From assembly GCF_015624485.1 (NCBI RefSeq), contig NZ_CP061378.1, positions 6,845,501-6,909,500 on the forward strand: a DNA stretch of 64,000 bases, given 5' to 3'. This stretch comes from Bradyrhizobium genosp. L (GTDB taxonomy: Bacteria; Pseudomonadota; Alphaproteobacteria; Rhizobiales; Xanthobacteraceae). Positions 1 to 64,000 of the stretch are shown in pieces (within the stretch, counting starts at the first letter, position 1; every line of letters starts with the position of its first letter). The notes under the pieces are model-generated. The model was given only the letters and a program-made list of their open reading frames with translations, made no database searches and was not told the origin of the DNA. Made by a program: the position numbers and the translations under genes.

Positions 1-1444
1 TCCCGGAATTGAGCTTGAAATCCTCGGCGACGCGGCCGTCGAAGAACAGGCCGAGCTCGGGCCGGTCAGGATCGGCAAAGGTCACGGCGTCGCCGATCTT
101 GTAAAAGCCTTCGTCGTCGAAGGCCTGCGCGGTGAGCTCGCCCGCCTTCCAGTAGCCCGGCGTGACATTCGGCCCGCGCACGCGCACCTCGAGCTTGTCG
201 CCGGACGGCACCAGCTTCAGCTCAGTACCGGGAATCGGCACGCCGATATTGCCGGAACGTTTGGCGAGGAAGTGGCAGTCGGTCGCAAGCGGCGAGGTCT
301 CGGTCGAGCCCCAGGCCGAGACCATCGGCAGCCGGCGGCCGACGGTCGCGAGCGACAATTCCTCCAGCGCGTCCCAGAGATTCTGCGGCAGCGCCGCGCC
401 TGCATAGAAGGCGAATTTGGTGCCGGCGAAGAATCTGCTGCGCAACGCCTCGTCGGTGCGCAGCGCCGCGATCAGCATGTCGAACCCGCGCGGCACGTTG
501 AAATAGACCGTCGGCACCACGCTGCGCAGGTTGGCGAGCGAGGTCGCAAACAGGCCGGGCGCCGGCTTGCCGCCGTCGATGTAGAGCGTGCCGCCGTTGC
601 GCAGCACCAGGTTGAAATTGTGGTTGGCGCCGAAGGTATGGCTCCAGGGCAGCCAGTCCAGGATGATGAGTGCGTCACCGGACTGCTCGAGGAAGCTCCA
701 GGTCTGCGCCTTGGCCTGCTGGCTCGAGGTCAGCATGCGCTGGGTGTTGATCACGGCCTTCGGCGTGCCAGTCGAGCCCGAGGTGAACAGGAATTTCGCG
801 ATCGTATCCGCCGTCACCGCGGCGAAGGCTGCTGCGACGGCGGGCGTCTCCGGCGTTGCTGCAACGGTCCGGAACGGCAGCGCGTCGGCATCGTCAGGAT
901 TGCCGCTGACGATGGTTGCCTGATGCAGCGCTTTGATCGCCGCGAGCGCCGCCGCGAACGGCTTTGTGCCGGCGACGTAGATCGCGCCGGGCTCAAGCAG
1001 GCTGATCATGCCCTTCAGCTTGTCGAAGTCTCGGGACATCAGCGAATAGGCCGGCGAGATCGCGGCCGAGGGCACCCCGACATGCTGGGCGGCGAGCGCA
1101 AACAGCGCGTGATCGATGCTGTTGTCGGAGAGGATCACGAGCGGCCGCTCGGCGTTGAGCCCCCGCGCCAGGATCCAGGACGCGGCCTGGCGGACGATGC
1201 CAAGCGCCTCACGATAGGTGACGGTGGTCCAGGGCGCCTCGGCACCGGCGCGCTCGCCGAGGAAGACGCGATCCGGCATCCGCCCGGCCCAATGCTCCAG
1301 CCAGTCGCCGACGCAGCGCGCGCTGGCGCGCAACGGCGTTGCGGACCGCAGCAGAATGCTGCCGTCCGAGCGGCGGTCGGCAACGATCGCGGGCGCAGCA
1401 AACAGCGCGAGCGGATCGTCGCCGCTGATCGCGGGCATCGTCAT
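1..1444 (-). CDS. fcs: Feruloyl-CoA synthase-like AMP-dependent acyl-CoA ligase (3' end missing)
   Basis: This is an adenylate-forming ligase that runs off the left edge, so its C-terminal part is absent; 481 codons are present. Seen: the phosphate-binding signature FTSGSTGTPKAV, a downstream SAWGSTETSP motif, and the hinge-approaching GYWKAGELTAQAFDDEGFYK...GDA segment with FDGR. The N-terminal order (QHVGVPSAAISPAYSL) resembles feruloyl/aryl-CoA synthases that activate hydroxycinnamates with ATP and CoA; the exact substrate is inferred. The start is ATG at 1444, preceded by GAGGAG 6 nt upstream; a second ATG at 1438 is possible. It is divergent from the allophanate hydrolase gene across 366 bp and has no visible functional link to it. 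Confidence 0.78.
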   Translation of the reverse strand, partial: MTMPAISGDDPLALFAAPAIVADRRSDGSILLRSATPLRASARCVGDWLEHWAGRMPDRVFLGERAGAEAPWTTVTYREALGIVRQAASWILARGLNAERPLVILSDNSIDHALFALAAQHVGVPSAAISPAYSLMSRDFDKLKGMISLLEPGAIYVAGTKPFAAALAAIKALHQATIVSGNPDDADALPFRTVAATPETPAVAAAFAAVTADTIAKFLFTSGSTGTPKAVINTQRMLTSSQQAKAQTWSFLEQSGDALIILDWLPWSHTFGANHNFNLVLRNGGTLYIDGGKPAPGLFATSLANLRSVVPTVYFNVPRGFDMLIAALRTDEALRSRFFAGTKFAFYAGAALPQNLWDALEELSLATVGRRLPMVSAWGSTETSPLATDCHFLAKRSGNIGVPIPGTELKLVPSGDKLEVRVRGPNVTPGYWKAGELTAQAFDDEGFYKIGDAVTFADPDRPELGLFFDGRVAEDFKLNSG

Positions 1445-1525
1445 GGTCTCCTCCTCGCCCATGTCTTGCAGGATCGCGTTGCAATCCCGGCCAGGCTCTT
1501 TGGTCTGACGTCGACGTATCCCAAT

Positions 1526-1541
1526 TTGTTGTCATCAACAA
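1526..1541. promoter_or_regulatory. Inverted repeat TTGTTG-N4-CAACAA
   Basis: Perfect 6-bp arms with a 4-bp spacer, lying 82 bp upstream of the fcs start. The size fits an operator for a dimeric repressor; the cognate regulator is unknown and none is encoded beside fcs on the visible side. Confidence 0.35.
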
Positions 1542-1717
1542 CAATCTTCCAATCGGCGTCTGACGCCGCGGCTCCGACGCCACCGTACTGGCAACACCTG
1601 ACTGGTCCTGCTCAAAAACAGGGCAGCCAGATCCGCAAGCCCTCGAAACGCGTTCTTCGCAATCACACCAAGGCCCTGAAAAAATGGAATAATCGTGCTG
1701 ACGGCGGACCTCGGGCA

Positions 1718-1729
1718 ATTGTACACAAT
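1718..1729. promoter_or_regulatory. Candidate GntR/FCD operator upstream of atzF
   Basis: ATTGTACACAAT has perfect 5-bp arms around a 2-bp centre and lies 82 bp before the atzF start codon. FadR-subfamily GntR proteins typically bind TTGT-type arms like these. A related site (ATTGCATACAAA) lies upstream of the ABC-transporter operon that ends with a GntR/FCD gene. Confidence 0.45.
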
Positions 1730-1810
1730 GGCACATTGCTTGCTTCGATCCACCTGCCATTCCTTCGCGCAAGGCCGTCGCCTTGCTGCTCAACAGACAG
1801 GGCCGATCAC

Positions 1811-3598
1811 GTGACCGAGACTGTCGCAGCCATCCTCGCCGCGCACCGCGCCGGCGCGATGACCCCGGTGCAAACCGTGGCGCGCAGCTATCAGCGCATC
1901 CGCGACCACAACGATCCCGCCATCTTCATCAGCCTGCGCGACGAGGCGGACGCGATCGCGGAAGCCAAACGGCTCACGGATCCGACGCTGCCGCTCTACG
2001 GCGTGCCGGTCGCCGTGAAGGACAATATCGATGTCGCGGGCCTGCCGACCACCGCCGCATGCCCGGCTTTTTCCTATATGCCGACGCAAGACTCCACGGC
2101 GGTCGCGAAGCTGCGCGCGGCCGGCGCCATCGTCATCGGCAAGACCAATCTCGACCAGTTCGCCACCGGCCTGGTCGGCGTGCGCTCGCCCTACGGCATT
2201 CCCAAAAATCCGGTGCGCGACGACCTCGTGCCGGGCGGATCGAGCTCGGGTTCGGCGGTTGCGGTCTCGGCCGGCCTGGTGCCGTTGGCGCTCGGCACCG
2301 ACACCGCGGGCAGCGGCCGGGTGCCGGCGATGCTCAACAACATCGTCGGCCTCAAGCCGAGCCTCGGGCTGATCTCGACCGCAGGGCTGGTGCCGGCGTG
2401 CCGCACGCTCGATTGCATCTCGGTTTTCTCGCTCACCGTCGACGACGCGATCACAGCGCTCGGTGTAATGGCAGGGCCCGACAATGCCGACCCGTTCTCG
2501 CGCGACCGGCCGCTGGCGCCGATCGCGGCGTTTCCGGCGAAGCTCAAGCTCGGCATTCCCAAGAACGGCCAGTTGATCTTCTTCGGCGATCGCGAGTCGG
2601 AGAAGGCCTACGACGAGGCGTGCAGGCGCTGGCAGGCGCTCGGCGCAACTCTGGTCGAATTCGACCTCGAGCCGTTCTACGAGACCGCGCGGCTGCTCTA
2701 TGAGGGCCCGTGGGTCGCCGAGCGCTACCTGGTGATCCGCGACCTGCTGGCCTCGTCGCCTGACGCGATCCATCCGGTGACGCGCGAGATCACCATTCCC
2801 GGATCGCGGCTGTCGGCCGCGGATACGTTTGCTGCCCTCTACCGCTTGCAGGCGCTGCGCCGGGTCGCGGAACGCACCTTCGGCGATCTCGATGCGATCG
2901 TGCTGCCGACGGCGCCGACGGTCTATTCCGCCGCGCAGGTGCTGGCCAACCCGATCGAGCTCAATTCGCGGCTCGGCACCTACACCAATTTCGTCAACCT
3001 GCTCGATCTCTGCGGCCTGGCGCTGCCGGCGGCGATGCGCCCCGACGGCGCGCCATTCGGCATCACGCTACTCGCGCCGGCCGGGCGCGATGCCGAGCTT
3101 GCCAGCATCGGCCGCGTATTCCACGCCGACACCGGCCTTGCTATCGGCGCGAAGGCCCTGCCGCAGCCGCCGCTGGCCGCCGTGCCTACGCAGGCCGGCG
3201 CCGGCGAGATCACGATCGCGGTGGTCGGCGCGCACCTCTCTGGCATGGCGCTGAACGGCGAATTGACCGCGCTGAACGCGCGCCTGCTCGAAGCGACCGT
3301 CACCGCGCCGGACTACAAGCTCTACGCCCTCGACACCACGCCGCCAAAGCCCGGCATGCTGCGCATCGAGGCCGGCGCCGGCGCGTCGATCAAGCTCGAG
3401 CTCTGGGCGATGTCACCGGCCGCATTCGGCAGCTTCGTCGCCGCGATCCCGCCGCCGCTATCGATCGGAACGATCCGGCTAGCGGATGGGCGGGAAGCGA
3501 AGGGTTTCATCGTCGAGCCCGCCGCCATCAACGGCGCGAAGGATATTTCGGCCTATGGCGGCTGGCGGGCCTTCATGGCAGAGCGAGCGAAGGCGTAG
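1811..3598 (+). CDS. atzF: Allophanate hydrolase (amidase-signature family)
   Basis: Hydrolyses allophanate (urea-1-carboxylate), yielding ammonia and CO2; the last step of biuret, cyanurate or urea-carboxylase routes, in the cytoplasm. The amidase signature domain shows the full Lys-Ser-Ser triad: K70 in YGVPVAVKDNID, S144 in PGGSSSGSAV and S168 in GTDTAGSGR. Residues from about 460 to 595 form the extra C-terminal domain that separates allophanate hydrolases from other amidases. The start is GTG 1811; a longer frame to 272 exists but is antisense to fcs and not credible. The stop codon TAG is also the first bases of a palindromic repeat. Length 595 aa is normal. The nearby atzG-atzE-atzH genes support the assignment. 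Confidence 0.9.
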   Translation: MTETVAAILAAHRAGAMTPVQTVARSYQRIRDHNDPAIFISLRDEADAIAEAKRLTDPTLPLYGVPVAVKDNIDVAGLPTTAACPAFSYMPTQDSTAVAKLRAAGAIVIGKTNLDQFATGLVGVRSPYGIPKNPVRDDLVPGGSSSGSAVAVSAGLVPLALGTDTAGSGRVPAMLNNIVGLKPSLGLISTAGLVPACRTLDCISVFSLTVDDAITALGVMAGPDNADPFSRDRPLAPIAAFPAKLKLGIPKNGQLIFFGDRESEKAYDEACRRWQALGATLVEFDLEPFYETARLLYEGPWVAERYLVIRDLLASSPDAIHPVTREITIPGSRLSAADTFAALYRLQALRRVAERTFGDLDAIVLPTAPTVYSAAQVLANPIELNSRLGTYTNFVNLLDLCGLALPAAMRPDGAPFGITLLAPAGRDAELASIGRVFHADTGLAIGAKALPQPPLAAVPTQAGAGEITIAVVGAHLSGMALNGELTALNARLLEATVTAPDYKLYALDTTPPKPGMLRIEAGAGASIKLELWAMSPAAFGSFVAAIPPPLSIGTIRLADGREAKGFIVEPAAINGAKDISAYGGWRAFMAERAKA

Positions 3599-3681
3599 GG
3601 TGGGCAAAGCGGAGCGTGCCCACCATCACGAGCGGAATACTGATGGTGGGCACGGCGCTCTGCGCCTTTGCCCACCCTACG
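3595..3681. repeat. Palindromic repeat, GTAGGGTGGGCAAAGC family
   Basis: Inverted repeat with GTAGGGTGGGCAAAGC at one end and GCCTTTGCCCACCCTAC at the other, with internal GTGCCCACCATCA / TGATGGTGGGCAC arms. The left end supplies the TAG stop of atzF. Related copies lie at 32751, 41568, 49391, 52115 and 52234. Confidence 0.85.
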
Positions 3682-3708
3682 GCTAGCCGGCGCACCGGAA
3701 CGACGAGG

Positions 3709-4446
3709 CTACACCGACACCGCGTAAATCTCATACTCGCCACGCACCAGCTCGATATGGGCACGCATCGCGGCCGCGGCGCCGGCGCGGTCGCCGCGCA
3801 GGATGGCGACGACGACGCGGTCGTGCTCGGCGTGGGATTTTGCGAGGCGGCCGAGATTGCGGAACTGAGCGCGGCGGAACGGCTGCACGCGGACGCGGGT
3901 GGCGAGCGTCATTTCGGCGATGTAGGCGTTCTGCGATCCCGCATAGATCGCGTTGTGGAAGCGCTCGTTGACGGCGTGGAACCGGTCCGGATTGCCGGTG
4001 TAGCTCAGCACCCGCAATTCCTCGTGGATCGCTTCCAGCGCGTGGCGCTCCGCCGGCGTCATCCGTTCCGCGGCAAGGCCGGCGCACATCGCTTCCAGCT
4101 CGGCCATCGCCTCGAACATGCCGGTCAGACGATCCAGCGACGGCCGCGCCACCACCGCGCCGCGATGCGCGCGGGCATCGACCAGGCCGCTCGCGGCGAG
4201 CTGCCGCAGCGCCTCGCGCACCGGGGTGCGCGAGACGTTGAAGCGGCGCGCGATGTCGGTCTCGTCGAGCGCTGCGCCCGGCGCCAGCGTGCCGCGCACG
4301 ATCTCGTCGGCAAGCTGCAGCCGCAGCTCCTCGGCGCGGGTGACCTTGTCGGCCAGCTGTGACGGACGATCGACACGCGGCACAAGCGCGTCCTGCTCCG
4401 CGCCTTGCAGCGGTGGTGCTCGCGTCGGAAGATCGTCCAGGCTCAT
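3709..4446 (-). CDS. GntR-family transcriptional regulator, FCD subfamily
   Basis: 245 aa. The N-terminal winged helix-turn-helix (about residues 38-105) has the GntR pattern LADEIVRGTLAPGAALDE followed by VSRTPVREALRQLAASGL. The C-terminal all-helical FCD domain carries the metal or effector ligand pattern with NERFHNAIY and SHAEHDRVVVAI. FCD regulators are usually repressors released by a small carboxylated metabolite. It is the last gene of the minus-strand transporter-atzGEH operon, 47 bp after atzH, with a hairpin between them, so it is probably the local regulator. Candidate operators are at 1718 and 12345. The start ATG 4446 is preceded by AAGGTGAG. Confidence 0.88.
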   Translation of the reverse strand: MSLDDLPTRAPPLQGAEQDALVPRVDRPSQLADKVTRAEELRLQLADEIVRGTLAPGAALDETDIARRFNVSRTPVREALRQLAASGLVDARAHRGAVVARPSLDRLTGMFEAMAELEAMCAGLAAERMTPAERHALEAIHEELRVLSYTGNPDRFHAVNERFHNAIYAGSQNAYIAEMTLATRVRVQPFRRAQFRNLGRLAKSHAEHDRVVVAILRGDRAGAAAAMRAHIELVRGEYEIYAVSV

Positions 4447-4466
4447 GCCTCACTCACCTTATATCT

Positions 4467-4501
4467 GAGCATGATCTTTGCGGAAGATCGGGATCATGCT
4501 C
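4467..4501. repeat. GAGCATGATC...GATCATGCTC hairpin
   Basis: Inverted repeat with 10-bp outer arms. It overlaps the stop codon of atzH and precedes gntR, so it may attenuate transcription or protect the mRNA end. It resembles the GAGCATGATC...-type intergenic repeat of bradyrhizobia; a related, degenerate GAGCACGATCCGGAAA segment lies near 29043. Confidence 0.6.
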
Positions 4502-4883
4502 GTGGTTCGTCGATGATGCTGACATGGGCCGCGACGATTCTCCAGCCCTCGGGGCAGCGGAACCAGGTCTGCATCTGGCGGCCCACCTTGCCCGGAGTTG
4601 ACTCCCGATAGAACAAGGTCGAGGCGATCGCAGTGTCGCGGCCATAGGTCGTGATCACGGTGCGGTCGAGCTTGCGCGTCAGCCCGACCGGCGAGCGCCC
4701 GGCGCGGAAAGCCATGATCTCCGAGTAGCCATAAAGATTCTCGGCGATGCCATAGCGCAGCGTGCGGCTGTCGTTGCGGAACAGTTCGTCGAGCAAAGCG
4801 ACGTCGTTCGTCACGAGCGCCTGTTCGTAGCGCTCGAACTGGGCGGTGACCTCGGCGACCACGTCGGGAAGATCGATGTCCAT
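4494..4883 (-). CDS. atzH: AtzH/HpxZ-like protein (DUF3225, NTF2-like fold)
   Basis: 129-aa cytoplasmic protein matching the AtzH/HpxZ family of small cone-shaped (NTF2/SnoaL-like) proteins. Motifs such as [37 protein letters not shown] and [23 protein letters not shown] are characteristic. Members accompany AtzG-AtzE in cyanurate degradation and HpxX-HpxY in oxalurate catabolism; the biochemical role is not something the sequence settles. ATG 4883 follows the atzE stop with one base between them (TGACATG), implying translational coupling. The stop lies inside a hairpin. It could equally be called hpxZ; nearby atzF favours the atz naming. Confidence 0.85.
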
Positions 4884-4884
4884 G

Positions 4885-6282
4885 TCAGATTCCTCTCGGC
4901 GCGGGAGCTACGGCAACGCCCATCTGTTCCAGCGCGTAAGCCACACGCAGCGCTATATCCTCGCGCCAAGGCGCGGCGATCAGCTGCACGCCAATCGGCA
5001 TCGGCTCGAGCGGCACCGGCACCGCGACCACGGGCAAGCCGATGAAGGAGATCGGCTGGGTGTGGATGCCGATGTTGGCGCGCACCGGCAGCTCCACGCC
5101 ATCGAGCGTGAAATTGACCTGGCCGAGTTTCGGCGCCGTGCACGGCGTCGCCGGCGCAAGGATCACGTCGACCGATTTGAACAGTTCCAGCACCTTGGCG
5201 CGATACCAGCGGCGGAATTTCTGCGCCTTGTCGACATGGACCGCCGGGATCATCGCGCCGGCGATCAAGCGGTCGCGCACCGCAGGATCGAAATCGTTGG
5301 GACGCTTGCGCAGGCGATCGAGATGCAGCGAGGCGCCCTCGGTCGTGGTGATGATGTAGGCCGCGGCACGGGCACGCGCGGCTTCGGGGAGCTCGACGAT
5401 CTGCGTCGCACCCAGCGCTTTCGCCACGCGCGCGACGGCCTCGGTCGCTTCCGGGAAGACGTTCTTCTGGAAATAGCCGCCGGCGATCGCGATCCGCAAA
5501 CCGCCGATATCATGGGGCAGCAAAGGCAACGTCGGCTCGAAGGAGCGCGCGGCACAGCCGGCATCATCGGCATCTGGCCCCTGCATCGCGTCGTAGGCGA
5601 GCGAGAGGTCTTTCACATTGCGCGCGAACGGGCCGAGATGATCGAGGCTCGCGACGAACGGAAAGGAGCGCGCGCGCGACAGCCTTCCGTAAGTCGGCTT
5701 CAGGCCAAAAATGCCGCAGAACGACGACGGCACGCGGATCGAGCCGTTGGTGTCGGAGCCGAGCGCGATCGGCACCAGCGCGCCGCCGACCGCGCTGCCC
5801 GAGCCGCCCGAGGAGCCGCCGGTCATCCGCGTGGGATCATGCGGGTTACGCGACGGGCCGTCGTGCACGTTCTCGCCGGTGAAGTCGTAAGCGTATTCGC
5901 CCATGTTGAGCGCACCGACCAGCACGGCGCCGGCCGCCTCAAGCCGCTCGATCAGCGTGGCGTCGCGCGGTGACGGCGGCAGGTCGCGGTTGATCTTCGA
6001 GCCCGCGCGCGTCGCGAGCCCCTGCACGTCGAACAGGTTCTTCACCGCGAAGGGAACACCGGCGAGCGGACCGACCGGTTTGCCGGCGGCAATCGCGGCG
6101 TCGACCGCCTTGGCGTTGGCACGGGCGCGGTCGGCGGTGACGTCGGTGAAGGAGTTGAGGACCTTGTCGTGCGCAGCGATACGCGCAAGCGCGGCTTCGG
6201 TCGCCGCAACGGCGGTCATCTTGCGACTTGAGACGGCTTGCGCGATTTCGGCGGCCGACATCAATGGGGATTGCTCGGACAT
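4885..6282 (-). CDS. atzE: AtzE-type amidase (1-carboxybiuret hydrolase-like catalytic subunit)
   Basis: 465-aa amidase-signature enzyme with the complete catalytic triad: K81 ([12 protein letters not shown]), S157 ([14 protein letters not shown]) and S181 ([16 protein letters not shown]). Sequence style is that of AtzE/HpxY, relatives of GatA that work with a small GatC-like partner rather than with GatB. In Pseudomonas sp. ADP AtzE deaminates 1-carboxybiuret in complex with AtzG. Here atzG precedes it by 5 bp and atzH follows by 1 bp, so the GEH unit is intact. The substrate (carboxybiuret, oxalurate-type or another ureide) is inferred from family and from the nearby atzF. Confidence 0.87.
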
Positions 6283-6287
6283 GGCAA

Positions 6288-6467
6288 TCAGGCCGAATAG
6301 ATCGCCGCCGACTCGGTCTCGTCGGGCAGCGGGAATTCATCGACCAAGCGGGCCAGCCGCAGCGAGACGTCGAGATTGGCGCGCACCGCGGGACGCCAGG
6401 CGTCCTCCAGCGGCAACGCCATCGCGTGGGCGACGGCGTCGATATAGTCGTCGAGTGGATCGGCCAT
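6288..6467 (-). CDS. atzG: AtzG-like small subunit (GatC-like, DUF4089)
   Basis: A 59-aa protein (MADPLDDYIDAVAHAMALPL...ending AAIYSA) with the AtzG/HpxX pattern: a helix with hydrophobic heptads, then RPAVRANLDVSLRLARLV and an acidic PLPDETE tail. AtzG wraps around AtzE as GatC does around GatA and stabilises it. The start ATG 6467 has GGGAG 4 nt upstream. It lies 20 bp after the ATPase gene and 5 bp before atzE, so transport and hydrolysis genes are one transcription unit. The gene is easily missed because of its size. Confidence 0.85.
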   Translation of the reverse strand: MADPLDDYIDAVAHAMALPLEDAWRPAVRANLDVSLRLARLVDEFPLPDETESAAIYSA

Positions 6468-6487
6468 TTCGCTCCCGTTCGATTTTC

Positions 6488-8263
6488 TCAGTGCGTCGGC
6501 AACGGCGGATGCGGGATCGCCGTCAGCAGCTCCCTTGTATAGGCATCCTGCGGATTGCCCAAGACCTGTTGGGACGTCCCCTGCTCCACGATGCGCCCTG
6601 AGCGCATCACGATGACGCGGTCGCATAGCAGGCGCACCACGTTGAGATCGTGCGACACGAACAGGTAGCTCATGCCCATCGACTGCTTGAGGTCCTGCAG
6701 CAGGTTGAGCACCACGGCCTGCACCGAGACGTCGAGGGCTGCGGTCGGCTCGTCGAGGATGACGAGTTTTGGATGCAGCGCGATCGCGCGCGCAATGCCG
6801 ACGCGAGCCTTCTGGCCACCGGAGAGCTGGTGCGGGAAGCGATCCAGGAGATTGACCGGCAGGCCGACCAGGCGCGCGAGCTCCTCGCAACGGGCGCGGA
6901 GAGCGTCGCGGCCCCTGATGTCGCCGAGCTGCAGGATCGGGTCGATGATCGCGCGCGCCGCAGTGAAGCGCGGATTGAGGCTGTCGGTCGGATCCTGGAA
7001 TACCATCTGGATCCGGCTGCGCCGCGGCAGCCGCGCGAAGGATTGCGGCATGATGCCGCCGATGTCCTCGCCATCGAACAGGATACGGCCGGAGGTCTGG
7101 TCCAAGAGCCGCATCACCATCATCGACGTGGTCGACTTGCCGCAGCCGGATTCGCCGACCAGGCCGACGCTCTCGCCATGGCCGACATGGAAGCTGATGC
7201 CGTCGACCGCGCGGAAGACTTCCTCCTCGACCGGCGGCTTGCGGCCGAACAGTTTTGCGAGCACCGAGCTTGCGCCCTGGCGGGGATATTCCTTGACGAG
7301 CTTTTCGACGGAGAGGAGCGGTTGCCTGGTCTCGTCACTCCCGGGCTTGCCCCGGGGGTCCATCGACGAAGAAGCATCTTGCGAAGCCGGATGGATGGCC
7401 GGGTCAAGCCCGGGCATGACGGAGTTGGGCTTCACTTCCTCCTCCGGCAATAGATCGCGCAGCGACACGCCGAGCCGCGGCGTCGCGCGCATCAGCTTCT
7501 TGGTGTAGGCGTGCTGGGGCGCGGCGAAGATGTCGGCCGATTTCGCGGTCTCGACCACGCGGCCCTTCTCCATCACCACGACACGGTCGCAATAGGCCGC
7601 GGCGAGGCCGAGATCGTGGGTGATCAGGATGGTCGACATCGCGCGACGCTTGGTCAGCTCGACGATCAAATCCATCACCGCCTTCTGCGTCGTGACGTCG
7701 AGACCGGTGGTCGGCTCGTCCGCGATCAGGAGCTGCGGATTGCAGGCCAGCGCCAGCGCGATCACGACGCGTTGGCACATGCCGCCGGACAGTTCGAACG
7801 GATAGGCGTGATAACGCTCGCGCGGGCGGGCGATCTTGACCTGCTCCAGCGCCTCGATCGCCTTCTCGCCGCGGTCGTCAACCTGCGCCTGCTGCACGTG
7901 CTGGCGCAGCACGTCCTCGATCTGGTCGCCGACCTTGCGGATCGGATTGAGCGCGGCGCGCGGGTTCTGGAAGATCATCGAGACCTCGCGGCCGCGCAGG
8001 TCGCGCATCTGGCTCTCGGTGGCCGCCTTGACGTCGATGCCGGAGAACATCACCGAGCCCTCGGCGATCCTGCCGGCACGGTCGAGGATGCGCATCACCG
8101 CATACGACGTCACCGACTTGCCGGAGCCGGACTCGCCGACGATGCCGACGGTCTCGCCCTTGCCGACGGCGATGTTGACGTGCTGCACGGCCTTCACGAT
8201 GCCGCGGCGGGTAGAGAATTCGACCGTGAGGTCCTGGACGTCGAGCAGCGGCTGAGGGCTCAT
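6488..8263 (-). CDS. Fused two-domain ABC transporter ATPase (DppD-DppF type)
   Basis: 591-aa protein containing both ATPases of a peptide/nickel-type ABC importer. Domain 1: Walker A GESGSGKS (43-50), signature LSGGM (about 158), Walker B LLIADEP (about 178). Domain 2: Walker A GESGCGKS (370-377), signature LSGGQKAR, Walker B LVILDEP. Each domain is followed by the oligopeptide-type C-terminal extension (QHAYTKKL, QDAYTREL). It energises the permeases encoded just upstream. Start ATG 8263 has AGGAGG 6 nt upstream. Oddity: the linker at residues 282-310 is a translated copy of an intergenic palindromic repeat (SVMPGLDPAIHPASQ...DPRGKPGSDE). Confidence 0.92.
   Translation of the reverse strand: MSPQPLLDVQDLTVEFSTRRGIVKAVQHVNIAVGKGETVGIVGESGSGKSVTSYAVMRILDRAGRIAEGSVMFSGIDVKAATESQMRDLRGREVSMIFQNPRAALNPIRKVGDQIEDVLRQHVQQAQVDDRGEKAIEALEQVKIARPRERYHAYPFELSGGMCQRVVIALALACNPQLLIADEPTTGLDVTTQKAVMDLIVELTKRRAMSTILITHDLGLAAAYCDRVVVMEKGRVVETAKSADIFAAPQHAYTKKLMRATPRLGVSLRDLLPEEEVKPNSVMPGLDPAIHPASQDASSSMDPRGKPGSDETRQPLLSVEKLVKEYPRQGASSVLAKLFGRKPPVEEEVFRAVDGISFHVGHGESVGLVGESGCGKSTTSMMVMRLLDQTSGRILFDGEDIGGIMPQSFARLPRRSRIQMVFQDPTDSLNPRFTAARAIIDPILQLGDIRGRDALRARCEELARLVGLPVNLLDRFPHQLSGGQKARVGIARAIALHPKLVILDEPTAALDVSVQAVVLNLLQDLKQSMGMSYLFVSHDLNVVRLLCDRVIVMRSGRIVEQGTSQQVLGNPQDAYTRELLTAIPHPPLPTH
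7334..7420. repeat. Palindromic repeat inside a CDS, GTCATGCCCGGGCTTGAC family
   Basis: GTCACTCCCGGGCTTGCCCC at the left and GGCCGGGTCAAGCCCGGGCA then TGAC at the right form the same inverted repeat as the intergenic copies at 24861 and 26385. Here it is in frame within the linker of the fused ABC ATPase gene and adds about 29 codons. Confidence 0.88.
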
Positions 8264-8345
8264 TGGTGCCTCCTATCCAAAAAGCCGCAAAACAACCCCA
8301 TGCAAAGGTGCGGAGAGGTAGCGAGGCACCGCGCCGAGACAGCCA

Positions 8346-9245
8346 TCACGTCCTCCGCTGCGGGTCGACGATGTCGCGCAGGCCGTCGCCGAGCAGGTTG
8401 AAGCAGAACACCGCGATCATCAGGGCGAGGCCCGGGAACAGCGCGATCCACCATTCGCCCGACACCATGAAGCCGGCGCCCTCGGCGACCATGATGCCCC
8501 ATTCGGCGGTCGGCGGCCGGACGCCGAGACCGATGAAAGAGAGGCCCGCGGCGTTGAGGATGGCGTAGCCCATGGTCAGCGACATCTGCACGATCATGAT
8601 CGGCATGATGTTCGGCAGGATATGCACCAGCAGGATGCGAAACTCGCCATTGCCCGACAGCCGCGCCGCCTGCACGAAGCCGGCGTTGCGGCGGACATTG
8701 GCCTCGGCGCGCGCGACTCGCGCATAGAGCGGAAAATTCACGATCGCGGTGGCGATGATGATGTTCTGCACGGTGTTGCCGAGCGCAGCGACGATGCCCA
8801 TCGCCAGCACAAACAGCGGGAAGGCCATGATGGTGTCGGCGATGCGGCCGACGATGCGGTCGGTCCAGCCGCCGAAATAGCCGGCGGCAATGCCGGCCAG
8901 CCCGCCCATCAGGAACACCAGCACGACGGAGGCGATCGCGATGAAGGTGTCGAGCCTGGTTGCGACGATGACGCGGCTGAAGATGTCACGACCGAGCTGG
9001 TCGGTGCCGAACCAGTGCGCCGACGATGGCGCCTTCAGCGCAGCGGCGGTGTCCGACGCCAACGGATCGTAGGGCACGATGTAGGGGCCGAACAGCGCGG
9101 CGAACAGGATCAGCACCAGCAGTGCGAAGGCGAAGCCGGTGACCTTGTTCTCGCTCAGCACGTAGCGTGTCTGATCGAGGATGGCGGCAAGCCCGGAGGT
9201 CCGCGCGGGACCGGCAGGCTCGACTGTCGGCGCGACGGTGCTCAT
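8346..9245 (-). CDS. ABC transporter permease, DppC type
   Basis: 299-aa inner-membrane permease of the peptide/ureide-type ABC importer. Seen: an N-terminal tail, a first membrane helix (FAFALLVLILFAALFGPYIV), the DppC-type periplasmic motif PSSAHWFGTDQLGRDIFSRV, further helices, and the EAA-loop segment ARAEANVRRNAGFVQAARLSG that contacts the ATPase. The C-terminal GLGVRPPTAEWGIMVAEG is characteristic of DppC/OppC proteins. ATG 9245 lies 2 bp after the stop of the DppB-type gene, whose end carries its GGAGGG ribosome-binding site. An 82-bp gap separates it from the ATPase gene. It pairs with the upstream permease. Confidence 0.92.
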   Translation of the reverse strand: MSTVAPTVEPAGPARTSGLAAILDQTRYVLSENKVTGFAFALLVLILFAALFGPYIVPYDPLASDTAAALKAPSSAHWFGTDQLGRDIFSRVIVATRLDTFIAIASVVLVFLMGGLAGIAAGYFGGWTDRIVGRIADTIMAFPLFVLAMGIVAALGNTVQNIIIATAIVNFPLYARVARAEANVRRNAGFVQAARLSGNGEFRILLVHILPNIMPIMIVQMSLTMGYAILNAAGLSFIGLGVRPPTAEWGIMVAEGAGFMVSGEWWIALFPGLALMIAVFCFNLLGDGLRDIVDPQRRT

Positions 9246-9247
9246 GG

Positions 9248-10261
9248 TTAGCCCTCCAGCCGCACGCGTGGATCGATCACGCCATAGAGAATGTCGATGA
9301 TGAGATTGAGCAGCACGTACATGACCGCCATGGTCAGCACGAAACCCTGCACCGGCGCGAAGTCGGAGGCGATCAGCGCCTCCACAGCATAGGAGCCGAT
9401 GCCGGGCCAGGCGAAGACTTTCTCGACCAGCACGTTGGCGCCGAGCAGGAAGGAGAACACCATGGAGAGCGTGGTGATCACAGGCAGCATCGCGTTGCGG
9501 AAGGCGTAGGTGACGATCACCTTGCCCGGCGACAGGCCGCTGGCGCGCGCGGTGCGGACGAAATCGGAGGCCAGCACCGCCAGCATCGAGGCGCGCGTCA
9601 TGCGCGCGATCGGCGCCAGCGAGAAGATCGCAAGCGTCACGGCGGGCAGGATCAGTTGGCTGAGCGCCGAGCGAAACGCTTCAGGATCGCGCGCGATCAG
9701 CGTGTCGATCAGGTAGAAACCAGTGACCGTCGGCGGCGCGGTGGCGAACACGTCGAGCCGGCCGAGCGGCGCCGGCGACCAGCCGAGCCGGAAATAGAAC
9801 ACATAGACCAGCACCAGCCCGGTGAAGAACACCGGCAGCGACACGCCGGCCGTGGTCGTGACCCGACAGAGGTGATCGATCCAGGAGCCCGGCCGCGTCG
9901 CCGCCAGCACGCCGAGCGGGATCGCGATCACGATCGAGACGACGAGGCCTAGCAGCGTCAGTTCGGCCGAGGCCGGCAGGCGATTGCGCAATTCAGCCGC
10001 GACCGGCTGGCCCGTCGTCAGCGACGTCCCGAAGTCACCGTGCGCGAGATCGTTGGTGTAATGGACAAACTGCTCGATCAGCGGCTTGTCGAAGCCGAGC
10101 TTCTTCCTGATCTGCTCGACCGCCTCTTTCGTCGCCGCGGGACCGGCGAAATATGCCGCCGGATCGCCCGGCAGTGCACGCGTGAGCAGGAAGGTGACGA
10201 TCACGACGCCGATCAGCGACGGGATCGCGAACAGCAGCCGCTTGCCGATCAGGGACAGCAT
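9248..10261 (-). CDS. ABC transporter permease, DppB type
   Basis: 337-aa inner-membrane permease. The N-terminus (LLFAIPSLIGVVIVTFLLTRALPGD) is the DppB/OppB hallmark helix followed by GDPAAYFAGP. About six membrane helices follow, with the ATPase-contacting loop at TRASMLAVLASDFVRTARASGLS and the C-terminal NLIIDILYGVIDPRVRLEG motif typical of DppB. Start ATG 10261 has GGGGGAG 5 nt upstream. It is first of the three closely spaced membrane/ATPase genes; a 315-bp repeat-containing gap separates it from the binding-protein gene. Confidence 0.92.
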   Translation of the reverse strand: MLSLIGKRLLFAIPSLIGVVIVTFLLTRALPGDPAAYFAGPAATKEAVEQIRKKLGFDKPLIEQFVHYTNDLAHGDFGTSLTTGQPVAAELRNRLPASAELTLLGLVVSIVIAIPLGVLAATRPGSWIDHLCRVTTTAGVSLPVFFTGLVLVYVFYFRLGWSPAPLGRLDVFATAPPTVTGFYLIDTLIARDPEAFRSALSQLILPAVTLAIFSLAPIARMTRASMLAVLASDFVRTARASGLSPGKVIVTYAFRNAMLPVITTLSMVFSFLLGANVLVEKVFAWPGIGSYAVEALIASDFAPVQGFVLTMAVMYVLLNLIIDILYGVIDPRVRLEG

Positions 10262-10308
10262 GGGTGCTCCCCCGCAGCATAGTGAAGAGCTACAACGGCA
10301 GTGGCAGG

Positions 10309-10541
10309 GCTCCCTCCCCCCTCGCGGGGTCCGAGGCGAGCGAAGCTCGCTCTTGAGGTTGGGGAGAGGGGTGCCGCTTGCTCCGCTGCGAGATGGAATC
10401 GGATTCTGCGAGAGGTTGTTCGGGATGCGGCGAAATAGCTCAGCACCGTTGTGCTCGACGTCTTCGTTCTGCGTATGCGGCTCACCCCTCTCCCCGCCCT
10501 CCCCCGCAAGGGGGGAGGGAGCCTGACGAGAGTGCTCACCT
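10309..10541. repeat. Paired CTCCCCC / GGGGAGAGGGG palindrome filling the SBP-permease gap
   Basis: Two halves in inverted orientation: GCTCCCTCCCCC...TTGGGGAGAGGGGTGCC at 10309-10375 and CACCCCTCTCCCCGCCC...GGGAGGGAGCC at 10483-10533, separated by about 105 bp. This fills most of the 315-bp gap between the binding-protein and permease genes. It may act as an mRNA processing or stability element that sets a higher level of the binding protein, as REP elements often do. The same layout recurs at 23868-24086. Confidence 0.75.
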
Positions 10542-10576
10542 CACTTGCGCACGGCGATGTGTCGTGGACCATCGCC

Positions 10577-12196
10577 TCACCCCTTCGCCAGCGAGCGGTA
10601 GTCGAGCCGGCGGTGGAACCAGTATTGGTAGCCCGAAATGTTCTTCTGCATCGCGACGTTGACGAAGGGCTGGTAGAGCGGGATGCGGGGGATGTCGGTG
10701 AAGGCGAGGTCGACGAAGCCCTTCACGTTCGAATCGTAGGTTGCGTTGTCGCCGGTCGCGGCGGCCGCACGCGCGCCGTCGATGAGCTTGTCCATCTCCG
10801 GCGACTTGTAGCTCATGGTGTTGAAGATCGAATTGTTGCCGTGATAGCACCAGTAGAAGAAGTACTCTGGGTAATCGAGCCAGCCCGAGAACACGTTGGT
10901 GAACAGCGGCATTTCCTTCTTGGTCAGCTCGGTGCGCCAATTGGCGCCGGGCACCTTGTTGATCGTGGTCTTGATGCCGATCTGGGCGAGGCTCTCCTGC
11001 ACCAGCACGCAGAGCGGCTCGTTGACCTGCGCGAAGTTCAAATCGAATGACAGCGTGGTCTCGAAGCCGTTCGGCGCCGCTTCCGCCATCAACGCCTTCG
11101 CCTTCGCCATGTCGGTCGCGTATTTATGCGGCTGCGGCCAGGCCACCTCGGTCGGCTTGTCGGCCGGCGCGCCGAACATCGGGTTCGCCAGCCCGAACAT
11201 CACGGCGTCCATGATCTTCTGATAGGGCAGCGCATAGGCCACCGCCTGCCGCACCTTGAGGTTATCGAACGGCGGCCTGGTGACGTTCATGCCGATATAC
11301 TGGATGCCGTTGGAGAACGGCAGCGAGACCACGTTGAGCTTGGCCTCCGCCTTCATCTCCTGGAAGTCCTTGTTCGGCAGTTCGTAGGAGATGTCGGCAT
11401 CGCCGCGCTCCAGCAGCGCGCGGCGGTTGCCGGCCTGCGGCACCATGCGCCAGATCACACGCTTGATCTTCGGCAAGGGACCGCCGACCCAGGCGTCGTT
11501 GCGCTCCATGATGACTTCGGTGCCGGCGGTCCATTTCGTGACCTTGTAGGCGCCGGAGCCCGCGGTCTGCTGTTTTGTAAATTCGAGGCCCCAGGGATCC
11601 TTTTCGCTGGCGTTCTTCTTCACCAGCTCGGAATTGACGACGCAGGGCACGATGACCGCGAGGTCGGGGATGGTGAGCTTGTCCTTCTTCAGGAAGTCGA
11701 CCCGCACCGTGTTGTCGTCCACGACCACGAACTGCTCGGGCTTGGTCAGCGATCCCGCACTCATCTGGAAAGTCGGGAAGCCGCCGACGCTCACCGCACG
11801 ATCCAGCGACCATTTGACGTCCTTCGCCGTCACGGGCGTGCCGTCGTGAAATTTGGCGTTCTTCCGCAGCTTGAAGGTGACCGACATGTCGCCGATGCTC
11901 ATGTCCTCGGCGAGTTCGCCCTTGAACTTGTCACGGTCGTAATAGGGCACGCCGCCCGGGCCGCTCTTCATCTCGTGGCTGATCAACCGGTCGTAGCAAT
12001 TCCACGACACCTCGTAGCCGGGCACGTTGGTGCCGACGCCGTGGATATCGAGATTGTTGGGGCCGCCCTCGGAGACGATCAGCAGCGTCTCGGACCGCGC
12101 GTCGGCCTTGGCCGGCGACCAGATCGCGGGCGCCGTCGGCACGAGCGCGCCCGCCGCCAGTCCGGATGCCGATTTGAGGAAATCGCGACGCTTCAT
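10577..12196 (-). CDS. Periplasmic substrate-binding protein, SBP_bac_5 (peptide/nickel/ureide ABC)
   Basis: About 539 aa. The N-terminus MKRRDFLKSASGLAAGAL carries a twin-arginine motif (RRDFLK), so export by Tat is predicted, with cleavage near PAKADA. The mature part is a family-5 binding protein: YDRLISHEM...LAEDMSIGDMSVTFKLRKNAKFHDGTPVTAKDV is diagnostic. It captures the substrate for the DppB/DppC/ATPase genes downstream. Ligand is unknown; a ureide-type nitrogen compound is inferred from atzGEH. I chose the ATG at 12196 because GGAG lies 6 nt before it and it places the twin arginines at residues 3-4; an in-frame ATG at 12208 would add four residues. Confidence 0.9.
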   Translation of the reverse strand: MKRRDFLKSASGLAAGALVPTAPAIWSPAKADARSETLLIVSEGGPNNLDIHGVGTNVPGYEVSWNCYDRLISHEMKSGPGGVPYYDRDKFKGELAEDMSIGDMSVTFKLRKNAKFHDGTPVTAKDVKWSLDRAVSVGGFPTFQMSAGSLTKPEQFVVVDDNTVRVDFLKKDKLTIPDLAVIVPCVVNSELVKKNASEKDPWGLEFTKQQTAGSGAYKVTKWTAGTEVIMERNDAWVGGPLPKIKRVIWRMVPQAGNRRALLERGDADISYELPNKDFQEMKAEAKLNVVSLPFSNGIQYIGMNVTRPPFDNLKVRQAVAYALPYQKIMDAVMFGLANPMFGAPADKPTEVAWPQPHKYATDMAKAKALMAEAAPNGFETTLSFDLNFAQVNEPLCVLVQESLAQIGIKTTINKVPGANWRTELTKKEMPLFTNVFSGWLDYPEYFFYWCYHGNNSIFNTMSYKSPEMDKLIDGARAAAATGDNATYDSNVKGFVDLAFTDIPRIPLYQPFVNVAMQKNISGYQYWFHRRLDYRSLAKG

Positions 12197-12344
12197 GTGA
12201 TGCTCCAAATGCCTTTTGGGAAAAACGGCCTCTGGAACTGGGATCGCAAGGTTCGTGCCAATCCTTAACGAAGGCTTATTTCGCGTTAGCGCGCTGGAAT
12301 CTCAGGACAAAATCCGGATCGGTATTGCGGTCTGGCAGCGTCGA

Positions 12345-12356
12345 ATTGCATACAAA
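12345..12356. promoter_or_regulatory. Candidate GntR/FCD operator upstream of the ABC-atzGEH operon
   Basis: ATTGCATACAAA sits about 150 bp upstream of the binding-protein start and resembles the ATTGTACACAAT palindrome before atzF (shared ATTG...ACAA frame). It is imperfect, so it is a suggestion of co-regulation rather than proof. Confidence 0.35.
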
Positions 12357-12435
12357 GACGGACTTTCTGCTCAATATGAGAGCAGCACGACCCTGCTGCT
12401 TGCTTTTGATGCGCGGCTGATAACGGTCCAAAAAA

Positions 12436-13383
12436 CTAGACCGGCCAGATCAGCTCCTGCAGCTCGACGAGATCATCGACCTGGTCCGGCCAGCCCGGGA
12501 TGCAGATGTGGCGGAGCGGATCGCTGGCCCGATGCAGCAGCATCAGCGCCATCAGCCGCCGCTTCAGCGCAAACGTCACCTCGCTGGGTGGAATGCCGAA
12601 GCCATCGAACAGGCTGCGCACCAGCCGCGGCTGGCCGGCCGCCATGAAGGCGCTGGGGCCGAGCAGGTCGTATTCGCGCCATCCGGCCTGCACGTCGCCG
12701 AAGTCGAACAGGCCGGCGACATGCCAACCGTCGCCGCGGCGCGCCAACAGGAAGTTTTCCGGGATGTATTCGCCGACGAGGATCACGCGCGATGCGTCGA
12801 TCGGAAGCAGTGCCTCAGCGTCGCGCAAGAGATCGTCGAGCCCGGCGAGGAATTTTTGCGGCAGCCCCAGCCGTTCGTGGCGGGCGCGGCACTGCGCGAT
12901 CTGCCCGCGCAGAAAGACATCCCAGCGCGGCTCGATCGCCAGCAGCGGACCCGGCGGCACGCGCTGCACTTCCGCAATCACGGCACCGACCTCGCCCAGC
13001 ACGCGCTCCCGCTCGGCTGCCGCAAGCTGCGGCCACACCTGCGAACCCACGACGCCTTCGAGCCGGGTAATGATGAGATAGGGCCAGCCATCACGCTCGC
13101 CGACTGCTGCGAGATCGGGAATCGGAATGCCGAGCTGGCCGCGCAGCTGCTGGAGCGCGGCATGCTCGGAGACGAATTGCGGACGCAGAAACGGCGGAAA
13201 GAGTTTCAGGATCAGGCCGTCGTCGAGGCCAACGACGAGATTGGTGCCGGTCGAGAATACATGTGGCGTGATGCAGGCGAGCCCGTGGCTTTCGGCGATC
13301 TCGCGCACGATCGGAAGGAAGCGCGAGGTGTCGCCGCGCCAGGCGCGATAGCTGTCGTAGTCGGTGATGGATGGAAGATGCAT
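12436..13383 (-). CDS. Aminoglycoside-phosphotransferase-fold protein with altered catalytic loop
   Basis: 315 aa, APH/choline-kinase fold. The N-lobe contains FSTGTNLVVGLDDGLILKLFPPF (nucleotide-binding lysine in LILK). The metal-binding DFG-like motif is FDFGDVQAGWREYDLLGP. The catalytic loop, usually HGDxxxxN, reads VGEYIPENFLL here, so the histidine and the catalytic aspartate are replaced by Val and Glu. Small-molecule kinase activity is therefore uncertain; no resistance function is claimed. I chose ATG 13383 because GGGGAGG lies 8 nt upstream; the frame continues upstream to 13545 only through a palindromic repeat. It has no obvious operon partner. Confidence 0.72.
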   Translation of the reverse strand: MHLPSITDYDSYRAWRGDTSRFLPIVREIAESHGLACITPHVFSTGTNLVVGLDDGLILKLFPPFLRPQFVSEHAALQQLRGQLGIPIPDLAAVGERDGWPYLIITRLEGVVGSQVWPQLAAAERERVLGEVGAVIAEVQRVPPGPLLAIEPRWDVFLRGQIAQCRARHERLGLPQKFLAGLDDLLRDAEALLPIDASRVILVGEYIPENFLLARRGDGWHVAGLFDFGDVQAGWREYDLLGPSAFMAAGQPRLVRSLFDGFGIPPSEVTFALKRRLMALMLLHRASDPLRHICIPGWPDQVDDLVELQELIWPV

Positions 13384-13403
13384 CGGCGCGGCCTCCCCAC
13401 GCT

Positions 13404-13524
13404 GTCGTCCTGGCGAAAGCCAGGACCCATTACCACCGAATTTAGTTGTAAGCGGGATCGTGGCCCCGGTCTCGTGCGACAATGAGCGGCCGGGGTAATG
13501 GGTCCTGGCTTTCGCCAGGACGAC
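13404..13524. repeat. Palindromic repeat, GTCGTCCCGGCGAA family
   Basis: Left arm GTCGTCCTGGCGAAAGCCAG with GACCCATTACCAC, right arm GTAATGGGTCCTGGC with TTTCGCCAGGACGAC, separated by about 58 bp. It lies between the kinase-fold gene and the UgpB-like gene. Same family as 20599, 27984 and 33893. Confidence 0.9.
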
Positions 13525-13541
13525 GGCTGAGTGCGCCACGC

Positions 13542-14876
13542 TCACCGGTCCGGGTTGGCGCGCTCGAACTGGCGCAACAGCTTGTTGCCGCGCTCGACTG
13601 CGTTATCCATCGCGGCTTGCGCGGAACGCTTGCCGGAAAACACCTGCTCGAGCTCCTCCTCGATGACGTCGCGGACCAGGACGAAGGAGCCGAGCCGGAT
13701 GCCCTTCGAATTGTCGGTCGGCGGCTTCAGCGTCACCTCCTCGATCGAAATCGACGCGCCGGGATTGCGGTCGTAGAAGCCCTGCGTGCGCGAAAGATCG
13801 AACGCGGCGCGGGTGATCGGCAGATAGCCGGTGTTCTGATGCCAGCTGGCCTGCACCTCGGGCCGCGACAGATAGGCGAAGAACTTCGCCACGCCGGCAT
13901 ATTCGGCGCGCGGCCGGTCGCGCAGCACCCACAGCGTGGCGCCGCCGATGATCGAGTTCTGCGGCGCGCCCTGCACGTCGGGATCATACGGCATCATGCC
14001 GTAGCCGACCTCGAACTTCGAATTGGCCTTGATGTCGGCGCGGGTGCCGGACGAGCCGATGAAGATGCCGCATTCGCCCTTCTGGAAGCGCGGCTCGGCC
14101 GCCTGCCCGCGCCCGCTGTAGTCGAAGATCTTGGTCGACTGCCAGTCCGCGAGCTGCGCGATGTGGCGCACCACGATCGGATTGTTGAAGATCAATTGTG
14201 CGTCGAGCCCGCCGAAACCGTTGGCCTTGGTCGCGAGCGGCAGATTGTGGAAGGCGGAAAAATTCTCGACATTGATCCAGGACGGCCACGACGTGGTCAC
14301 CCCGCACATCATGCCCGCCGAGCGCAGCCGCTTCGCCGCCGCGCCGACGTCGGGCCAGGTCTTCGGCGCGACCTCCGGATCGAGCCCGGCCGAGCGGAAC
14401 ATGTCCTTGTTGTAGTAGAGGATCGGCGTCGAGGCGTTGAACGGAAACGACAGCATGTTGCCGTCGAGATCGGCGTAATAGCCGGCGACCGCCGGCAGAT
14501 AGGCCGAGGGCGTGAACGCCTCCGACTGGTCGCGCATCAATTCATACACCGGATAGATGGCGCCGCGCGCCGCCATCATGGTCGCGGTGGCGATCTCGTT
14601 GACCTGCACGATCGCCGGCTGGCTGCGCGAGCGGAAGGCGAAGATCGCCGAGGTGACGGTCTCGGTATAGTTGCCCTTGTACGAGGGCACGATCCGGTAT
14701 TCGGACTGCGAGGCGTTGAAATCGGCGGCGAGCTTCTCGACCTGCTTGCCGAGCTCGCCCGACATCGCATGCCACCACATGATCTCGGTCGCGGCGCGCG
14801 CGGGCGATGCGAGCAGAACGGCCGCTGCGGCTGCGAGCGGCAGGAATTTCAGAAGGAGTTTCAAACCGAGCTTCAC
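13542..14876 (-). CDS. Extracellular solute-binding protein family 1, UgpB-like (orphan)
   Basis: 444-aa periplasmic protein with a Sec signal peptide (LKLLLKFLPLAAAAAVLLAS, cleaved near ARA-AT). The mature N-terminus TEIMWWHAMSGELGKQVEKL and the later GNYTETVTSAIFAFRSRSQP and EEVTLKPPTDNSKGIRLGSF strongly resemble UgpB, the sn-glycerol-3-phosphate binding protein. No UgpA, UgpE or UgpC gene is adjacent. The GTG at 14876 is chosen because GGAGG lies 6 nt upstream and it opens the signal peptide directly. It is divergent from the DctP-kinase operon across about 180 bp, so it may be a regulatory target of it, or its permease genes lie elsewhere. Confidence 0.85.
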   Translation of the reverse strand: MKLGLKLLLKFLPLAAAAAVLLASPARAATEIMWWHAMSGELGKQVEKLAADFNASQSEYRIVPSYKGNYTETVTSAIFAFRSRSQPAIVQVNEIATATMMAARGAIYPVYELMRDQSEAFTPSAYLPAVAGYYADLDGNMLSFPFNASTPILYYNKDMFRSAGLDPEVAPKTWPDVGAAAKRLRSAGMMCGVTTSWPSWINVENFSAFHNLPLATKANGFGGLDAQLIFNNPIVVRHIAQLADWQSTKIFDYSGRGQAAEPRFQKGECGIFIGSSGTRADIKANSKFEVGYGMMPYDPDVQGAPQNSIIGGATLWVLRDRPRAEYAGVAKFFAYLSRPEVQASWHQNTGYLPITRAAFDLSRTQGFYDRNPGASISIEEVTLKPPTDNSKGIRLGSFVLVRDVIEEELEQVFSGKRSAQAAMDNAVERGNKLLRQFERANPDR

Positions 14877-15054
14877 GGCGCCTCCGCTTGGCAACACGCC
14901 GTCATAGTGCGCAACCGTCACGGTTGCAATCGACACCGCCGGTTGCAGGCGGATTTAACGATTGGCCGATGGGCGAAGCAGCGCGGTTCTGCTAAAAATG
15001 TGTTGAACCTTTTCGTCCCGCCCAAGACCCAAATCACAAGGGGAATTGTTGCCC

Positions 15055-16044
15055 GTGTACCGCCGCGCCGTCCTTTCGCGGACCATGATGTTTGTCGTCG
15101 CGCTGTTGTGTACGGCGGTTTCGGCGACGGCCTTTGCGCGCGAATTCCGCACCGCCGACACCCAGAATGAGGACTATCCCACCGTCCAGGCGCTCAACTA
15201 CATGGGCCGCCTGATCGCCGAGCGCACCGGCGGCCGGCACCGGATCGTGGTCTTCCACTCCCGCCAGCTCGGCGAGGAAAAGGAAACCCTGGAACAGACC
15301 CGGGCCGGCGCCATCGACCTCAACCGCACCAATGTGGCGCTGATCGGCACCATGGTGCCCGCCGTGAACGTGCTGGCGATGCCGTTCCTGTTTCGGTCGC
15401 TCGAGCACCTGCAAAAAGTGCTCGACGGGCCGATCGGCTCCGAGATCCTGAACAGCTTCGAGCCCTATGGCTTCGTCGGGTTGACCTTCTACGATTCCGG
15501 CGCCCGCTCGATCTACAACAGCGTCCGCCCGGTACGGTCGCTCGACGACCTCAAGGGCATGCGGATACGCGTCCAGCAATCGGAGCAAATGTCAGACATG
15601 ATTCGTGCGCTCGGCGCCGAGCCGGTCGAATTGCCCTACGGCCAGGTGCTGACCGGGCTTGCGACCAGGCTGATCGACGGCGCCGAGAACAACTGGCCGT
15701 CCTTCGTCACCACCGGCCACTACAAACATGCCGGCTACTACACGCTGACCCAGCATACCATGAGCCCGGAAGTGCTGGTGATGTCGCTCAAGGCGTGGTC
15801 CAGTCTGTCGGCGGAGGACCAGGCGATCTTCCGCGATGCGGCGCAGCGCTCCAGCGTCTATATGCGGGCGAAATGGCATGAGCTCGAGGCGCAGTCGCGC
15901 AAGCAGGCGGAGGAGGCAGGCGTCAAGATCATCAGCGACATCGATCGCAAGCCGTTCGAGGCGGCGATGGCCGGCATCTACGCCAAGGCGCAGCGCGATC
16001 CCGCGATCGCGGCGCTGATCGACCGCATCCGCAACGTGGAGTAG
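15055..16044 (+). CDS. TRAP-type solute receptor (DctP family) heading a two-component operon
   Basis: About 329-aa periplasmic binding protein with a signal peptide (TMMFVVALLCTAVSATAFA then REFRT). DctP-family landmarks: GEEKETLEQTRAGAIDLNRT, the ligand-carboxylate arginine region DDLKGMRIRVQQSEQMSDM, and DGAENNWPSFVTTGHYKHA. TRAP receptors bind small organic acids. The membrane subunits DctQ and DctM are absent; instead three signalling genes follow at once (next start 7 bp after the stop). I infer a ligand-sensing accessory protein for the kinase. The start is uncertain: AAGGGGA precedes TTG 15046, TTG 15049 and GTG 15055. Confidence 0.85.
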   Translation: MYRRAVLSRTMMFVVALLCTAVSATAFAREFRTADTQNEDYPTVQALNYMGRLIAERTGGRHRIVVFHSRQLGEEKETLEQTRAGAIDLNRTNVALIGTMVPAVNVLAMPFLFRSLEHLQKVLDGPIGSEILNSFEPYGFVGLTFYDSGARSIYNSVRPVRSLDDLKGMRIRVQQSEQMSDMIRALGAEPVELPYGQVLTGLATRLIDGAENNWPSFVTTGHYKHAGYYTLTQHTMSPEVLVMSLKAWSSLSAEDQAIFRDAAQRSSVYMRAKWHELEAQSRKQAEEAGVKIISDIDRKPFEAAMAGIYAKAQRDPAIAALIDRIRNVE

Positions 16045-16051
16045 TCAGATC

Positions 16052-18145
16052 TTGGCCGCGCCCCGACAGGACAGGACCACGGGACGGCTGCCGGGCTTCG
16101 GCCAGCAGGGCCGCTTCCGCATCGTCCAGTTGCTGCGCGCGGTCCCGATCCGCTGGCGCATCCTGTCGATCGCGCTGCTCAACTCCGCCGTCGTGATCGT
16201 GCTCGCGGTCTTGATCTGGAACGGCTCCAAGGGGCTCGGCTCGGCCTGGGAGGATGTCCGCCAGGTCCGCGAATCCGACAAGATCCTGGCCAGGCTCGAA
16301 AGCGAGACCTCGCGGCTGCAGAACCTGATCCACCGCTATATCAACCAGCCGAGCCCGGATCTGTTCGCGGAGATCCTGCTGCTGCGCGAGGCGGTGCTGG
16401 GAACGCTGACCAACCGCGCCTCCACCGATCCGATGCTCTCCGGCTCGGTGGAGGAGCTCGAACGCGCCACCAGCCGCTTCCTCGACGGCTTCGGCGAATT
16501 GCGCGGCCTGCAGACCAAGATCACCAAGACCTATGACGATCAGGTTCTGGCGCCGACCCGGGACATGGCCGGTCTCTATTCGATCATCGAGGGCGCGACC
16601 GGCCATCGCGACGCGCTGATCTGGCCGGCGCTGGGCAAGTCCCGCGAAGCGTTCACCTCGCTCCTGGTCGCCGCCAACACCTATTATCTCTCGCTCTCCT
16701 CGACGTCCGCCGACGAGGCTCGCCGCAATATCGATACGATCGAGAACACGATCCCCGTCATGACCGATCTGGCGGAGAATGACCTGCAGCGCATGGGGCT
16801 GGCGCGGCTCAAGGTCAAGACCGCGGAGCTGCGCGACGGGCTCGCCAGGCTCAGCGAACAGCTCACGAGCCGCACCGATTTGTTGCGCAACTCGATCGAC
16901 GCCAGCCAGGCCGACGCGATCGGCGCGATCGACGGCCTCTCGGTCAAGATGCGCCAACGCGAGCAGAAGGCGCAGGAGCGGTTCGACCGCACCTTGTACT
17001 CGATTACGCGCCGGGTGATGCTGATCGCGGTGCTCTTCCTCGGCATCATCCTGTCCGCCGGCGTGATGATCGCGCTGTCGATCCGGCTGCCGCTGGCGCA
17101 GATCATGGCGTCGATGCGCGCCATCACCTCGGGCGATTACGACCGTCCGGTGCAAGGCACTTCCGCCAAGGACGAGATCGGCGCGATGGCCCGCGCGGTC
17201 GAGGTGTTCCGCGAGAACGCCATCGCCAAGGACAAGACCGAGGACGAGCTGCGCACCGCCAAGGAGAAGGCCGAGACCGCGCTGCTGGAGCTCAACGCCG
17301 CGCAGCAGAACCTGATCGACGCCGAGCGGCTTGCCGCGCTGGGCGGCCTGGTCGCCGGCGTCGCGCACGAGGTCAACAACCCGATCGGCATCAGCCTGAC
17401 GGTCGCCTCGAGCTTCGCCCGGCGCGCCGAGATATTCGAGAGCGACCTGAAGACCGAGCCATTGCGCCGCTCCAGGCTCGACGAATTCGTCCGCAGCTCG
17501 CGCGATGCGGCGCAGCAACTGGTCGCCAATTTGCAACGCGCCGGCGAGCTGATCCAGTCCTTCAAGCAGGTCGCGGTCGACCGGTCGCACGCCGAGCGGC
17601 GCCAGTTCGGCCTGAGCGAATCGACCGACCAGATCGTGGCGAGCCTGCGGCCGGTGTTGAAGAAGGCCGTCATCACGCTGATGGTCGACGTGCCCGAGGG
17701 CCTCCTGATCGACGGCTATCCCGGCGCCTACGGCCAGATCTTAACCAATCTTTTCCTCAACGCCGTCAATCATGCCTTCGCCGATGGCCGCACCGGCACG
17801 ATCACGATCTCGGCGCGCGGGCGCGGCGCCGACGATGTCGAGATCATCTTCGCCGACGACGGCGCCGGCATGACGCCGGACGTGCAGCGGCAGGCGTTCG
17901 ACCCGTTCTTCACGACGCGCCGCAACGAAGGCGGCACCGGCCTCGGCCTCCATATCGTCTACAACCTGGTCACCCAGCAGCTCGGCGGCCGCATGATGCT
18001 GGAGTCAAGGGTAGGACAAGGCACCACTTTTCGCATTATCATGCCCAGGATCGCCAAAGGGCAGCCGACGGACCAGCCCAAGATCACTGACGCAGCAGCC
18101 GACGGAACCAGTCAATGGCCGAACAGGACGATGTCCTCCAACTGA
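16052..18145 (+). CDS. Membrane sensor histidine kinase
   Basis: 697 aa. Membrane helix 1 at about 37-57 and helix 2 at about 321-345 flank a roughly 260-residue periplasmic region rich in predicted coiled coil, the likely docking site for the upstream receptor. Then HAMP (about 346-395), a coiled linker, the phosphoacceptor helix with H439 in LAALGGLVAGVAHEVNNPIG, and the ATPase domain with N-box LTNLFLNAVNHA, DDGAGM, and GGTGLGLHIVYNLV. Organisation resembles DctB/NtrB-type kinases. The start is TTG at 16052, with GGAG about 10 nt upstream; the next gene overlaps by 31 nt, implying coupled translation. Confidence 0.92.
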   Translation: MAAPRQDRTTGRLPGFGQQGRFRIVQLLRAVPIRWRILSIALLNSAVVIVLAVLIWNGSKGLGSAWEDVRQVRESDKILARLESETSRLQNLIHRYINQPSPDLFAEILLLREAVLGTLTNRASTDPMLSGSVEELERATSRFLDGFGELRGLQTKITKTYDDQVLAPTRDMAGLYSIIEGATGHRDALIWPALGKSREAFTSLLVAANTYYLSLSSTSADEARRNIDTIENTIPVMTDLAENDLQRMGLARLKVKTAELRDGLARLSEQLTSRTDLLRNSIDASQADAIGAIDGLSVKMRQREQKAQERFDRTLYSITRRVMLIAVLFLGIILSAGVMIALSIRLPLAQIMASMRAITSGDYDRPVQGTSAKDEIGAMARAVEVFRENAIAKDKTEDELRTAKEKAETALLELNAAQQNLIDAERLAALGGLVAGVAHEVNNPIGISLTVASSFARRAEIFESDLKTEPLRRSRLDEFVRSSRDAAQQLVANLQRAGELIQSFKQVAVDRSHAERRQFGLSESTDQIVASLRPVLKKAVITLMVDVPEGLLIDGYPGAYGQILTNLFLNAVNHAFADGRTGTITISARGRGADDVEIIFADDGAGMTPDVQRQAFDPFFTTRRNEGGTGLGLHIVYNLVTQQLGGRMMLESRVGQGTTFRIIMPRIAKGQPTDQPKITDAAADGTSQWPNRTMSSN

Positions 18146-19863
18146 TCGACGACACCGAGAGCCCCCCGGAGGACTCGCCGGTCCGGAAATGGAAGATCGC
18201 CGTCATCGACGACGATCACGCCGTGCATGAGGGCACCCGCTTCGCGCTGAGCGACTATAATCTGAACGGCGCGACGCTGGAGATCCTCTCGGCCTATTCC
18301 GCGGCCGAAGGCCGCACGCTGATGCGGGACAATCCCGATATCGCCGCCGTGCTGCTCGACGTCATCATGGAGACCGACGTCGCCGGTCTCGAGCTCGTCG
18401 AATACATCCGCAACGAGATCAAGAACGAGACCGTCCGCATCATCCTGCGCACCGGCCAGCCCGGCCAGGCGCCGGAGCGGCGCGTCATCGTGCAGTACGA
18501 CATCAACGACTACAAGGCGAAGACCGAGCTCACCGCCGACAAGCTGTTCACCTCGCTGACCGCGGCGCTGCGCAGCTACCAGCAGCTCGAACGCATGGTG
18601 CAGACCAGGCGCGGGCTCGAGATCATCATCGACGCCGCCTCCACGCTGTACGACTTCAAGTCGATGCAGCGGCTCGCCGAGGGCGTGCTGACCCAGCTCG
18701 CCTCGCTGCTCAACGTCGACTGCGCCGGCATCCTCGTGCTGCGCGACGACGGCAATGCCGCGGCGGCCGACTTCTCGGTGCTGGCCTGCTCGGGCTGCTA
18801 CAGCCGCTTCATCGGCACCACCTCCTCGAAGGCGCTCGATCCGGACCTGCGCTCGATGGTCGAGGAAGCCTTCCATCGCCGCAAGAACGAATTCGCCGAC
18901 CATCGCAGCGTGCTCTATTCGCGCACCGGGTCTGGCCGCGAAGTGGTGGTACTGCTGCAGGCCGAGCGCCAGCTCTCCGACACCGACCGCGCGCTGGTCG
19001 AGATCTTCTCCAGCCGGCTGTCGATCGCGTTCGACAACGTGATCCTGTACCAGCAGCTGCACGAGGCCAACAGCCAGCTCGAGGACCGCGTCGCGCAGCG
19101 TACCCGTGCGCTGATGCAGGCCAACCGGCGGCTGTCGGCGCAGTGGCTGCGGCTGCAGCGCGCCAACGGCTTCAAGAACGAGATTTTGGGCACCGTCGCC
19201 CACGATCTGAAGAACCCGCTCGGCGTGATCCTCGGCCGCACCGAGATGCTGACCGAATTGATCGGCGCCGGCTCGCCCAAGGAAAACGTCACCGCGCAGG
19301 TCGAGCACATCAGGGACGCCACCAAACGATTGACCTCGATGGTCGATCATCTGATCTCGGATGCGATGGCCGACGCCTTCGACATCACCATCCGCCGCGA
19401 GCCGGTCGATGTCGCCGGGCTGGTCAACGAGGTGACCGAGGCCAATTTGCCGTCGGCGGTCAACAAGCAGCAGAGCATCTCGGTGTCCGGGCCGGATCAC
19501 TTCGTCACGATGTGCGATGCCGACCGGATCCGCGAGGCGATCGACAACCTCGTCAGCAACGCCATCAAATATTCGCCGATCGGCGGCAAGATCACGGTCA
19601 GCGTCCGCCATGAGGGCGACAACACCGTGATCCGGATCGCCGACCAGGGCCCCGGCCTCAGCCCGGAGGACCTCGGGCGGCTGTTCGGCCGGTTCCAGCG
19701 GCTGTCGGCCAAGCCGACCGCGGGCGAGAGCTCGACCGGCCTCGGGCTTTCGATCGTCAAGCGCATCATCGACATGCATGGCGGCCATGTGACCGCGCAG
19801 AGCCCCGGCCCCGGACAGGGCTCGACCTTTACGGTTACACTGCCGGCGACAGAGCACGCATGA
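18115..19863 (+). CDS. Soluble hybrid: receiver + DUF3369/GAF-like + histidine kinase
   Basis: 582-aa cytoplasmic protein. N-terminal receiver with acidic pocket IDDDH and phosphoacceptor D82 (VLLDVIMETD). The region from about 150 to 315, beginning LERMVQTRRGLEIIIDAAS, is a DUF3369/GAF-type sensory domain found in such hybrids. A coiled coil leads to the HisKA helix with H363 in LGTVAHDLKNPLGVILGRTE and an ATPase domain with IDNLVSNAIKYSP, IADQGPGL and STGLGLSIVKRIID. It has no membrane segment. It probably receives phosphate from the upstream membrane kinase at D82 and passes signal to the OmpR-type regulator whose start overlaps its stop by ATGA. Confidence 0.9.
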   Translation: MAEQDDVLQLIDDTESPPEDSPVRKWKIAVIDDDHAVHEGTRFALSDYNLNGATLEILSAYSAAEGRTLMRDNPDIAAVLLDVIMETDVAGLELVEYIRNEIKNETVRIILRTGQPGQAPERRVIVQYDINDYKAKTELTADKLFTSLTAALRSYQQLERMVQTRRGLEIIIDAASTLYDFKSMQRLAEGVLTQLASLLNVDCAGILVLRDDGNAAAADFSVLACSGCYSRFIGTTSSKALDPDLRSMVEEAFHRRKNEFADHRSVLYSRTGSGREVVVLLQAERQLSDTDRALVEIFSSRLSIAFDNVILYQQLHEANSQLEDRVAQRTRALMQANRRLSAQWLRLQRANGFKNEILGTVAHDLKNPLGVILGRTEMLTELIGAGSPKENVTAQVEHIRDATKRLTSMVDHLISDAMADAFDITIRREPVDVAGLVNEVTEANLPSAVNKQQSISVSGPDHFVTMCDADRIREAIDNLVSNAIKYSPIGGKITVSVRHEGDNTVIRIADQGPGLSPEDLGRLFGRFQRLSAKPTAGESSTGLGLSIVKRIIDMHGGHVTAQSPGPGQGSTFTVTLPATEHA

Positions 19864-20597
19864 GCCAGACACCGCATATCTTCATCGTCGACGACGAGGC
19901 GCCGGCCCGGGAGATGGTCGGCGATTACCTCAAGATGCACGGTTTTGGGGTCACCCTGTGCGACGGCGGCAAGAGCCTGCGCAAGGAGATCGAGACCAGC
20001 GTGCCCGACCTCGTGGTGCTCGACCTCAACATGCCCGAGGAAGACGGGCTGTCGATCATCCGCGACCTCAAGAGCAAGATCAACGTCCCCGTCATCATGC
20101 TGACAGCTACTGCCAGCCCGATCGACCGCGTGGTCGGGCTCGAGCTCGGCGCCGACGACTATGTGGCGAAGCCCTGCGAGCTGCGCGAGCTGATGGCCCG
20201 CATCCGCTCGGTGCTGCGGCGGAGCGGGCCGGCCAAGCCCGCCGCACCGGAACCGGCCGCGGCCAAGGCCGACAAGGAACAATTGGTGCGGTTCGGCACC
20301 AAATGGCTCGATCTGGAGGCCCAGGCGCTGCGCGACGACGAAGGCAACGAGCACCCGCTGACCGCCTCCGAATTCGGCCTGCTCAAGGTGTTCGCGGCCA
20401 ACCCCAAGCGCGTGCTGTCGCGCGAGCGGCTGCTGGAACTCGCCAATGCCCGCGACGCCGAAGCCTTCGACCGCGCCGTCGACCTGCGCATCATGCGCAT
20501 CCGCCGCAAGATCGAGTTCGATCCGACCAAGCCGTCGGTGATCCGCACCATCAGAGGCGGCGGCTATCTGTTCTCGCCGACCGGCGACAAGGCCTAA
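19860..20597 (+). CDS. OmpR/PhoB-family response regulator
   Basis: 245 aa. Receiver domain with acidic residues VDDE at 10-13, phosphoacceptor D55 (LVVLDLNMPEEDG) and conserved lysine in DDYVAKPCELREL. The linker is alanine/proline-rich (PAKPAAPEPAAAKAD). The C-terminal winged helix shows HPLTASEFGLLKVFAANPKR, RAVDLRIMRIRRKIE and IRTIRGGGYLF. Its start overlaps the preceding stop (ATGA). It is the only DNA-binding protein of the operon, so it is the expected output; the divergent UgpB-like gene and its own operon promoter are natural candidate targets. Confidence 0.93.
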   Translation: MSQTPHIFIVDDEAPAREMVGDYLKMHGFGVTLCDGGKSLRKEIETSVPDLVVLDLNMPEEDGLSIIRDLKSKINVPVIMLTATASPIDRVVGLELGADDYVAKPCELRELMARIRSVLRRSGPAKPAAPEPAAAKADKEQLVRFGTKWLDLEAQALRDDEGNEHPLTASEFGLLKVFAANPKRVLSRERLLELANARDAEAFDRAVDLRIMRIRRKIEFDPTKPSVIRTIRGGGYLFSPTGDKA

Positions 20598-20598
20598 T

Positions 20599-20715
20599 GT
20601 CGTCCCGGCGAAAGCCGGGACCCATAACCACGACGGGTGGTTGTTGGAAGATCGTCGCGCCGCTCGCCCATTACAACCGCCGCGGCGTATGGGTCCCGGC
20701 CTTCGCCGGGACGAC
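20599..20715. repeat. Palindromic repeat, GTCGTCCCGGCGAA family
   Basis: Arms GTCGTCCCGGCGAAAGCCGG with GACCCATAACCAC, and TATGGGTCCCGGCC with TTCGCCGGGACGAC, separated by about 50 bp. It begins one base after the response-regulator stop and may serve as a transcript end. Confidence 0.9.
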
Positions 20716-20790
20716 GGATAGCTGTGCGGCACGCACGGAATCCATGTCGTCAAGGCTGTCAATTCGCGCAGAAATCCCTAAGTTTCCGCC

Positions 20791-23700
20791 ATGCCGAAGA
20801 CAGCCCCCCAAGCCCCCGCCAAATCCGCTTCCAAAGCCGCGGAGACCGACGCGCCAAAGCCCGTTGCCGCCAAGGCGGCCGCGAAGGGCGACCACATCTT
20901 CCTGGTCGATGGCTCGGGCTACATCTTCCGCGCCTATCACGCGCTGCCGCCGCTGAACCGCAAATCGGACGGGCTGCAGGTCAACGCCGTGCTCGGCTTC
21001 TGCAACATGCTGTGGAAGCTGCTGCGCGAGATGCCCGAGGACAACCGGCCGACGCATCTGGCGATCATCTTCGACAAGTCGGAGATCACCTTCCGCAACA
21101 AACTCTATCCCGACTACAAGGCGCACCGGCCGCCGGCGCCGGACGATCTGATCCCGCAATTCGCGCTGATCCGCGAGGCGGTGCGCGCCTTCGAGTTGCC
21201 CTGCCTCGAGCAGGTCGGCTTCGAGGCCGACGACCTGATCGCGACCTATGCCCGGCTCGCCAGCGAGCGCGGCGCGACCACGACGATCGTGTCATCGGAC
21301 AAGGATCTGATGCAGCTCGTCACCGACAAGGTGGTGATGTTCGACACCATGAAGGACCGCCGCATCGGCCGCGACGAGGTGATCGAGAAGTTCGGCGTGC
21401 CGCCGGAGAAAGTCGTCGAAGTGCAGGCGCTGGCCGGCGACTCCACCGACAACGTGCCCGGCGTGCCCGGCATCGGCATCAAGACCGCCGCGCAGCTGAT
21501 CATCGAATATGGCGATCTCGAGCAGCTCTTGTTCCGCGCCACCGAGATCAAGCAGCCGAAGCGGCGCGAGGCGCTGCTGGAGAATGCCGAGAAGGCGCGG
21601 ATCTCGCGGCAACTGGTGCTGCTCGACGACAAGGTCGAGCTCGACGTGCCGCTCGATGATCTCGCCGTGCACGAGCCTGACTCGCGCAAGCTGGTCGCCT
21701 TCCTCAAGGCGATGGAGTTCTCCACCCTGACCCGCCGCGTCGCCGACTTCGCGCAGATCGATCCGGCCAATGTCGAGGCCGATCCCGGCAACAAGAGCGG
21801 CGCCAGCGTGTTCTCGCCGCTGCCGCCGTCGGACGTGACGCCGGCGCCCGGCGACGCGTCAGCTGCCGCGGCGGCGCCAGCCAGGGAACGCGCCAAGCCG
21901 AGCGGCGCCCGCGACGACAAGAATTCGAGCCTGAAGGGCACGCCGGCCGCGCTGGCGGAGAGCAGCGGCGAGGCGATCAAGCACATCGGCTTCGATCGCA
22001 AGGCCTACCAGACGATCGGCAGCCTCGATCAGCTGAAGACCTTCGTCGCGCGCGTGCAGGACACCGGCTATGTCGCGATCGAGGCGATGTCCGACTCGAT
22101 CGACCCGATGCAGGCCGAGCTCTCGGGGCTGGCGCTGGCGGTGGCGCCGAACGAGGCCTGCTATGTGCCGCTCGGCCACCGGCAGCCCGGCGGCGGCGCC
22201 GGCCTGTTCGACGCCGGCCTCGCGCCGGGCCAGCTCAACGCCGCCGAGGCGCTTACCGCACTGAAGCCGGTGCTGGAATCCGCCGGCATCCAGAAGGTCG
22301 GCTGCAACGTCAAGTTCACCGAGGTGATGCTGGCGCAGCACGGCATCACCTTGCGCAACACCGACGACGCCCAATTGATGTCCTATGCGCTCGATGCCGG
22401 CCGCGGCTCGCATGCGCCGGAGGCGCTGGCCGAGCGCTGGTTCGGCCATGCGGTGGTCAATTACGGCGGCCTGGTCGGCAGCGGCAAGGGCAAGCTGACC
22501 TTCGATCAGGTCACGATCGACAAGGCCACCGAATACGCTGCCGAAAGCGCCGACGTGATCCTGCGGCTGTGGCGCGTGCTGAAGCCGCGCCTCGTCGCCG
22601 AGCGGATGACGACGGTCTACGAGACGCTGGAGCGGCCGCTGGTCGCGGTGCTGGCGCGGATGGAACGCCGCGGCATCTCGATCGACCGCCAGGTGCTGTC
22701 GCGGCTATCAGGGGATTTCGCCCAGACCGCCGCGCGCGTCGAGGCCGAGATCCAGGAGATCGCCGGCGAGCCGGTCAATGTCGGCAGCCCCAAGCAGATC
22801 GGCGACATCATCTTCGGCAAGATGGGATTGTCCGGCGGCACCAAGACCAAGACCGGCGCGTGGTCGACCACCGCGCAGGTGCTCGACGATCTCGCCGAGC
22901 AGGGCCACGAATTCCCCAAGAAGATCCTGGAGTGGCGCCAGGTCTCGAAGCTGAAATCGACCTACACCGACGCGCTGCCGAACTACGTCAACCCGCAGAC
23001 CCATCGCGTGCACACCACCTACGCGCTGGCCGCGACGACGACCGGCCGGCTGTCGTCGAACGAGCCGAACCTGCAGAACATCCCCGTTCGTACCGAGGAC
23101 GGTCGCAAAATCCGCCGCGCCTTCATCGCGACACCGGGCCACAAGCTGGTGTCGGCTGACTACTCTCAAATTGAATTGCGGCTGCTCGCCGAGATCGCCG
23201 ACGTGCCGGTGCTGCGGCAGGCGTTCCGCGACGGGCTCGACATTCACGCGATGACCGCGTCGGAGATGTTCGGCGTGCCGATCAAGGACATGCCGAGCGA
23301 AGTGCGCCGCCGCGCCAAGGCGATCAATTTCGGCATCATCTACGGCATCTCGGCGTTCGGCCTCGCCAACCAGCTCAGTATCGCCCGCGAGGAAGCCTCG
23401 GCCTACATCAAGAAATACTTCGAGCGCTTCCCCGGCATCCGCGCCTATATGGACGAGACCAAGGATGCTTGCCGCAGGAACGGCTACGTCACGACGCTGT
23501 TCGGCCGCAAGATGTATTATCCCGACATCAAGGCCTCCAATGCCTCGGTGCGCGCCTTCAACGAGCGCGCCGCGATCAACGCCCGCCTGCAGGGCACCGC
23601 CGCCGACATCATCCGCCGCGCCATGATCCGGGTCGAGGGCGCGCTGGCCGAGAAGAAGCTGTCGGCGCAGATGCTGCTGCAGGTGCATGACGAACTGATC

Positions 23701-23844
23701 TTCGAGGTGCCGGACGACGAGGTCGCCGCGACGCTGCCCGTGGTGCAGAAGGTGATGCAGGACGCGCCATTCCCGGCGGTGCTGCTGTCGCTGCCGCTCC
23801 AGGTCGACGCGCGAGCGGCGACCAATTGGGACGAGGCGCACTAG
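20791..23844 (+). CDS. polA: DNA polymerase I with substituted proofreading site
   Basis: 1017 aa. After a 33-residue Ala/Lys-rich leader comes the 5'-3' exonuclease (FLVDGSGYIFRAYHAL, GFEADDLIATYA, SSDKDLMQLV, GDSTDNVPGVPGIG). A low-complexity linker (about 330-395) leads to the 3'-5' exonuclease fold. There the DxE motif reads VAIEAMSD (E431, M433), the KYD motif reads KFT (T510) and the YAAED motif reads YAAES (S586), so all four metal ligands known in E. coli Pol I are changed. Polymerase motifs A (DYSQIELRLLAEI), B (RRAKAINFGIIYGIS) and C (QVHDELIFEVP) are intact. Expected roles: Okazaki-fragment processing and repair synthesis, without proofreading. Confidence 0.96.
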   Translation: MPKTAPQAPAKSASKAAETDAPKPVAAKAAAKGDHIFLVDGSGYIFRAYHALPPLNRKSDGLQVNAVLGFCNMLWKLLREMPEDNRPTHLAIIFDKSEITFRNKLYPDYKAHRPPAPDDLIPQFALIREAVRAFELPCLEQVGFEADDLIATYARLASERGATTTIVSSDKDLMQLVTDKVVMFDTMKDRRIGRDEVIEKFGVPPEKVVEVQALAGDSTDNVPGVPGIGIKTAAQLIIEYGDLEQLLFRATEIKQPKRREALLENAEKARISRQLVLLDDKVELDVPLDDLAVHEPDSRKLVAFLKAMEFSTLTRRVADFAQIDPANVEADPGNKSGASVFSPLPPSDVTPAPGDASAAAAAPARERAKPSGARDDKNSSLKGTPAALAESSGEAIKHIGFDRKAYQTIGSLDQLKTFVARVQDTGYVAIEAMSDSIDPMQAELSGLALAVAPNEACYVPLGHRQPGGGAGLFDAGLAPGQLNAAEALTALKPVLESAGIQKVGCNVKFTEVMLAQHGITLRNTDDAQLMSYALDAGRGSHAPEALAERWFGHAVVNYGGLVGSGKGKLTFDQVTIDKATEYAAESADVILRLWRVLKPRLVAERMTTVYETLERPLVAVLARMERRGISIDRQVLSRLSGDFAQTAARVEAEIQEIAGEPVNVGSPKQIGDIIFGKMGLSGGTKTKTGAWSTTAQVLDDLAEQGHEFPKKILEWRQVSKLKSTYTDALPNYVNPQTHRVHTTYALAATTTGRLSSNEPNLQNIPVRTEDGRKIRRAFIATPGHKLVSADYSQIELRLLAEIADVPVLRQAFRDGLDIHAMTASEMFGVPIKDMPSEVRRRAKAINFGIIYGISAFGLANQLSIAREEASAYIKKYFERFPGIRAYMDETKDACRRNGYVTTLFGRKMYYPDIKASNASVRAFNERAAINARLQGTAADIIRRAMIRVEGALAEKKLSAQMLLQVHDELIFEVPDDEVAATLPVVQKVMQDAPFPAVLLSLPLQVDARAATNWDEAH

Positions 23845-23867
23845 CGAAGCCGCGCATGCGGCTCCGC

Positions 23868-24086
23868 TCCAGGTAAGGTGAGCACCTGCAGACGGGCTCC
23901 CTCCCCCCTTGCGGGGGAGGGTTGGGGAGAGGGGTGCCACACGGGTGGTCTCTCGATCGCGCGTGAACGACGCGAGCGATCTTGCGAGACAAACGTTCGC
24001 CTCAATCATCGCGCCCGCGGCTACCCCTCTCCCCACCCTCTCCCGCAAGGGGAGAGGGAGCCTGACCGATGTGCTCACCTTACTTG
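23868..24086. repeat. Long paired palindrome (AAGGTGAGCAC ... GTGCTCACCTT)
   Basis: Left half 23873-23938 and right half 24024-24086 are inverted relative to each other: AAGGTGAGCACCTGCAGACG with GGCTCCCTCCCCC faces GGGAGAGGGAGCC with GACCGATGTGCTCACCTTAC. The inner arms GTTGGGGAGAGGGG / CCCCTCTCCCCACC also pair. It occupies most of the 371 bp between polA and the LysE gene. Same family as 10309. Confidence 0.8.
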
Positions 24087-24215
24087 CAGTGTGCAATTAG
24101 TCGTTTCCAAATCCTCGCACCGGCGTTTCGGCGACATTGCTCCGAGAGCAATTCAAACGTGGCCTCGCACCACACCGCGCGCTAAACATGCGCGCATCCC
24201 CTCGCGAGTCTTCTC

Positions 24216-24851
24216 ATGCCCCACACATCCGCTTTGCTCGGCTTTGCGTTCGTCTCGCTCGGCATGGTGCTGACGCCGGGGCCGAACATGATCTATTTGA
24301 TCTCGCGCTCGATCACGCAAGGGCCGGCGGCCGGCATCGTGTCGCTCGGCGGCGTGGCGCTCGGCTTCGTGTTCTACATGCTATGCGCGGCGTTCGGCAT
24401 CACAGCGCTCTTGTTCGCGATCCCCTACGCCTATGACGCGCTGCGCTTCGCCGGCGCGGCCTATCTGCTGTGGCTGGCGTGGCAGGCCGTGAGGCCCGGC
24501 GGCCGCTCGCCGTTCCAGGTCAAGCAGCTTCAGGTCGATGGCCCGCACAAACTGTTCGCGATGGGCTTCGTCACCAACCTATTGAATCCGAAGATCGCGA
24601 TGCTCTATCTGGCGTTGCTGCCGCAGTTCATCGATCCCGTCGGCGGCAGCGTGCTGGCGCAGTCGGTGATGCTCGGCTCGATCCAGATCGTGATCAGCGT
24701 CAGCGTCAATGCGACGATCGCGCTCGCCGCCGGCTCGATCGCGGTGTTCCTCGGCACGCGCCCGACCTGGCTTTTGGTGCAGCGCTGGCTGATGGGCACG
24801 GTGCTGGCGGGGCTCGCTATGAAGATGGCGCTGGAGGCGCGGAGGGCGTGA
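24216..24851 (+). CDS. LysE/RhtB-family exporter
   Basis: 211-aa inner-membrane protein with about six hydrophobic helices. The family signature is near the N-terminus: LGMVLTPGPNMIYLISRSIT, with the PGP(N) motif, then the central NLLNPKIAMLYLALLPQFID. Family members export amino acids, homoserine lactones or similar; the substrate cannot be told from sequence. ATG 24216 is used; no strong ribosome-binding site precedes it. It stands alone, with palindromic repeats on both sides. Confidence 0.9.
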   Translation: MPHTSALLGFAFVSLGMVLTPGPNMIYLISRSITQGPAAGIVSLGGVALGFVFYMLCAAFGITALLFAIPYAYDALRFAGAAYLLWLAWQAVRPGGRSPFQVKQLQVDGPHKLFAMGFVTNLLNPKIAMLYLALLPQFIDPVGGSVLAQSVMLGSIQIVISVSVNATIALAAGSIAVFLGTRPTWLLVQRWLMGTVLAGLAMKMALEARRA

Positions 24852-24860
24852 GCCCAACTC

Positions 24861-24960
24861 GTCATGCGCGGGCTTGACCCGCGTATCCATCGTCTGCGTG
24901 AGCAGACAGACAAAGCCTTTCGCGAAGAGGATGGATTGCCGGGTCAAGCCCGGCAATGAC
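24861..24960. repeat. Palindromic repeat, GTCATGCCCGGGCTTGAC family
   Basis: Left arm GTCATGCGCGGGCTTGACCC, right arm GGGTCAAGCCCGGCAATGAC, separated by a spacer of about 60 bp. It lies between convergent LysE and GST genes, where it could terminate both transcripts. Confidence 0.88.
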
Positions 24961-24968
24961 ACAGCCCA

Positions 24969-25595
24969 TCAATCCAGCTTCGCTTCCATGCCCCGTTTCG
25001 TGCCGGGCCGCGCCATCAGCGCGTCGTACCAGCGCTTGACGTTGGGGAAGTCGGATAGCTCGACCTTGTGGCGCGGGTGGCGCCAGGCCCAGCCGAGGAT
25101 GGCGAAATCCGCCACCGAGAGATCGCCGGCGACGAAGGCGCGCCCGTCGAGCCTGCGGTCCAGCACGCCGTAGAGCCGCCGCGTTTCAGCCATGTAGCGC
25201 TTCAAGCCGTAGGCGCGGTCCTGCTCGTTCTCCAGTGCGATGAAATGATGCACCTGGCCCGGCATCGGGCCGAAGCCACCCATCTGCCACATCAGCCACT
25301 CGTAGACAGCAATCCGCTCCGCCAGCGGCTTCGGCAGGAACTTGCCGGTCTTCTCGCCGAGATAGAGCAGGATCGCGCCGGATTCGAAGATGCTGACAGG
25401 CTTGCCGCCGGGGCCATCGGGATCGACGATCGCCGGGATCTTGTTGTTCGGGCTGATGGCGAGGAAGCCGGGCGCCATCTGCTCGCCCTTTGAGATGTTC
25501 ACCGGGATCACCTTGTAGGGCAGGCCCATTTCTTCCAGCGCCACGGAAATCTTGCGGCCATTGGGCGTGTTCCAGGTGTGCAGCTCGATGGTCAT
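24969..25595 (-). CDS. Glutathione S-transferase, Ure2p/YfcG (Nu-class) type
   Basis: 208 aa. The thioredoxin-like N-terminal domain has TPNGRKISVALEEMGLPYKV and NNKIPAIVD, followed by SIFESGAILLYLGEK; the TPN start and the missing catalytic Tyr/Cys are typical of Nu-class GSTs such as YfcG and YghU, which reduce disulfides or peroxides with glutathione. The C-terminal helical domain has GRAFVAGDLSVADFAILGW. The start is ATG 25595 with GGAGGGG 8 nt upstream; the frame is open further but unsupported. It diverges from pyrE. Confidence 0.9.
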   Translation of the reverse strand: MTIELHTWNTPNGRKISVALEEMGLPYKVIPVNISKGEQMAPGFLAISPNNKIPAIVDPDGPGGKPVSIFESGAILLYLGEKTGKFLPKPLAERIAVYEWLMWQMGGFGPMPGQVHHFIALENEQDRAYGLKRYMAETRRLYGVLDRRLDGRAFVAGDLSVADFAILGWAWRHPRHKVELSDFPNVKRWYDALMARPGTKRGMEAKLD

Positions 25596-25797
25596 TTTCG
25601 CTTCCCCTCCAACTGTTTGGCGCTTGCTTAAGAGGAATGGAACGGCCGCACAAGCCGCGCTGTCCGCAAGCGCCTCCGCCAAAATCGCGGCGTGAGCGCT
25701 GTTGACGGGCCGATTTCCGCGCTGGAATGTGCCGGAAAGCGCCGATAGATTGCCGCCCGCCGCGCAACCCCCAGCCAACCCCTCGAGGGAAGAAGCC

Positions 25798-26361
25798 TTG
25801 TCCAAATCAGCCTCCCGCGCCCGTCTCGCCGAAATCATCCGCAAGCGCTCGTTCGGCCGCGGCGAGATCACCTTGGCATCGGGGCGCAAGAGCGACTTCT
25901 ATTTCAATTTGAAGCCGACGATGCTCGACCCTGAGGGCGCCGCCCTGCTCGCCGAGCTCACCTATGAGGCGCTGAAGGACGACAGGCTCGATTTCGTCGG
26001 CGGGCTCGAGATGGGCGCCGTGCCGCTCGCCGGCGCGATCGCGCAGCTGTCCTGGCTGAAGGGCCATCCGATCGCGGCCTTCTTCGTGCGCAAGAAGCCG
26101 AAGGAGCACGGCGCGCGGCTCGCGGTCGAGGGCCTCGCCAAGGGCGAAACGCTCGCCGGCAAGCGCATCGTGATCGTCGAGGACGTCACCACCACGGGCG
26201 GCTCGGCGCTGAAGGCGGTGGAAGCGGTGCGCGAAGCCGGCGGCGAGATCGCGCTGGTGTTCACGATGGTCGACCGCGAGGAAGGCGCGACCGAGACGTT
26301 TGCCGAGGCGGGGCTGACGTTCCGCGCGCTGTACAAGGCCGGTGAGTTTTTGAAGGGCTGA
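25798..26361 (+). CDS. pyrE: Orotate phosphoribosyltransferase
   Basis: 187 aa. Converts orotate and PRPP to orotidine 5'-phosphate in pyrimidine synthesis. Motifs: [33 protein letters not shown] (PRPP contact loop) and the phosphoribosyl signature [20 protein letters not shown]. The start is assigned to TTG 25798, which follows GAGGGAAG and matches the usual N-terminus; an in-frame extension to 25702 overlaps the upstream divergent region and is unlikely. A palindromic repeat follows 23 bp after the stop. Confidence 0.93.
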
Positions 26362-26384
26362 GCCGCTCGCCGCATTTCCCAGTC

Positions 26385-26472
26385 GTCATGCCCGGGCTTG
26401 ACCCGGGCATCCACGTATCTCTCACCGCACTGAATCGACGTCGTGGATGGCCGGGTCAAGCCCGGCCATGAC
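26385..26472. repeat. Palindromic repeat, GTCATGCCCGGGCTTGAC family
   Basis: Near-perfect inverted repeat: GTCATGCCCGGGCTTGACCC and GGGTCAAGCCCGGCCATGAC, separated by about 48 bp. Immediately downstream of pyrE; read in frame it yields the same GRVKPGHD-type peptide seen in repeat-derived protein segments. Confidence 0.9.
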
Positions 26473-26586
26473 GAGATTGTATCGACCGCGCCATCCGCGT
26501 TTCTTCCGTCGCCCCAACCACCGATCAATCCCTCGTTTACCATCCCGCATTATGGTTACTCCGCCGGGGCATCTCGTCGCCGCGGC

Positions 26587-27426
26587 GTGTTGCGTCGGGT
26601 GGAGTTGGCGTTGCGTACAGAGTTGAGTGATCGGCGCGTGCGGCGCTGCGTGATGCTTGTTGCCGCGACGCTTGCGGGTTCCAGCGTGGTGCTGCCCGCC
26701 CCTGTCTCGGCCGAAGGCCTGTTCGATCTCTTCTTCGGTGGCGCCCAGAAGCAGCAGAGCCGGCAGGCTCCGCCGCAAGCCAATTTCTTCGCCGATCCAT
26801 TCGGCAACAACCAGCAGCCCGAGCGGCCGGCGGCGCCGGTGGCGCGTGTTGCAGGCTCCGGCCCGGCGTTCTGCGTGCGCAGCTGCGACGGCAAATATTT
26901 TCCGCTGACCATGCGGGGCAATGCCACGCCGGTGCAGATGTGCCAGGCGTTCTGCCCGGCGACCCCGACCAAGGTGTATTACGGCAGCAATATCGACAGC
27001 GCATCGTCCAGCACCGGCGCGCGCTATGCCGACAGCGAGAGCGCCTACGCCTATCGCAAGGAACTGCACGCCGACTGCACCTGCAACGGCCGCGATCCGG
27101 CGGGCCTCGCGCCGGTCGACCTCGCGCTCGACACCTCACTGCGCGCCGGCGACGTGATCGCCACCACCGACGGCCTCGTCGCCTACACCGGCATCCGCGT
27201 CGGCAACGACCAGGCCTTCGACTTCACGCCGGTCGCCTCTTATCCCGGCCTGACCTCCGAGATCCGCGCGCGGCTCGGCGAAATGAAGGTCGCCCCGGTC
27301 ACCGCCGAGATCGCCGGCGACGCGCCGCTGCCGGAAACAAGACGCGATGTTGGGCCTTCAGCCCCATCCTCGGCAGTGCCGAAGAGCACCACGGCAAAGC
27401 CCGCCAAGCGGGCCGAGGCAAATTGA
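26587..27426 (+). CDS. DUF2865 family secreted protein
   Basis: About 279 aa, recognised as the DUF2865 family common in rhizobial genomes, function unknown. It has a basic N-terminus (RRVRRC) and a hydrophobic stretch MLVAATLAGSSVVLPAPVSA, consistent with export. The middle is cysteine-bearing: FCVRSCDGKYFPL...MCQAFCPATPTKVYYGS and later CTCNGRDPAGL. The C-terminus is Lys/Pro/Ala-rich. The start is uncertain: GTG 26587, GTG 26599 or ATG 26653; the frame extends back to 26443 only through a palindromic repeat. The stop abuts the convergent neighbour's stop with no gap. Confidence 0.75.
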   Translation: MLRRVELALRTELSDRRVRRCVMLVAATLAGSSVVLPAPVSAEGLFDLFFGGAQKQQSRQAPPQANFFADPFGNNQQPERPAAPVARVAGSGPAFCVRSCDGKYFPLTMRGNATPVQMCQAFCPATPTKVYYGSNIDSASSSTGARYADSESAYAYRKELHADCTCNGRDPAGLAPVDLALDTSLRAGDVIATTDGLVAYTGIRVGNDQAFDFTPVASYPGLTSEIRARLGEMKVAPVTAEIAGDAPLPETRRDVGPSAPSSAVPKSTTAKPAKRAEAN

Positions 27427-27858
27427 TCAGCGGCTGACGATCACGCCGATCACGTTCGGCGCGGCCAGATATTTGTCCTCGATCGCGGCGCGCGCGGCGG
27501 CCCGGTTCTCCGGCGTGAGCAGGCCGCGCTTCTCGGCCAGGATCATCCAGCAATAGCCCCACCAGTCGGTCAGCATGCCCTGATCGTCGACCAGATCGTA
27601 GCCCGCTTCGGCGGCGAAGATCCGCGCATGGGCCTCGTCGAGCGCATCCAGCCAGGCGTGGTCCGCGACCGAGAACAGGTCGTCGCTGAAATCATCGGTG
27701 GTGTAGCCCCAGATCGACATGCAGACCGCGTTGAACTCGCGGTCGATCTGGTCGTCGTCAACCCGCTGCCGCCGCGAGGCCTGATGCAGCCGCGACAGCG
27801 AGCGCGCGAAATCGGCAATCCGGGTGAGCGCGAATTGATCAAAGGCGATGGTGGACAT
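27427..27858 (-). CDS. Conserved-looking hypothetical protein (acidic, 143 aa)
   Basis: Not recognised. A 143-aa acidic soluble protein with no signal peptide. It is rich in aromatic residues around SIWGYTTDDFSDDLFSVADH and LTDWWGYCWMILAEKRGLL. Composition and third-position G/C match the neighbouring real genes. The start ATG 27858 has CGAGGG a few bases upstream; an in-frame ATG at 27885 is less favoured. It converges on the DUF2865 gene with adjacent stop codons, leaving no space for a terminator. Confidence 0.65.
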   Translation of the reverse strand: MSTIAFDQFALTRIADFARSLSRLHQASRRQRVDDDQIDREFNAVCMSIWGYTTDDFSDDLFSVADHAWLDALDEAHARIFAAEAGYDLVDDQGMLTDWWGYCWMILAEKRGLLTPENRAAARAAIEDKYLAAPNVIGVIVSR

Positions 27859-27983
27859 GTAGCCCTCGCGGGAACGGGAGACCATAGATGTTGTGTCGGC
27901 AGGCGCGCCGAATCACAATGATATATCAAAGACTTGCTAAAGTGTTCTTAATTCGTTCTGGTTGGTTTATGGTTTGTGAGAAT

Positions 27984-28017
27984 GTCGTCCCGGCGAAGGC
28001 CGGGACCCATAACCACC
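27984..28017. repeat. Left arm of GTCGTCCCGGCGAA palindrome, upstream of GIY-YIG gene
   Basis: GTCGTCCCGGCGAAGGCCGG followed by GACCCATAACCACC. It pairs with 28350-28382: 31 of 33 compared positions agree after reverse complementing. Elsewhere in the window the arms of this family are only 30-70 bp apart; here a complete gene lies between them. Confidence 0.92.
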
Positions 28018-28050
28018 GCCGTTCACCGTCTGCACCGTCGGTTGCCAGTG

Positions 28051-28344
28051 ATGACCACGCCCGTTGCTTACTACGTCTACATTCTCGCAAGCCGTAGACA
28101 CGGAACGCTCTACATCGGTGTCTGTAGTGACCTTGGCAATCGACTAACGTTGCATCGCTCAGGACGTGGCTCGCAGTTCGTCAAGAAGTACGGCGTCACG
28201 CGACTTGTTTATGTAGAGATCTACGCCTCGCCGCTGGAAGCGATTGCGCGCGAAAAGGCTCTGAAGGAATGGCGGCGTGATTGGAAAATTCGCTTGATCG
28301 AACAAGACAATCCGGAGTGGGGCGACCTGTCCCATCTTATCTGA
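28051..28344 (+). CDS. GIY-YIG domain nuclease enclosed by REP arms
   Basis: 97 aa, single GIY-YIG domain: YYVYILASRRHGTLYIGV gives the VYIL / LYIGV signature, followed by the catalytic arginine region LGNRLTLHRSG, and the conserved glutamate in EAIAREKALKEWRRDWKI. Members of this small class are annotated as putative endonucleases related to UvrC's N-domain. The gene begins 33 bp after the left repeat arm and ends 5 bp before the right arm. Its base composition and codon use are less G/C-rich than the neighbours, which suggests a separate origin. No second domain that would give DNA specificity is present. Confidence 0.9.
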   Translation: MTTPVAYYVYILASRRHGTLYIGVCSDLGNRLTLHRSGRGSQFVKKYGVTRLVYVEIYASPLEAIAREKALKEWRRDWKIRLIEQDNPEWGDLSHLI

Positions 28345-28349
28345 CGGCT

Positions 28350-28382
28350 GTGGTTATGGGCCCCGGCCTTCGCCGGGGCGAC
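28350..28382. repeat. Right arm of GTCGTCCCGGCGAA palindrome, downstream of GIY-YIG gene
   Basis: GTGGTTATGGGCCCCGGCCT followed by TCGCCGGGGCGAC, the reverse complement of the left arm at 27984 with two differences, starting 5 bp after the GIY-YIG stop codon. Confidence 0.92.
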
Positions 28383-28419
28383 AAATTTGGCGGCCCTAAC
28401 AGGCCCCCAAAAGCAATTT

Positions 28420-28445
28420 GGGCCGCTGAGTGATGTCAGCGGCCC
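28420..28445. terminator. Perfect 10-bp hairpin
   Basis: GGGCCGCTGA, a 6-nt loop, then TCAGCGGCCC. On the minus strand the stem is followed by AAATTGCTTTT, which could make it a weak factor-independent terminator for the small secreted-protein gene at 28632. The remaining 28446-28631 shows no gene. Confidence 0.4.
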
Positions 28446-28631
28446 GCGTCAATAATTGCTTCGGAATGAAATCGCCCTGCCCCCACGCCGGACAAGCTCT
28501 CTCCTAAAGCAATCGTTAAGTTCTGGGAATCCGTGTCATTCCGGTGTTCCCGCATTGAAACCGGCCAACAGCCCACTTGCCCCGGCGGGCCGTGCGCGCG
28601 CTGGAGCTTTGCACGCCGCCGAGCCGGTGGC

Positions 28632-28862
28632 TCAGTTCACGGCCGACAGCAATTTGTCGCCGCACGCGCTGGCGTAGAACTTGCCGCCGCAGTGCCGCTT
28701 GATGGCGATGCAACGGGCGGCCGGCGTGGCGTTCTGCGGGACGCTGAAGCCGCAACTCAGACCATCGGCGCTGCGGCCCAGCCTGCCTGCAGCGGCGGCG
28801 CTGGTTGCGGTGATGCAGATCACGAGCAGTGCAGCGGCAGCGATCTCGATCAGCAATCTCAT
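28632..28862 (-). CDS. Small secreted cysteine-containing protein
   Basis: 76 aa, not assigned to a family. Signal peptide: MRLLIEIAAAALLVICITATSAAAA. The mature part has four cysteines (LSCGFSVPQNATPAARCIAIKRHCGGKFYASACGDKL), suggesting two disulfides in a small periplasmic or extracellular protein. Start ATG 28862 has GGAGGAGG upstream, a strong site that supports it being real. It is monocistronic. Confidence 0.7.
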   Translation of the reverse strand: MRLLIEIAAAALLVICITATSAAAAGRLGRSADGLSCGFSVPQNATPAARCIAIKRHCGGKFYASACGDKLLSAVN

Positions 28863-29157
28863 CGACGCCTCCTCCGCTAAATCGTCGCAAAGTCACGGCT
28901 TTCCGCCTCGATCATAACACCGGTCACAGCGCGCCCGAAGCCCCTCAAATCGGCCCGGTCTTTGCATAAAATGACGGCAGCGCGTTGTGCACGGTCGTCA
29001 CTCAGACGGGTTTCGATTGCCGTGCAAGGCGCGTATCATTACCTCCGAGCACGATCCGGAAACATCGAAACCGGTGTTCCCCGTCAGGCTCAACAAGGGG
29101 ATCGGACCATGATGCGCGTGACCGCGTCATGATCCGGAAAAATCTGAACGGCAGGGA
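28863..29157. other. Intergenic region upstream of glgP
   Basis: 295 bp with no convincing gene. It contains GAGCACGATCCGGAAACAT at about 29049 and GTCATGATCCGGAAAAATC near 29127, degenerate halves of the GAGCATGATC-type repeat also seen at 4467. The promoters of the small secreted-protein gene and glgP must lie here. Confidence 0.5.
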
Positions 29158-31677
29158 TTGGGCGCGTTGCACGAACTCACAAACCAACCGGCGTTGAACC
29201 AGCCGGTCGATGAACTGGCGCTGACCGACATCAAGGGCGCGATCCTCACCAAGTTGCGGCTTGCGATCGGCAAGGATGCGACGATGGCGACGCGGCGCGA
29301 CTGGTACAAGGCGGCGGCGCTGGCGCTGCGCGACCGCATCGTGCATCAGTGGCTGACGGCCGAGAAGCAGAGCTACGACGCCGGCGCCAAGCGGGTCTAT
29401 TACCTGTCGCTCGAATTCCTGATCGGTCGTCTGTTCACCGACGCGCTGAACAATATGGGCCTGCTGTCGGTGTTCGAGGCCGCGCTCGGCGATCTCGGCG
29501 TCGACCTGTCGGACCTGCGCAAATGCGAGCCGGATGCGGCGCTCGGCAATGGCGGCCTCGGGCGTCTCGCCGCCTGCTTCATGGAGAGCATGGCGACCCT
29601 GGCGATCCCGGCGATCGGCTACGGCATCCGCTACGATTTCGGCCTGTTTCGCCAGATCATGAAGGAGGGCTGGCAGCAGGAATATCCCGACGAATGGCTC
29701 GCCTTCGGCAACCCCTGGGAATTCCAGCGGCCGGAGGTGGTTTATAACATCCATTTCGGCGGCACCGTCGAGCATGTCGACGACCGCGGCCGCGATCGCG
29801 CCACCTGGCATCCGGCGGAAACCGTCGAGGCGATGGCCTACGACACGCCGATCGTCGGCTGGCGTGGCCAGCACGTCAACGCGCTTCGGCTGTGGTCGGC
29901 GCATGCGCCCGATCCGCTCAAGCTCGACGTCTTCAATACCGGCGACTATGTCTCGGCCAATGCCGAGCAGGCGCGCGCGGAGGCGATCTGCAAATTCCTC
30001 TATCCGAACGACGAGAGCGCGGCGGGCCGCGAGCTCAGGCTGCGCCAGGAATATTTCTTCGTCTCGGCCTCGCTGCAGGATCTCGTCAAGCGGCATCTCT
30101 CCTCCGACGGCGGCCTGCGCAACCTTGCGCAGAAGGCCGCGGTGCAGCTCAACGACACCCATCCGAGCCTTGCCGTCACCGAGCTGATGCGCATCCTGGT
30201 CGACCTGCACAATTTCCGCTGGGACGAGGCCTGGAAGATCACGGTCGCGACGCTGTCCTACACCAATCACACGCTGCTGCCGGAGGCGCTGGAGACCTGG
30301 CCGGTGGAGCTGTTCGAGCGGCTGCTGCCGCGGCATCTCGAGATCATCTACCGGATCAACGTGGCCCACCTTGCGCTCGCCGAGGAGCGCTGCCCCGGCG
30401 ACATCGAATATCGCGCTTCGGTGTCGCTGATCGACGAGCGGAGCGGCCGCCGGGTGCGGATGGGCCAGCTCGCCTTCGTCGGCTCGCACCGCATCAACGG
30501 CGTCTCGGCGATGCATTCCGATCTGATGAAGGAGACCGTGTTCCACGATCTCCATCACCTCTATCCCGGCCGCATCACCAACAAGACCAACGGCATCACC
30601 TTCCGCCGCTGGCTGATGCTGGCCAATCCCCGCCTCACCGCGCTGTTGCGCGAGGCCTGCGGCGATGCCGTGCTGGACGATTTCTCGCTGCTGGAACGGC
30701 TCGAGACCCACTCCAGCGATCTCGAATTCCAGAAGCGTTTCCGCGACGTCAAGCACCACAACAAGCTGGCGCTGTCGCGCCTGATCGGCGAGCGCAACAA
30801 CATCAAGCTCGATCCGTCGGCGCTGTTCGACGTGCAGATCAAGCGCATCCATGAATACAAGCGGCAGCTGCTCAATATCCTGGAGACGATCGCGCTCTAC
30901 CACGCGATGAAGGACGAGCCTGACGCAAACTGGGTGCCGCGGGTCAAGATTTTCGCCGGCAAGGCGGCGGCGAGCTACCGTTACGCCAAGCTGATCATCA
31001 AGCTGATCAATGACGTTGCCGAGGTCGTCAACAACGACGCCTCGCTCAATGGCAGACTGAAAGTCGCCTTCCTCGCCGACTACAATGTCAGCCTCGCCGA
31101 GGTGATCATCCCGGCCGCCGATCTCTCCGAGCAGATCTCGACCGCCGGCATGGAGGCATCCGGCACCGGCAACATGAAGCTCGCGCTCAACGGCGCGTTG
31201 ACCGTCGGCACGCTGGACGGCGCCAATATCGAGATCCGCGACGCGGTCGGGGCGGAGAACATCGCGATCTTCGGCCTCGAGGCCGGCGACGTCATGGTCC
31301 GCCGCAAGCAGGGCCTGGACGCCAGCGACATCATCCGCAGGTCGCCGCGGCTGGAGCGCGCGATCCGCGCCATCGAGAGCGGCGAATTCTCGCCCGGCGA
31401 TCCGGCCCGCTTCGCCTCGATCGGCCACGCGCTGCGCTATCTCGACCACTACATGGTCTCGGCCGATTTCGATTCCTACTACGACGCGCAGCGCGGCATC
31501 GACGCGCGCTGGCAGATTCCCCCGGCCTGGACCCGCGCGAGCATCCTCAACGTCGCGCGGATGGCGTGGTTCTCCTCCGACCGCACCATCCGCGAATATG
31601 CCGAGGAGATCTGGCACGTCCCGGTGCATCCGAGCGCCCCACCACTGATTGGCGCCCGGCGCGAGGCCAAGGGGTAA
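29158..31677 (+). CDS. glgP: Glycogen/maltodextrin phosphorylase
   Basis: 839 aa. Phosphorolyses alpha-1,4-glucan to glucose 1-phosphate. The pyridoxal-phosphate lysine is K674 in EASGTGNMKLALNGALTVGT. Other family landmarks: ALGNGGLGRLAACFMESMAT, QLNDTHPSLAVTELMRILVD, KTNGITFRRWL, and IKRIHEYKRQLLNI. Length is standard. The start is a TTG; 29158 is given, but TTG 29167 is an alternative. No other glycogen gene is adjacent, which is unusual because glgP often sits beside glgB, glgC or glgA. Confidence 0.95.
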   Translation: MGALHELTNQPALNQPVDELALTDIKGAILTKLRLAIGKDATMATRRDWYKAAALALRDRIVHQWLTAEKQSYDAGAKRVYYLSLEFLIGRLFTDALNNMGLLSVFEAALGDLGVDLSDLRKCEPDAALGNGGLGRLAACFMESMATLAIPAIGYGIRYDFGLFRQIMKEGWQQEYPDEWLAFGNPWEFQRPEVVYNIHFGGTVEHVDDRGRDRATWHPAETVEAMAYDTPIVGWRGQHVNALRLWSAHAPDPLKLDVFNTGDYVSANAEQARAEAICKFLYPNDESAAGRELRLRQEYFFVSASLQDLVKRHLSSDGGLRNLAQKAAVQLNDTHPSLAVTELMRILVDLHNFRWDEAWKITVATLSYTNHTLLPEALETWPVELFERLLPRHLEIIYRINVAHLALAEERCPGDIEYRASVSLIDERSGRRVRMGQLAFVGSHRINGVSAMHSDLMKETVFHDLHHLYPGRITNKTNGITFRRWLMLANPRLTALLREACGDAVLDDFSLLERLETHSSDLEFQKRFRDVKHHNKLALSRLIGERNNIKLDPSALFDVQIKRIHEYKRQLLNILETIALYHAMKDEPDANWVPRVKIFAGKAAASYRYAKLIIKLINDVAEVVNNDASLNGRLKVAFLADYNVSLAEVIIPAADLSEQISTAGMEASGTGNMKLALNGALTVGTLDGANIEIRDAVGAENIAIFGLEAGDVMVRRKQGLDASDIIRRSPRLERAIRAIESGEFSPGDPARFASIGHALRYLDHYMVSADFDSYYDAQRGIDARWQIPPAWTRASILNVARMAWFSSDRTIREYAEEIWHVPVHPSAPPLIGARREAKG

Positions 31678-31768
31678 CCAGCGGGAATCCCGGCGCGCGG
31701 AAATCCATGACCTCAGACGTCATTGAAATCCGAAACATAGCCCGCGATATTGCTGACGGCCGTCCGCC

Positions 31769-31889
31769 GTCATTGCGAGCCACCCGGTCGGCGCAAAGCG
31801 CCGCCGGATGACAAGCTCCGCGAAGCAATCCATCATTCCACATATGCGGAGCCATGGATTGCTTCGTCGCTTCGCTCCTCGCAATGACG
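31769..31889. repeat. Palindromic repeat, CGTCATTGCGAGC / GAAGCAATCC family
   Basis: CGTCATTGCGAGC at the left and GCTCCTCGCAATGACG at the right, with inner GCGAAGCAATCCAT / ATGGATTGCTTCG arms. It lies between glgP and the thioesterase gene. Confidence 0.85.
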
Positions 31890-31917
31890 ACGGACAGACT
31901 TTGCATTCGAGGATTTG

Positions 31918-32736
31918 ATGCTCACCAAGACCCCGCATTTGTTCGACGAAGCCACCGCCGTCACCGCCGGCGACAGCCGCTGGCAGGGGCGGACCAGCCC
32001 GGATTACTGGGCGTTCGTCGGCCCGTTCGGCGGCTGCACCGCCGCGACGATCCTGCGCGCGCTGATGCAGCATCCGCAGCGCGCCGGGGATCCGCTGGCG
32101 CTGACGGTGAACTACTGCGCGCCGATCGCCGAGGGCGCGTTCGATCTCGATGTCCGCCTGGTGAAAGCCAATCGCTCGAGCCAGCACTGGTCGGTCGAGA
32201 TGACGCAAGGCCGCGGCGAGGTCGCGACGCTGGCGACCGCCGTTTTCGCCGAGCGTCGGCCGTCATGGTCGCACCAGCCCGTCGAATTCCCCGGCGCAAA
32301 ACCGTTCGAACAACTCAGGCCCCATCCCAAGCTGAAGATGACCTGGGCGAACCAGTACGACTTCCGCTTCATTGACGGCGAACCGAAGCTCGGAGCCGCC
32401 GCGCCGGACGAGCCGTCGAGCGCCTATTCGAAGATGTGGATTGCCGACCGCGTGCCGCGCAAGGTCGATGCGCTGTCGCTGATGTCGATGTCGGACGCGT
32501 TCTTTGGCCGTGTGTTCCATGCGCGGCATGAGCTGGTTCCGTTCGGCACGGTGTCGCTGACGACCTACTTTCACGCCGATACGGAAGACCTCGACGCCGA
32601 GGATACCACCCGCCTGCTCGCGGTGGCGGACGCGAAGATTTTCCACAAGAGCTACGGCGATCAGCACGGAGAATTGTGGTCGCCCTCCGGCCGCCTGCTC
32701 GCCACCACGACGCAAATCGCCTATTTCAAGGCGTAG
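31918..32736 (+). CDS. Acyl-CoA thioesterase-like hot-dog protein
   Basis: About 272 aa, consistent with two tandem hot-dog domains as in TesB/TE-II-like proteins. The N-terminal hot dog has the FGGCTAATILRALMQHP helix and LTVNYCAPIAEGAFDLDVRL; the C-terminal one has ADRVPRKVDALSLMSMSDAF and GTVSLTTYFHADTEDL. Expected activity: hydrolysis of acyl-CoA esters in the cytoplasm; chain-length preference unknown. ATG 31918 is preceded by GAGGA 4 nt upstream. Repeats flank it on both sides. Confidence 0.8.
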   Translation: MLTKTPHLFDEATAVTAGDSRWQGRTSPDYWAFVGPFGGCTAATILRALMQHPQRAGDPLALTVNYCAPIAEGAFDLDVRLVKANRSSQHWSVEMTQGRGEVATLATAVFAERRPSWSHQPVEFPGAKPFEQLRPHPKLKMTWANQYDFRFIDGEPKLGAAAPDEPSSAYSKMWIADRVPRKVDALSLMSMSDAFFGRVFHARHELVPFGTVSLTTYFHADTEDLDAEDTTRLLAVADAKIFHKSYGDQHGELWSPSGRLLATTTQIAYFKA

Positions 32737-32750
32737 AGTGTTTTGCGGCG

Positions 32751-32830
32751 GAGGGTGGGCAAAGCGAAGCGGGCCCACCCTCGGGAGCACGGCTGGGACT
32801 GGTGGGCACGCTTCGCTTTGCCCACCCTGC
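32751..32830. repeat. Palindromic repeat, GTAGGGTGGGCAAAGC family
   Basis: GAGGGTGGGCAAAGCGAAGC paired with GCTTCGCTTTGCCCACCCTG, with inner GGGCCCACC / GGTGGGCAC arms. Between the thioesterase and arginase genes, ending 13 bp before the arginase start. Confidence 0.85.
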
Positions 32831-32843
32831 GAGGCCACGACGC

Positions 32844-33815
32844 ATGTCTGACACGTCAAAACATCAGCGCATCGCGCTGCTCGGCGTTCCCATCGAGATC
32901 GGCGCATCGCAGGCCGGTCCGCTGATGGGACCGGACGCGTTGCGCACGGCAGGAATCGCGCGCCTGCTCGAGCAGCTGGGCTTCCAGGTCGACGATCACG
33001 GCAACCTAGCGATCCCGGCCGTCGTCGCCGACGGCGAGGCGCCGGCCAACACCAGATTCTATGACGAGGTGAAGACCTGGACCCGCGCGCTGTCGGAGCG
33101 CGCCTATTGGCTGGCGCATTCCGGCGCGATCCCGATCTTCATGGGCGGCGACCATTCGCTGTCGATGGGATCGGTCAACGGCGTCGCGCGCTACTGGCAG
33201 GAAAAAGACCGGCCGCTGTTCGCGCTGTGGGTCGACGCCCATACCGACTACAACACGCCGGCCACCACCATCACCGGCAACATGCACGGCATGTCGGCCG
33301 CTTTCCTGTGCGGCGAGGACGGGCTCGACGATTTGCTGGGTGGGCTGCCGCGCGCCACCATCCCGCCCGACCAGCTCGACGTGATCGGCGCGCGCTCGAT
33401 CGATCCGCTGGAGCGCAAACTGCTGAAGCAGCGCAACGTCTCGATAGCAGACATGCGCCAGATCGACGAGTTCGGCGTCGCCGTGCTGACGCGACGCGTG
33501 ATCGAGCGCGTGCGCGCGAAGAACGGCGTGCTGCACGTCTCGTTCGACGTCGATTTCCTCGATCCGTCGGTGGCGCCGGGCGTCGGCACCACGGTGCCGG
33601 GTGGTGCGACCTATCGGGAAGCGCATCTGATCATGGAGCTGCTGCACGATTCCGGACTGGTGTGCTCGCTCGACATCGTCGAGCTCAACCCCTTCCTCGA
33701 CGAACGCGGCCGCACCGCCCGCGTCGCGGTCGAACTGATCGGCAGCCTGTTCGGATTGCAGATCACGGATCGGCAGACGCCGAGCAACGCGGTGCTGCCT
33801 GAGATGGGGGAGTAG
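32844..33815 (+). CDS. rocF: Arginase
   Basis: 323 aa ureohydrolase. Hydrolyses arginine to ornithine and urea with two Mn2+ ions. All three metal motifs are present: FMGGDHSLSMGS, VDAHTDYNTP and SFDVDFLDPSVAPGVGT. TVPGGATYREAH and the SLDIVELNPFLD helix are arginase-like rather than agmatinase-like. The start ATG 32844 is used although the frame is open to 32676 through the repeat and the previous gene. It stands alone; ornithine aminotransferase is not in the window. Urea made here could feed the allophanate branch only if a urea carboxylase exists elsewhere. Confidence 0.93.
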   Translation: MSDTSKHQRIALLGVPIEIGASQAGPLMGPDALRTAGIARLLEQLGFQVDDHGNLAIPAVVADGEAPANTRFYDEVKTWTRALSERAYWLAHSGAIPIFMGGDHSLSMGSVNGVARYWQEKDRPLFALWVDAHTDYNTPATTITGNMHGMSAAFLCGEDGLDDLLGGLPRATIPPDQLDVIGARSIDPLERKLLKQRNVSIADMRQIDEFGVAVLTRRVIERVRAKNGVLHVSFDVDFLDPSVAPGVGTTVPGGATYREAHLIMELLHDSGLVCSLDIVELNPFLDERGRTARVAVELIGSLFGLQITDRQTPSNAVLPEMGE

Positions 33816-33892
33816 CGGCGCGCGACCACGCAGTCCCGTCATCCTGAGGTGCGCGTGAGTATGTGATTCACAAGCGGCGCCAAATCTCCAGA

Positions 33893-34014
33893 GTCGTCCC
33901 GGCGCAGGCCGGGACCCATAACCACCGATGATCATTGTTACGCGTTGGTGGAAGGACGAGTCCGGCCCACAACATCCGCTGCGGAGTATGGGTCCCGGCC
34001 TTCGCCGGGACGAC
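33893..34014. repeat. Palindromic repeat, GTCGTCCCGGCGAA family
   Basis: Left arm GTCGTCCCGGCGCAGGCCGG with GACCCATAACCACC, right arm TATGGGTCCCGGCC with TTCGCCGGGACGAC, spacer about 60 bp. Lies between arginase and pckA, which converge. Confidence 0.9.
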
Positions 34015-34076
34015 CGTGGGGCGCCGTTCGCTGCTCAACGTCACGGATTGAGATATCGCCGAGCCGGCCGGGCAAA

Positions 34077-34105
34077 CAAAAAGGCGGCCGCAAAGGCCGC
34101 CTTTT
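34077..34105 (-). terminator. Factor-independent terminator of pckA
   Basis: Stem AAGGCGGCC / GGCCGCCTT with a 5-nt loop. On the minus strand it ends in TTTTTGTTT, so it terminates pckA; on the plus strand the stem is followed by TTTT only. It begins about 25 bp past the pckA stop. Confidence 0.85.
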
Positions 34106-34129
34106 CAAACACGGGATCCGTGCGCGCCG

Positions 34130-35746
34130 CTACTCCGCCGCCAGCTTCACGTCCGGTGCCGCCGCGCGGACTTCGGCGTCGACCTGGGCTTCGAACTTGG
34201 CGAAGTTCTTGGCGAACATGCCGACCAGCGCGCGCGCGGTCTTGTCGAACTCGGCCTTGTCGGCCCAGGTCTTGATCGGATCGAGGATGTGCGGCTCGAC
34301 ACCCGGCAGCGAGGTCGGCACCGCGAAGCCGAAATACTTGTCGGTGCGGAAGTCGGCGTTGCGGAGCGAGCCGTTCAGCGCCGCTGACAGCAGCGCACGG
34401 GTCACCTTGATCGGCATGCGGCGGCCGGTGCCGTATTTGCCGCCGGTCCAGCCGGTGTTGACCAGCCAGCAATCGACATCGTGCTTGGCGATCAATTCGC
34501 GCAGCAGATTGCCGTAGACCGAGGGATCGCGCGGCAGGAACGGCGAGCCGAAACAGGTCGAGAATTCCGGCTGCGGCTCGTTGCCCAAGCCGCGCTCGGT
34601 GCCAGCGACCTTCGCGGTGTAGCCGGACAGGAAGTGATACATCGCCTGCGCCGGCGTCAGCTTGGCAATCGGCGGCATCACGCCGAAGGCGTCGGCGGCC
34701 AGCATCACCACGTTCTTCGGATGCGGCGCGCGGCCGCTGCGCGAGGCGTTCGGGATGAATTCGAGCGGATAGGCCGAGCGGGTGTTCTCGGTCTTCGAGC
34801 CGTCGTCGAAATCGGGCATGCGATCATGATCGCCGAGCACGACGTTCTCCAGCACGGCGCCGAAGCGCTTGCTGGCGGCGTAGATCTCGGGCTCGGCCTC
34901 GGCCGACAGCTTGATGCACTTGGCGTAGCAGCCGCCTTCGAAGTTGAAGATGCCGTCTTCGCTCCAGCCATGCTCGTCGTCGCCGATCAGCGTGCGCTTG
35001 GGATCGGCCGACAGCGTGGTCTTGCCGGTGCCGGAGAGGCCGAAGAAGATCGCGCTGTCGCCGTCGGGGCCGACATTGGCCGAGCAATGCATCGGCATCA
35101 CGCCCTTCTCGGGCAGATAGAAGTTCAGCGTCGTGAACACGCTCTTCTTCATCTCGCCGGCATAATAGGAACCGCCGATCAGGACGATCTTGCGGGCGAA
35201 ATCGATGGCGACGACGTTCTCCGATTTGCAGCCGTGGCGTTTCGGATCGGCGCGGAAGCTCGGCAGGTCGATGATGGTGAGTTCAGGCACGAAGCTCGCG
35301 AGCTCCGACGCATCGGGGCGGATCAAGAGCGTGCGGATGAACAGCGAGTGCCAGGCAAGCTCGGTGAAGACGCGGGTCTTGATGCGATGGGTCGGATCGG
35401 CGCCGCCGTAGAGATCCTGCGCGAACAGCGTCATGCCTTCGGCATGCGCGATGAAGTCGGCATAGAGCGCGGAGAACTGCTCCGAGGTGATCGACTGGTT
35501 GCCGGCCCACCACATCGACTTGTCGGTGAGGCCGTCGCGGACCGTGAACTTGTCCTTCGGGCTGCGGCCGGTGAACTCACCGGTATCCGCGCAGAGCGCA
35601 CCATCGGCCGAGAGCACCGCTTCGCCGTTGCGCAATGCGTGCTCGTAGAGCTGCGGCGCGCCATAGTTCCAATGCACGCCTTTGAGATTTTTTAAGCCGA
35701 ATTTGTCGGCGCCGAAGGCACCGTTATGCACGCCCGTCTCTTGCAC
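34130..35746 (-). CDS. pckA: Phosphoenolpyruvate carboxykinase (ATP)
   Basis: 538 aa. Converts oxaloacetate and ATP to PEP, CO2 and ADP: the first step of gluconeogenesis when growing on C4 acids. Kinase-type P-loop [17 protein letters not shown] (about 236-246 core), metal site [20 protein letters not shown], and substrate loop [13 protein letters not shown] are all present. The start is GTG 35746 with GAGGAGG 6 nt upstream. A clear terminator follows. In Agrobacterium and Sinorhizobium the pckA gene sits beside chvI-chvG and is regulated by it; here about 0.8 kb and a HugZ-like gene separate them. Confidence 0.97.
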
Positions 35747-36570
35747 GAAGAACCTCCTCGAACCCGCGTATCCTTGTTCGCGCGAATGTCGCCAAACGCG
35801 CCCCGCCGCGGTGACCGCCTCTGGAATATAGCCTTCCGGCTTTGGTCCGGCGACCTAATAGTGGGGAACGCCGGGCTTGCCAAGCTAGTCCATCGGGTTT
35901 TGGTTTATTCCAAGGCAGCCACTTCATCAGATGCTTATGCCGCAGCGCGGGAGCGTTTCGCTTCGCTTTCGTTTTGCACTCGTTTTCGCGGAAGCGGCGC
36001 GACGTGACGTCGGCGTTTTCCCCGAAAGCAGTGCATTGCGATGCACAAAGGGTGCCACTCGGCAGGCTGCGCCCGCGACGATCGGAGAAAACAGGAAGCA
36101 GAATGGCGGCTATGCATTTCGCGGCGTCAATGCAGCGATGAGACCGCGCATGCGCTAATCCCGCGCCGCAGCGCCGGGCTTGTCCTTGGCGATCGACTTG
36201 CACAGGGTTAGCGGCACTCATCGCTGGTCAGCTTGAGCTCGACAGTTTCGGGGTTACCGTCGAATCCATCTCAATGCTTGGCGGCAACGAATGTTCCGTG
36301 CAGCGCGTGGGCGGCAGCACGCTGGCCAGTGCGCGCGCAGACGCCCATGCACATCGCGATACGCGTCACGCGCGCGCTCTGACGTTGCGACATTTGCGGT
36401 GCCGTCGCAGATGCAAAATGATCGCGCTGTCACGGCATCACTGCGCGCAACAGATTCCGCGCCAAGCGATGGCGGCAAGCGATGATCGCGCAATCGCACT
36501 GCCGGTGCGACACGATGCCTCGCTGCCTTCGGGACTTGCGCGTCAGGACTTGCGCTTCAGGACTTGCACA
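35747..36570. other. 824-bp gene-free stretch upstream of pckA
   Basis: No frame here has convincing coding character. The first 150 bp must hold the pckA promoter. On the minus strand near 36160-36270 two short frames, one ending ETVELKLTSDECR and the next starting LCKSIAKDKPGAAARD, abut across a one-base shift and could be the remains of a small protein gene. The stretch 36340-36500 is rich in GCGC/GATCGCG words. A 4 x 14-bp tandem repeat ends it (36527). Confidence 0.5.
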
Positions 36571-36582
36571 TCAGGACTTGGC
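36527..36582. repeat. Tandem repeat, 4 units of 14 bp
   Basis: Four consecutive 14-bp units of the form CKTCAGGACTTGCG (CTTCGGGACTTGCG, CGTCAGGACTTGCG, CTTCAGGACTTGCA, CATCAGGACTTGGC). The last unit contains the stop codon and final residues (AKS-stop) of the minus-strand HugZ-like gene, so the repeat is an amplification of that gene's 3' end. Confidence 0.85.
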
Positions 36583-37308
36583 GCGCGCCTCGCCCGCGAG
36601 CCGGACCAGCATCTTGCGCAGCTCGGTGCCGTTGGTGACCCTTTCCGGGAAATCGAGCCGCAGCGTGTTGCGGCCGGCCTGCATGTCCATGCCATCGGGG
36701 TCGCAGCCGGTGCAGCCCCAGTCCGCGCTGTCGGCCCCGAGCAGGCGGGTGGCATAGAGGTTCATGGCCTCGCGGTGATCCTCGTTCATATGTGCCACGG
36801 CGCCCGGCTCGGCCTCCAGCAGAGCCGTTGCGTCGCCGAGATCGGTCAGCACCTGCTCAGGCCTGAGGTCAACGATGCGGCCAAATCCGGCGACCAGGTG
36901 GACGGCGTGTGGCCGTATCCGAAAAAACGAAAAATCCTTAAATTTGACAAAGGCTTCGGCGGATGGATGGGCGCTGAGGTAGCGTCGGCTGGCAAGCTCC
37001 CGCGCGGCCTCCTCGGTAACCTCCTCCGCCTGCCCCGCGAGCATGATCCGGGCGCCTTCCAGCGGATCACCTCCCACGCGTTCGTCCAGCATCAGCGACA
37101 CCCGGGCGTCGGCCAGGATGTTCTTGGTATGCAGTGCCAGACGCGAGATCAGCAGCAGCGGCGAGCCGTCCGGGTGGCTGGCCAGATTGACCAGCGAGCA
37201 ATAGGGATCACCGCTGCCGGCCATCAGCGTGGCAAGCGCGCCCTGACGGCTGCGGCGGAGCAGCGAGCGGGCGAGACGGGCAGGGTCGAAATCAGTGGTC
37301 GGCTGCAT
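36571..37308 (-). CDS. HugZ-like pyridoxamine-phosphate-oxidase-fold protein with DUF2470
   Basis: 245 aa. The N-terminal split-barrel FMN-binding-like domain (about 10-150) has QGALATLMAGSGDPYCSLVN and LLLISRLALHTKNI. The C-terminal DUF2470 domain has VAHMNEDHREAMNLYATRLL and GCDPDGMDMQ. This architecture is shared by HugZ-type haem-utilisation proteins and by uncharacterised flavin-binding proteins; which role applies here is not clear. Convergent neighbour none; it diverges from chvI across 244 bp. The 3' end is followed by tandem copies of its last codons. Confidence 0.85.
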   Translation of the reverse strand: MQPTTDFDPARLARSLLRRSRQGALATLMAGSGDPYCSLVNLASHPDGSPLLLISRLALHTKNILADARVSLMLDERVGGDPLEGARIMLAGQAEEVTEEAARELASRRYLSAHPSAEAFVKFKDFSFFRIRPHAVHLVAGFGRIVDLRPEQVLTDLGDATALLEAEPGAVAHMNEDHREAMNLYATRLLGADSADWGCTGCDPDGMDMQAGRNTLRLDFPERVTNGTELRKMLVRLAGEARAKS

Positions 37309-37552
37309 GGAACTATCGGGTCATTTTAAGGCGGAACCGGCCACTTTTTTGTGAAAAAAGGGCCTTTCCTCAGGGTGTCAGGGTGCTATACGGGACCCAA
37401 CGCGTGGGTCGCAGAAGCTGTTTTTGCGGAACTCGGTCACACTTCAGCCCAGCTTGCATTGCTCGTTGACCGCGTTCGAAGCCCAATTATACGGCGCGTC
37501 GCCAGAGTGCCCGCCGTTTAAGCCTAAGCCACTCTCATTGTGAAAGCAGCAC

Positions 37553-38254
37553 ATGCCCACAATCGCCTTGGTCGACGACGACCGCAACATTCTCACCTCC
37601 GTCTCGATCGCGCTCGAAGCCGAAGGCTATCGCATCATGACCTACACGGACGGTGCGTCGGCGCTGGATGGCTTTCGCACCTCGCCGCCCGATCTTGCGA
37701 TCCTCGACATCAAGATGCCGCGCATGGACGGCATGGAGACATTGCGACGGCTGCGCCAGAAGTCCGATCTGCCGGTGATCTTCCTCACCTCCAAGGATGA
37801 AGAGATCGACGAATTGTTCGGCCTCAAAATGGGCGCCGACGATTTCATCCGCAAGCCGTTCTCGCAGCGCCTGCTGGTCGAACGCGTCAAGGCCGTGCTC
37901 CGCCGCGGCCTGCCGAAGGACCCCGCCGCGCCGCCGAAGGAGCCCGATGCACGCGCGCTCGATCGCGGCCTGCTGCGGATGGACCCGGAGCGCCACACCT
38001 GCACCTGGAAGAACGAGCCGGTGACGCTCACCGTGACCGAATTCCTGATCCTGCAGGCGCTCGCCACCCGCCCCGGCGTGGTGAAGAGCCGCAACGCGCT
38101 GATGGACGCCGCCTATGACGACCAGGTCTATGTCGACGACCGCACCATCGACAGCCACATCAAGCGGCTGCGCAAGAAGTTCAAGGTGGTCGACGACGAG
38201 TTCGAGATGATCGAGACGCTATACGGCGTCGGCTATCGCTTCAAGGAAGCCTGA
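37553..38254 (+). CDS. chvI: Response regulator ChvI
   Basis: 233 aa OmpR-family regulator. Receiver with acidic VDDD at 7-10, phosphoacceptor D52 ([13 protein letters not shown]) and lysine in DDFIRKPF. The C-terminal winged helix includes [40 protein letters not shown] and LYGVGYRF. The match to ChvI of Agrobacterium/Sinorhizobium is close throughout, and the order chvI-chvG-hprK-EIIA-HPr is the conserved rhizobial cluster. ChvI controls envelope, acid and symbiosis-related genes and PEP carboxykinase in relatives. Confidence 0.95.
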
Positions 38255-38364
38255 TCTGCGCTTCCGCAGCGGTTTGTTAACTGACAGGTCGGGCTCGGCT
38301 GGGGTAGACTGTCGCAGCCGCCTGCTTCGCGGGACGAATTCCAGACCAACCGGCAGCATCGCCA

Positions 38365-40173
38365 GTGCTTGATCGAACGCAGCTCGAGCAGGGACTGAAC
38401 GCCGAGGACGCGTCAGAGCTCCTCGATCGCGACGGCGTTGCCGACGACGCATCGACGGACAAGGGCTGGTGGCGCCCGCTCGGCTGGCTGCGCCGCGCCG
38501 GGCAGTTTTTCTTCGCGCTGTCATTCTCGAGCCTGACGCGCCGCATCGTCTCGCTCAATCTGGCCGGCCTGGTCGCGCTGGTCGCGAGCATCCTCTATCT
38601 GTCGCAATTCCGGCAGGGCCTGATCGAGGCCCGCACCCAGAGCCTGATGGTCTATGCCGAGATCATCTCGGAGGCGATCGCGGCATCGGCGACCGTCGAG
38701 GGCAATACCGTCACCATCGATCCCGACCGGCTGCTCGATCTCAAGCCGGGCGAGAGCTTCGGCCAGCCGGATGAATCGGCGGATTTCCCGATCAATCCCG
38801 AGCGCGTAGCGCCGATCCTGCGCCGGCTGATCGCGCCGACCAAGACCCGCGCGCGCATCTTCGACCGCGACGGCGGGCTGATCCTCGACAGCCGCAATCT
38901 GTTCGCGCGCGGCGACGTGCTGCGCTTCGAGCTGCCGCCGCCGTCGGAAGTGCCGTCGCTCTACGAGAAGACCAAGACCACGATCAAGACCTGGCTCAAC
39001 CGCGGCGACCTGCCGGTCTACCGCGAGCTCGGCCCCGAAGGTGGCAAGGGCTATCCCGAGGTTGCGCAATCGCTCGAGGGCGTCAACAGCAGCATGGTCC
39101 GCGTCACCGAGCGCGGCGCGGTCGTGGTGTCGGTCGCGGTGCCCGTGCAGCACTTCCGCGCGGTGCGCGGCGCGCTGATGCTGACCACCCAGGGCGACGA
39201 CATCGACCAGATGGTGATGTCGGAGCGCCTTGCCATCCTCAAGATCGGCGGCGTCGCCTCCGCCGTCATGATCATGCTGTCGCTGCTGCTCGCCAGCACG
39301 ATCGCGGGCCCGGTGCGACGGCTCGCGGTCGGCGCCGAGCGCGTCCGTCACCGCATCCAGACCCGCGTCGAGATCCCCGATTTCACCGGGCGGCGCGACG
39401 AGATCGGCCATCTCTCCACCGCGCTGCGCGACATGACCAATGCGCTCTACAGCCGCATCGAGGCGATCGAGATGTTTGCCGCCGACGTCGCGCATGAACT
39501 GAAGAATCCGCTGACCTCGCTGCGCTCCGCGGTCGAGACGCTGCCCTTGGCGCGCAACGAGAACAGCCGCGCGCGGCTGCTCGCGGTGATCGAGCATGAC
39601 GTCAAGCGGCTCGACCGCCTGATCTCCGACATCTCCGACGCGAGCCGCCTCGATGCCGAGTTGCAGCGCCAGGACATGGCGCAGGTCGATCTGCGCCGGC
39701 TGTTGACCACGCTGACCGGCGTCGCCAACGAGACCCGGCTCGGCCACGACGTCGCGGTCGAAGCCCGCTTCGAGGGCCGCGGGCCGACCGACCCGTTCGC
39801 GCTGCCCGGCCATGATTCGCGGCTCGGCCAGGTGATCTCCAACCTGCTGTCGAACGCACAGTCGTTCTCGCAAGCAGGCCAGAAGGTCCGCATCGTCTGC
39901 CGCCGCGTCCGCGGCGAGGTCGAGATCGTCGTCGATGATGACGGGCCCGGCATCGGCGAGGATGCGCTGGAGCGGATCTTCGAGCGCTTCTACACCGACC
40001 GGCCGCACCAGGGCTTCGGCCAGAATTCGGGCCTTGGGCTCTCGATCTCCAAGCAGATCATCGAGGCGCATGGCGGCCGGATCTGGGCCGAGAACCGCCC
40101 TGGCCCCGCCGATGAGGACGGCAACCCCACCGTCGCCGGCGCGCGCTTCGTGGTCAGGCTGCCGGCGCTATGA
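38365..40173 (+). CDS. chvG: Sensor histidine kinase ChvG/ExoS
   Basis: 602 aa. After an acidic N-terminus come membrane helix 1 (about 50-80, LTRRIVSLNLAGLVALVASI), a periplasmic domain of roughly 200 residues, and helix 2 (about 288-315), then HAMP, the phosphoacceptor H377 in AADVAHELKNPLTSLRSAVE and an ATPase domain with SNLLSNAQSFS, DDDGPGI and NSGLGLSISKQIIE. The start is GTG 38365. Its stop overlaps the start of hprK by ATGA. In relatives ChvG is held inactive by the periplasmic protein ExoR at neutral pH; no exoR is in the window. Confidence 0.95.
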   Translation: MLDRTQLEQGLNAEDASELLDRDGVADDASTDKGWWRPLGWLRRAGQFFFALSFSSLTRRIVSLNLAGLVALVASILYLSQFRQGLIEARTQSLMVYAEIISEAIAASATVEGNTVTIDPDRLLDLKPGESFGQPDESADFPINPERVAPILRRLIAPTKTRARIFDRDGGLILDSRNLFARGDVLRFELPPPSEVPSLYEKTKTTIKTWLNRGDLPVYRELGPEGGKGYPEVAQSLEGVNSSMVRVTERGAVVVSVAVPVQHFRAVRGALMLTTQGDDIDQMVMSERLAILKIGGVASAVMIMLSLLLASTIAGPVRRLAVGAERVRHRIQTRVEIPDFTGRRDEIGHLSTALRDMTNALYSRIEAIEMFAADVAHELKNPLTSLRSAVETLPLARNENSRARLLAVIEHDVKRLDRLISDISDASRLDAELQRQDMAQVDLRRLLTTLTGVANETRLGHDVAVEARFEGRGPTDPFALPGHDSRLGQVISNLLSNAQSFSQAGQKVRIVCRRVRGEVEIVVDDDGPGIGEDALERIFERFYTDRPHQGFGQNSGLGLSISKQIIEAHGGRIWAENRPGPADEDGNPTVAGARFVVRLPAL

Positions 40174-40736
40174 GCGGCAATTCAAGCGTGCACGCCTCGG
40201 CCGTGCTGGTCGGCGAGCGGGCGGTGCTGATCCGCGGGCCGTCGGGTTCCGGCAAATCCCGCCTGGCCTTCGAGCTGATTCTCGCCGGCCGCACGGGGGC
40301 GCTTCCGCCGGCCATTTTGGTGGGGGACGACCGTGTCCATCTCGACACAGCTGGCGAACAATTGTGGGTCCGCCCGGCGCAGCAATTGGCCGGCCTGATC
40401 GAGATCCGGGGCCTCGGAATCCGCCGCTGCCCGTTCGTAGCCGAGGCCGAAGTCGGGCTCGTCGTCGATCTTGCGGCTGAAGACGCCGAGCGGCTGCCGC
40501 CGCCGGAAGCGCTTACGATCTGCATTAATGGTGTTTCAATACCGAGAATCCCTATTTCGGCCCATTTCCAGCCCCTGCTACCGGTTGTCGCAGCGCTGAC
40601 GACAACCGAAAGTTCATGTTGCCGTAATCTTGCGGGCAATTGTGGGAAGGGAATTGGTAACCATATCACATCCACTATCGCGCCGGATTTGATCGGCGCA
40701 GCCTCCCCTCTCTACCGCCAGGATCAGGGAGACTAG
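40170..40736 (+). CDS. hprK: HPr kinase/phosphorylase, short alphaproteobacterial form
   Basis: 188 aa, only the catalytic domain of HprK. P-loop IRGPSGSGKSRLAFEL at about 21-36, the DDRVHLD region, and the HprK signature IEIRGLGIRRCPFVAEAEVGL. It would phosphorylate HPr on the regulatory serine (S64 of the HPr encoded two genes downstream). The last 50 residues, ESSCCRNLAGNCGKGIGNH and beyond, are cysteine-containing, lack the helical tail of Bacillus HprK, and look poorly conserved. It overlaps chvG by 4 bp, tying PTS regulation to the ChvGI signal. Confidence 0.9.
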   Translation: MSGNSSVHASAVLVGERAVLIRGPSGSGKSRLAFELILAGRTGALPPAILVGDDRVHLDTAGEQLWVRPAQQLAGLIEIRGLGIRRCPFVAEAEVGLVVDLAAEDAERLPPPEALTICINGVSIPRIPISAHFQPLLPVVAALTTTESSCCRNLAGNCGKGIGNHITSTIAPDLIGAASPLYRQDQGD

Positions 40737-40822
40737 CCAAGATGCCCCTTGCGCGGGGGCTCTGGATGGTCAAAGTGGCGCGTTCGTGCGGTGCACCAAA
40801 GAGCGCCCGCGAGGAGTTTCCG

Positions 40823-41224
40823 ATGATTGGTCTAGTGCTGGTGACCCATGGGCGCCTTGCCGACGAGTTCAGAGCGGCGCTCGAACACGTGATGGGTCCG
40901 CAGAAACAAATTGAAGCAATTACGATCGGAGCCGAGGACGACTCCGATCTCTGTCGAAGCGACATCATCGAAGCGGTGAATCGCGTCGACAGCGGCGACG
41001 GGGTTGCGATCCTCACCGACATGTTCGGCGGCACGCCGTCCAACCTTGCGATCTCCTGCATGAGCCGACCGAAGGTCGAAGTGCTGGCAGGCATCAATCT
41101 TCCCATGCTGGTCAAGCTTGCCAAGGTTCGCGAGGAGCGCTCGTTGCCCGATGCGATCGCGATGGCCCAGGAAGCCGGCCGCAAATACGTCACCATCGCC
41201 AGTCGCGTGCTCGCCGGCAAATGA
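40823..41224 (+). CDS. PTS EIIA component, mannose-family (ManX-like)
   Basis: 133 aa regulatory EIIA. The phosphoacceptor is H9 in LVLVTHGRLADEF; ILTDMFGGTPSNLAISCM is the second family signature. It accepts phosphate from HPr-His but there are no EIIB/EIIC genes, so it acts as a regulatory output rather than in sugar uptake. I chose ATG 40823 for its GAGGAG 6 nt upstream; an in-frame extension to 40742 has no support. Its stop overlaps the HPr start by ATGA. Confidence 0.92.
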   Translation: MIGLVLVTHGRLADEFRAALEHVMGPQKQIEAITIGAEDDSDLCRSDIIEAVNRVDSGDGVAILTDMFGGTPSNLAISCMSRPKVEVLAGINLPMLVKLAKVREERSLPDAIAMAQEAGRKYVTIASRVLAGK

Positions 41225-41547
41225 GCGACGAGGCCCCGGGCACCAACGATGTCGGCCCGGGCGTGCCTGCCGACGCCATCTCCCGCGAACTCCTGATCGT
41301 CAACAAGCGCGGCCTGCATGCGCGGGCATCGGCCAAATTCGTCCAGCTGGTGGAGCGCTTCAACGCCGACGTCTGGGTCACGCGCGGCGGCGAGACCGTC
41401 GGCGGCACCTCGATCATGGGGCTGATGATGCTCGCCGCGGGCCCGGGCACCACGGTCCTGGTGTCCGCCAAGGGCGTGGAAGCGCAGGCCGCACTCGATG
41501 CCATCGCCGCGCTGGTCGCCGACAAATTCAACGAAGAAGGCACGTAG
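41221..41547 (+). CDS. ptsH: Phosphocarrier protein HPr
   Basis: 108 aa, with an about 20-residue acidic N-terminal extension before the fold. Catalytic H33 in VNKRGLHARASAKFV, regulatory serine S64 in GGTSIMGLMMLAAGPGTTV. It relays phosphate from the nitrogen-type enzyme I (not in this window) to EIIA and is the substrate of the neighbouring HprK. The stop TAG lies in ACGTAGGGCG, similar to the end of the GTAGGG repeat family that follows 20 bp later. Confidence 0.93.
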   Translation: MSDEAPGTNDVGPGVPADAISRELLIVNKRGLHARASAKFVQLVERFNADVWVTRGGETVGGTSIMGLMMLAAGPGTTVLVSAKGVEAQAALDAIAALVADKFNEEGT

Positions 41548-41567
41548 GGCGCCACGCACAAAGCGCC

Positions 41568-41599
41568 GTAGGGCGGGCAAAGCGCAGCCTGCCCACCCT
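41568..41599. repeat. Short GTAGGGCGGGCAAAGC palindrome (half element)
   Basis: GTAGGGCGGGCAAAGCGCAG followed by CCTGCCCACCC; only one half of the element seen at 3595, with an internal 9-10-bp hairpin. Confidence 0.75.
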
Positions 41600-41611
41600 T
41601 TCGCGTCTCGC

Positions 41612-41747
41612 TCGGTGTCATCACCCGCGCATGCGGGTGATCCAGTATTCCAGAGACACCAGTGATAGAATCGAGAGGTCGCGGTGTACTGGGTCGCCCG
41701 GTCCATGTGCGCAATTGCGCACAGGCCGGGCGACGACAGTGGTGGAT
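41612..41747. repeat. 136-bp dispersed repeat, copy 1
   Basis: Begins TCGGTGTCATCACCC and ends GACAGTGGTGGAT. Contains two palindromes: TCACCCGCGCATGCGGGTGA and TGTGCGCAATTGCGCACA inside CCCGGTCCA...GGCCGGG. Copy 2 lies at 62572-62707 in the same orientation, differing at roughly a dozen positions, mostly in the centre. Confidence 0.92.
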
Positions 41748-41780
41748 ATGCACAAAGTTCCGCGTCCTCTCCGCAGTTCG

Positions 41781-43394
41781 CTACTTCCCCGGCGGCACGA
41801 AATAGATCTTCCACACCGTCGATGGGCCGGGATGCCCCAGGAAGAAGCGCTGCGTGGTCATCACCACCTGCTCGGCGTCCTTGGCATGCTCCGCCATCCA
41901 GGTCTGGCACGGCGTCGCATAGTCCGGCTCCTTGGTGTCGCAGATGCCGATGAAGCCGAAACGCCTGGCTTCATCGAGCGAGGTCAGTCCCGACGACCAC
42001 GCCTCGTCAGGCATGATCGCGGCCGGATGATCGGTGCTGTAGAACGTCATCGGCTCGGCGACGTCGGATCGCGCGATCACGACCGCCCAGCGCGAGTGGA
42101 ATTTCATCTGCCAGGTCTCGGTCAGCTCGCGCGCGAGCTCCGAGCGCGCGGCATAGGTCGATGCGCTGTTGTGGTTCGTCGCCATTTCGTGGGTGGCGAT
42201 GCTGGGCGCGGCGAGCAAGGTCGCCAGCGTGACCACGAGCCAGATCGCTGTGATCGCAAACAGCGCCGTCAGCGGCACGCGGAGCTGCGGTATCGCGACC
42301 AGCGCGAGCGGCACCAGGAAGAACAGCGGAATGCCCCAATCGGTCTTGATGTAGATCGAGAACGCCAGCGCGCCGAGCGGCGGCCCGATCGCGACGATGG
42401 ACTGCACCAGCCAGACGTTGAGCGCCTGCGCGGGATTGACCGCCGGACTCGGTTCGCGCGACCAGATCCGTGCCCTTGCCTTCGATGGCCGCCACGGCAG
42501 CGCCCCGAGCAGCAGTGCCAACAGGCCAAGCAGGACCGGCGCGGCGAGCAGCGCAAGATTGTGCCCGATATAGCCGATCACGTACTGGACGTTGAGCGCG
42601 CGGTTCGACAGCGCATAGACGTCGCCGGCATAGGTGAACGGCACGAAGTTCACCTCCTCCAGCCAGACCAGATGCGGGATCATCACGACGAGCATCGTGC
42701 CGATCGCAACCCACGGCGCCGGCGAGCGCAGGAAGGCGAGGCGCTGCGGATGGATCAGCGCGGCAAGTCCGACCGCCCCGATCACGGTCAGCACCCAGTA
42801 TTTGGTCAGCAGCGCCAGCGCGCCGGCGAAGCCGAGCAACAGCCCGGATTTCACGCTGCGCTTCTCGAACGCGTTGAGATAGGCCAGCACCAGCAGCGGC
42901 AGCGGGATGAGCTGCGCGAGATCGGCGTTGTACTTGAAACCCTTGAAATTGAAGATCGGGTAGAGCGCCAGCATCACGGTCGCGAAGAAGGCGCGACGGC
43001 GGTCGACGACGCGCACCGCGATCAGCCAGCACACCACCAGCGCGAAGCTGACGGTCGCCATCGCGAGCGCATAGGTCGACCAGTTGGTCACCGGGAACAC
43101 CCTGAACCAGACCCCGGCGATCCAGCCCGACAGCGGCGGATGCTTGCCGTAGCCGAGCAGGAAGCGCTGGCCCCAGGCATAGGCTTCCGCGACGTCCATA
43201 TGGACGTCCTGCGCGGCCTTGAGCTTGACCAGGATCGCCGTCCACAGCACCGCGTGGACCAGCGCGAAGCTGATCACGAGCCAGAGGCTCAGCTTGGGAT
43301 CGGTGGCGCGCGAGGCGAGCCATGCAGCGATCCGGCGAACCGAGCGCTTGCGGTTGGTGCGGCGTGCGGCGGGAAGAGTGGAGGCGGTCGACAT
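41781..43394 (-). CDS. Family-39-type membrane glycosyltransferase (ArnT/PMT-like)
   Basis: 537 aa with about ten to twelve membrane helices and a C-terminal soluble tail. The first periplasmic loop carries the D-E/D-E-like catalytic region VHMDVAEAYAWGQRFLLGYG then KHPPLSGWIAGVWFRVFP, and HPPLSGW is a hallmark of PMT_2/dolichyl-phosphate-mannose-type transferases. Such enzymes move a sugar from a lipid-phosphate donor to lipid A, protein or glycan at the outer face of the inner membrane. Acceptor unknown. Start ATG 43394 is used. No other glycan genes adjoin, so no pathway can be assigned. Confidence 0.88.
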   Translation of the reverse strand: MSTASTLPAARRTNRKRSVRRIAAWLASRATDPKLSLWLVISFALVHAVLWTAILVKLKAAQDVHMDVAEAYAWGQRFLLGYGKHPPLSGWIAGVWFRVFPVTNWSTYALAMATVSFALVVCWLIAVRVVDRRRAFFATVMLALYPIFNFKGFKYNADLAQLIPLPLLVLAYLNAFEKRSVKSGLLLGFAGALALLTKYWVLTVIGAVGLAALIHPQRLAFLRSPAPWVAIGTMLVVMIPHLVWLEEVNFVPFTYAGDVYALSNRALNVQYVIGYIGHNLALLAAPVLLGLLALLLGALPWRPSKARARIWSREPSPAVNPAQALNVWLVQSIVAIGPPLGALAFSIYIKTDWGIPLFFLVPLALVAIPQLRVPLTALFAITAIWLVVTLATLLAAPSIATHEMATNHNSASTYAARSELARELTETWQMKFHSRWAVVIARSDVAEPMTFYSTDHPAAIMPDEAWSSGLTSLDEARRFGFIGICDTKEPDYATPCQTWMAEHAKDAEQVVMTTQRFFLGHPGPSTVWKIYFVPPGK

Positions 43395-43474
43395 GGTCTC
43401 TGGGTAGCGCGTTTTTGCGGTCGGTGAAATCAGCTTGGCGTGAGAAGAAACTCAAATCCGGGGCAGCTCGCGCC

Positions 43475-44242
43475 TCACTTCCCGAGCAGTTCCGGCCGGT
43501 ATTCGAAGTGCATGGTGTCGTAGTGATACCATTTGCCGCCCCAGATGAAGCCGTGGCGTTCGAAGATCTCCACGATCTCCGGCGGCATCCGGTTCTTGTA
43601 GGGAATGGTTTTGCCCTTGCCTGCCCACAGCCAGTAATCCGAATATTTGAGGTTCAAATCGATTGCAGCCGCATAGCCATGCATGCTCATCCGCCCGGTG
43701 TCGGCGACCGGGCGGCACGACAGCACGCCGGCGATCGGAAACGCCGCGGCGCGCAGCGCGGGCTCGAGCGCGTCGATCTCGGCGGAGACCTGCTTGAGAC
43801 GCTCGTCGATGCCGTTGACCCGCGTGACCTGGACCGGCTTGCCCCACGCGTGCGACAGCCAGTTGATCGTGACCAGATTGCGGTTGATCGCACCCGTGGT
43901 GCAGTCGCCGTACATCTTCTTGAAGAACGCCTCGTTGCGGAAGCGGCCGGGATCGACATTCACCGCCGGCGGCGCCGACGCGCCGGCCGGATAGGCGAGC
44001 CGCATCTGGTCGAGGATCGAGGCATTGCGCAGCAACTGCTCGAACGGCTTGTCGGCGAGGCCGTCGTCGACCGGCATGACCGTGCCGTCACGCCAGGTGA
44101 TCGTCGTGTCGTCGTGCCCGGACAGCGCGTCGGGATAGGCGCGCACCAGACGATCCAGCAGCTCGCTCCTGCTTTGGGCATGCGCGGACAACGGCAGCAG
44201 CGCGAGCAAGGCGAGAGCGGGCAGCCACCATCGGGCGGGCAT
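43475..44242 (-). CDS. Periplasmic M15-family peptidase (VanY-like D,D-carboxypeptidase)
   Basis: 255 aa with signal peptide MPARWWLPALALLALLPLSA (cleavage near AHA-QS). Zinc and catalytic residues fit family M15: SMHGYAAAIDLN gives the first His and Asp, and WYHYDTMHFEYRPE gives the catalytic Glu/Asp and second His. Expected to trim peptidoglycan peptides in the periplasm. It begins directly after the stop of the caspase gene with no intergenic base, so the two are co-translated. It could alternatively be an L,D-endopeptidase; motif reading does not separate these. Confidence 0.88.
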   Translation of the reverse strand: MPARWWLPALALLALLPLSAHAQSRSELLDRLVRAYPDALSGHDDTTITWRDGTVMPVDDGLADKPFEQLLRNASILDQMRLAYPAGASAPPAVNVDPGRFRNEAFFKKMYGDCTTGAINRNLVTINWLSHAWGKPVQVTRVNGIDERLKQVSAEIDALEPALRAAAFPIAGVLSCRPVADTGRMSMHGYAAAIDLNLKYSDYWLWAGKGKTIPYKNRMPPEIVEIFERHGFIWGGKWYHYDTMHFEYRPELLGK

Positions 44243-45616
44243 TCAGCGCTTTCCGACCCGGTCGATCAAAGCCACGTTGGCCTCTTCGATCGCATTGAGC
44301 CTCGGATTCCAGGTGCTCGGCGCATACCAGGGGAAGCGGGCGAAATAGGCCTTGAGATCGGCGGCTTCGAAATAGCGCCCCCGGCGGGCGAAGATCTCGT
44401 TGCGGGCGATCCGCAGATCGTTGCCGGACAATCGCTGCAGATCGCCCGGCGTCAGCAGGCGCCGGTCGGAGTCCGGGAAGATGAACCCGCTGGGCACGGC
44501 GCCGCCACCGGATTCGAGGCGATCGAGCAGCGCGACGTTGGCGCGTTCGACCGCGTTGAGCTCGGGATCCCAGGTCCGCGGCACGTACCAGGAGAATTTG
44601 CTGAAGCGTGCGGTGAGGTCGGGCGCATTGAAATAGCGTCCGCGCCTGGCAAAGATTTCGTTGCGGGCGATCCGCAGGTCATCCTTGCTCAGCGCCCTGA
44701 GATCGCCTTCGGTCAGCATGCGGCTGTCCGAATCCGGGAAGATGAAATCCGACTGGGTCCGCATCGCCGGCGGCTCTCGTGGCGGCAGGTTTTGTTGCGG
44801 CGGAATCACGGTTGAAGGCGGATCGGCGGTTGCGACCTGGTTGGTCGCAGCCGGGGCGGACCCGCTGCCGGCAAAATAGAACGAGCCGTCGATCGGCGAG
44901 GTCGAGACCCAGGGCTGCTGCGCGCTGCCCGTGGCGCGTTTGACCACGAGCCCGACCTGATTGAACGCCTGCAGCACGTCGAGCCCGGGCTTTTGCATGG
45001 TGTCGACCAGCGCACGGGTAAAGGGGCTGTGGCCATCATCGCCGTCGAGCGCGACATTGCCAGGCTGGGTCGCATAGGACAGCAGCGTGCCCTCCGGCGC
45101 GCGGATCTGCGCCAGGCCGCCATCGGCGGCGCGCAGGCCGCGGCCGCCGAACGGATTGTTCCGGCAGGCGTCGAGAATGACGATGTTGAGCCGCGTGCCC
45201 GCCCCTTCCATCTGTCGCAGCACCAGCCCGACATCCACCATCTGGAAGTCGACATCGGCCTCGCGCACGGGATTGGCCGAAACCGGCACCAGATAATTGG
45301 TGCCGCGAACCTGGATGCCGTGGCCCGCGTAGTAGAACAGCGCGACATCGGCGCCCATCAGCTGGCCGCCGAAGCGCTGGATCGCGGTGTCGAAGCCGGC
45401 CTTGTCGAGATCGAGCTGGGCCCGGCCGCCGACCAGCGCGAAGCCCAGCCGCTGCAGCGTCTCGGCCACCATCTGCGCGTCGCTGGTCGGGTTCTGCAGC
45501 CGCGAGACGTTCTGATAGGCGGAGTTGCCGACCACCAGCGCAATGCGCTTTTCGGCGGCCGCCGGCGCGACGAACAGGACGGCGAGCAGTCCAGTGGCGA
45601 AGAGGATCCAGCGCAT
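44243..45616 (-). CDS. Secreted caspase-fold protease with two YARHG domains
   Basis: 457 aa. Signal peptide MRWILFATGLLAVLFVAPAA, then a caspase (C14) p20-type domain with EKRIALVVGNSAYQNVSRL, catalytic H99 in ALFYYAGHGIQV and C151 in VILDACRNNPFGGRG; a second short segment SPFTRALVDTM follows. A proline-rich linker (about 250-285) leads to two near-identical YARHG repeats at about 289-368 and 376-455, each with RIARNEIFARRGRYF and ending NAxExANVALxDR. YARHG domains are extracellular and thought to bind cell-surface components. Substrate unknown. Followed without a gap by the M15 peptidase. Confidence 0.9.
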   Translation of the reverse strand: MRWILFATGLLAVLFVAPAAAEKRIALVVGNSAYQNVSRLQNPTSDAQMVAETLQRLGFALVGGRAQLDLDKAGFDTAIQRFGGQLMGADVALFYYAGHGIQVRGTNYLVPVSANPVREADVDFQMVDVGLVLRQMEGAGTRLNIVILDACRNNPFGGRGLRAADGGLAQIRAPEGTLLSYATQPGNVALDGDDGHSPFTRALVDTMQKPGLDVLQAFNQVGLVVKRATGSAQQPWVSTSPIDGSFYFAGSGSAPAATNQVATADPPSTVIPPQQNLPPREPPAMRTQSDFIFPDSDSRMLTEGDLRALSKDDLRIARNEIFARRGRYFNAPDLTARFSKFSWYVPRTWDPELNAVERANVALLDRLESGGGAVPSGFIFPDSDRRLLTPGDLQRLSGNDLRIARNEIFARRGRYFEAADLKAYFARFPWYAPSTWNPRLNAIEEANVALIDRVGKR

Positions 45617-45776
45617 CGAGCAATTCCGGCTTTCAGGCCGCCAGACCTAGCAGAAACAGGCCCGGAAATCGATCACGGCAGCGTGCAGAAAGGACGCGGA
45701 TGATTCGCCGTCATACCCCTGCAAAATAGTGCAATATGGTTGCCCGCGCGGGGGTGCGGATGCTATCCCGCGCCCC

Positions 45777-47588
45777 ATGACAACTGCCCCGATTTCCAAC
45801 ATCCGCAACTTCTCCATCGTCGCCCATATCGACCATGGCAAATCGACCCTGGCCGACCGGCTGATCCAGATGACCGGCGGGCTGTCGGACCGCGAGATGG
45901 CGGGCAAGGAGCAGGTGCTCGATTCCATGGACATCGAGCGCGAGCGCGGCATCACCATCAAGGCGCAGACCGTGCGCCTCAACTACCGCGCCAAGGACGG
46001 CAAGGACTACATCTTCAACCTGATGGACACCCCCGGCCACGTCGACTTCGCCTACGAGGTGTCGCGGTCGCTGGCGGCCTGCGAGGGTTCCCTGCTGGTG
46101 GTCGACGCCAGCCAGGGCGTCGAGGCGCAGACGCTCGCCAACGTCTACCACGCGCTCGACGCCGGCCATGAGATCGTGCCGGTGCTCAACAAGGTCGACC
46201 TGCCCGCGGCCGAGCCGGAGAAGGTGAAGCAGCAGATCGAGGACGTGATCGGCATCGACGCATCCGACGCCGTGATGATCTCGGCCAAGACCGGGCTCGG
46301 CGTGCCCGACGTGCTGGAGGCGATCGTGACCCGCCTGCCGCCGCCGAAGGGCGACCAGAATGCAACGCTGAAGGCGCTGCTGGTCGACAGCTGGTACGAC
46401 GTCTATCTCGGCGTGGTCGTGCTGATCCGCGTGGTCGACGGCACCATGAAGAAGAATAGCCGCATCCGCATGATGGGCACCGGTGCTGCCTACGATGTCG
46501 AGCGCGTCGGCTTCTTCACGCCGAAGATGACGCAGGTCGACGAGCTCGGCCCCGGCGAGATCGGTTTCATCACCGCCGCGATCAAGGAAGTCGCCGACAC
46601 GCGCGTGGGCGACACCATCACCGACGACCGCAAGCCGATCACCGAAATGCTGCCCGGCTTCAAGCCGGCGATCCCGGTGGTGTTCTGCGGCCTGTTCCCG
46701 GTCGATGCCGACGATTTCGAGACGCTGCGCGCCGCGATGGGCAAGCTCAGGCTGAACGACGCCAGCTTCTCCTTCGAGATGGAGACATCGGCCGCGCTCG
46801 GCTTCGGCTTCCGCTGCGGCTTCCTCGGCCTGTTGCATCTGGAGATCATCCAGGAACGGCTGTCGCGCGAGTTCGATCTCAACCTGATCGCGACCGCGCC
46901 GAGCGTGATCTACAAGATGCACCTGACCGACGGCCAGGAGATCGAGATCCACAATCCCGTCGACATGCCGGACGTGGTGAAGATCGCCGAGATCGAGGAG
47001 CCGTGGATCGAGGCCACCATCCTCACCCCCGACGAATATCTCGGCAGCGTGCTGAAGCTGTGCCAGGACCGCCGCGGCGCGCAGAAGGAGCTCACTTACG
47101 TCGGCTCCCGCGCGATGGTGAAATACGACCTGCCGCTCAACGAAGTCGTGTTCGACTTCTACGACCGCCTCAAATCGGTCTCGAAGGGCTACGCCTCGTT
47201 CGACTATCATCTGACCGACTACAAGCCGGCCGATCTCGTCAAGATGCAGATCCTCGTCAACAACGAGCCGGTCGACGCGCTGTCGATGCTGGTGCATCGT
47301 ACCCGCGCCGAGGGCCGCGGCCGCGCCATGGTCGAGAAGATGAAGGAGCTGATCCCGCCGCACATGTTCCAGATCCCGATCCAGGCGGCGATCGGCGGCA
47401 AGGTGATCGCGCGCGAAACCGTCCGCGCGCTGCGCAAGGACGTCACCGCGAAGTGCTACGGCGGCGACATCACGCGCAAGCGCAAGCTTCTGGAGAAGCA
47501 GAAGGAAGGCAAGAAGAAGATGCGGCAGTTCGGCAAGGTCGACATCCCGCAGGAGGCTTTCATTGCCGCGCTGAAGGTGGATAGCTGA
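45777..47588 (+). CDS. lepA: Elongation factor 4 (LepA)
   Basis: 603 aa ribosomal GTPase that back-translocates or remodels stalled ribosomes. G1 [15 protein letters not shown]2-G3 [12 protein letters not shown] and DTPGHVDF, and NKVD are all present. The LepA-specific C-terminus is intact: [20 protein letters not shown] and [19 protein letters not shown]. Start ATG 45777 gives the standard N-terminus [19 protein letters not shown]; in-frame sequence before it is not coding. It diverges from the caspase operon across 160 bp. Confidence 0.98.
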
Positions 47589-47689
47589 GGCGCTGCTTCG
47601 GCTACGATGGAACATGCATTATTGCCGCAGCAACAAATCGCACCATGATTTGAATCGCCATCGCGCAGTGGGATGACTATGGTGCGAGC

Positions 47690-48022
47690 ATGTCGCGCAT
47701 CCTCGCTCTTTCAATCGTCATCATCGCCTTGCTCGCGCCGGACCTGAGTTCGGCCGCGTCGGCGAAAAAGCAGCGTACCGCGCGCTGGCACGGCTACGGC
47801 TTCCTGCCCGGCTACCGCCAGCCGCCCAACCCGACCATTCCGGTGCTCGGCCCGCGCGGCGCCGCGCGCGGCTATCCGGACTGGTCGCCGCAATACTTCG
47901 ACGGCGAGGATTGGCACTATTTCGGCCGGCCCGGATTCCACGGCGGCGGACGCTACAATGGCGGCAGCTACGGCCCGTGCTGGAGCTGGACGCCGATCGG
48001 GCGGGCCTGGAATTGCGGCTAG
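47690..48022 (+). CDS. Small secreted Gly/Pro/aromatic-rich protein
   Basis: 110 aa, not recognised. Signal peptide MSRILALSIVIIALLAPDLS (cleavage near SSAASA). The mature part is basic at first, then rich in Gly, Pro, Tyr and Trp: HGYGFLPGYRQPPNPTIPVL, GYPDWSPQYFDGEDWHYFG and GGRYNGGSYGPCWSWTPIG. Two cysteines near the C-terminus. Likely periplasmic or envelope-associated. Small proteins of this style are common in bradyrhizobia, but I cannot assign a function. Confidence 0.7.
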   Translation: MSRILALSIVIIALLAPDLSSAASAKKQRTARWHGYGFLPGYRQPPNPTIPVLGPRGAARGYPDWSPQYFDGEDWHYFGRPGFHGGGRYNGGSYGPCWSWTPIGRAWNCG

Positions 48023-48188
48023 CCCCTAAGCTTCGCCACAGCGCGCGCTTGGCCGCGATTTCGCAGCACCACGTCATCACGAGATAGCTGATCTGCGACG
48101 GTGGTATCCCACCTTGCCCTCGTCAGCCGGATCGGCCACCATCCGCGCATCCGCCCAACAAGAATGCAAAACGGGGCAGAGGAAGCGC

Positions 48189-49361
48189 ATGAACAAGCCG
48201 CAGGGTTTTGATCTCGTCGAACGGGCGCGCGCGCTACAGCCGCTGATATCAGGCGACGCCGACGAGATCGAACGGACGCGGCGGCTGACGCCGGCCGTGA
48301 CCTCGGCGCTGGTCGAGAACAACCTCTATCGCGCACTGCTGCCGAAGAGTCTTGGCGGCGCCGAGGCGCCGCTGGAGGCCTTCATGCAGATGCAGGAGGA
48401 GATCGCCAAGGCCGACGCCTCGACGGCCTGGTGTCTCGGCCAGTGCGCCGTCTGCGCCATGACCGCGGCCTATCTCGAACCCGATGCCGCCGGCGAGATC
48501 TTCAACACCGCGCCCGGCATCCTGGCCTGGGGTGCGATCGCGCATGAGGTTCGCGCCGAGCCCGGCGGCTATCGCGCCAGCGCGCGCTGGGATTTCGCGT
48601 CCGGCTCGCGGCAGGCGAGCTGGCTCGGCGCCCATGTCCGCGTCGTCGAAGCCGACGGGAGCCAGCGCAAGAAGGCCGACGGCGCGCCGGAGATCCGCAC
48701 CATCCTGTTCCCGATGAGTTCGGCCACCATGTACGATGTCTGGGACGTGATCGGGCTGAAAGGCACCGGCACCGATTCCTATTCGGTCGACAATCTGTTC
48801 ATCCCGGAAAAATTCGCAGCGCTGCGCGACGATCCCGCCGCGTGTCGCGAGCCGGGGCCGCTCTACAAGCTCACCACCAACATGGTGTTCAGCATGGGCT
48901 TTGCCGCGACCTCGCTCGGCGTTGCGCGCGCGATGCTGGATGCGGCGACCGAGTTGGCGCGCGGCAAGACCCCGCAAGGCCTCAAGGCGATGCGCGAGAA
49001 CAACGCGGTGCAGGGCCAGATCGGCCGCACCGAGGCGAGCCTGCGTGCCGCGCGCGCCTATCTCTATGCCACGGCTCACGACGTCTGGCGGGATCTCGCC
49101 GCCGGCGATCCCATCACCGAGGCGCATCGGATCGCGATCCGCATCGGCTCGACCTGGACCATCCACCAGTCCGCCGCGGTGGTCGACACCGCCTACCACA
49201 TGTCGGGGGCGACAGCGGTGTTCGCCAGAAATCCGTTCGAGCGGCGGTTTCGCGACATGCACGCGATCGCGCAGCAGATCCAGGCGCGCGACACCCAATA
49301 TGAGGACGCCGGCAAGGCGATCCTGGCGGGCAATCTGGGCGCTTCGCCAACGTCGCGGTAA
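48189..49361 (+). CDS. Acyl-CoA dehydrogenase-fold flavoprotein (monooxygenase-like)
   Basis: 390 aa. N-terminal helical domain (LYRALLPKSLGGAEAPLEAF), middle beta domain (YRASARWDFASGSRQASWLG), and C-terminal four-helix domain ending AVFARNPFERRFRDMHAIAQQIQARD. The pattern resembles group D flavin-dependent monooxygenases (HsaA/DszC/HpaB-like) and related dehydrogenases, where a reduced flavin is supplied by a partner reductase. The usual acyl-CoA dehydrogenase catalytic Glu is not evident. ATG 48189 has AGAGGAAG upstream. No partner reductase is adjacent, so substrate and reaction type are open. Confidence 0.8.
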   Translation: MNKPQGFDLVERARALQPLISGDADEIERTRRLTPAVTSALVENNLYRALLPKSLGGAEAPLEAFMQMQEEIAKADASTAWCLGQCAVCAMTAAYLEPDAAGEIFNTAPGILAWGAIAHEVRAEPGGYRASARWDFASGSRQASWLGAHVRVVEADGSQRKKADGAPEIRTILFPMSSATMYDVWDVIGLKGTGTDSYSVDNLFIPEKFAALRDDPAACREPGPLYKLTTNMVFSMGFAATSLGVARAMLDAATELARGKTPQGLKAMRENNAVQGQIGRTEASLRAARAYLYATAHDVWRDLAAGDPITEAHRIAIRIGSTWTIHQSAAVVDTAYHMSGATAVFARNPFERRFRDMHAIAQQIQARDTQYEDAGKAILAGNLGASPTSR

Positions 49362-49390
49362 CGCAGCGCTGCGCTCCTCGCCCCGTTCTT

Positions 49391-49449
49391 AGCCCACCAT
49401 TCACGGCATACTCGCGATGGTGGGCACGCTCCGCTTTGCCCACCCTACG
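49391..49449. repeat. Palindromic repeat, GTAGGGTGGGCAAAGC family (partial)
   Basis: AGCCCACCATTCACGGC at one end and GATGGTGGGCACGCTCCGCT followed by TTGCCCACCCTAC at the other: a right half with part of the left. Between the flavoprotein and chemoreceptor genes. Confidence 0.8.
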
Positions 49450-49619
49450 GCTTGAGCGATGTGGCGCACCCTTTCCGTCATTGCTCGCCTATCGTTTGGG
49501 CATGATCTCCGCAACATGCTCGGATTGTGACGGCAATACCGCCCCGCGACGGCGCGCAGTTGTTAAGCTTTTCGTGAGACTTTGCGGGCGGCGCTAATGC
49601 CTGGAGTTCCGCTCGTCCC

Positions 49620-51587
49620 ATGTTCAAGCTTCGCTCGATTGCCGCCCGCCTGATCCTGGCGATCTCACTGACCGTTGCGGTCGCCTGCGCCATCCTCGGC
49701 GGCTTCTCGATCAGCCAGCAACGCGCGCTGACCCGGCTCGCGCTCGATCAGCAGCTCAAGCTGCAATATGACAGCGTGATTGCAGCGATCGACTATGAAG
49801 GACGCGCCGCGCTCGCGGTCTCGGCCGTGGTCGCCGCCCTGCCGCCGGTCGGCGAGGCCATCGCCAGGGGTGACCGCGACGGGCTCGGCAAGCTGCTCGG
49901 CGATCCCTGGGCGGCGATGAAGGCGCAAGGCATCCCGCTGATCACGTTCTGGCAGGCCCCGGCTGTGAGCTTCTACCGGGTCCATGCGCCAAAACTGTTC
50001 GGCGACGACGCCTCCGCGCGACGCACGACCGTGGTGGAATCGATCAAGGCCGGCAAGCCGATCGTCGGCGTCGAGCCCGGCCGCGAAGCACTTTCGATCT
50101 TCGGCATGACCCCGATCATGCGCGATGGCAAGACCATCGCCAATGTCGACATCGGCGTCGCCTTCGGCAAGGAGTTCGTCGACCGCGCCAAGAAGCGTTT
50201 TGGCATCGACCTCGCCGTGCACTCCTTCGACGGCCAAAACTTCAAGCGGCTGTCCTCGACCTTCGGCGACACCGTGGTCGCGACGGCGGAGGAGCTCAAA
50301 AGCGTGATGAACGGCACAGCACTGCTGCGCGACGCTGTTCTCGACGGCCACGCAGTCGAGCTCTATGTCGGCCAGATCAGGAACTATGCCGGCGAGCCGG
50401 TCGCCGTGCTCGAGATCGTCAAGGACACCTCGGACTATGCCGCCGCCGCTGCCAGCGCGCAGCGCAATCTGATCCTCGGCACGATCGCGATCCTCCTCGC
50501 AGCCGTGCTGCTCGCCTTCCTGCTCGGGCGCGGCCTGTCGCGGCCGCTGACCGCGATCACGGCGGTGATGAACCGGCTGTCCAGCGGCGACACCAGCGTC
50601 ACGATACCCGGCAGCGACCGGCGCGACGAGCTCGGCACCATGGCCAAGGCGGTCGACGTGTTTCGGCGCAGCATGGTCGAGACCTCGTCGCTGCGCGAGG
50701 CCCAGGAAGCCGACAAGGCGAAGGGCGCGCTGGAAAAACAGGCGTTGCAGCGCCAGATGGCCGACCGCTTCGAAGCCGACGTCAAGGGCGTGGTCGCCGC
50801 GGTCGCGCACGCCACCGGCGACATGCAGCGCGTCGCAACCGAGATCACCACCAGCGTCAACGGCGCCTCGGAGCGGACCACGGCGGCAGCCGCCGCCTCC
50901 GAGCAGGCGTCAGCCAGCGTCAATGCCGTCGCCGCGGCGACCGAAGAGCTGGCGTCCTCGATCACCGAGATCGGCCGCCAGGTCACCCATTCCGCCCACG
51001 TCGCCGACAACGCCGTGGTCAAGGCCAGGGAAACCACCGAGATGGTGACGAGCCTTGCCGCATCCGCCGAGAAGATCGGCGACGTGCTGCGCCTGATCAG
51101 CGCGATCGCCAGCCAGACCAACCTGTTGGCGCTCAACGCCACCATCGAGGCGGCGCGTGCCGGCGAAGCCGGTCGCGGCTTTGCCGTGGTCGCCGCCGAG
51201 GTGAAGGGGCTGGCGAGCCAGACCGCCAAGGCGACCGAGGAAATCGCCGGCCAGGTCAGCGCGATCCAGTCGGCCACCGGCAATTGCGTCGGCGCGATCG
51301 GCGACATCAGCGGCACCATCCGCGAGATCTCCGGCATCGCCACCGCGATCGCCGCCGCCGTCGAGCAGCAGGATTCCGCGACGCGCGAGATCGCCCGCAG
51401 CGTGCAGCAGGCCTCCGCCGGCACCGTCGAGGTCTCCAGCAACGTCGCCGGCGCGAGCCAGGCCGCCGGCCAGTCCCGCGCCCTCACCGGCAACGTGCTG
51501 GACGCCGCAAGCCAGCTCGGCGACCAGGCGGCGGCGCTGTCGCAGAGCGTCGATACGTTCCTGGCTGGGCTGCGCAACGCCGCGTAG
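49620..51587 (+). CDS. Methyl-accepting chemotaxis protein with periplasmic Cache-type domain
   Basis: 655 aa transmembrane chemoreceptor. Membrane helix 1 (about 9-30), a periplasmic sensing region of roughly 250 residues with Cache-like features ([40 protein letters not shown]), membrane helix 2 (about 282-303, [20 protein letters not shown]), HAMP (about 304-360), and a signalling domain. The hairpin tip for CheA/CheW binding is intact: [21 protein letters not shown] followed by [14 protein letters not shown]. No C-terminal CheR-binding pentapeptide is seen. Ligand unknown; no chemotaxis genes adjoin. Confidence 0.93.
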
Positions 51588-51650
51588 GCTGCGAAGTGTT
51601 TGACGCTGACGGCGCTGTGGTAGACAGATGCGTCCCATCGCGGAGCCACC

Positions 51651-52103
51651 ATGCCCAAGCCGGCCAAACGCGCGACCAGTAAGCCTCGTCCACAAGCAAC
51701 CGCCGCAGCTCCCCCACAGACATTGTTCGGCGCCTATCCTGCGCCCGTCAAGGCGAAGCTCCTGGCATTGCGACGGCTGATCTTCGAGACCGCCAAGGCG
51801 ACCAAAGGCGTCGGCACGCTCGAGGAGACGCTGAAATGGGGCCAGCCGAGCTACCTGACACCGCAGACCGGAAGCGGCAGCACGATCCGGATCGACCAGG
51901 TGAAGCCCGGCGCGGACCAGGTCGCGGTCTACTTCCATTGCCAGACCAATCTGGTCGAGATGTTTCGCGAGCTCTATCCCGAGCTCAGCTATGGCGGCAA
52001 TCGCGCGATCCTGCTCGACGTCAAGGACGCGCTGCCGGGCGCCGCGCTGCGCCACTGCGTGGGCCTGGCGCTGACGTATCATTTGAACAAGCGGAAGACG
52101 TGA
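51651..52103 (+). CDS. DUF1801 family protein
   Basis: 150 aa. After a basic Ala/Pro/Lys-rich leader, the DUF1801/YdhG-like fold is seen: LLALRRLIFETAKATKGVGT, LKWGQPSYLT and FHCQTNLVEMFRELYPE. The family's biochemical role is unknown to me. ATG 51651 has CGGAG 7 nt upstream. The last ten codons (LTYHLNKRK) recur, slightly altered, at 52202-52229 between two palindromic repeats, so the 3' end has been duplicated outside the gene. Confidence 0.82.
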   Translation: MPKPAKRATSKPRPQATAAAPPQTLFGAYPAPVKAKLLALRRLIFETAKATKGVGTLEETLKWGQPSYLTPQTGSGSTIRIDQVKPGADQVAVYFHCQTNLVEMFRELYPELSYGGNRAILLDVKDALPGAALRHCVGLALTYHLNKRKT

Positions 52104-52114
52104 TTTCGTAGATC

Positions 52115-52197
52115 GTAGGATGGGTGGAGCGAAGCGATACCCATCGCCTGGTGCCGCTCGTGAGATGATGGGTTTCGCTACGCTCTACCCATCCTAC
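52115..52197. repeat. Palindromic repeat, GTAGGATGGGTGGAGC variant
   Basis: GTAGGATGGGTGGAGCGAAG paired with GCTACGCTCTACCCATCCTA and C; inner ACCCATCGCC arms. A divergent version of the GTAGGGTGGGCAAAGC element with ATGGGT in place of GTGGGC. Confidence 0.85.
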
Positions 52198-52201
52198 GCT
52201 A

Positions 52202-52229
52202 CTGACGTATCATCCAAACAAGCGGAAGA
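52202..52229 (+). pseudogene. Duplicated 3' end of the DUF1801 gene
   Basis: CTGACGTATCATCCAAACAA then GCGGAAGA repeats the end of the upstream gene (52071-52098) with two or three base differences, and is followed like the original by TTCGTAG. It sits between two palindromic repeats. Confidence 0.75.
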
Positions 52230-52233
52230 ATTC

Positions 52234-52320
52234 GTAGGGTGGGCAAAGGAGCGTAGCGACGTGCCCACCTTCAGTTGTCGTGCTCGTGATGGTGGGCACG
52301 CTTTGCTTTGCTCACCCTAC
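52234..52320. repeat. Palindromic repeat, GTAGGGTGGGCAAAGC family
   Basis: GTAGGGTGGGCAAAGGAGCG paired with GCTTTGCTTTGCTCACCCTA and C, with inner GTGCCCACCTT / ATGGTGGGCAC arms. It is followed by GATCCACCCTAC, whose complement GTAGGGTGG supplies the TAG stop of the minus-strand GGDEF-EAL gene. Confidence 0.87.
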
Positions 52321-52328
52321 GATCCACC

Positions 52329-54527
52329 CTACGCCACCAGCGCCTCGGCCCCGCGCTGGGCCTGTAGCAGGCTGACGACCTCGGCATTCGGCCGGGCCCG
52401 GCTGAACAGAAAGCCCTGGCCCTCGTGGCAGCCTTCGGCGCGCAGACAGCTCAATTCGGACTCGGTCTCGACGCCTTCCGCCGTGATGGTGACGCCGAGC
52501 CCGATGCCGAGGCTGACGATCGAGCGCACGATTGCTTGCGCATCGGGATTGGCGCCGAGGTCGCGGACGAAGGATTGGTCGATCTTGATCTTGTCGAACG
52601 GGAAGCTGCGCAGGTAGCTCAGGCTCGAATAGCCGGTGCCGAAATCGTCCATCGACATCCGCACCCCGAGCGCGCGCAGCGCGTGCAGCGTCGCCAGCAC
52701 CTGGCTGCTTTTCTCCAGCAGCAAGGTCTCGGTGATCTCGAGCTCGAGCCGGCGCGCCGGCAGCCCGGACTGCTTCAGCGCGTCGGTGACGACAGACAGC
52801 AGATTGCCGGTGCGGAATTGCAGCGGCGACAGATTGACCGCAACACGAACGTCGTCCGGCCACTGCGCCGCATCCATGCAGGCGCGATGCAGCATCAGCC
52901 CGCCGAGCGCATTGATCAGGCCGGTCTCTTCCGCCACCGGAATGAACTCGCCGGGCGAGATCATGCCGCGCTCCGGATGCGGCCAGCGCACCAGCGCCTC
53001 GAAGCAGGTGATCCGTCCGCTCGCGAGATCGACCAGCGGCTGGTAGTACGGCCGCAGCCCCTCGTTCTGGATCGCATCGCGCAGATCGAGCTCGATCTTG
53101 CGCCGGCTCTGGGCGCGCGCATCCATCTCGGCCTCGAAGAACGAGAAGGTGCCGCGGAAATCGCTCTTGGCGCGCGACAGCGCCATGTCGGCGCTCTTCA
53201 GGAGCTTCTCCGAATCCTCGCCGTCGCCGGGCGACATCGCGATCCCGATGCTGGCGCCGATCACCACCGAATGACCCTCGAGCAGATAGGGCTCGCCGAT
53301 CGCCTCGAGGATGCGCCGGGCCAGCAGCACGGCGTCCTCGGGCCGCGTCACGCCGCCCTGCACGATCGTGAACTCGTCGGAGTTGAGGCGGGCCAGCGCG
53401 TCCTCGTCGCGCAAGGTCGAGCGCAGGCGTTTTGCCACCCCGCGCAACAGCTTGTCGCCGATGCCGTGGCCGAGCGTGTCGTTGACCGCCTTGAAATTGT
53501 CGAGCCCGAGCATCAGCACCGCGACCTTGTCGGTGCTGCGGCGGGTGTGCTGCAGCATCTCGTCCATCTGCTGACGCAGCAGATTGCGGTTCGGCAGGCC
53601 GGTCAGGCCGTCATGCTGCGCCATGAAGGCGAGCCGCGCCTCGGCCCGCTTGCGCTCGGTGATGTCCATCAGCGCGAGCAGCACCGCCGGCTGGTCGCCA
53701 TGCATCAGCTGGCGCGAATAGATCGCCAGATCGATCAGCGTGCCGTCGGCGCGCACATGCTTCCAGGTCCGCGCCGCCTGCTCGTCGCTGCTGCGCCCCG
53801 AGGCCCAGGGCAATTCGGCGTCGAACGCCTGCAGGTTCTTGATCGTCAGCTTCTCGAATTCGGCGCGGGCATACCCGTAATGGGCGATCGCCGCGTCGTT
53901 GACGCCGAGGATGTGCTCGCCGTCGAGCGCGCAGACGATCATCGGCACCGGATTGCTGTCGAACAGCAGGCGGAACGAGGCCTCGCGCTGCTTCAATTCG
54001 GTGATGTCGACGCGCAGACCGACGATGCCGCCGTCCGAGGTCAGCCGCTCCTCGATCAACACGACGCGGCCGTCGGCCAGCACCTGCTCGTGCCGTTCGC
54101 CGGGCTGGTACATCTTCCTGACCCGCTCGGCGATCCATTCCTCCTCGCGGCCCTCGGCCTCGGGATAGTCGCCGCGCTCGACGCCGATGCGGATGGTGTC
54201 TTCGAGGCGCGCGCCGCGCTCGAACAGATCGGCGCTGCGCTGGTAGATTTCGGAATATTTCTTGTTCCAGAGGATGTAGCGGCCCTCGGCATCCAGGAAC
54301 ACGATGCCCTGCGGCAGGATATCGATCGCCTCGCGCAGACGTGCGTTCGATCTGCGGGCTTCCGCGATCGCGGCTTCTGCCTGCGCGCGCTGGCGCACCA
54401 GTTCGCCGATCTCGACAGCGGCGCGGCGCGACGGGCCCGACAGGCGCGGCGCCGGCTTGGCCTGATCGCCGCGCCGTCTGGATCCGATCGCCGGCTTCGA
54501 CTTCTTGATTTTCTTTGGCCGCATCAT
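52329..54527 (-). CDS. PAS-PAS-GGDEF-EAL protein with degenerate GGDEF site
   Basis: About 732 aa, cytoplasmic. A basic N-terminus and coiled coil lead to PAS 1 (LREAIDILPQGIVFLDAEGR) and PAS 2 (LLFDSNPVPMIVCALDGEHI), then a GGDEF domain and an EAL domain. The GGDEF active-site loop reads LNSDEF instead of GGDEF, so cyclic-di-GMP synthesis is unlikely. The EAL domain is intact: CFEALVRWPHPERG, AVNLSPLQF, LEITETLLL, MDDFGTGYSSLSYL and IKIDQSFV. It is expected to hydrolyse cyclic-di-GMP. The start is uncertain (ATG 54527 or 54524, weak ribosome-binding site). The stop codon lies within a GTAGGGTGG repeat end. Confidence 0.9.
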   Translation of the reverse strand: MMRPKKIKKSKPAIGSRRRGDQAKPAPRLSGPSRRAAVEIGELVRQRAQAEAAIAEARRSNARLREAIDILPQGIVFLDAEGRYILWNKKYSEIYQRSADLFERGARLEDTIRIGVERGDYPEAEGREEEWIAERVRKMYQPGERHEQVLADGRVVLIEERLTSDGGIVGLRVDITELKQREASFRLLFDSNPVPMIVCALDGEHILGVNDAAIAHYGYARAEFEKLTIKNLQAFDAELPWASGRSSDEQAARTWKHVRADGTLIDLAIYSRQLMHGDQPAVLLALMDITERKRAEARLAFMAQHDGLTGLPNRNLLRQQMDEMLQHTRRSTDKVAVLMLGLDNFKAVNDTLGHGIGDKLLRGVAKRLRSTLRDEDALARLNSDEFTIVQGGVTRPEDAVLLARRILEAIGEPYLLEGHSVVIGASIGIAMSPGDGEDSEKLLKSADMALSRAKSDFRGTFSFFEAEMDARAQSRRKIELDLRDAIQNEGLRPYYQPLVDLASGRITCFEALVRWPHPERGMISPGEFIPVAEETGLINALGGLMLHRACMDAAQWPDDVRVAVNLSPLQFRTGNLLSVVTDALKQSGLPARRLELEITETLLLEKSSQVLATLHALRALGVRMSMDDFGTGYSSLSYLRSFPFDKIKIDQSFVRDLGANPDAQAIVRSIVSLGIGLGVTITAEGVETESELSCLRAEGCHEGQGFLFSRARPNAEVVSLLQAQRGAEALVA

Positions 54528-54848
54528 CGGAGTAGCACGCCCCACGCGCATTTCAGCTCGGTGGCATTTCTCCGATAAGTATCTGAAAAATTGGTATCTC
54601 TTGACGAGTAGCTGCGCTGCCTGAGAAGACCCGGCTTGCCCGCTTTGCAGGCGCATTCGCGCACCGCGCGAGCTAGCCCCGCCGTGCAAGCGCGATCGAT
54701 CGGAGATTTACGGGCGGAAGCGCCGATGCATGGTGAGGATTGGGTAAACGACCGCGCGATTGCCCAATCCATGCGCTGAACTCCGCCCGCGCGCATCAAT
54801 ATGTGTCAACGTGCGACAGGGTTATCGCGCGGTTAAGGCGCGCGATGG

Positions 54849-54869
54849 CCTCTCCCCGTTGGGGAGAGG
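54849..54869. repeat. Perfect CCTCTCCCC-GTT-GGGGAGAGG hairpin
   Basis: 9-bp perfect stem, 3-nt loop, about 40 bp beyond the stop of the L,D-transpeptidase gene. It has the CTCTCCCC core of the repeat family at 10309 and 23868 and may act as a transcript end. Confidence 0.7.
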
Positions 54870-54908
54870 TAAACCGAACCTGCGGCCAAGCCGATTCGAC
54901 ATTCCGCT

Positions 54909-55346
54909 TTAGTTCGTGATCTCGATGCGCGTGCTGCCGCGGCCTTCGCGTTCGACGAGGCCGTAGAGCGCGGCAGCATGCGAGGGATGCAGGCGCACGC
55001 AGCCATGCGAGGCCGGTCCGCCGAGACGGGCGAGATCGTTGGTGCCGTGGATGGCAAAGCCGCCATGGAAGAAGATCGAATACGGCATCGGCGAGTTGTA
55101 ATATTTCCGCGAGAACCAGCGGCGCGCCATCATCTGCGGATGGAAGACCCCGTTCGGGGTGCCGTAGCCGCTGCGCCCGGTCGACACCGGCCAGCTGTAG
55201 CGCGGTGCGCCGTCGACGCTGACCTCCATGCGCTGCGATGATTTATCGATGTGGACGACGACGTCGGCGCGCGCCGGAGAGAGTGCCGATGCCATCATGG
55301 CAACCACGGCTGCAAATGCCAGCCGTACGCGAAATACGTTTGTCAT
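54909..55346 (-). CDS. L,D-transpeptidase (YkuD domain), small periplasmic form
   Basis: 145 aa with signal peptide MTNVFRVRLAFAAVVAMMAS and more (cleavage near ARA-DV). The YkuD catalytic motif is complete: H100 in FAIHGTNDL, then SHGCVRL with H114 and nucleophile C116. It forms 3-3 peptidoglycan cross-links or attaches proteins to the wall. It is one of the minimal, single-domain forms with no LysM or other wall-binding module. It diverges from mepA across about 200 bp, so two wall-modifying enzymes share a promoter region. Confidence 0.92.
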   Translation of the reverse strand: MTNVFRVRLAFAAVVAMMASALSPARADVVVHIDKSSQRMEVSVDGAPRYSWPVSTGRSGYGTPNGVFHPQMMARRWFSRKYYNSPMPYSIFFHGGFAIHGTNDLARLGGPASHGCVRLHPSHAAALYGLVEREGRGSTRIEITN

Positions 55347-55543
55347 AATACGCCTGCCCTGAAATTTTATTTAGTCGCATGATGTCGCCCGCGACCTGGA
55401 TTTGTAAAGTGCCGCAGGTCACACGCAGACGGAGAAGCCGCGGGTAATCTTAATCCAGCCTGTGGGCGATCAAGCGATTGCGATGATAGCGCCGTTCGCT
55501 TGCGTCGAATCCATGTTAGCCTCGCGCCGACAGAGTGATCCGA

Positions 55544-56488
55544 ATGACACCCCGCCGGCTTCTGATCCCGCTCCTGCTCTCTGCTCTTGCCGCCGGCAGT
55601 TTTGCCTGGGCGCAGGACAAGGGCACCGTCAATCCGAAACCGCTGCCGCCGCTCGCTAACCCTAACGACCCGAAGCTCGGGGCGAGGGAATTGTTCGCGC
55701 GCAAGGTGTTGCCGGCGGCGCTGCCGACCCGATCGATCGGCGGCTACACCAGGGGCTGCATCGCCGGCGCCGTAGCAATGCCGCTGAACGGCGACACCTG
55801 GCAGGTGATGCGGCTGTCGCGCAACCGCTATTGGGGGCACCCCGACATGATCGCGCTGTTGAAGCGGCTCGCCGCCAAGGCGCACAAGGACGCCGGCTGG
55901 CCCGGTATCCTGGTCGGCGACATCGGCCAGCCGCGCGGCGGCCCTGCGCTGAGCGGCCACGCCAGCCACCAGATCGGAATCGACGCCGACGTCTGGCTGA
56001 CACCGATGCCGGATCGCAAATTGTCGCGCGAGGACCGCGAGGAGATGTCGGCGGTGATGATGGTGCGCGACGACCGGCTCGACGTCGATCCGCACGTCTT
56101 CACGCCGGGGCATCTGCTGGTGCTGCGCGATGCGGCGCAGGAGCCGGCCGTGCAGCGCATCTTCGTCAATCCCGCGATCAAGAAGGCGCTGTGCCGCGAG
56201 GCCAAGGGCGACCGCAGCTGGCTGTCGAAGATCAGGCCGTGGTGGGGCCACGACTATCACTTCCACATCCGCATGCGCTGCCCGCCCGGCAGTCCGGAAT
56301 GCAAGGGACAGCCGTCGCAATCCGACGAGGACGGCTGCAAGCCGTCCGACCTCGCCTACTGGTTCAAGGATTCGGTGCTGCACCCAAAACCTTCACCAAA
56401 GCCGGAGAAGCCGCGGCCGCCGGTGACGCTGGCGCAGCTCCCGGCAGACTGTCGGACCGTGCTGAACGCGCCGGACGCCAAGCAATAG
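55544..56488 (+). CDS. mepA: Penicillin-insensitive murein endopeptidase
   Basis: 314 aa with signal peptide MTPRRLLIPLLLSALAAGSF (cleavage near AWA-QD). LAS-type metallopeptidase: the zinc ligands are in LSGHASHQIGIDADVWL and WWGHDYHFHIRMRCP, both intact; the C-terminal cysteines and CKPSDLAYWF tail match MepA. It cleaves D-Ala-meso-DAP cross-links (4-3), and in some organisms 3-3 links, which fits the divergent L,D-transpeptidase neighbour. The start ATG 55544 is preferred; GTG 55535 is also in frame. Confidence 0.94.
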   Translation: MTPRRLLIPLLLSALAAGSFAWAQDKGTVNPKPLPPLANPNDPKLGARELFARKVLPAALPTRSIGGYTRGCIAGAVAMPLNGDTWQVMRLSRNRYWGHPDMIALLKRLAAKAHKDAGWPGILVGDIGQPRGGPALSGHASHQIGIDADVWLTPMPDRKLSREDREEMSAVMMVRDDRLDVDPHVFTPGHLLVLRDAAQEPAVQRIFVNPAIKKALCREAKGDRSWLSKIRPWWGHDYHFHIRMRCPPGSPECKGQPSQSDEDGCKPSDLAYWFKDSVLHPKPSPKPEKPRPPVTLAQLPADCRTVLNAPDAKQ

Positions 56489-56587
56489 TGCGGCGGATTT
56501 TGCCGGCGGCAATTCATTGTCGCCGCAACTTGGGTTAGTATCGCTCCACGAACGCAACGATGACGACCATCGACCCGAGGAGCCGAC

Positions 56588-58162
56588 ATGCCTCTCAGAA
56601 TTGCGATCACGGCGGCGCTGATCGCCACGCTGCAATGTTTCACCGGGTTGAGCACGCCCGTCAAAGCGGCCGATGACCCCGCTTCTGCGAACGCCGCTGC
56701 TGCGGAGATTCCCTGGCCGACCCAATCATGGCCGGTTTCGACGCCCGAAGAACAGGGCATGGACCCGGCGAACCTCGCCCGTCTGGTCGAGAACGTCGGC
56801 AGCTACAAGCAAGACAGCTTCATGGTCATCCGGCACGGCCGGATCGTCGCGGAGGCCTATTACGCGCCTTATGTGGCCGGCATCCCGCACGACCTCAGGT
56901 CGGTGACGAAAAGCGTGATCGGAACGCTGGTCGGGATCGAAGCCCAGCGCGGCGAGCTGGATGATGCCAATCGCGCCGTCCTGGATTTCTTCGCCGACAA
57001 ACCGCGTATCAACGACGACGACATCAAGCGGGCGATGACGGTCCAGCACCTGCTGGACATGACATCGGGCATCAAGTGGCGGGAAAGGGCCTACACGCCG
57101 GACGAGACCATCATGCAGATGTATCGAAGCCCGGACCGCGTGAGCTTCGTGCTCGACCAGCCGATGTCGAATGCACCCGGGACGCAGTTCTACTACAACA
57201 GCGGCAATCCCTATGTGCTGTCCGCCCTGATCACCAGGAAGACCGGCCAGAGCGCGTTTGATTTCGCCAAGAAGGAATTGTTCGCGCCCCTCGGCATCAC
57301 CAACGCCACCTGGGGCCGCGTCGACGCCCAGGGCGTCACCGATGGTGAATCCGGGCTCTACCTCACGCCGCACGACATGGCGCGGATCGGCTATCTCTAT
57401 CTCCATGACGGCATGTGGGACGGCAAGCAATTGATCCCGCGATCATGGGTCGAGCGGGCGAAAGCCGGGCCGGTGAAGGCCACGTTCGGATTTCATTACG
57501 GAAATCTGTGGTGGTCGCTCCCCGCGAAGAACGCCTACATGGCGCGCGGCCGCCATTCGCAACTGATCCTGGTGCTTCCGAAGCTGGACATCGTCGCGGT
57601 GATGACCGGCGTCCTGCGCGACGACGAGTATTACGCGGTCCCGCGCCTGATCGACGACATCTCGAATGCAGTCAAATCCGAGACCGCTTTGCCGGCCGAT
57701 CCGATCGCAGAATCGCTGCTCACCGTCGCGATCCGCCAGGCTGCGACCGAACGGCCGTCCGCGCTGGGCGGCACGCCCGAACTGGCCAAGACGGTCTCGG
57801 GGCGGACCTATCGGATCGACAACAACGATCTGCACGTCAAGACGTTCGCGCTCAATTTCGTCGGGTCGGACTCGTCCTGGACGATCACCACCGAGACCGG
57901 AAAGCCGGATCATCCCGAGCAGCAGTTCACGGGACCGATGGGGCTCGACGGCACGTTCCGCACCAGCGCGCCGGCGTTCTACGGCATCAACGCCGTCAGG
58001 GGCCGCTGGCTCAACGAACATACCTTCGCGCTCGAACGCCGGATTCTCGGCCATGGTGAAACGCAGAGCTGGTTCCTGACATTCGACGGCAACAAGGTGA
58101 GCGTCGCATTCGAGAATACCGACGGCGCCAAGGCTGAACTGCATGGGGAAGCCATGGAATGA
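56588..58162 (+). CDS. Class-C-type serine hydrolase (beta-lactamase/esterase fold), exported
   Basis: 524 aa. Signal peptide MPLRIAITAALIATLQCFTG (cleavage near VKA-AD). The beta-lactamase-fold domain has the SxxK motif at S105-K108 (DLRSVTKSVIGTL), YNSGNPYVLSALI as the YxN motif, and HDMARIGYLYLHDGMWDGKQ. A later RGRHSQLILVLPKLDIVAVM strand stands where the KTG motif would be. A C-terminal domain (about 400-524) rich in beta strands follows. Such proteins are D-aminopeptidases, esterases or 6-aminohexanoate-type hydrolases; true beta-lactamase activity is not implied. It lies between mepA and an unknown exported protein. Confidence 0.87.
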   Translation: MPLRIAITAALIATLQCFTGLSTPVKAADDPASANAAAAEIPWPTQSWPVSTPEEQGMDPANLARLVENVGSYKQDSFMVIRHGRIVAEAYYAPYVAGIPHDLRSVTKSVIGTLVGIEAQRGELDDANRAVLDFFADKPRINDDDIKRAMTVQHLLDMTSGIKWRERAYTPDETIMQMYRSPDRVSFVLDQPMSNAPGTQFYYNSGNPYVLSALITRKTGQSAFDFAKKELFAPLGITNATWGRVDAQGVTDGESGLYLTPHDMARIGYLYLHDGMWDGKQLIPRSWVERAKAGPVKATFGFHYGNLWWSLPAKNAYMARGRHSQLILVLPKLDIVAVMTGVLRDDEYYAVPRLIDDISNAVKSETALPADPIAESLLTVAIRQAATERPSALGGTPELAKTVSGRTYRIDNNDLHVKTFALNFVGSDSSWTITTETGKPDHPEQQFTGPMGLDGTFRTSAPAFYGINAVRGRWLNEHTFALERRILGHGETQSWFLTFDGNKVSVAFENTDGAKAELHGEAME

Positions 58163-58228
58163 GCCGGGAAGATCGGCTAAATCGGGTCAGCTGATCTCCT
58201 CATTCCTCATGATTGCGTTGGACTGGAC

Positions 58229-58735
58229 ATGCACAAACCGCTCCTCACCGCATTGCTGTTGATCGTCTCGGCCCCCGCCTTCGCGGCGGAGGAGCCGAGC
58301 GGCTGCGACAAATTCAAATGGCCGATCGACCATGCGCGCGCCGCGCTGACCGCGCCGGACCGCGCCAAGCTTGCCTCGGGCAGCGAACAGGCGGCATTGC
58401 CGTCGACCGCGATCACGCTGGCGCTGGTGACGCCTGCGGACGCCAAATTGCCGACGCCGCCCGAGCGCGCGCCCAAGGACGGCACCTTCGCCGGCTTCAC
58501 CAGCTTCAAGACCGCGCCGAAGGCCGGGCTCTACACCGTCAGCCTGTCGGCCGGCGCCTGGGTCGATCTGGTGCAGGACGGCCATTTCCTGAAGCCCAAG
58601 GCGTTCAGCGGCGCGACCGATTGCGAGGGGATCCGCAAGACCATGAAGTACGAGTTGACCGCGAGCCCGTTCGTGCTGCAGGTCAGCGGCGCAAAGGACA
58701 ACTCGCTCTCGATCGCGATCCAGCCCTCCGAATGA
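58229..58735 (+). CDS. Exported hypothetical protein (168 aa)
   Basis: Not recognised by me. Signal peptide MHKPLLTALLLIVSAPAFAA. The mature protein has two cysteines that could form a disulfide (PSGCDKFKWP and ATDCEGIRK), and beta-rich segments GLYTVSLSAGAWVDLVQDGH and SPFVLQVSGAKDNSLSIAIQ. It reads like a small periplasmic beta-sandwich. It is 66 bp after the serine hydrolase gene in the same direction, so co-transcription is possible; about 190 bp separate it from modA. Confidence 0.72.
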   Translation: MHKPLLTALLLIVSAPAFAAEEPSGCDKFKWPIDHARAALTAPDRAKLASGSEQAALPSTAITLALVTPADAKLPTPPERAPKDGTFAGFTSFKTAPKAGLYTVSLSAGAWVDLVQDGHFLKPKAFSGATDCEGIRKTMKYELTASPFVLQVSGAKDNSLSIAIQPSE

Positions 58736-58927
58736 GGGCGCTCCGTTAGACAAAGGGTCGCCTTTACCCGTCACACCAGCCTGATATTGTTGGTCTATCG
58801 CGATATTCCGGCGGCCGTAAGCCGTCCGGAAAGCGGCAGAACAGCGCTTCGGCCCTTCGCACCCCACCCACCCAACGCCCGATTTGCGCGTGACCGTTCG
58901 CGCGCGAACTCGCACGGAGCGCTTCTC

Positions 58928-59713
58928 ATGCAACGTATCGCCGGACTTTTCACCGCCTTCGTCATCCTGCTCGGCGCGATCCATTCGCCGGCGAAAGCCG
59001 AGGACAAGACGCTCACCGTCTTCGCCGCGGCCTCGATGAAGAACGCGCTCGACGACATCGACGCGGCCTATACCGCCAAGACCGGTGTCAAGGTCAACGC
59101 CAGTTACGCCGCGAGCTCGGCATTGGCAAAACAGATCGAGCAGGGCGCGCCGGCCGACGTGTTCGTCTCCGCCGACACCGACTGGATGGACTATGCGATC
59201 AAGCAGAAGACCATCAACGAATCGACCCGGGTGAACCTGCTCGGCAACTCGATCGTGCTGATCGCGCCGAAGGATTCCAAGATCGACAACGTCGCCATCG
59301 CCCCCGGCTTCGATCTCGCCAAGCTCGCCGGCGACGGCAAGATCGCGACCGGCGACGTCAAGGCGGTGCCGGTCGGCAAATACGCCAAGGCCGCGCTGGA
59401 GAAGCTCGGCGCCTGGCAGGCCGCCGAGCCGAAATTCGCGATGGCCGAGAGCGTGCGTGCCGCGCTGACGCTGGTGGCGCGCGGCGAGGCCGTGCTCGGC
59501 ATCGTCTATTCGACCGACGCCAAGGTGGAGCCGGGCGTCAAGATCGTCGGCACCTTCCCGGCCGATACGCATCCGGCGATCATCTATCCGGTCGCGGCGA
59601 CCACGACCGCGAAGCCGGAGACCAATGATTATCTCGCCTTCCTGCGCACTTCAGCGGCCAAGGCGATCCTGGAGAAGTACGGCTTCAAGTTCCTGATCAC
59701 TCCGACGACCTGA
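58928..59713 (+). CDS. modA: Molybdate-binding periplasmic protein
   Basis: 261 aa with signal peptide MQRIAGLFTAFVILLGAIHS (cleavage near AKA-ED). ModA signature: TLTVFAAASMKNALDDIDAA, ASSALAKQIEQGAPADVFVS, DTDWMDY, and later GIVYSTDA. It binds molybdate (or tungstate) for the ModBC importer encoded immediately downstream. ATG 58928 has GGAG 8 nt upstream. The 192 bp upstream contains the short palindrome TATCGCGATA (58796) but nothing that clearly matches a ModE box. Confidence 0.95.
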   Translation: MQRIAGLFTAFVILLGAIHSPAKAEDKTLTVFAAASMKNALDDIDAAYTAKTGVKVNASYAASSALAKQIEQGAPADVFVSADTDWMDYAIKQKTINESTRVNLLGNSIVLIAPKDSKIDNVAIAPGFDLAKLAGDGKIATGDVKAVPVGKYAKAALEKLGAWQAAEPKFAMAESVRAALTLVARGEAVLGIVYSTDAKVEPGVKIVGTFPADTHPAIIYPVAATTTAKPETNDYLAFLRTSAAKAILEKYGFKFLITPTT

Positions 59714-59717
59714 CCGC

Positions 59718-60413
59718 GTGTTCGATATCTCGCCAACCGAATGGACGGCGATCCTGCTCTCGCTCAGGGTCGCCGTCATCGCAACCTTGGTGGCGACGCC
59801 GTTCGGCATCGCGTTCGCGTGGCTGCTGGCACGGCGCGATTTTTGGGGCAAATCGCTGCTCGATGCCGCCGTGCATCTGCCGCTGGTGCTGCCGCCCGTC
59901 GTCACCGGATATCTGCTGCTCCTGACCTTCGGCCGCCGCGGCCTGGTCGGCGGTTGGCTCGCCGACCATCTCGGCATCGTGTTTGCCTTCCGCTGGACGG
60001 GAGCTGCGCTTGCCTGCGGCGTGATGTCGTTTCCGCTCTTGGTGCGGCCGATCCGGCTCTCGATCGAGGCGGTCGACCGCCGGCTCGAGCAAGCGGCTGA
60101 GACGCTCGGCGCCGCGCCGTGGCGGGTGTTCGCGACCGTCACGCTGCCGCTCGCGCTGCCCGGCGTGCTCGCCGGCATGGTGCTCGGCTTTGCCAAGGCG
60201 ATCGGCGAGTTCGGCGCCACCATCACCTTCGTCTCCAACATTCCCGGCGAGACCCAGACCATCTCGTCCGCCATCTATTCGCTGATCCAGACGCCGGACG
60301 GCGACACTGCCGCGGCACGACTCGTGATCATCTCGGTCGCGCTGGCGGTCGGGGCATTGGTCGCAGCCGAAGTGTTTGCGCGCCGCGCCACCGCGCGCCT
60401 GCACGGGCAATAG
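59718..60413 (+). CDS. modB: Molybdate ABC transporter permease
   Basis: 231 aa with five to six membrane helices. ModB-type features: LRVAVIATLVATPFGIAFAW, HLPLVLPPVVTGYLLL, and the ATPase-contacting EAA loop LEQAAETLGAAPWRVFATVT followed by AKAIGEFGATITF. GTG 59718 lies 4 bp after the modA stop. It forms the membrane channel with two ModC ATPases. Confidence 0.95.
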   Translation: MFDISPTEWTAILLSLRVAVIATLVATPFGIAFAWLLARRDFWGKSLLDAAVHLPLVLPPVVTGYLLLLTFGRRGLVGGWLADHLGIVFAFRWTGAALACGVMSFPLLVRPIRLSIEAVDRRLEQAAETLGAAPWRVFATVTLPLALPGVLAGMVLGFAKAIGEFGATITFVSNIPGETQTISSAIYSLIQTPDGDTAAARLVIISVALAVGALVAAEVFARRATARLHGQ

Positions 60414-60415
60414 CG

Positions 60416-61087
60416 ATGCTGCGCGTCGACATCACCAAGCAGCTCGGCGAGTTCACGCTGACGGCGGCCTTCTCCAGCGAGGGCCGCGTCACCGGCCTGT
60501 TCGGGGCCTCCGGCTCCGGCAAGACCTCGCTGATCAACATCATCGCGGGGCTGCTGCGCCCCGACCGCGGCACCATCGTGATCGACGGCGAGACCGTCGA
60601 CGACACCGCGGCGCGCATCCACGTCCCGACCTATCGCCGCCGCATCGGCTATGTGTTCCAGGATGCGCGGCTGTTTCCGCATCTCGATATCAGGCAGAAT
60701 CTCGACTACGGCCGCCGCATGAACCGCCTCACTGAGGATCCGGCGCAGCGCAAGCGCATCGTCGATTTGCTCGATATCGGCGCACTGCTGGACCGCCGCC
60801 CCGGAAAGCTCTCCGGCGGCGAGCGCCAGCGCGTCGCGCTCGGCCGGGCGCTGCTGTCGAAGCCGCGCCTCTTGCTGCTCGACGAGCCGCTCGGCGCGCT
60901 CGACGAGAGCCGCAAGCTCGAGATCCTGCCCTATCTGGTGCGGCTGCGCGACGAGGCCGGCGTGCCGATGGTTTATGTCAGCCACGACGCCGCCGAGTTG
61001 CGCCAGCTCGCCACCCAGATCGTGATGCTGCGCCGCGGCCAGGTGACCGCGTTCGGCGGTGTCAAGGTGCTGACGTCGGGCGCCTAG
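60416..61087 (+). CDS. modC: Molybdate ABC transporter ATPase, lacking the C-terminal regulatory domain
   Basis: 223 aa. Walker A FGASGSGKTS (30-37), Q-loop YVFQDARLFPHL, signature LSGGERQRVALGRALL, Walker B LLLLDEPLGALD and H-loop YVSHDAAE are intact. Typical ModC proteins are about 350 aa because of a C-terminal TOBE/molbindin domain that senses molybdate; here the frame stops just after the ATPase domain (GQVTAFGGVKVLTSGA). The gene begins 2 bp after modB. Transport should work, but feedback through that domain should not. Confidence 0.93.
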   Translation: MLRVDITKQLGEFTLTAAFSSEGRVTGLFGASGSGKTSLINIIAGLLRPDRGTIVIDGETVDDTAARIHVPTYRRRIGYVFQDARLFPHLDIRQNLDYGRRMNRLTEDPAQRKRIVDLLDIGALLDRRPGKLSGGERQRVALGRALLSKPRLLLLDEPLGALDESRKLEILPYLVRLRDEAGVPMVYVSHDAAELRQLATQIVMLRRGQVTAFGGVKVLTSGA

Positions 61088-61180
61088 CTGGTCGTGCCGC
61101 AAAAGGCGGCATAAGATTGCCCAGCTTGTCGGCTAGGCGCCGATCGGAGCGCCACACGGGCGCGTGAGGAAAGGCATATT

Positions 61181-62524
61181 GTGCGACTGACCGGCTGGAT
61201 ATTGCTGCTGATCGGCCTCTTGCTGTGCGCGACCATCGCCTGGGCGCCGCTCGGCTTCCTGCTGATGGGCATCGGCCTGATCTCGCTGCAGGTCGCCGAG
61301 CGCAGCCGGCAGCGGGCGGATTTCGCGGTGGTCCGCCCCGTCGGACTGTTGCCGCCGCCGGTCGGCGCCGGGCTGCGGCCGCCGACCTTCGAGCCGGTCG
61401 TGCCGCAGCCGGATGCCCCACCGGCGCGGCAGCCCCGCCGGGTGGCCTGGCCCAGCAAGAGCAGCGACGGTCCCTATGACCGGGAGGCGTGGGGCCGGCT
61501 GGTCGAGAGCGACCCCGACCTGGCGCAGCTCGCCCACGTCCTTGCCGATTACGGCCCGCAATATGTCGACGAGCTGGCAGCAAGCTATCTCGCTGCACCT
61601 GACAAGAGCCGGCTCGGCGCGATCGTCGACGGCATCATCGCCAAGGCGCGCGGCACCCAGGCAAAGCCGGTTCCGCCGCCGATTCCGGCACAGGGATCGC
61701 GGCCACCGCCGCCACTGCCCCGGGTAGAGCCCCAGCCCATGACCGTGCCGGCTGAGGACCGCAGGCCAAGCCCCGCTCCGCCAGCAGCGGCCTCGCCACC
61801 GCCCCCGCCGTTGCCGGTCAACCCGGCCGATACGCTCGAGGCATCCCTGATCGCAGCCGTCGAGGAGGCCTCCGCCAAGGCGGCCGCCGAGCGTGCCGAT
61901 CCGCCCATCAGGCCGACACAGAGCCGTCCGGTAACCCGGCGCGAACCCGCGTTCCGCAGCGTGCCGAGAGACTCCAAGCCGGACATCACCGCCGACGCCA
62001 AGCCCGCTGCGCCGCCGCCGCTGCCGGCAAGCGGATCCCCCGATCTCGAAGCGTCGCTGATCGCCGCGGTCAACGAGGCCGCCGCGAAGCGCAGCGATGT
62101 CCCGAGGCCGGCGCCGCCGCCGGAGCGGACGCCGATCGTCGCAAAGCGCGCGCCCGATATCCGGGTCGTCGCGAAGGAGCCGAAGCCGGCTTCGCCACCC
62201 CCGGTGCCGCCGTCGCGCAAGCCCGTCGACGATCTCGATGAGTCGCTGCTTGCGGCGCTTGCCGAAATCTCCGGCGACAAGCTCGGCATCAAGCCCGACG
62301 CTGCGCCCAAAGCCTCGCCGGACGTCAAGGCTCCGCCAGACCTGAAGGCTCCGCCAGAGCTGAAGGCTCCGCCTGAGCTCAAGCCCTCGCCGGCCCCCGC
62401 AGCCGCGCCGAGCCCGCCCGCCACGGCCCGCGCCGAGACCACACCGAGCCCGCCGGTCGACGACGACCTCTCCGAGATGATCAAGAAGTTCGCGCCGGAC
62501 TCGAGCTTCCTGCGCAAGCAGTGA
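61181..62524 (+). CDS. Membrane-anchored Pro/Ala-rich protein with repeated acidic-hydrophobic motifs
   Basis: 447 aa, not recognised. Two hydrophobic segments at the N-terminus (about 5-20 and 22-37), then a basic stretch and a small predicted helical domain (about 107-156, SDPDLAQLAHVLADYGPQYV). The rest is a low-complexity Pro/Ala chain interrupted by three copies of a short amphipathic motif: DTLEASLIAAVEEA (217), PDLEASLIAAVNEA (287) and DDLDESLLAALAEI (350). A short LKAPPELKAPPELK repeat and a conserved-looking C-terminus DDDLSEMIKKFAPDSSFLRK complete it. GTG 61181 has GAGGAAAGG 7 nt upstream. The motif spacing suggests tethered binding peptides for a partner. Confidence 0.75.
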   Translation: MRLTGWILLLIGLLLCATIAWAPLGFLLMGIGLISLQVAERSRQRADFAVVRPVGLLPPPVGAGLRPPTFEPVVPQPDAPPARQPRRVAWPSKSSDGPYDREAWGRLVESDPDLAQLAHVLADYGPQYVDELAASYLAAPDKSRLGAIVDGIIAKARGTQAKPVPPPIPAQGSRPPPPLPRVEPQPMTVPAEDRRPSPAPPAAASPPPPPLPVNPADTLEASLIAAVEEASAKAAAERADPPIRPTQSRPVTRREPAFRSVPRDSKPDITADAKPAAPPPLPASGSPDLEASLIAAVNEAAAKRSDVPRPAPPPERTPIVAKRAPDIRVVAKEPKPASPPPVPPSRKPVDDLDESLLAALAEISGDKLGIKPDAAPKASPDVKAPPDLKAPPELKAPPELKPSPAPAAAPSPPATARAETTPSPPVDDDLSEMIKKFAPDSSFLRKQ

Positions 62525-62571
62525 CGCCGCGGCCGCCAGCCTCAAGATGACGGGTTGATAGATCAGCTTAT

Positions 62572-62707
62572 TCGGTGTCATCACCCGCGCATGCGGGTGA
62601 TCCAGTATTCCAGAGACCGCAGTGCTTGAGCCGAGAGGCCGCGGCGTACTGGGTCGCCCGGTCCATGTGCGCAATTGCGCACAGGCCGGGCGATGACAGC
62701 GGTGGAT
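62572..62707. repeat. 136-bp dispersed repeat, copy 2
   Basis: Same length and orientation as 41612-41747. Both palindromes (TCACCCGCGCATGCGGGTGA and TGTGCGCAATTGCGCACA) are identical between copies; differences cluster between them. It lies between two convergent genes, as copy 1 does. Confidence 0.92.
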
Positions 62708-62729
62708 GAGGACATCGCTTCACATCCTC

Positions 62730-64000
62730 TCACACGCCCGCCACCGAGGCCCAGATATTGGCGAGCTTGCGCCTGACGATTTGCATGCGGGTCTGCGGCG
62801 CCGGCTCCTCCTCTTCCTCGGGCAGGCGGAGGCCGACGACACTGACCCGGCCGCCGCTGATATTGCGCGCCACCAGCACGATCGTATCGAGCGCGAGCTC
62901 CGCGCCTTCCTTCGGCGCGTGGGCGAGATGGACGTCGAAATAGTCCGACAGCGTCAGCCTGGCTTCGCGCTCGTCGACCTTGACGCCATAGATCTCGGCG
63001 AGCTCGCCGAGCGTATGCTCGCCCGAGACCATGAAGTCGCCGAGCAGATGCGGATCGGGCGCGGCGGACGGCGGCATGTCGACAAAGAAGCGGTCGAGCG
63101 CCTCGGCGCGCTCCGGCGGCGCCAGCAGATAGATGTAATCGCCGGGCGCGACCGGATCGGCCTCGACCGGCGTCAGGATCCGTTCGTCGCGGATGACGAG
63201 CGTCGGCTTCGACCAGGACGGAATCAGTCCGCGGCGGAAATACAGGCTCTTCGGCCGCACCGGATAGCCGACCAATTGCTGCTCGAGCTGGCCCGGCAGA
63301 TCCAGTTCGACGCGACGCGGACCGCGCTCGGCACGCGGCAGCGCGACATGCAGCCGCCGGGCGGCGGGCGCCAGTGTCCAGCCCTGCAACAGCAGCGAGA
63401 TGATGACGACGACGAAGGCGACGTCGAAATAGAGGTAGGCCTTCGACAGACCCACCAGCATCGGGATCGAGGCGAGGAAGATCGCGACCGCGCCGCGCAG
63501 GCCGGTCCAGGCGATGAACACCTTCTCCCGCCAGTTGAACTTGAACGGCGCAAGACAGATCATCACCGCCAGCGGACGCGCGATCAGCATCAGCGCGAAC
63601 GCGATCAACACCGCGCCGCCGAGGCTCGAGAGCAGCCGATGCGGCGACACCAGCAGCCCGAGCAGCACGAACATCACGATCTGCGCCAGCCAGGTCGCGG
63701 CGTCGAGGAAGGTCACCACTGAATTGTGCGCCCGGGTCGGCCGGTTGCCGATGATGATGCCGGCGAGGTAGACCGCAAGGAATCCGGAAGCATGCACGAT
63801 CTGCGAGCCGCCGAAGATCACCAGCGCCGCCGTGGTGACGAACGGCGCATGCAGGCCCTGTGGCAGCGCCACATGGTTCAGCGCGATCACCACCAGCCGG
63901 CCGCCGATCACGCCGATGATGGCCCCTAGCACCGCCTCCTGGATGAACTCCATCGCAATGTGCGAGGCCGAGCTCTGGCCGACCGAGATGAACTCGACCA
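62730..64000 (-). CDS. CPA1-family cation/proton antiporter (NhaP2/CvrA-like), 5' end missing
   Basis: The gene enters from the right edge; 423 codons to the stop are visible. The membrane part shows HASGFLAVYLAGIIIGNRP, WREKVFIAWTGLRGAVAIFL (the conserved GLRGAVAI helix) and more helices. After about residue 200 of the visible part come a TrkA-C-like domain (RDERILTPVEADPVAPGDYI with YLLAPPERAEAL) and a transporter-associated domain containing YGVKVDEREARLTLSDYF. This layout is that of K+/H+ antiporters of the NhaP2 type, which export K+ under cytoplasmic control. An internal ATG at 63953 is not the start, because helix sequence continues upstream. Confidence 0.92.
   Translation of the reverse strand, partial: VEFISVGQSSASHIAMEFIQEAVLGAIIGVIGGRLVVIALNHVALPQGLHAPFVTTAALVIFGGSQIVHASGFLAVYLAGIIIGNRPTRAHNSVVTFLDAATWLAQIVMFVLLGLLVSPHRLLSSLGGAVLIAFALMLIARPLAVMICLAPFKFNWREKVFIAWTGLRGAVAIFLASIPMLVGLSKAYLYFDVAFVVVIISLLLQGWTLAPAARRLHVALPRAERGPRRVELDLPGQLEQQLVGYPVRPKSLYFRRGLIPSWSKPTLVIRDERILTPVEADPVAPGDYIYLLAPPERAEALDRFFVDMPPSAAPDPHLLGDFMVSGEHTLGELAEIYGVKVDEREARLTLSDYFDVHLAHAPKEGAELALDTIVLVARNISGGRVSVVGLRLPEEEEEPAPQTRMQIVRRKLANIWASVAGV

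Follow-up and report, generated by a model that had tools for sequence, protein, structure and literature searches.

The window analyzed here, a stretch of 64,000 nucleotides from Bradyrhizobium genosp. L, carries in an intergenic region a small gene for a GIY-YIG nuclease, enclosed by two inverted copies of a REP palindrome. Pairs of the same kind of palindrome that contain no gene occur elsewhere in the window. The features are as follows.

27983..28018, + strand: left REP arm, with tag TGTC, stem GTCCCGGC, loop GAAG, stem GCCGGGAC and tail CCA, then TAACCACCG
28051..28344, + strand: GIY-YIG nuclease gene, 97 aa (PF01541 match, invariant residues, AlphaFold2 model)
28350..28383, - strand: right REP arm, differing from the left arm by one compensated stem base pair
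13404..13524, no strand: gene-less REP pair of the GTCCTGGC stem type
20599..20715, no strand: gene-less REP pair of the GTCCCGGC stem type, directly 3' of a response-regulator gene (fold z -9.2)
33893..34014, no strand: gene-less REP pair of the GTCCCGGC stem type

The ATG of the nuclease gene lies at 28051 and its stop codon ends at 28344; the open reading frame called mechanically begins earlier, at 27976. A left arm of 33 bases (27984-28016) is followed by 34 bases, the gene, 5 bases and the right arm (28350-28382), and the inverted-repeat score of the locus is 65 with flanks of 200 bp. The arms agree at 31 of 33 positions, and the two mismatches are the partners of a single stem base pair (GTCCCGGC/GCCGGGAC on the left, GCCCCGGC/GCCGGGGC on the right). 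Because these two changes pair with each other, both arms remain perfect hairpins. When folded alone, the left arm has a dG of -10.5 kcal/mol (z -3.6), and the right arm has a z of -3.3. The GC content of the gene is 0.537, compared with 0.657 for the window, a value matched or undercut in 0.4% of equal-length windows. Together with the PF01541 match described below, these results confirm the first-pass annotation of this DNA, which had recorded a complete 97-aa GIY-YIG gene inside inverted arms and lower in G/C than its surroundings.

The 14-base arm sequences (GTCGTCCCGGCGAA at 27984-27997, + strand; GTCGCCCCGGCGAA at 28369-28382, - strand) have eight matches in the window when at most one mismatch is allowed, whereas 100 shuffled versions gave 0.14 matches on average. 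The eight form four inverted pairs, one of which holds the nuclease gene. The other three, at 13404, 20599 and 33893, have only short spacers between their arms, as had also been noted at first.

In domain searches, the 97-aa protein matched PF01541 (E = 2.1e-14; 54 bits, cut-off 22.6) and no other family; the PF01797 (HUH/Y1) domain by which RAYTs are recognized was not found in it. An alignment of the window protein with 39 of the 80 GTDB loci introduced below has seven residues that are invariant in all 40 sequences, namely Y10, Y21, G23, R31, H35, E68 and N87. The residues that we take to be catalytic in GIY-YIG domains (Tyr, Tyr, Arg, Glu and Asn) are all present in the window protein. 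Its AlphaFold2 model has a mean pLDDT of 95, and in a Foldseek search of the PDB the only match with E < 0.001 was the UPF0213 protein 1zg2, with Slx1 chains following from E 0.02. Among 13 orthologues at the window locus, the median dN/dS is 0.10 (range 0.01-0.22; 75 pairs with finite dS, which is often > 1), and the gene at this locus is under purifying selection.

GIY-YIG homing endonucleases of the I-TevI type reside in an intron, an intein or a conserved gene, and they cut the empty allele. The window gene shares its catalytic domain superfamily with these enzymes, but it is intergenic, and only a GIY-YIG domain was found in its product. Homing inside a host gene was rejected on account of the intergenic site, and the homing-type nuclease of the initial description is not indicated in the strict sense.

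To place the palindrome, we compared it with the CGTC REPs. In the available text of Di Nocera, De Gregorio and Rocco 2013 (PMC3733652), these elements have a CGTC or TGTC tag, a stem of 8-9 bp, a loop of 4-5 nt and a CCA tail, are present in high copy number and chiefly outside genes, and occur mostly as inverted dimers, Bradyrhizobium families being included. They are known in every order of Alphaproteobacteria examined and in five phyla, and the superfamily takes in Neisseria dRS3 and Rickettsia RPE-4 and RPE-6 (PMC3733652, available text). The window-locus REP conforms to this description in its TGTC tag, 8-bp stem, 4-nt loop and CCA tail, its high copy number, and its occurrence mostly in inverted pairs. 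However, according to the same available text, CGTC REPs apparently lack a dedicated transposase, and no flanked transposase gene was found, whereas the REPs at the window locus flank a nuclease gene. The term GIY-YIG is absent from that text.

The abundance of this REP was measured in an 864-kb sample of the host genome (40 sampled 20-kb stretches and the window), which contains 42 matches, compared with 0 in a reversed-sequence control; the whole genome contains 165 matches to a 30-mer of the element with at most two mismatches. In the 864 kb, 17 of 18 adjacent inward pairs are spaced 63-69 bp apart, and the eighteenth, at 345 bp, is the one with the nuclease gene. The first-pass annotation had suggested that, if the gene-bearing unit is mobile, the gene-less copies would be its non-autonomous derivatives. 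Their spacers resemble the inner flanks of the gene only weakly (mean z between 1.4 and 3.3, depending on the group and the side), and very high values (L032; the 3' side of L272) stem from sequence resembling ordinary REP pairs that adjoin the gene. We thus do not claim gene-less pairs as internal-deletion copies.

The pairing of gene and REP was then evaluated by scoring inverted repeats in the flanks of related genes. A threshold of 30 was fixed after first controls (148 placements, maximum 28), and when a 291-bp pseudo-gene with flanks of 250 bp was placed at 2078 positions in the 864-kb sample, 21 positions exceeded it (1.0%, best 37). Nine GIY-YIG genes are among the matches listed for the host genome. 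The seven paralogues closest to the query (L001-L007) all lie between inverted palindromes, with scores of 45-77, and these palindromes differ in their stems (GTCCCGGC, GTCCCTGC, two ATTCCGGG types, GTGTCCCGG, ATCGCCCGG and ATGGCCGGG). The remaining two genes score 18 (L008, which has no arms) and 30 (L261).

Scores above 30 were obtained for 73 of 76 Bradyrhizobium loci, which comprise 36 of the first 37 loci (L008 being set apart) and 40 hand-chosen places. Among named GTDB loci, 71 of 80 exceeded the threshold and nine scored 30 or less, compared with 3 of 302 control placements above it; these 80 are the best of 576 confirmed loci, and many are from Bradyrhizobium. A phylum sample, in which 53 of 200 genomes matched a Neisseria protein used as the query, gave 36 of 49 loci above 30 and 13 at 30 or less; 20 of these 49 strong loci, as well as all 20 weak loci considered later, are chosen places from the match list. 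The locus sets overlap (among others, L213 = L003, L342 = L261, L350 = L265, L354 = L258, L358 = L228 and L369 = L219) and were not pooled, and L224 and L355 were left out because their flanks are too short. The first-pass annotation had proposed that its idea would fail if most homologues lacked arms or if arms surrounded unrelated genes at the same rate. Neither proved to be the case: most homologues in all three samples have arms, the background rate is 1%, and in the 864-kb sample no gene other than that for the GIY-YIG nuclease was found between close arms of the window-locus REP.

The pairing extends to plasmids. Of 33 plasmid records, 13 were taken, and 11 of their loci scored above 30: those of Azospirillum, Novosphingobium, Shinella, Rhizobium CIAT894, Sphingobium, Aeromonas, S. 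meliloti, Sinorhizobium C101 and N. gonorrhoeae, and more weakly those of Spirosoma and Planktothrix. No flanking repeat above 30 was found at the plasmid loci of Photobacterium and Rhizobium tumorigenes. The N. gonorrhoeae GIY-YIG gene has dRS3-like repeats on its flanks (score 45), but we do not count it as independent support, because a control placed within that locus scored 50. Standalone UPF0213 or Slx1-like proteins (E. coli YhbQ, 1zg2, 1ywl) resemble the window protein in having a single GIY-YIG domain and a common fold. In contrast to the window gene, the gene for the distant relative in E. coli, yhbQ, has no flanking arms (score 16).

A hairpin with a GTC tag is recognizable in the left arm of 56 of the 71 positive GTDB loci, compared with 41 of 864 random 74-mers from the window. 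It is followed by a CCA tail in 51 of the 56, and 14 distinct stems are represented. The pairing between GIY-YIG genes and REPs is therefore general and is not confined to the window locus. That chance produces it, through intergenic insertion hot spots that gather both REPs and small genes, is very hard to credit. Genomes do contain many REPs, and the REP pair at 20599 sits at such a hot spot, but the background is 1%, whereas the three samples, each drawn in a different way, have arms at about 73 to 96% of their loci.

Similarity between proteins was compared with similarity between their REPs for 72 of the 76 Bradyrhizobium loci (three loci scoring 30 or less and one with an internal stop were excluded). 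The correlation is r = 0.77, whereas the maximum is 0.14 among 2000 permutations and 0.48 among 5000 permutations that exchange only paralogues within a genome. For pairs without similar outer flanks, r is 0.66 (permutation maximum 0.11). When the loci are reduced to 14 positional groups, r is 0.78, and none of 10000 permutations was as high (best 0.69). Mean REP similarity is only 0.24 among paralogues of the same genome, compared with 0.81 to the nearest protein of another genome. REP type thus tracks the protein rather than the genome.

REP copy number also goes with the gene. Among 60 Bradyrhizobium genomes, the median count of REP variant 1 is 24.5 in the 18 genomes with the gene and 0 in the 42 without it (p = 5e-8), and that of REP variant 2 is 43.5 compared with 3 (p = 3e-5), statistics that ignore kinship. 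A backwards control gave 0 in all 60 genomes. Gene presence was assigned by hand among the matches listed and refers to the window locus only. The gene was judged intact in 14 of the 18 genomes, including G017, whose gene (L014) lacks arms and lies at a distance of 1.3 kb. There are exceptions in both directions: G050 has an intact gene and just two copies of the counted REP variant, which are its own arms, and G043, G014, G007 and G005 have 26 to 88 REP copies and no gene at the window locus. The loose R6 pattern was noise and was disregarded.

These two correlations bear on other possible relationships between gene and arms. The arms might serve the nuclease gene in cis only, as its terminators, its operators or hairpins in its mRNA, and would then have been recruited from REPs that happened to be frequent. 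REP hairpins directly 5' and 3' of the gene would suit such a role, but it predicts neither that REP type should match protein clade beyond what shared position accounts for nor the correlation with copy number, and we consider it improbable.

The main rival to our preferred reading is that the enzyme prunes or resolves REP hairpins. According to this explanation, a structure-specific nuclease similar to Slx1 trims or resolves its cognate REP hairpins and cruciforms, the arms regulate or retain the gene, and the REPs spread by other means. The presence of Slx1 among the fold neighbors, the strong folding of REP pairs as single strands (z -9.2), and the conserved and stationary nature of the gene are all consistent with it. 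However, gene presence is accompanied by higher and not lower REP copy number, which speaks against pruning without being conclusive, and the one-to-one match between genes and REP types fits a spreading partner more naturally. We therefore view pruning as unlikely, although it deserves more weight than the other alternatives.

The outer flanks of the Bradyrhizobium genes sort into ten positional groups of 3-13 loci and four single loci, and the groups are kept between species. Because outer flanks form such conserved groups, the genes are long-standing occupants of fixed sites. The first-pass annotation had described a small mobile or formerly mobile unit. Fixed orthologous sites and a dN/dS of about 0.1 argue against present-day movement of the gene with its arms. 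Among 30 loci compared for the window locus, the gene is present in 11 (truncated in one) and absent in 19. A search for clean empty sites or target duplications found none that could be read among the relatives compared, which have diverged too far at the junctions.

The same data bear on the idea of an ordinary IS-like or MITE-like unit that has the arms as its terminal inverted repeats, carries the nuclease gene as a passenger and is moved by another enzyme. A gene inside inverted repeats and gene-less copies with the same arms are what this idea would lead one to see. However, gene-bearing units stay at fixed positions across species, GIY-YIG is the only gene type between close arms in 864 kb, and related genes carry different arms, so we give this idea little credence.

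In the intergenic region next to the gene that matches window positions 27430-27855, where relatives have the whole unit, L088, one of the 19 loci without the nuclease gene, has a solo hybrid palindrome, CGTCGTCCCGGCGAAGGCCGGGACGACC. Judged from its sequence, this palindrome looks like a deletion scar between the GCCGGGAC repeats of the arms. L085, L095 and L105 have no GIY-YIG unit in that region and share another sequence, which by eye resembles a small ORF. At the spot of the 20599 REP pair, 30 loci (its own and 29 relatives; L311-L340) have, by eye, differing REP families or none that was recognized, the families in relatives including GTAG and CATCCTGAGG types. With these other families in place, no insertion junction was readable there. 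This spot 3' of the response-regulator gene is a hot spot for REP pairs.

GIY-YIG proteins that match the query weakly, such as L261, often lie between variants of a different palindrome, CATCCTGAG..TCGAAGGATG (L251-L270, L342-L354). This weak group was meant as a negative control, but 12 of its 20 loci scored above 30. Eleven of the 12 are from the host's class and one (L255, score 32) is from another class of the phylum; the eight others are six loci from other classes, L261 (30) and L269 (19, from the same order). In a second set, which shares members with the first, 8 of 13 loci of this second subfamily exceeded 30, as did 11 of 16 additional loci that are better assigned to the first subfamily, compared with 0 of 112 controls.

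RAYTs are HUH/Y1 (PF01797) tyrosine transposases, and their REPs are GTAG-tagged. A RAYT gene is present in a single copy per type and is inherited vertically. RAYT/REP/REPIN systems were reportedly described by Nunvar in 2010 and by Bertels and Rainey in 2011. The sole RAYT-like gene found in the host genome, which at 22.2 bits falls short of the cut-off (23), lies between inverted CCGTAGGATGGGTAGAGCG.. palindromes of the GTAG type, with a score of 63. Our flank method thus recovers the known RAYT/GTAG pairing. A RAYT as mobilizer of the CGTC REPs was considered and rejected, because this marginal gene is the only one and carries GTAG palindromes.

The GIY-YIG systems resemble RAYT/REP systems in that the gene lies between inverted cognate REPs, in that inverted REP pairs are dispersed elsewhere, and in that there is one enzyme per REP type, the two co-varying. 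Within Bradyrhizobium, the gene is likewise single-copy per type and vertically inherited, as indicated by the positional groups and dN/dS. The two kinds of system differ in that the enzyme has a GIY-YIG and not an HUH/Y1 fold, and the REPs are tagged with CGTC and not GTAG. By this analogy, we propose, with a probability of roughly 0.6, that the gene encodes the trans-acting partner of the flanking CGTC-type REP, in a role like that of a RAYT and with an unrelated fold. A GIY-YIG-based REP system analogous to RAYT/REP had been suggested in the first-pass annotation, and it gains support from the flanked loci in three samples (73/76, 71/80 and 36/49) and from the co-variation.

As the trans-acting partner, the protein would recognize the hairpin form of its cognate REP, whether on DNA that is single-stranded during replication or in a cruciform. 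Recognition might involve the ends that stay constant, GTC as tag and CCA as tail, together with the family-specific stem, and nicking would occur near the base of the hairpin, by the tag or tail. GIY-YIG enzymes are thought to hydrolyze DNA without a covalent intermediate. Host replication or repair, and not strand transfer of a transposase kind, would in that case presumably complete insertion at a new site. REP pairs would spread or turn over in this way, while the gene passes vertically.

Given that the pairing recurs across many bacteria and that each nuclease has a repeat of its own, GIY-YIG nucleases may be the missing enzymes that spread or maintain REPs. A broader proposal is more tentative, and we hold it at somewhat less than even odds: small GIY-YIG nucleases may be the enzymes, missing so far, that disperse the CGTC REP superfamily and, through the second subfamily, the CATCCTGAG..TCGAAGGATG palindromes. 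They would form a second, independently evolved REP-spreading machinery of bacteria that uses hairpin nicking and host repair in place of the strand transfer performed by transposases. If so, two unrelated nuclease folds (HUH and GIY-YIG) have converged, each being encoded between the inverted palindromes that it apparently serves. CGTC REPs, which had no enzyme as of 2013, gain as a candidate a tiny nuclease with its own REP, often with several such pairs per genome. The question of their enzyme thereby comes within reach of assays for binding and cleavage, in which the non-cognate REPs are ready-made controls.

The layout resembles that of RAYT systems; the enzyme and the REP superfamily differ from theirs. 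The available text of Dunin-Horkawicz 2006 (PMC1564403) mentions no REP link for GIY-YIG proteins, and in the available text of a 2025 REP survey (PMC12306157), the words nuclease, transposase and RAYT never occur. No published link between GIY-YIG and REPs was found among the matches listed for the literature searched, a scope that left preprints and most subscription papers outside. The few papers listed that contain both GIY-YIG and a word starting with "rayt" concern fungal genomes or mitogenomes.

Additional observations concern individual loci. Other CGTC-type REPs in the window have ATGGCCGGG/ATGCCCGGG stems (pairs at 24862-24960 and 26386-26475, and a single copy at 7392), and this type is the one found around the paralogue L007. 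An inverted pair at 52115-52190 fits the GTAGGATGGG..CCCATC pattern, which is the GTAG type found around the RAYT-like gene (L341). On a plasmid of Azospirillum lipoferum 4B (L189), the GIY-YIG gene and its REPs lie within the suf operon, in the interval between sufB and sufC. On a Planktothrix agardhii plasmid (L191), the GIY-YIG gene has a restriction-modification gene of type IIL on one side and the DISARM gene drmA on the other.
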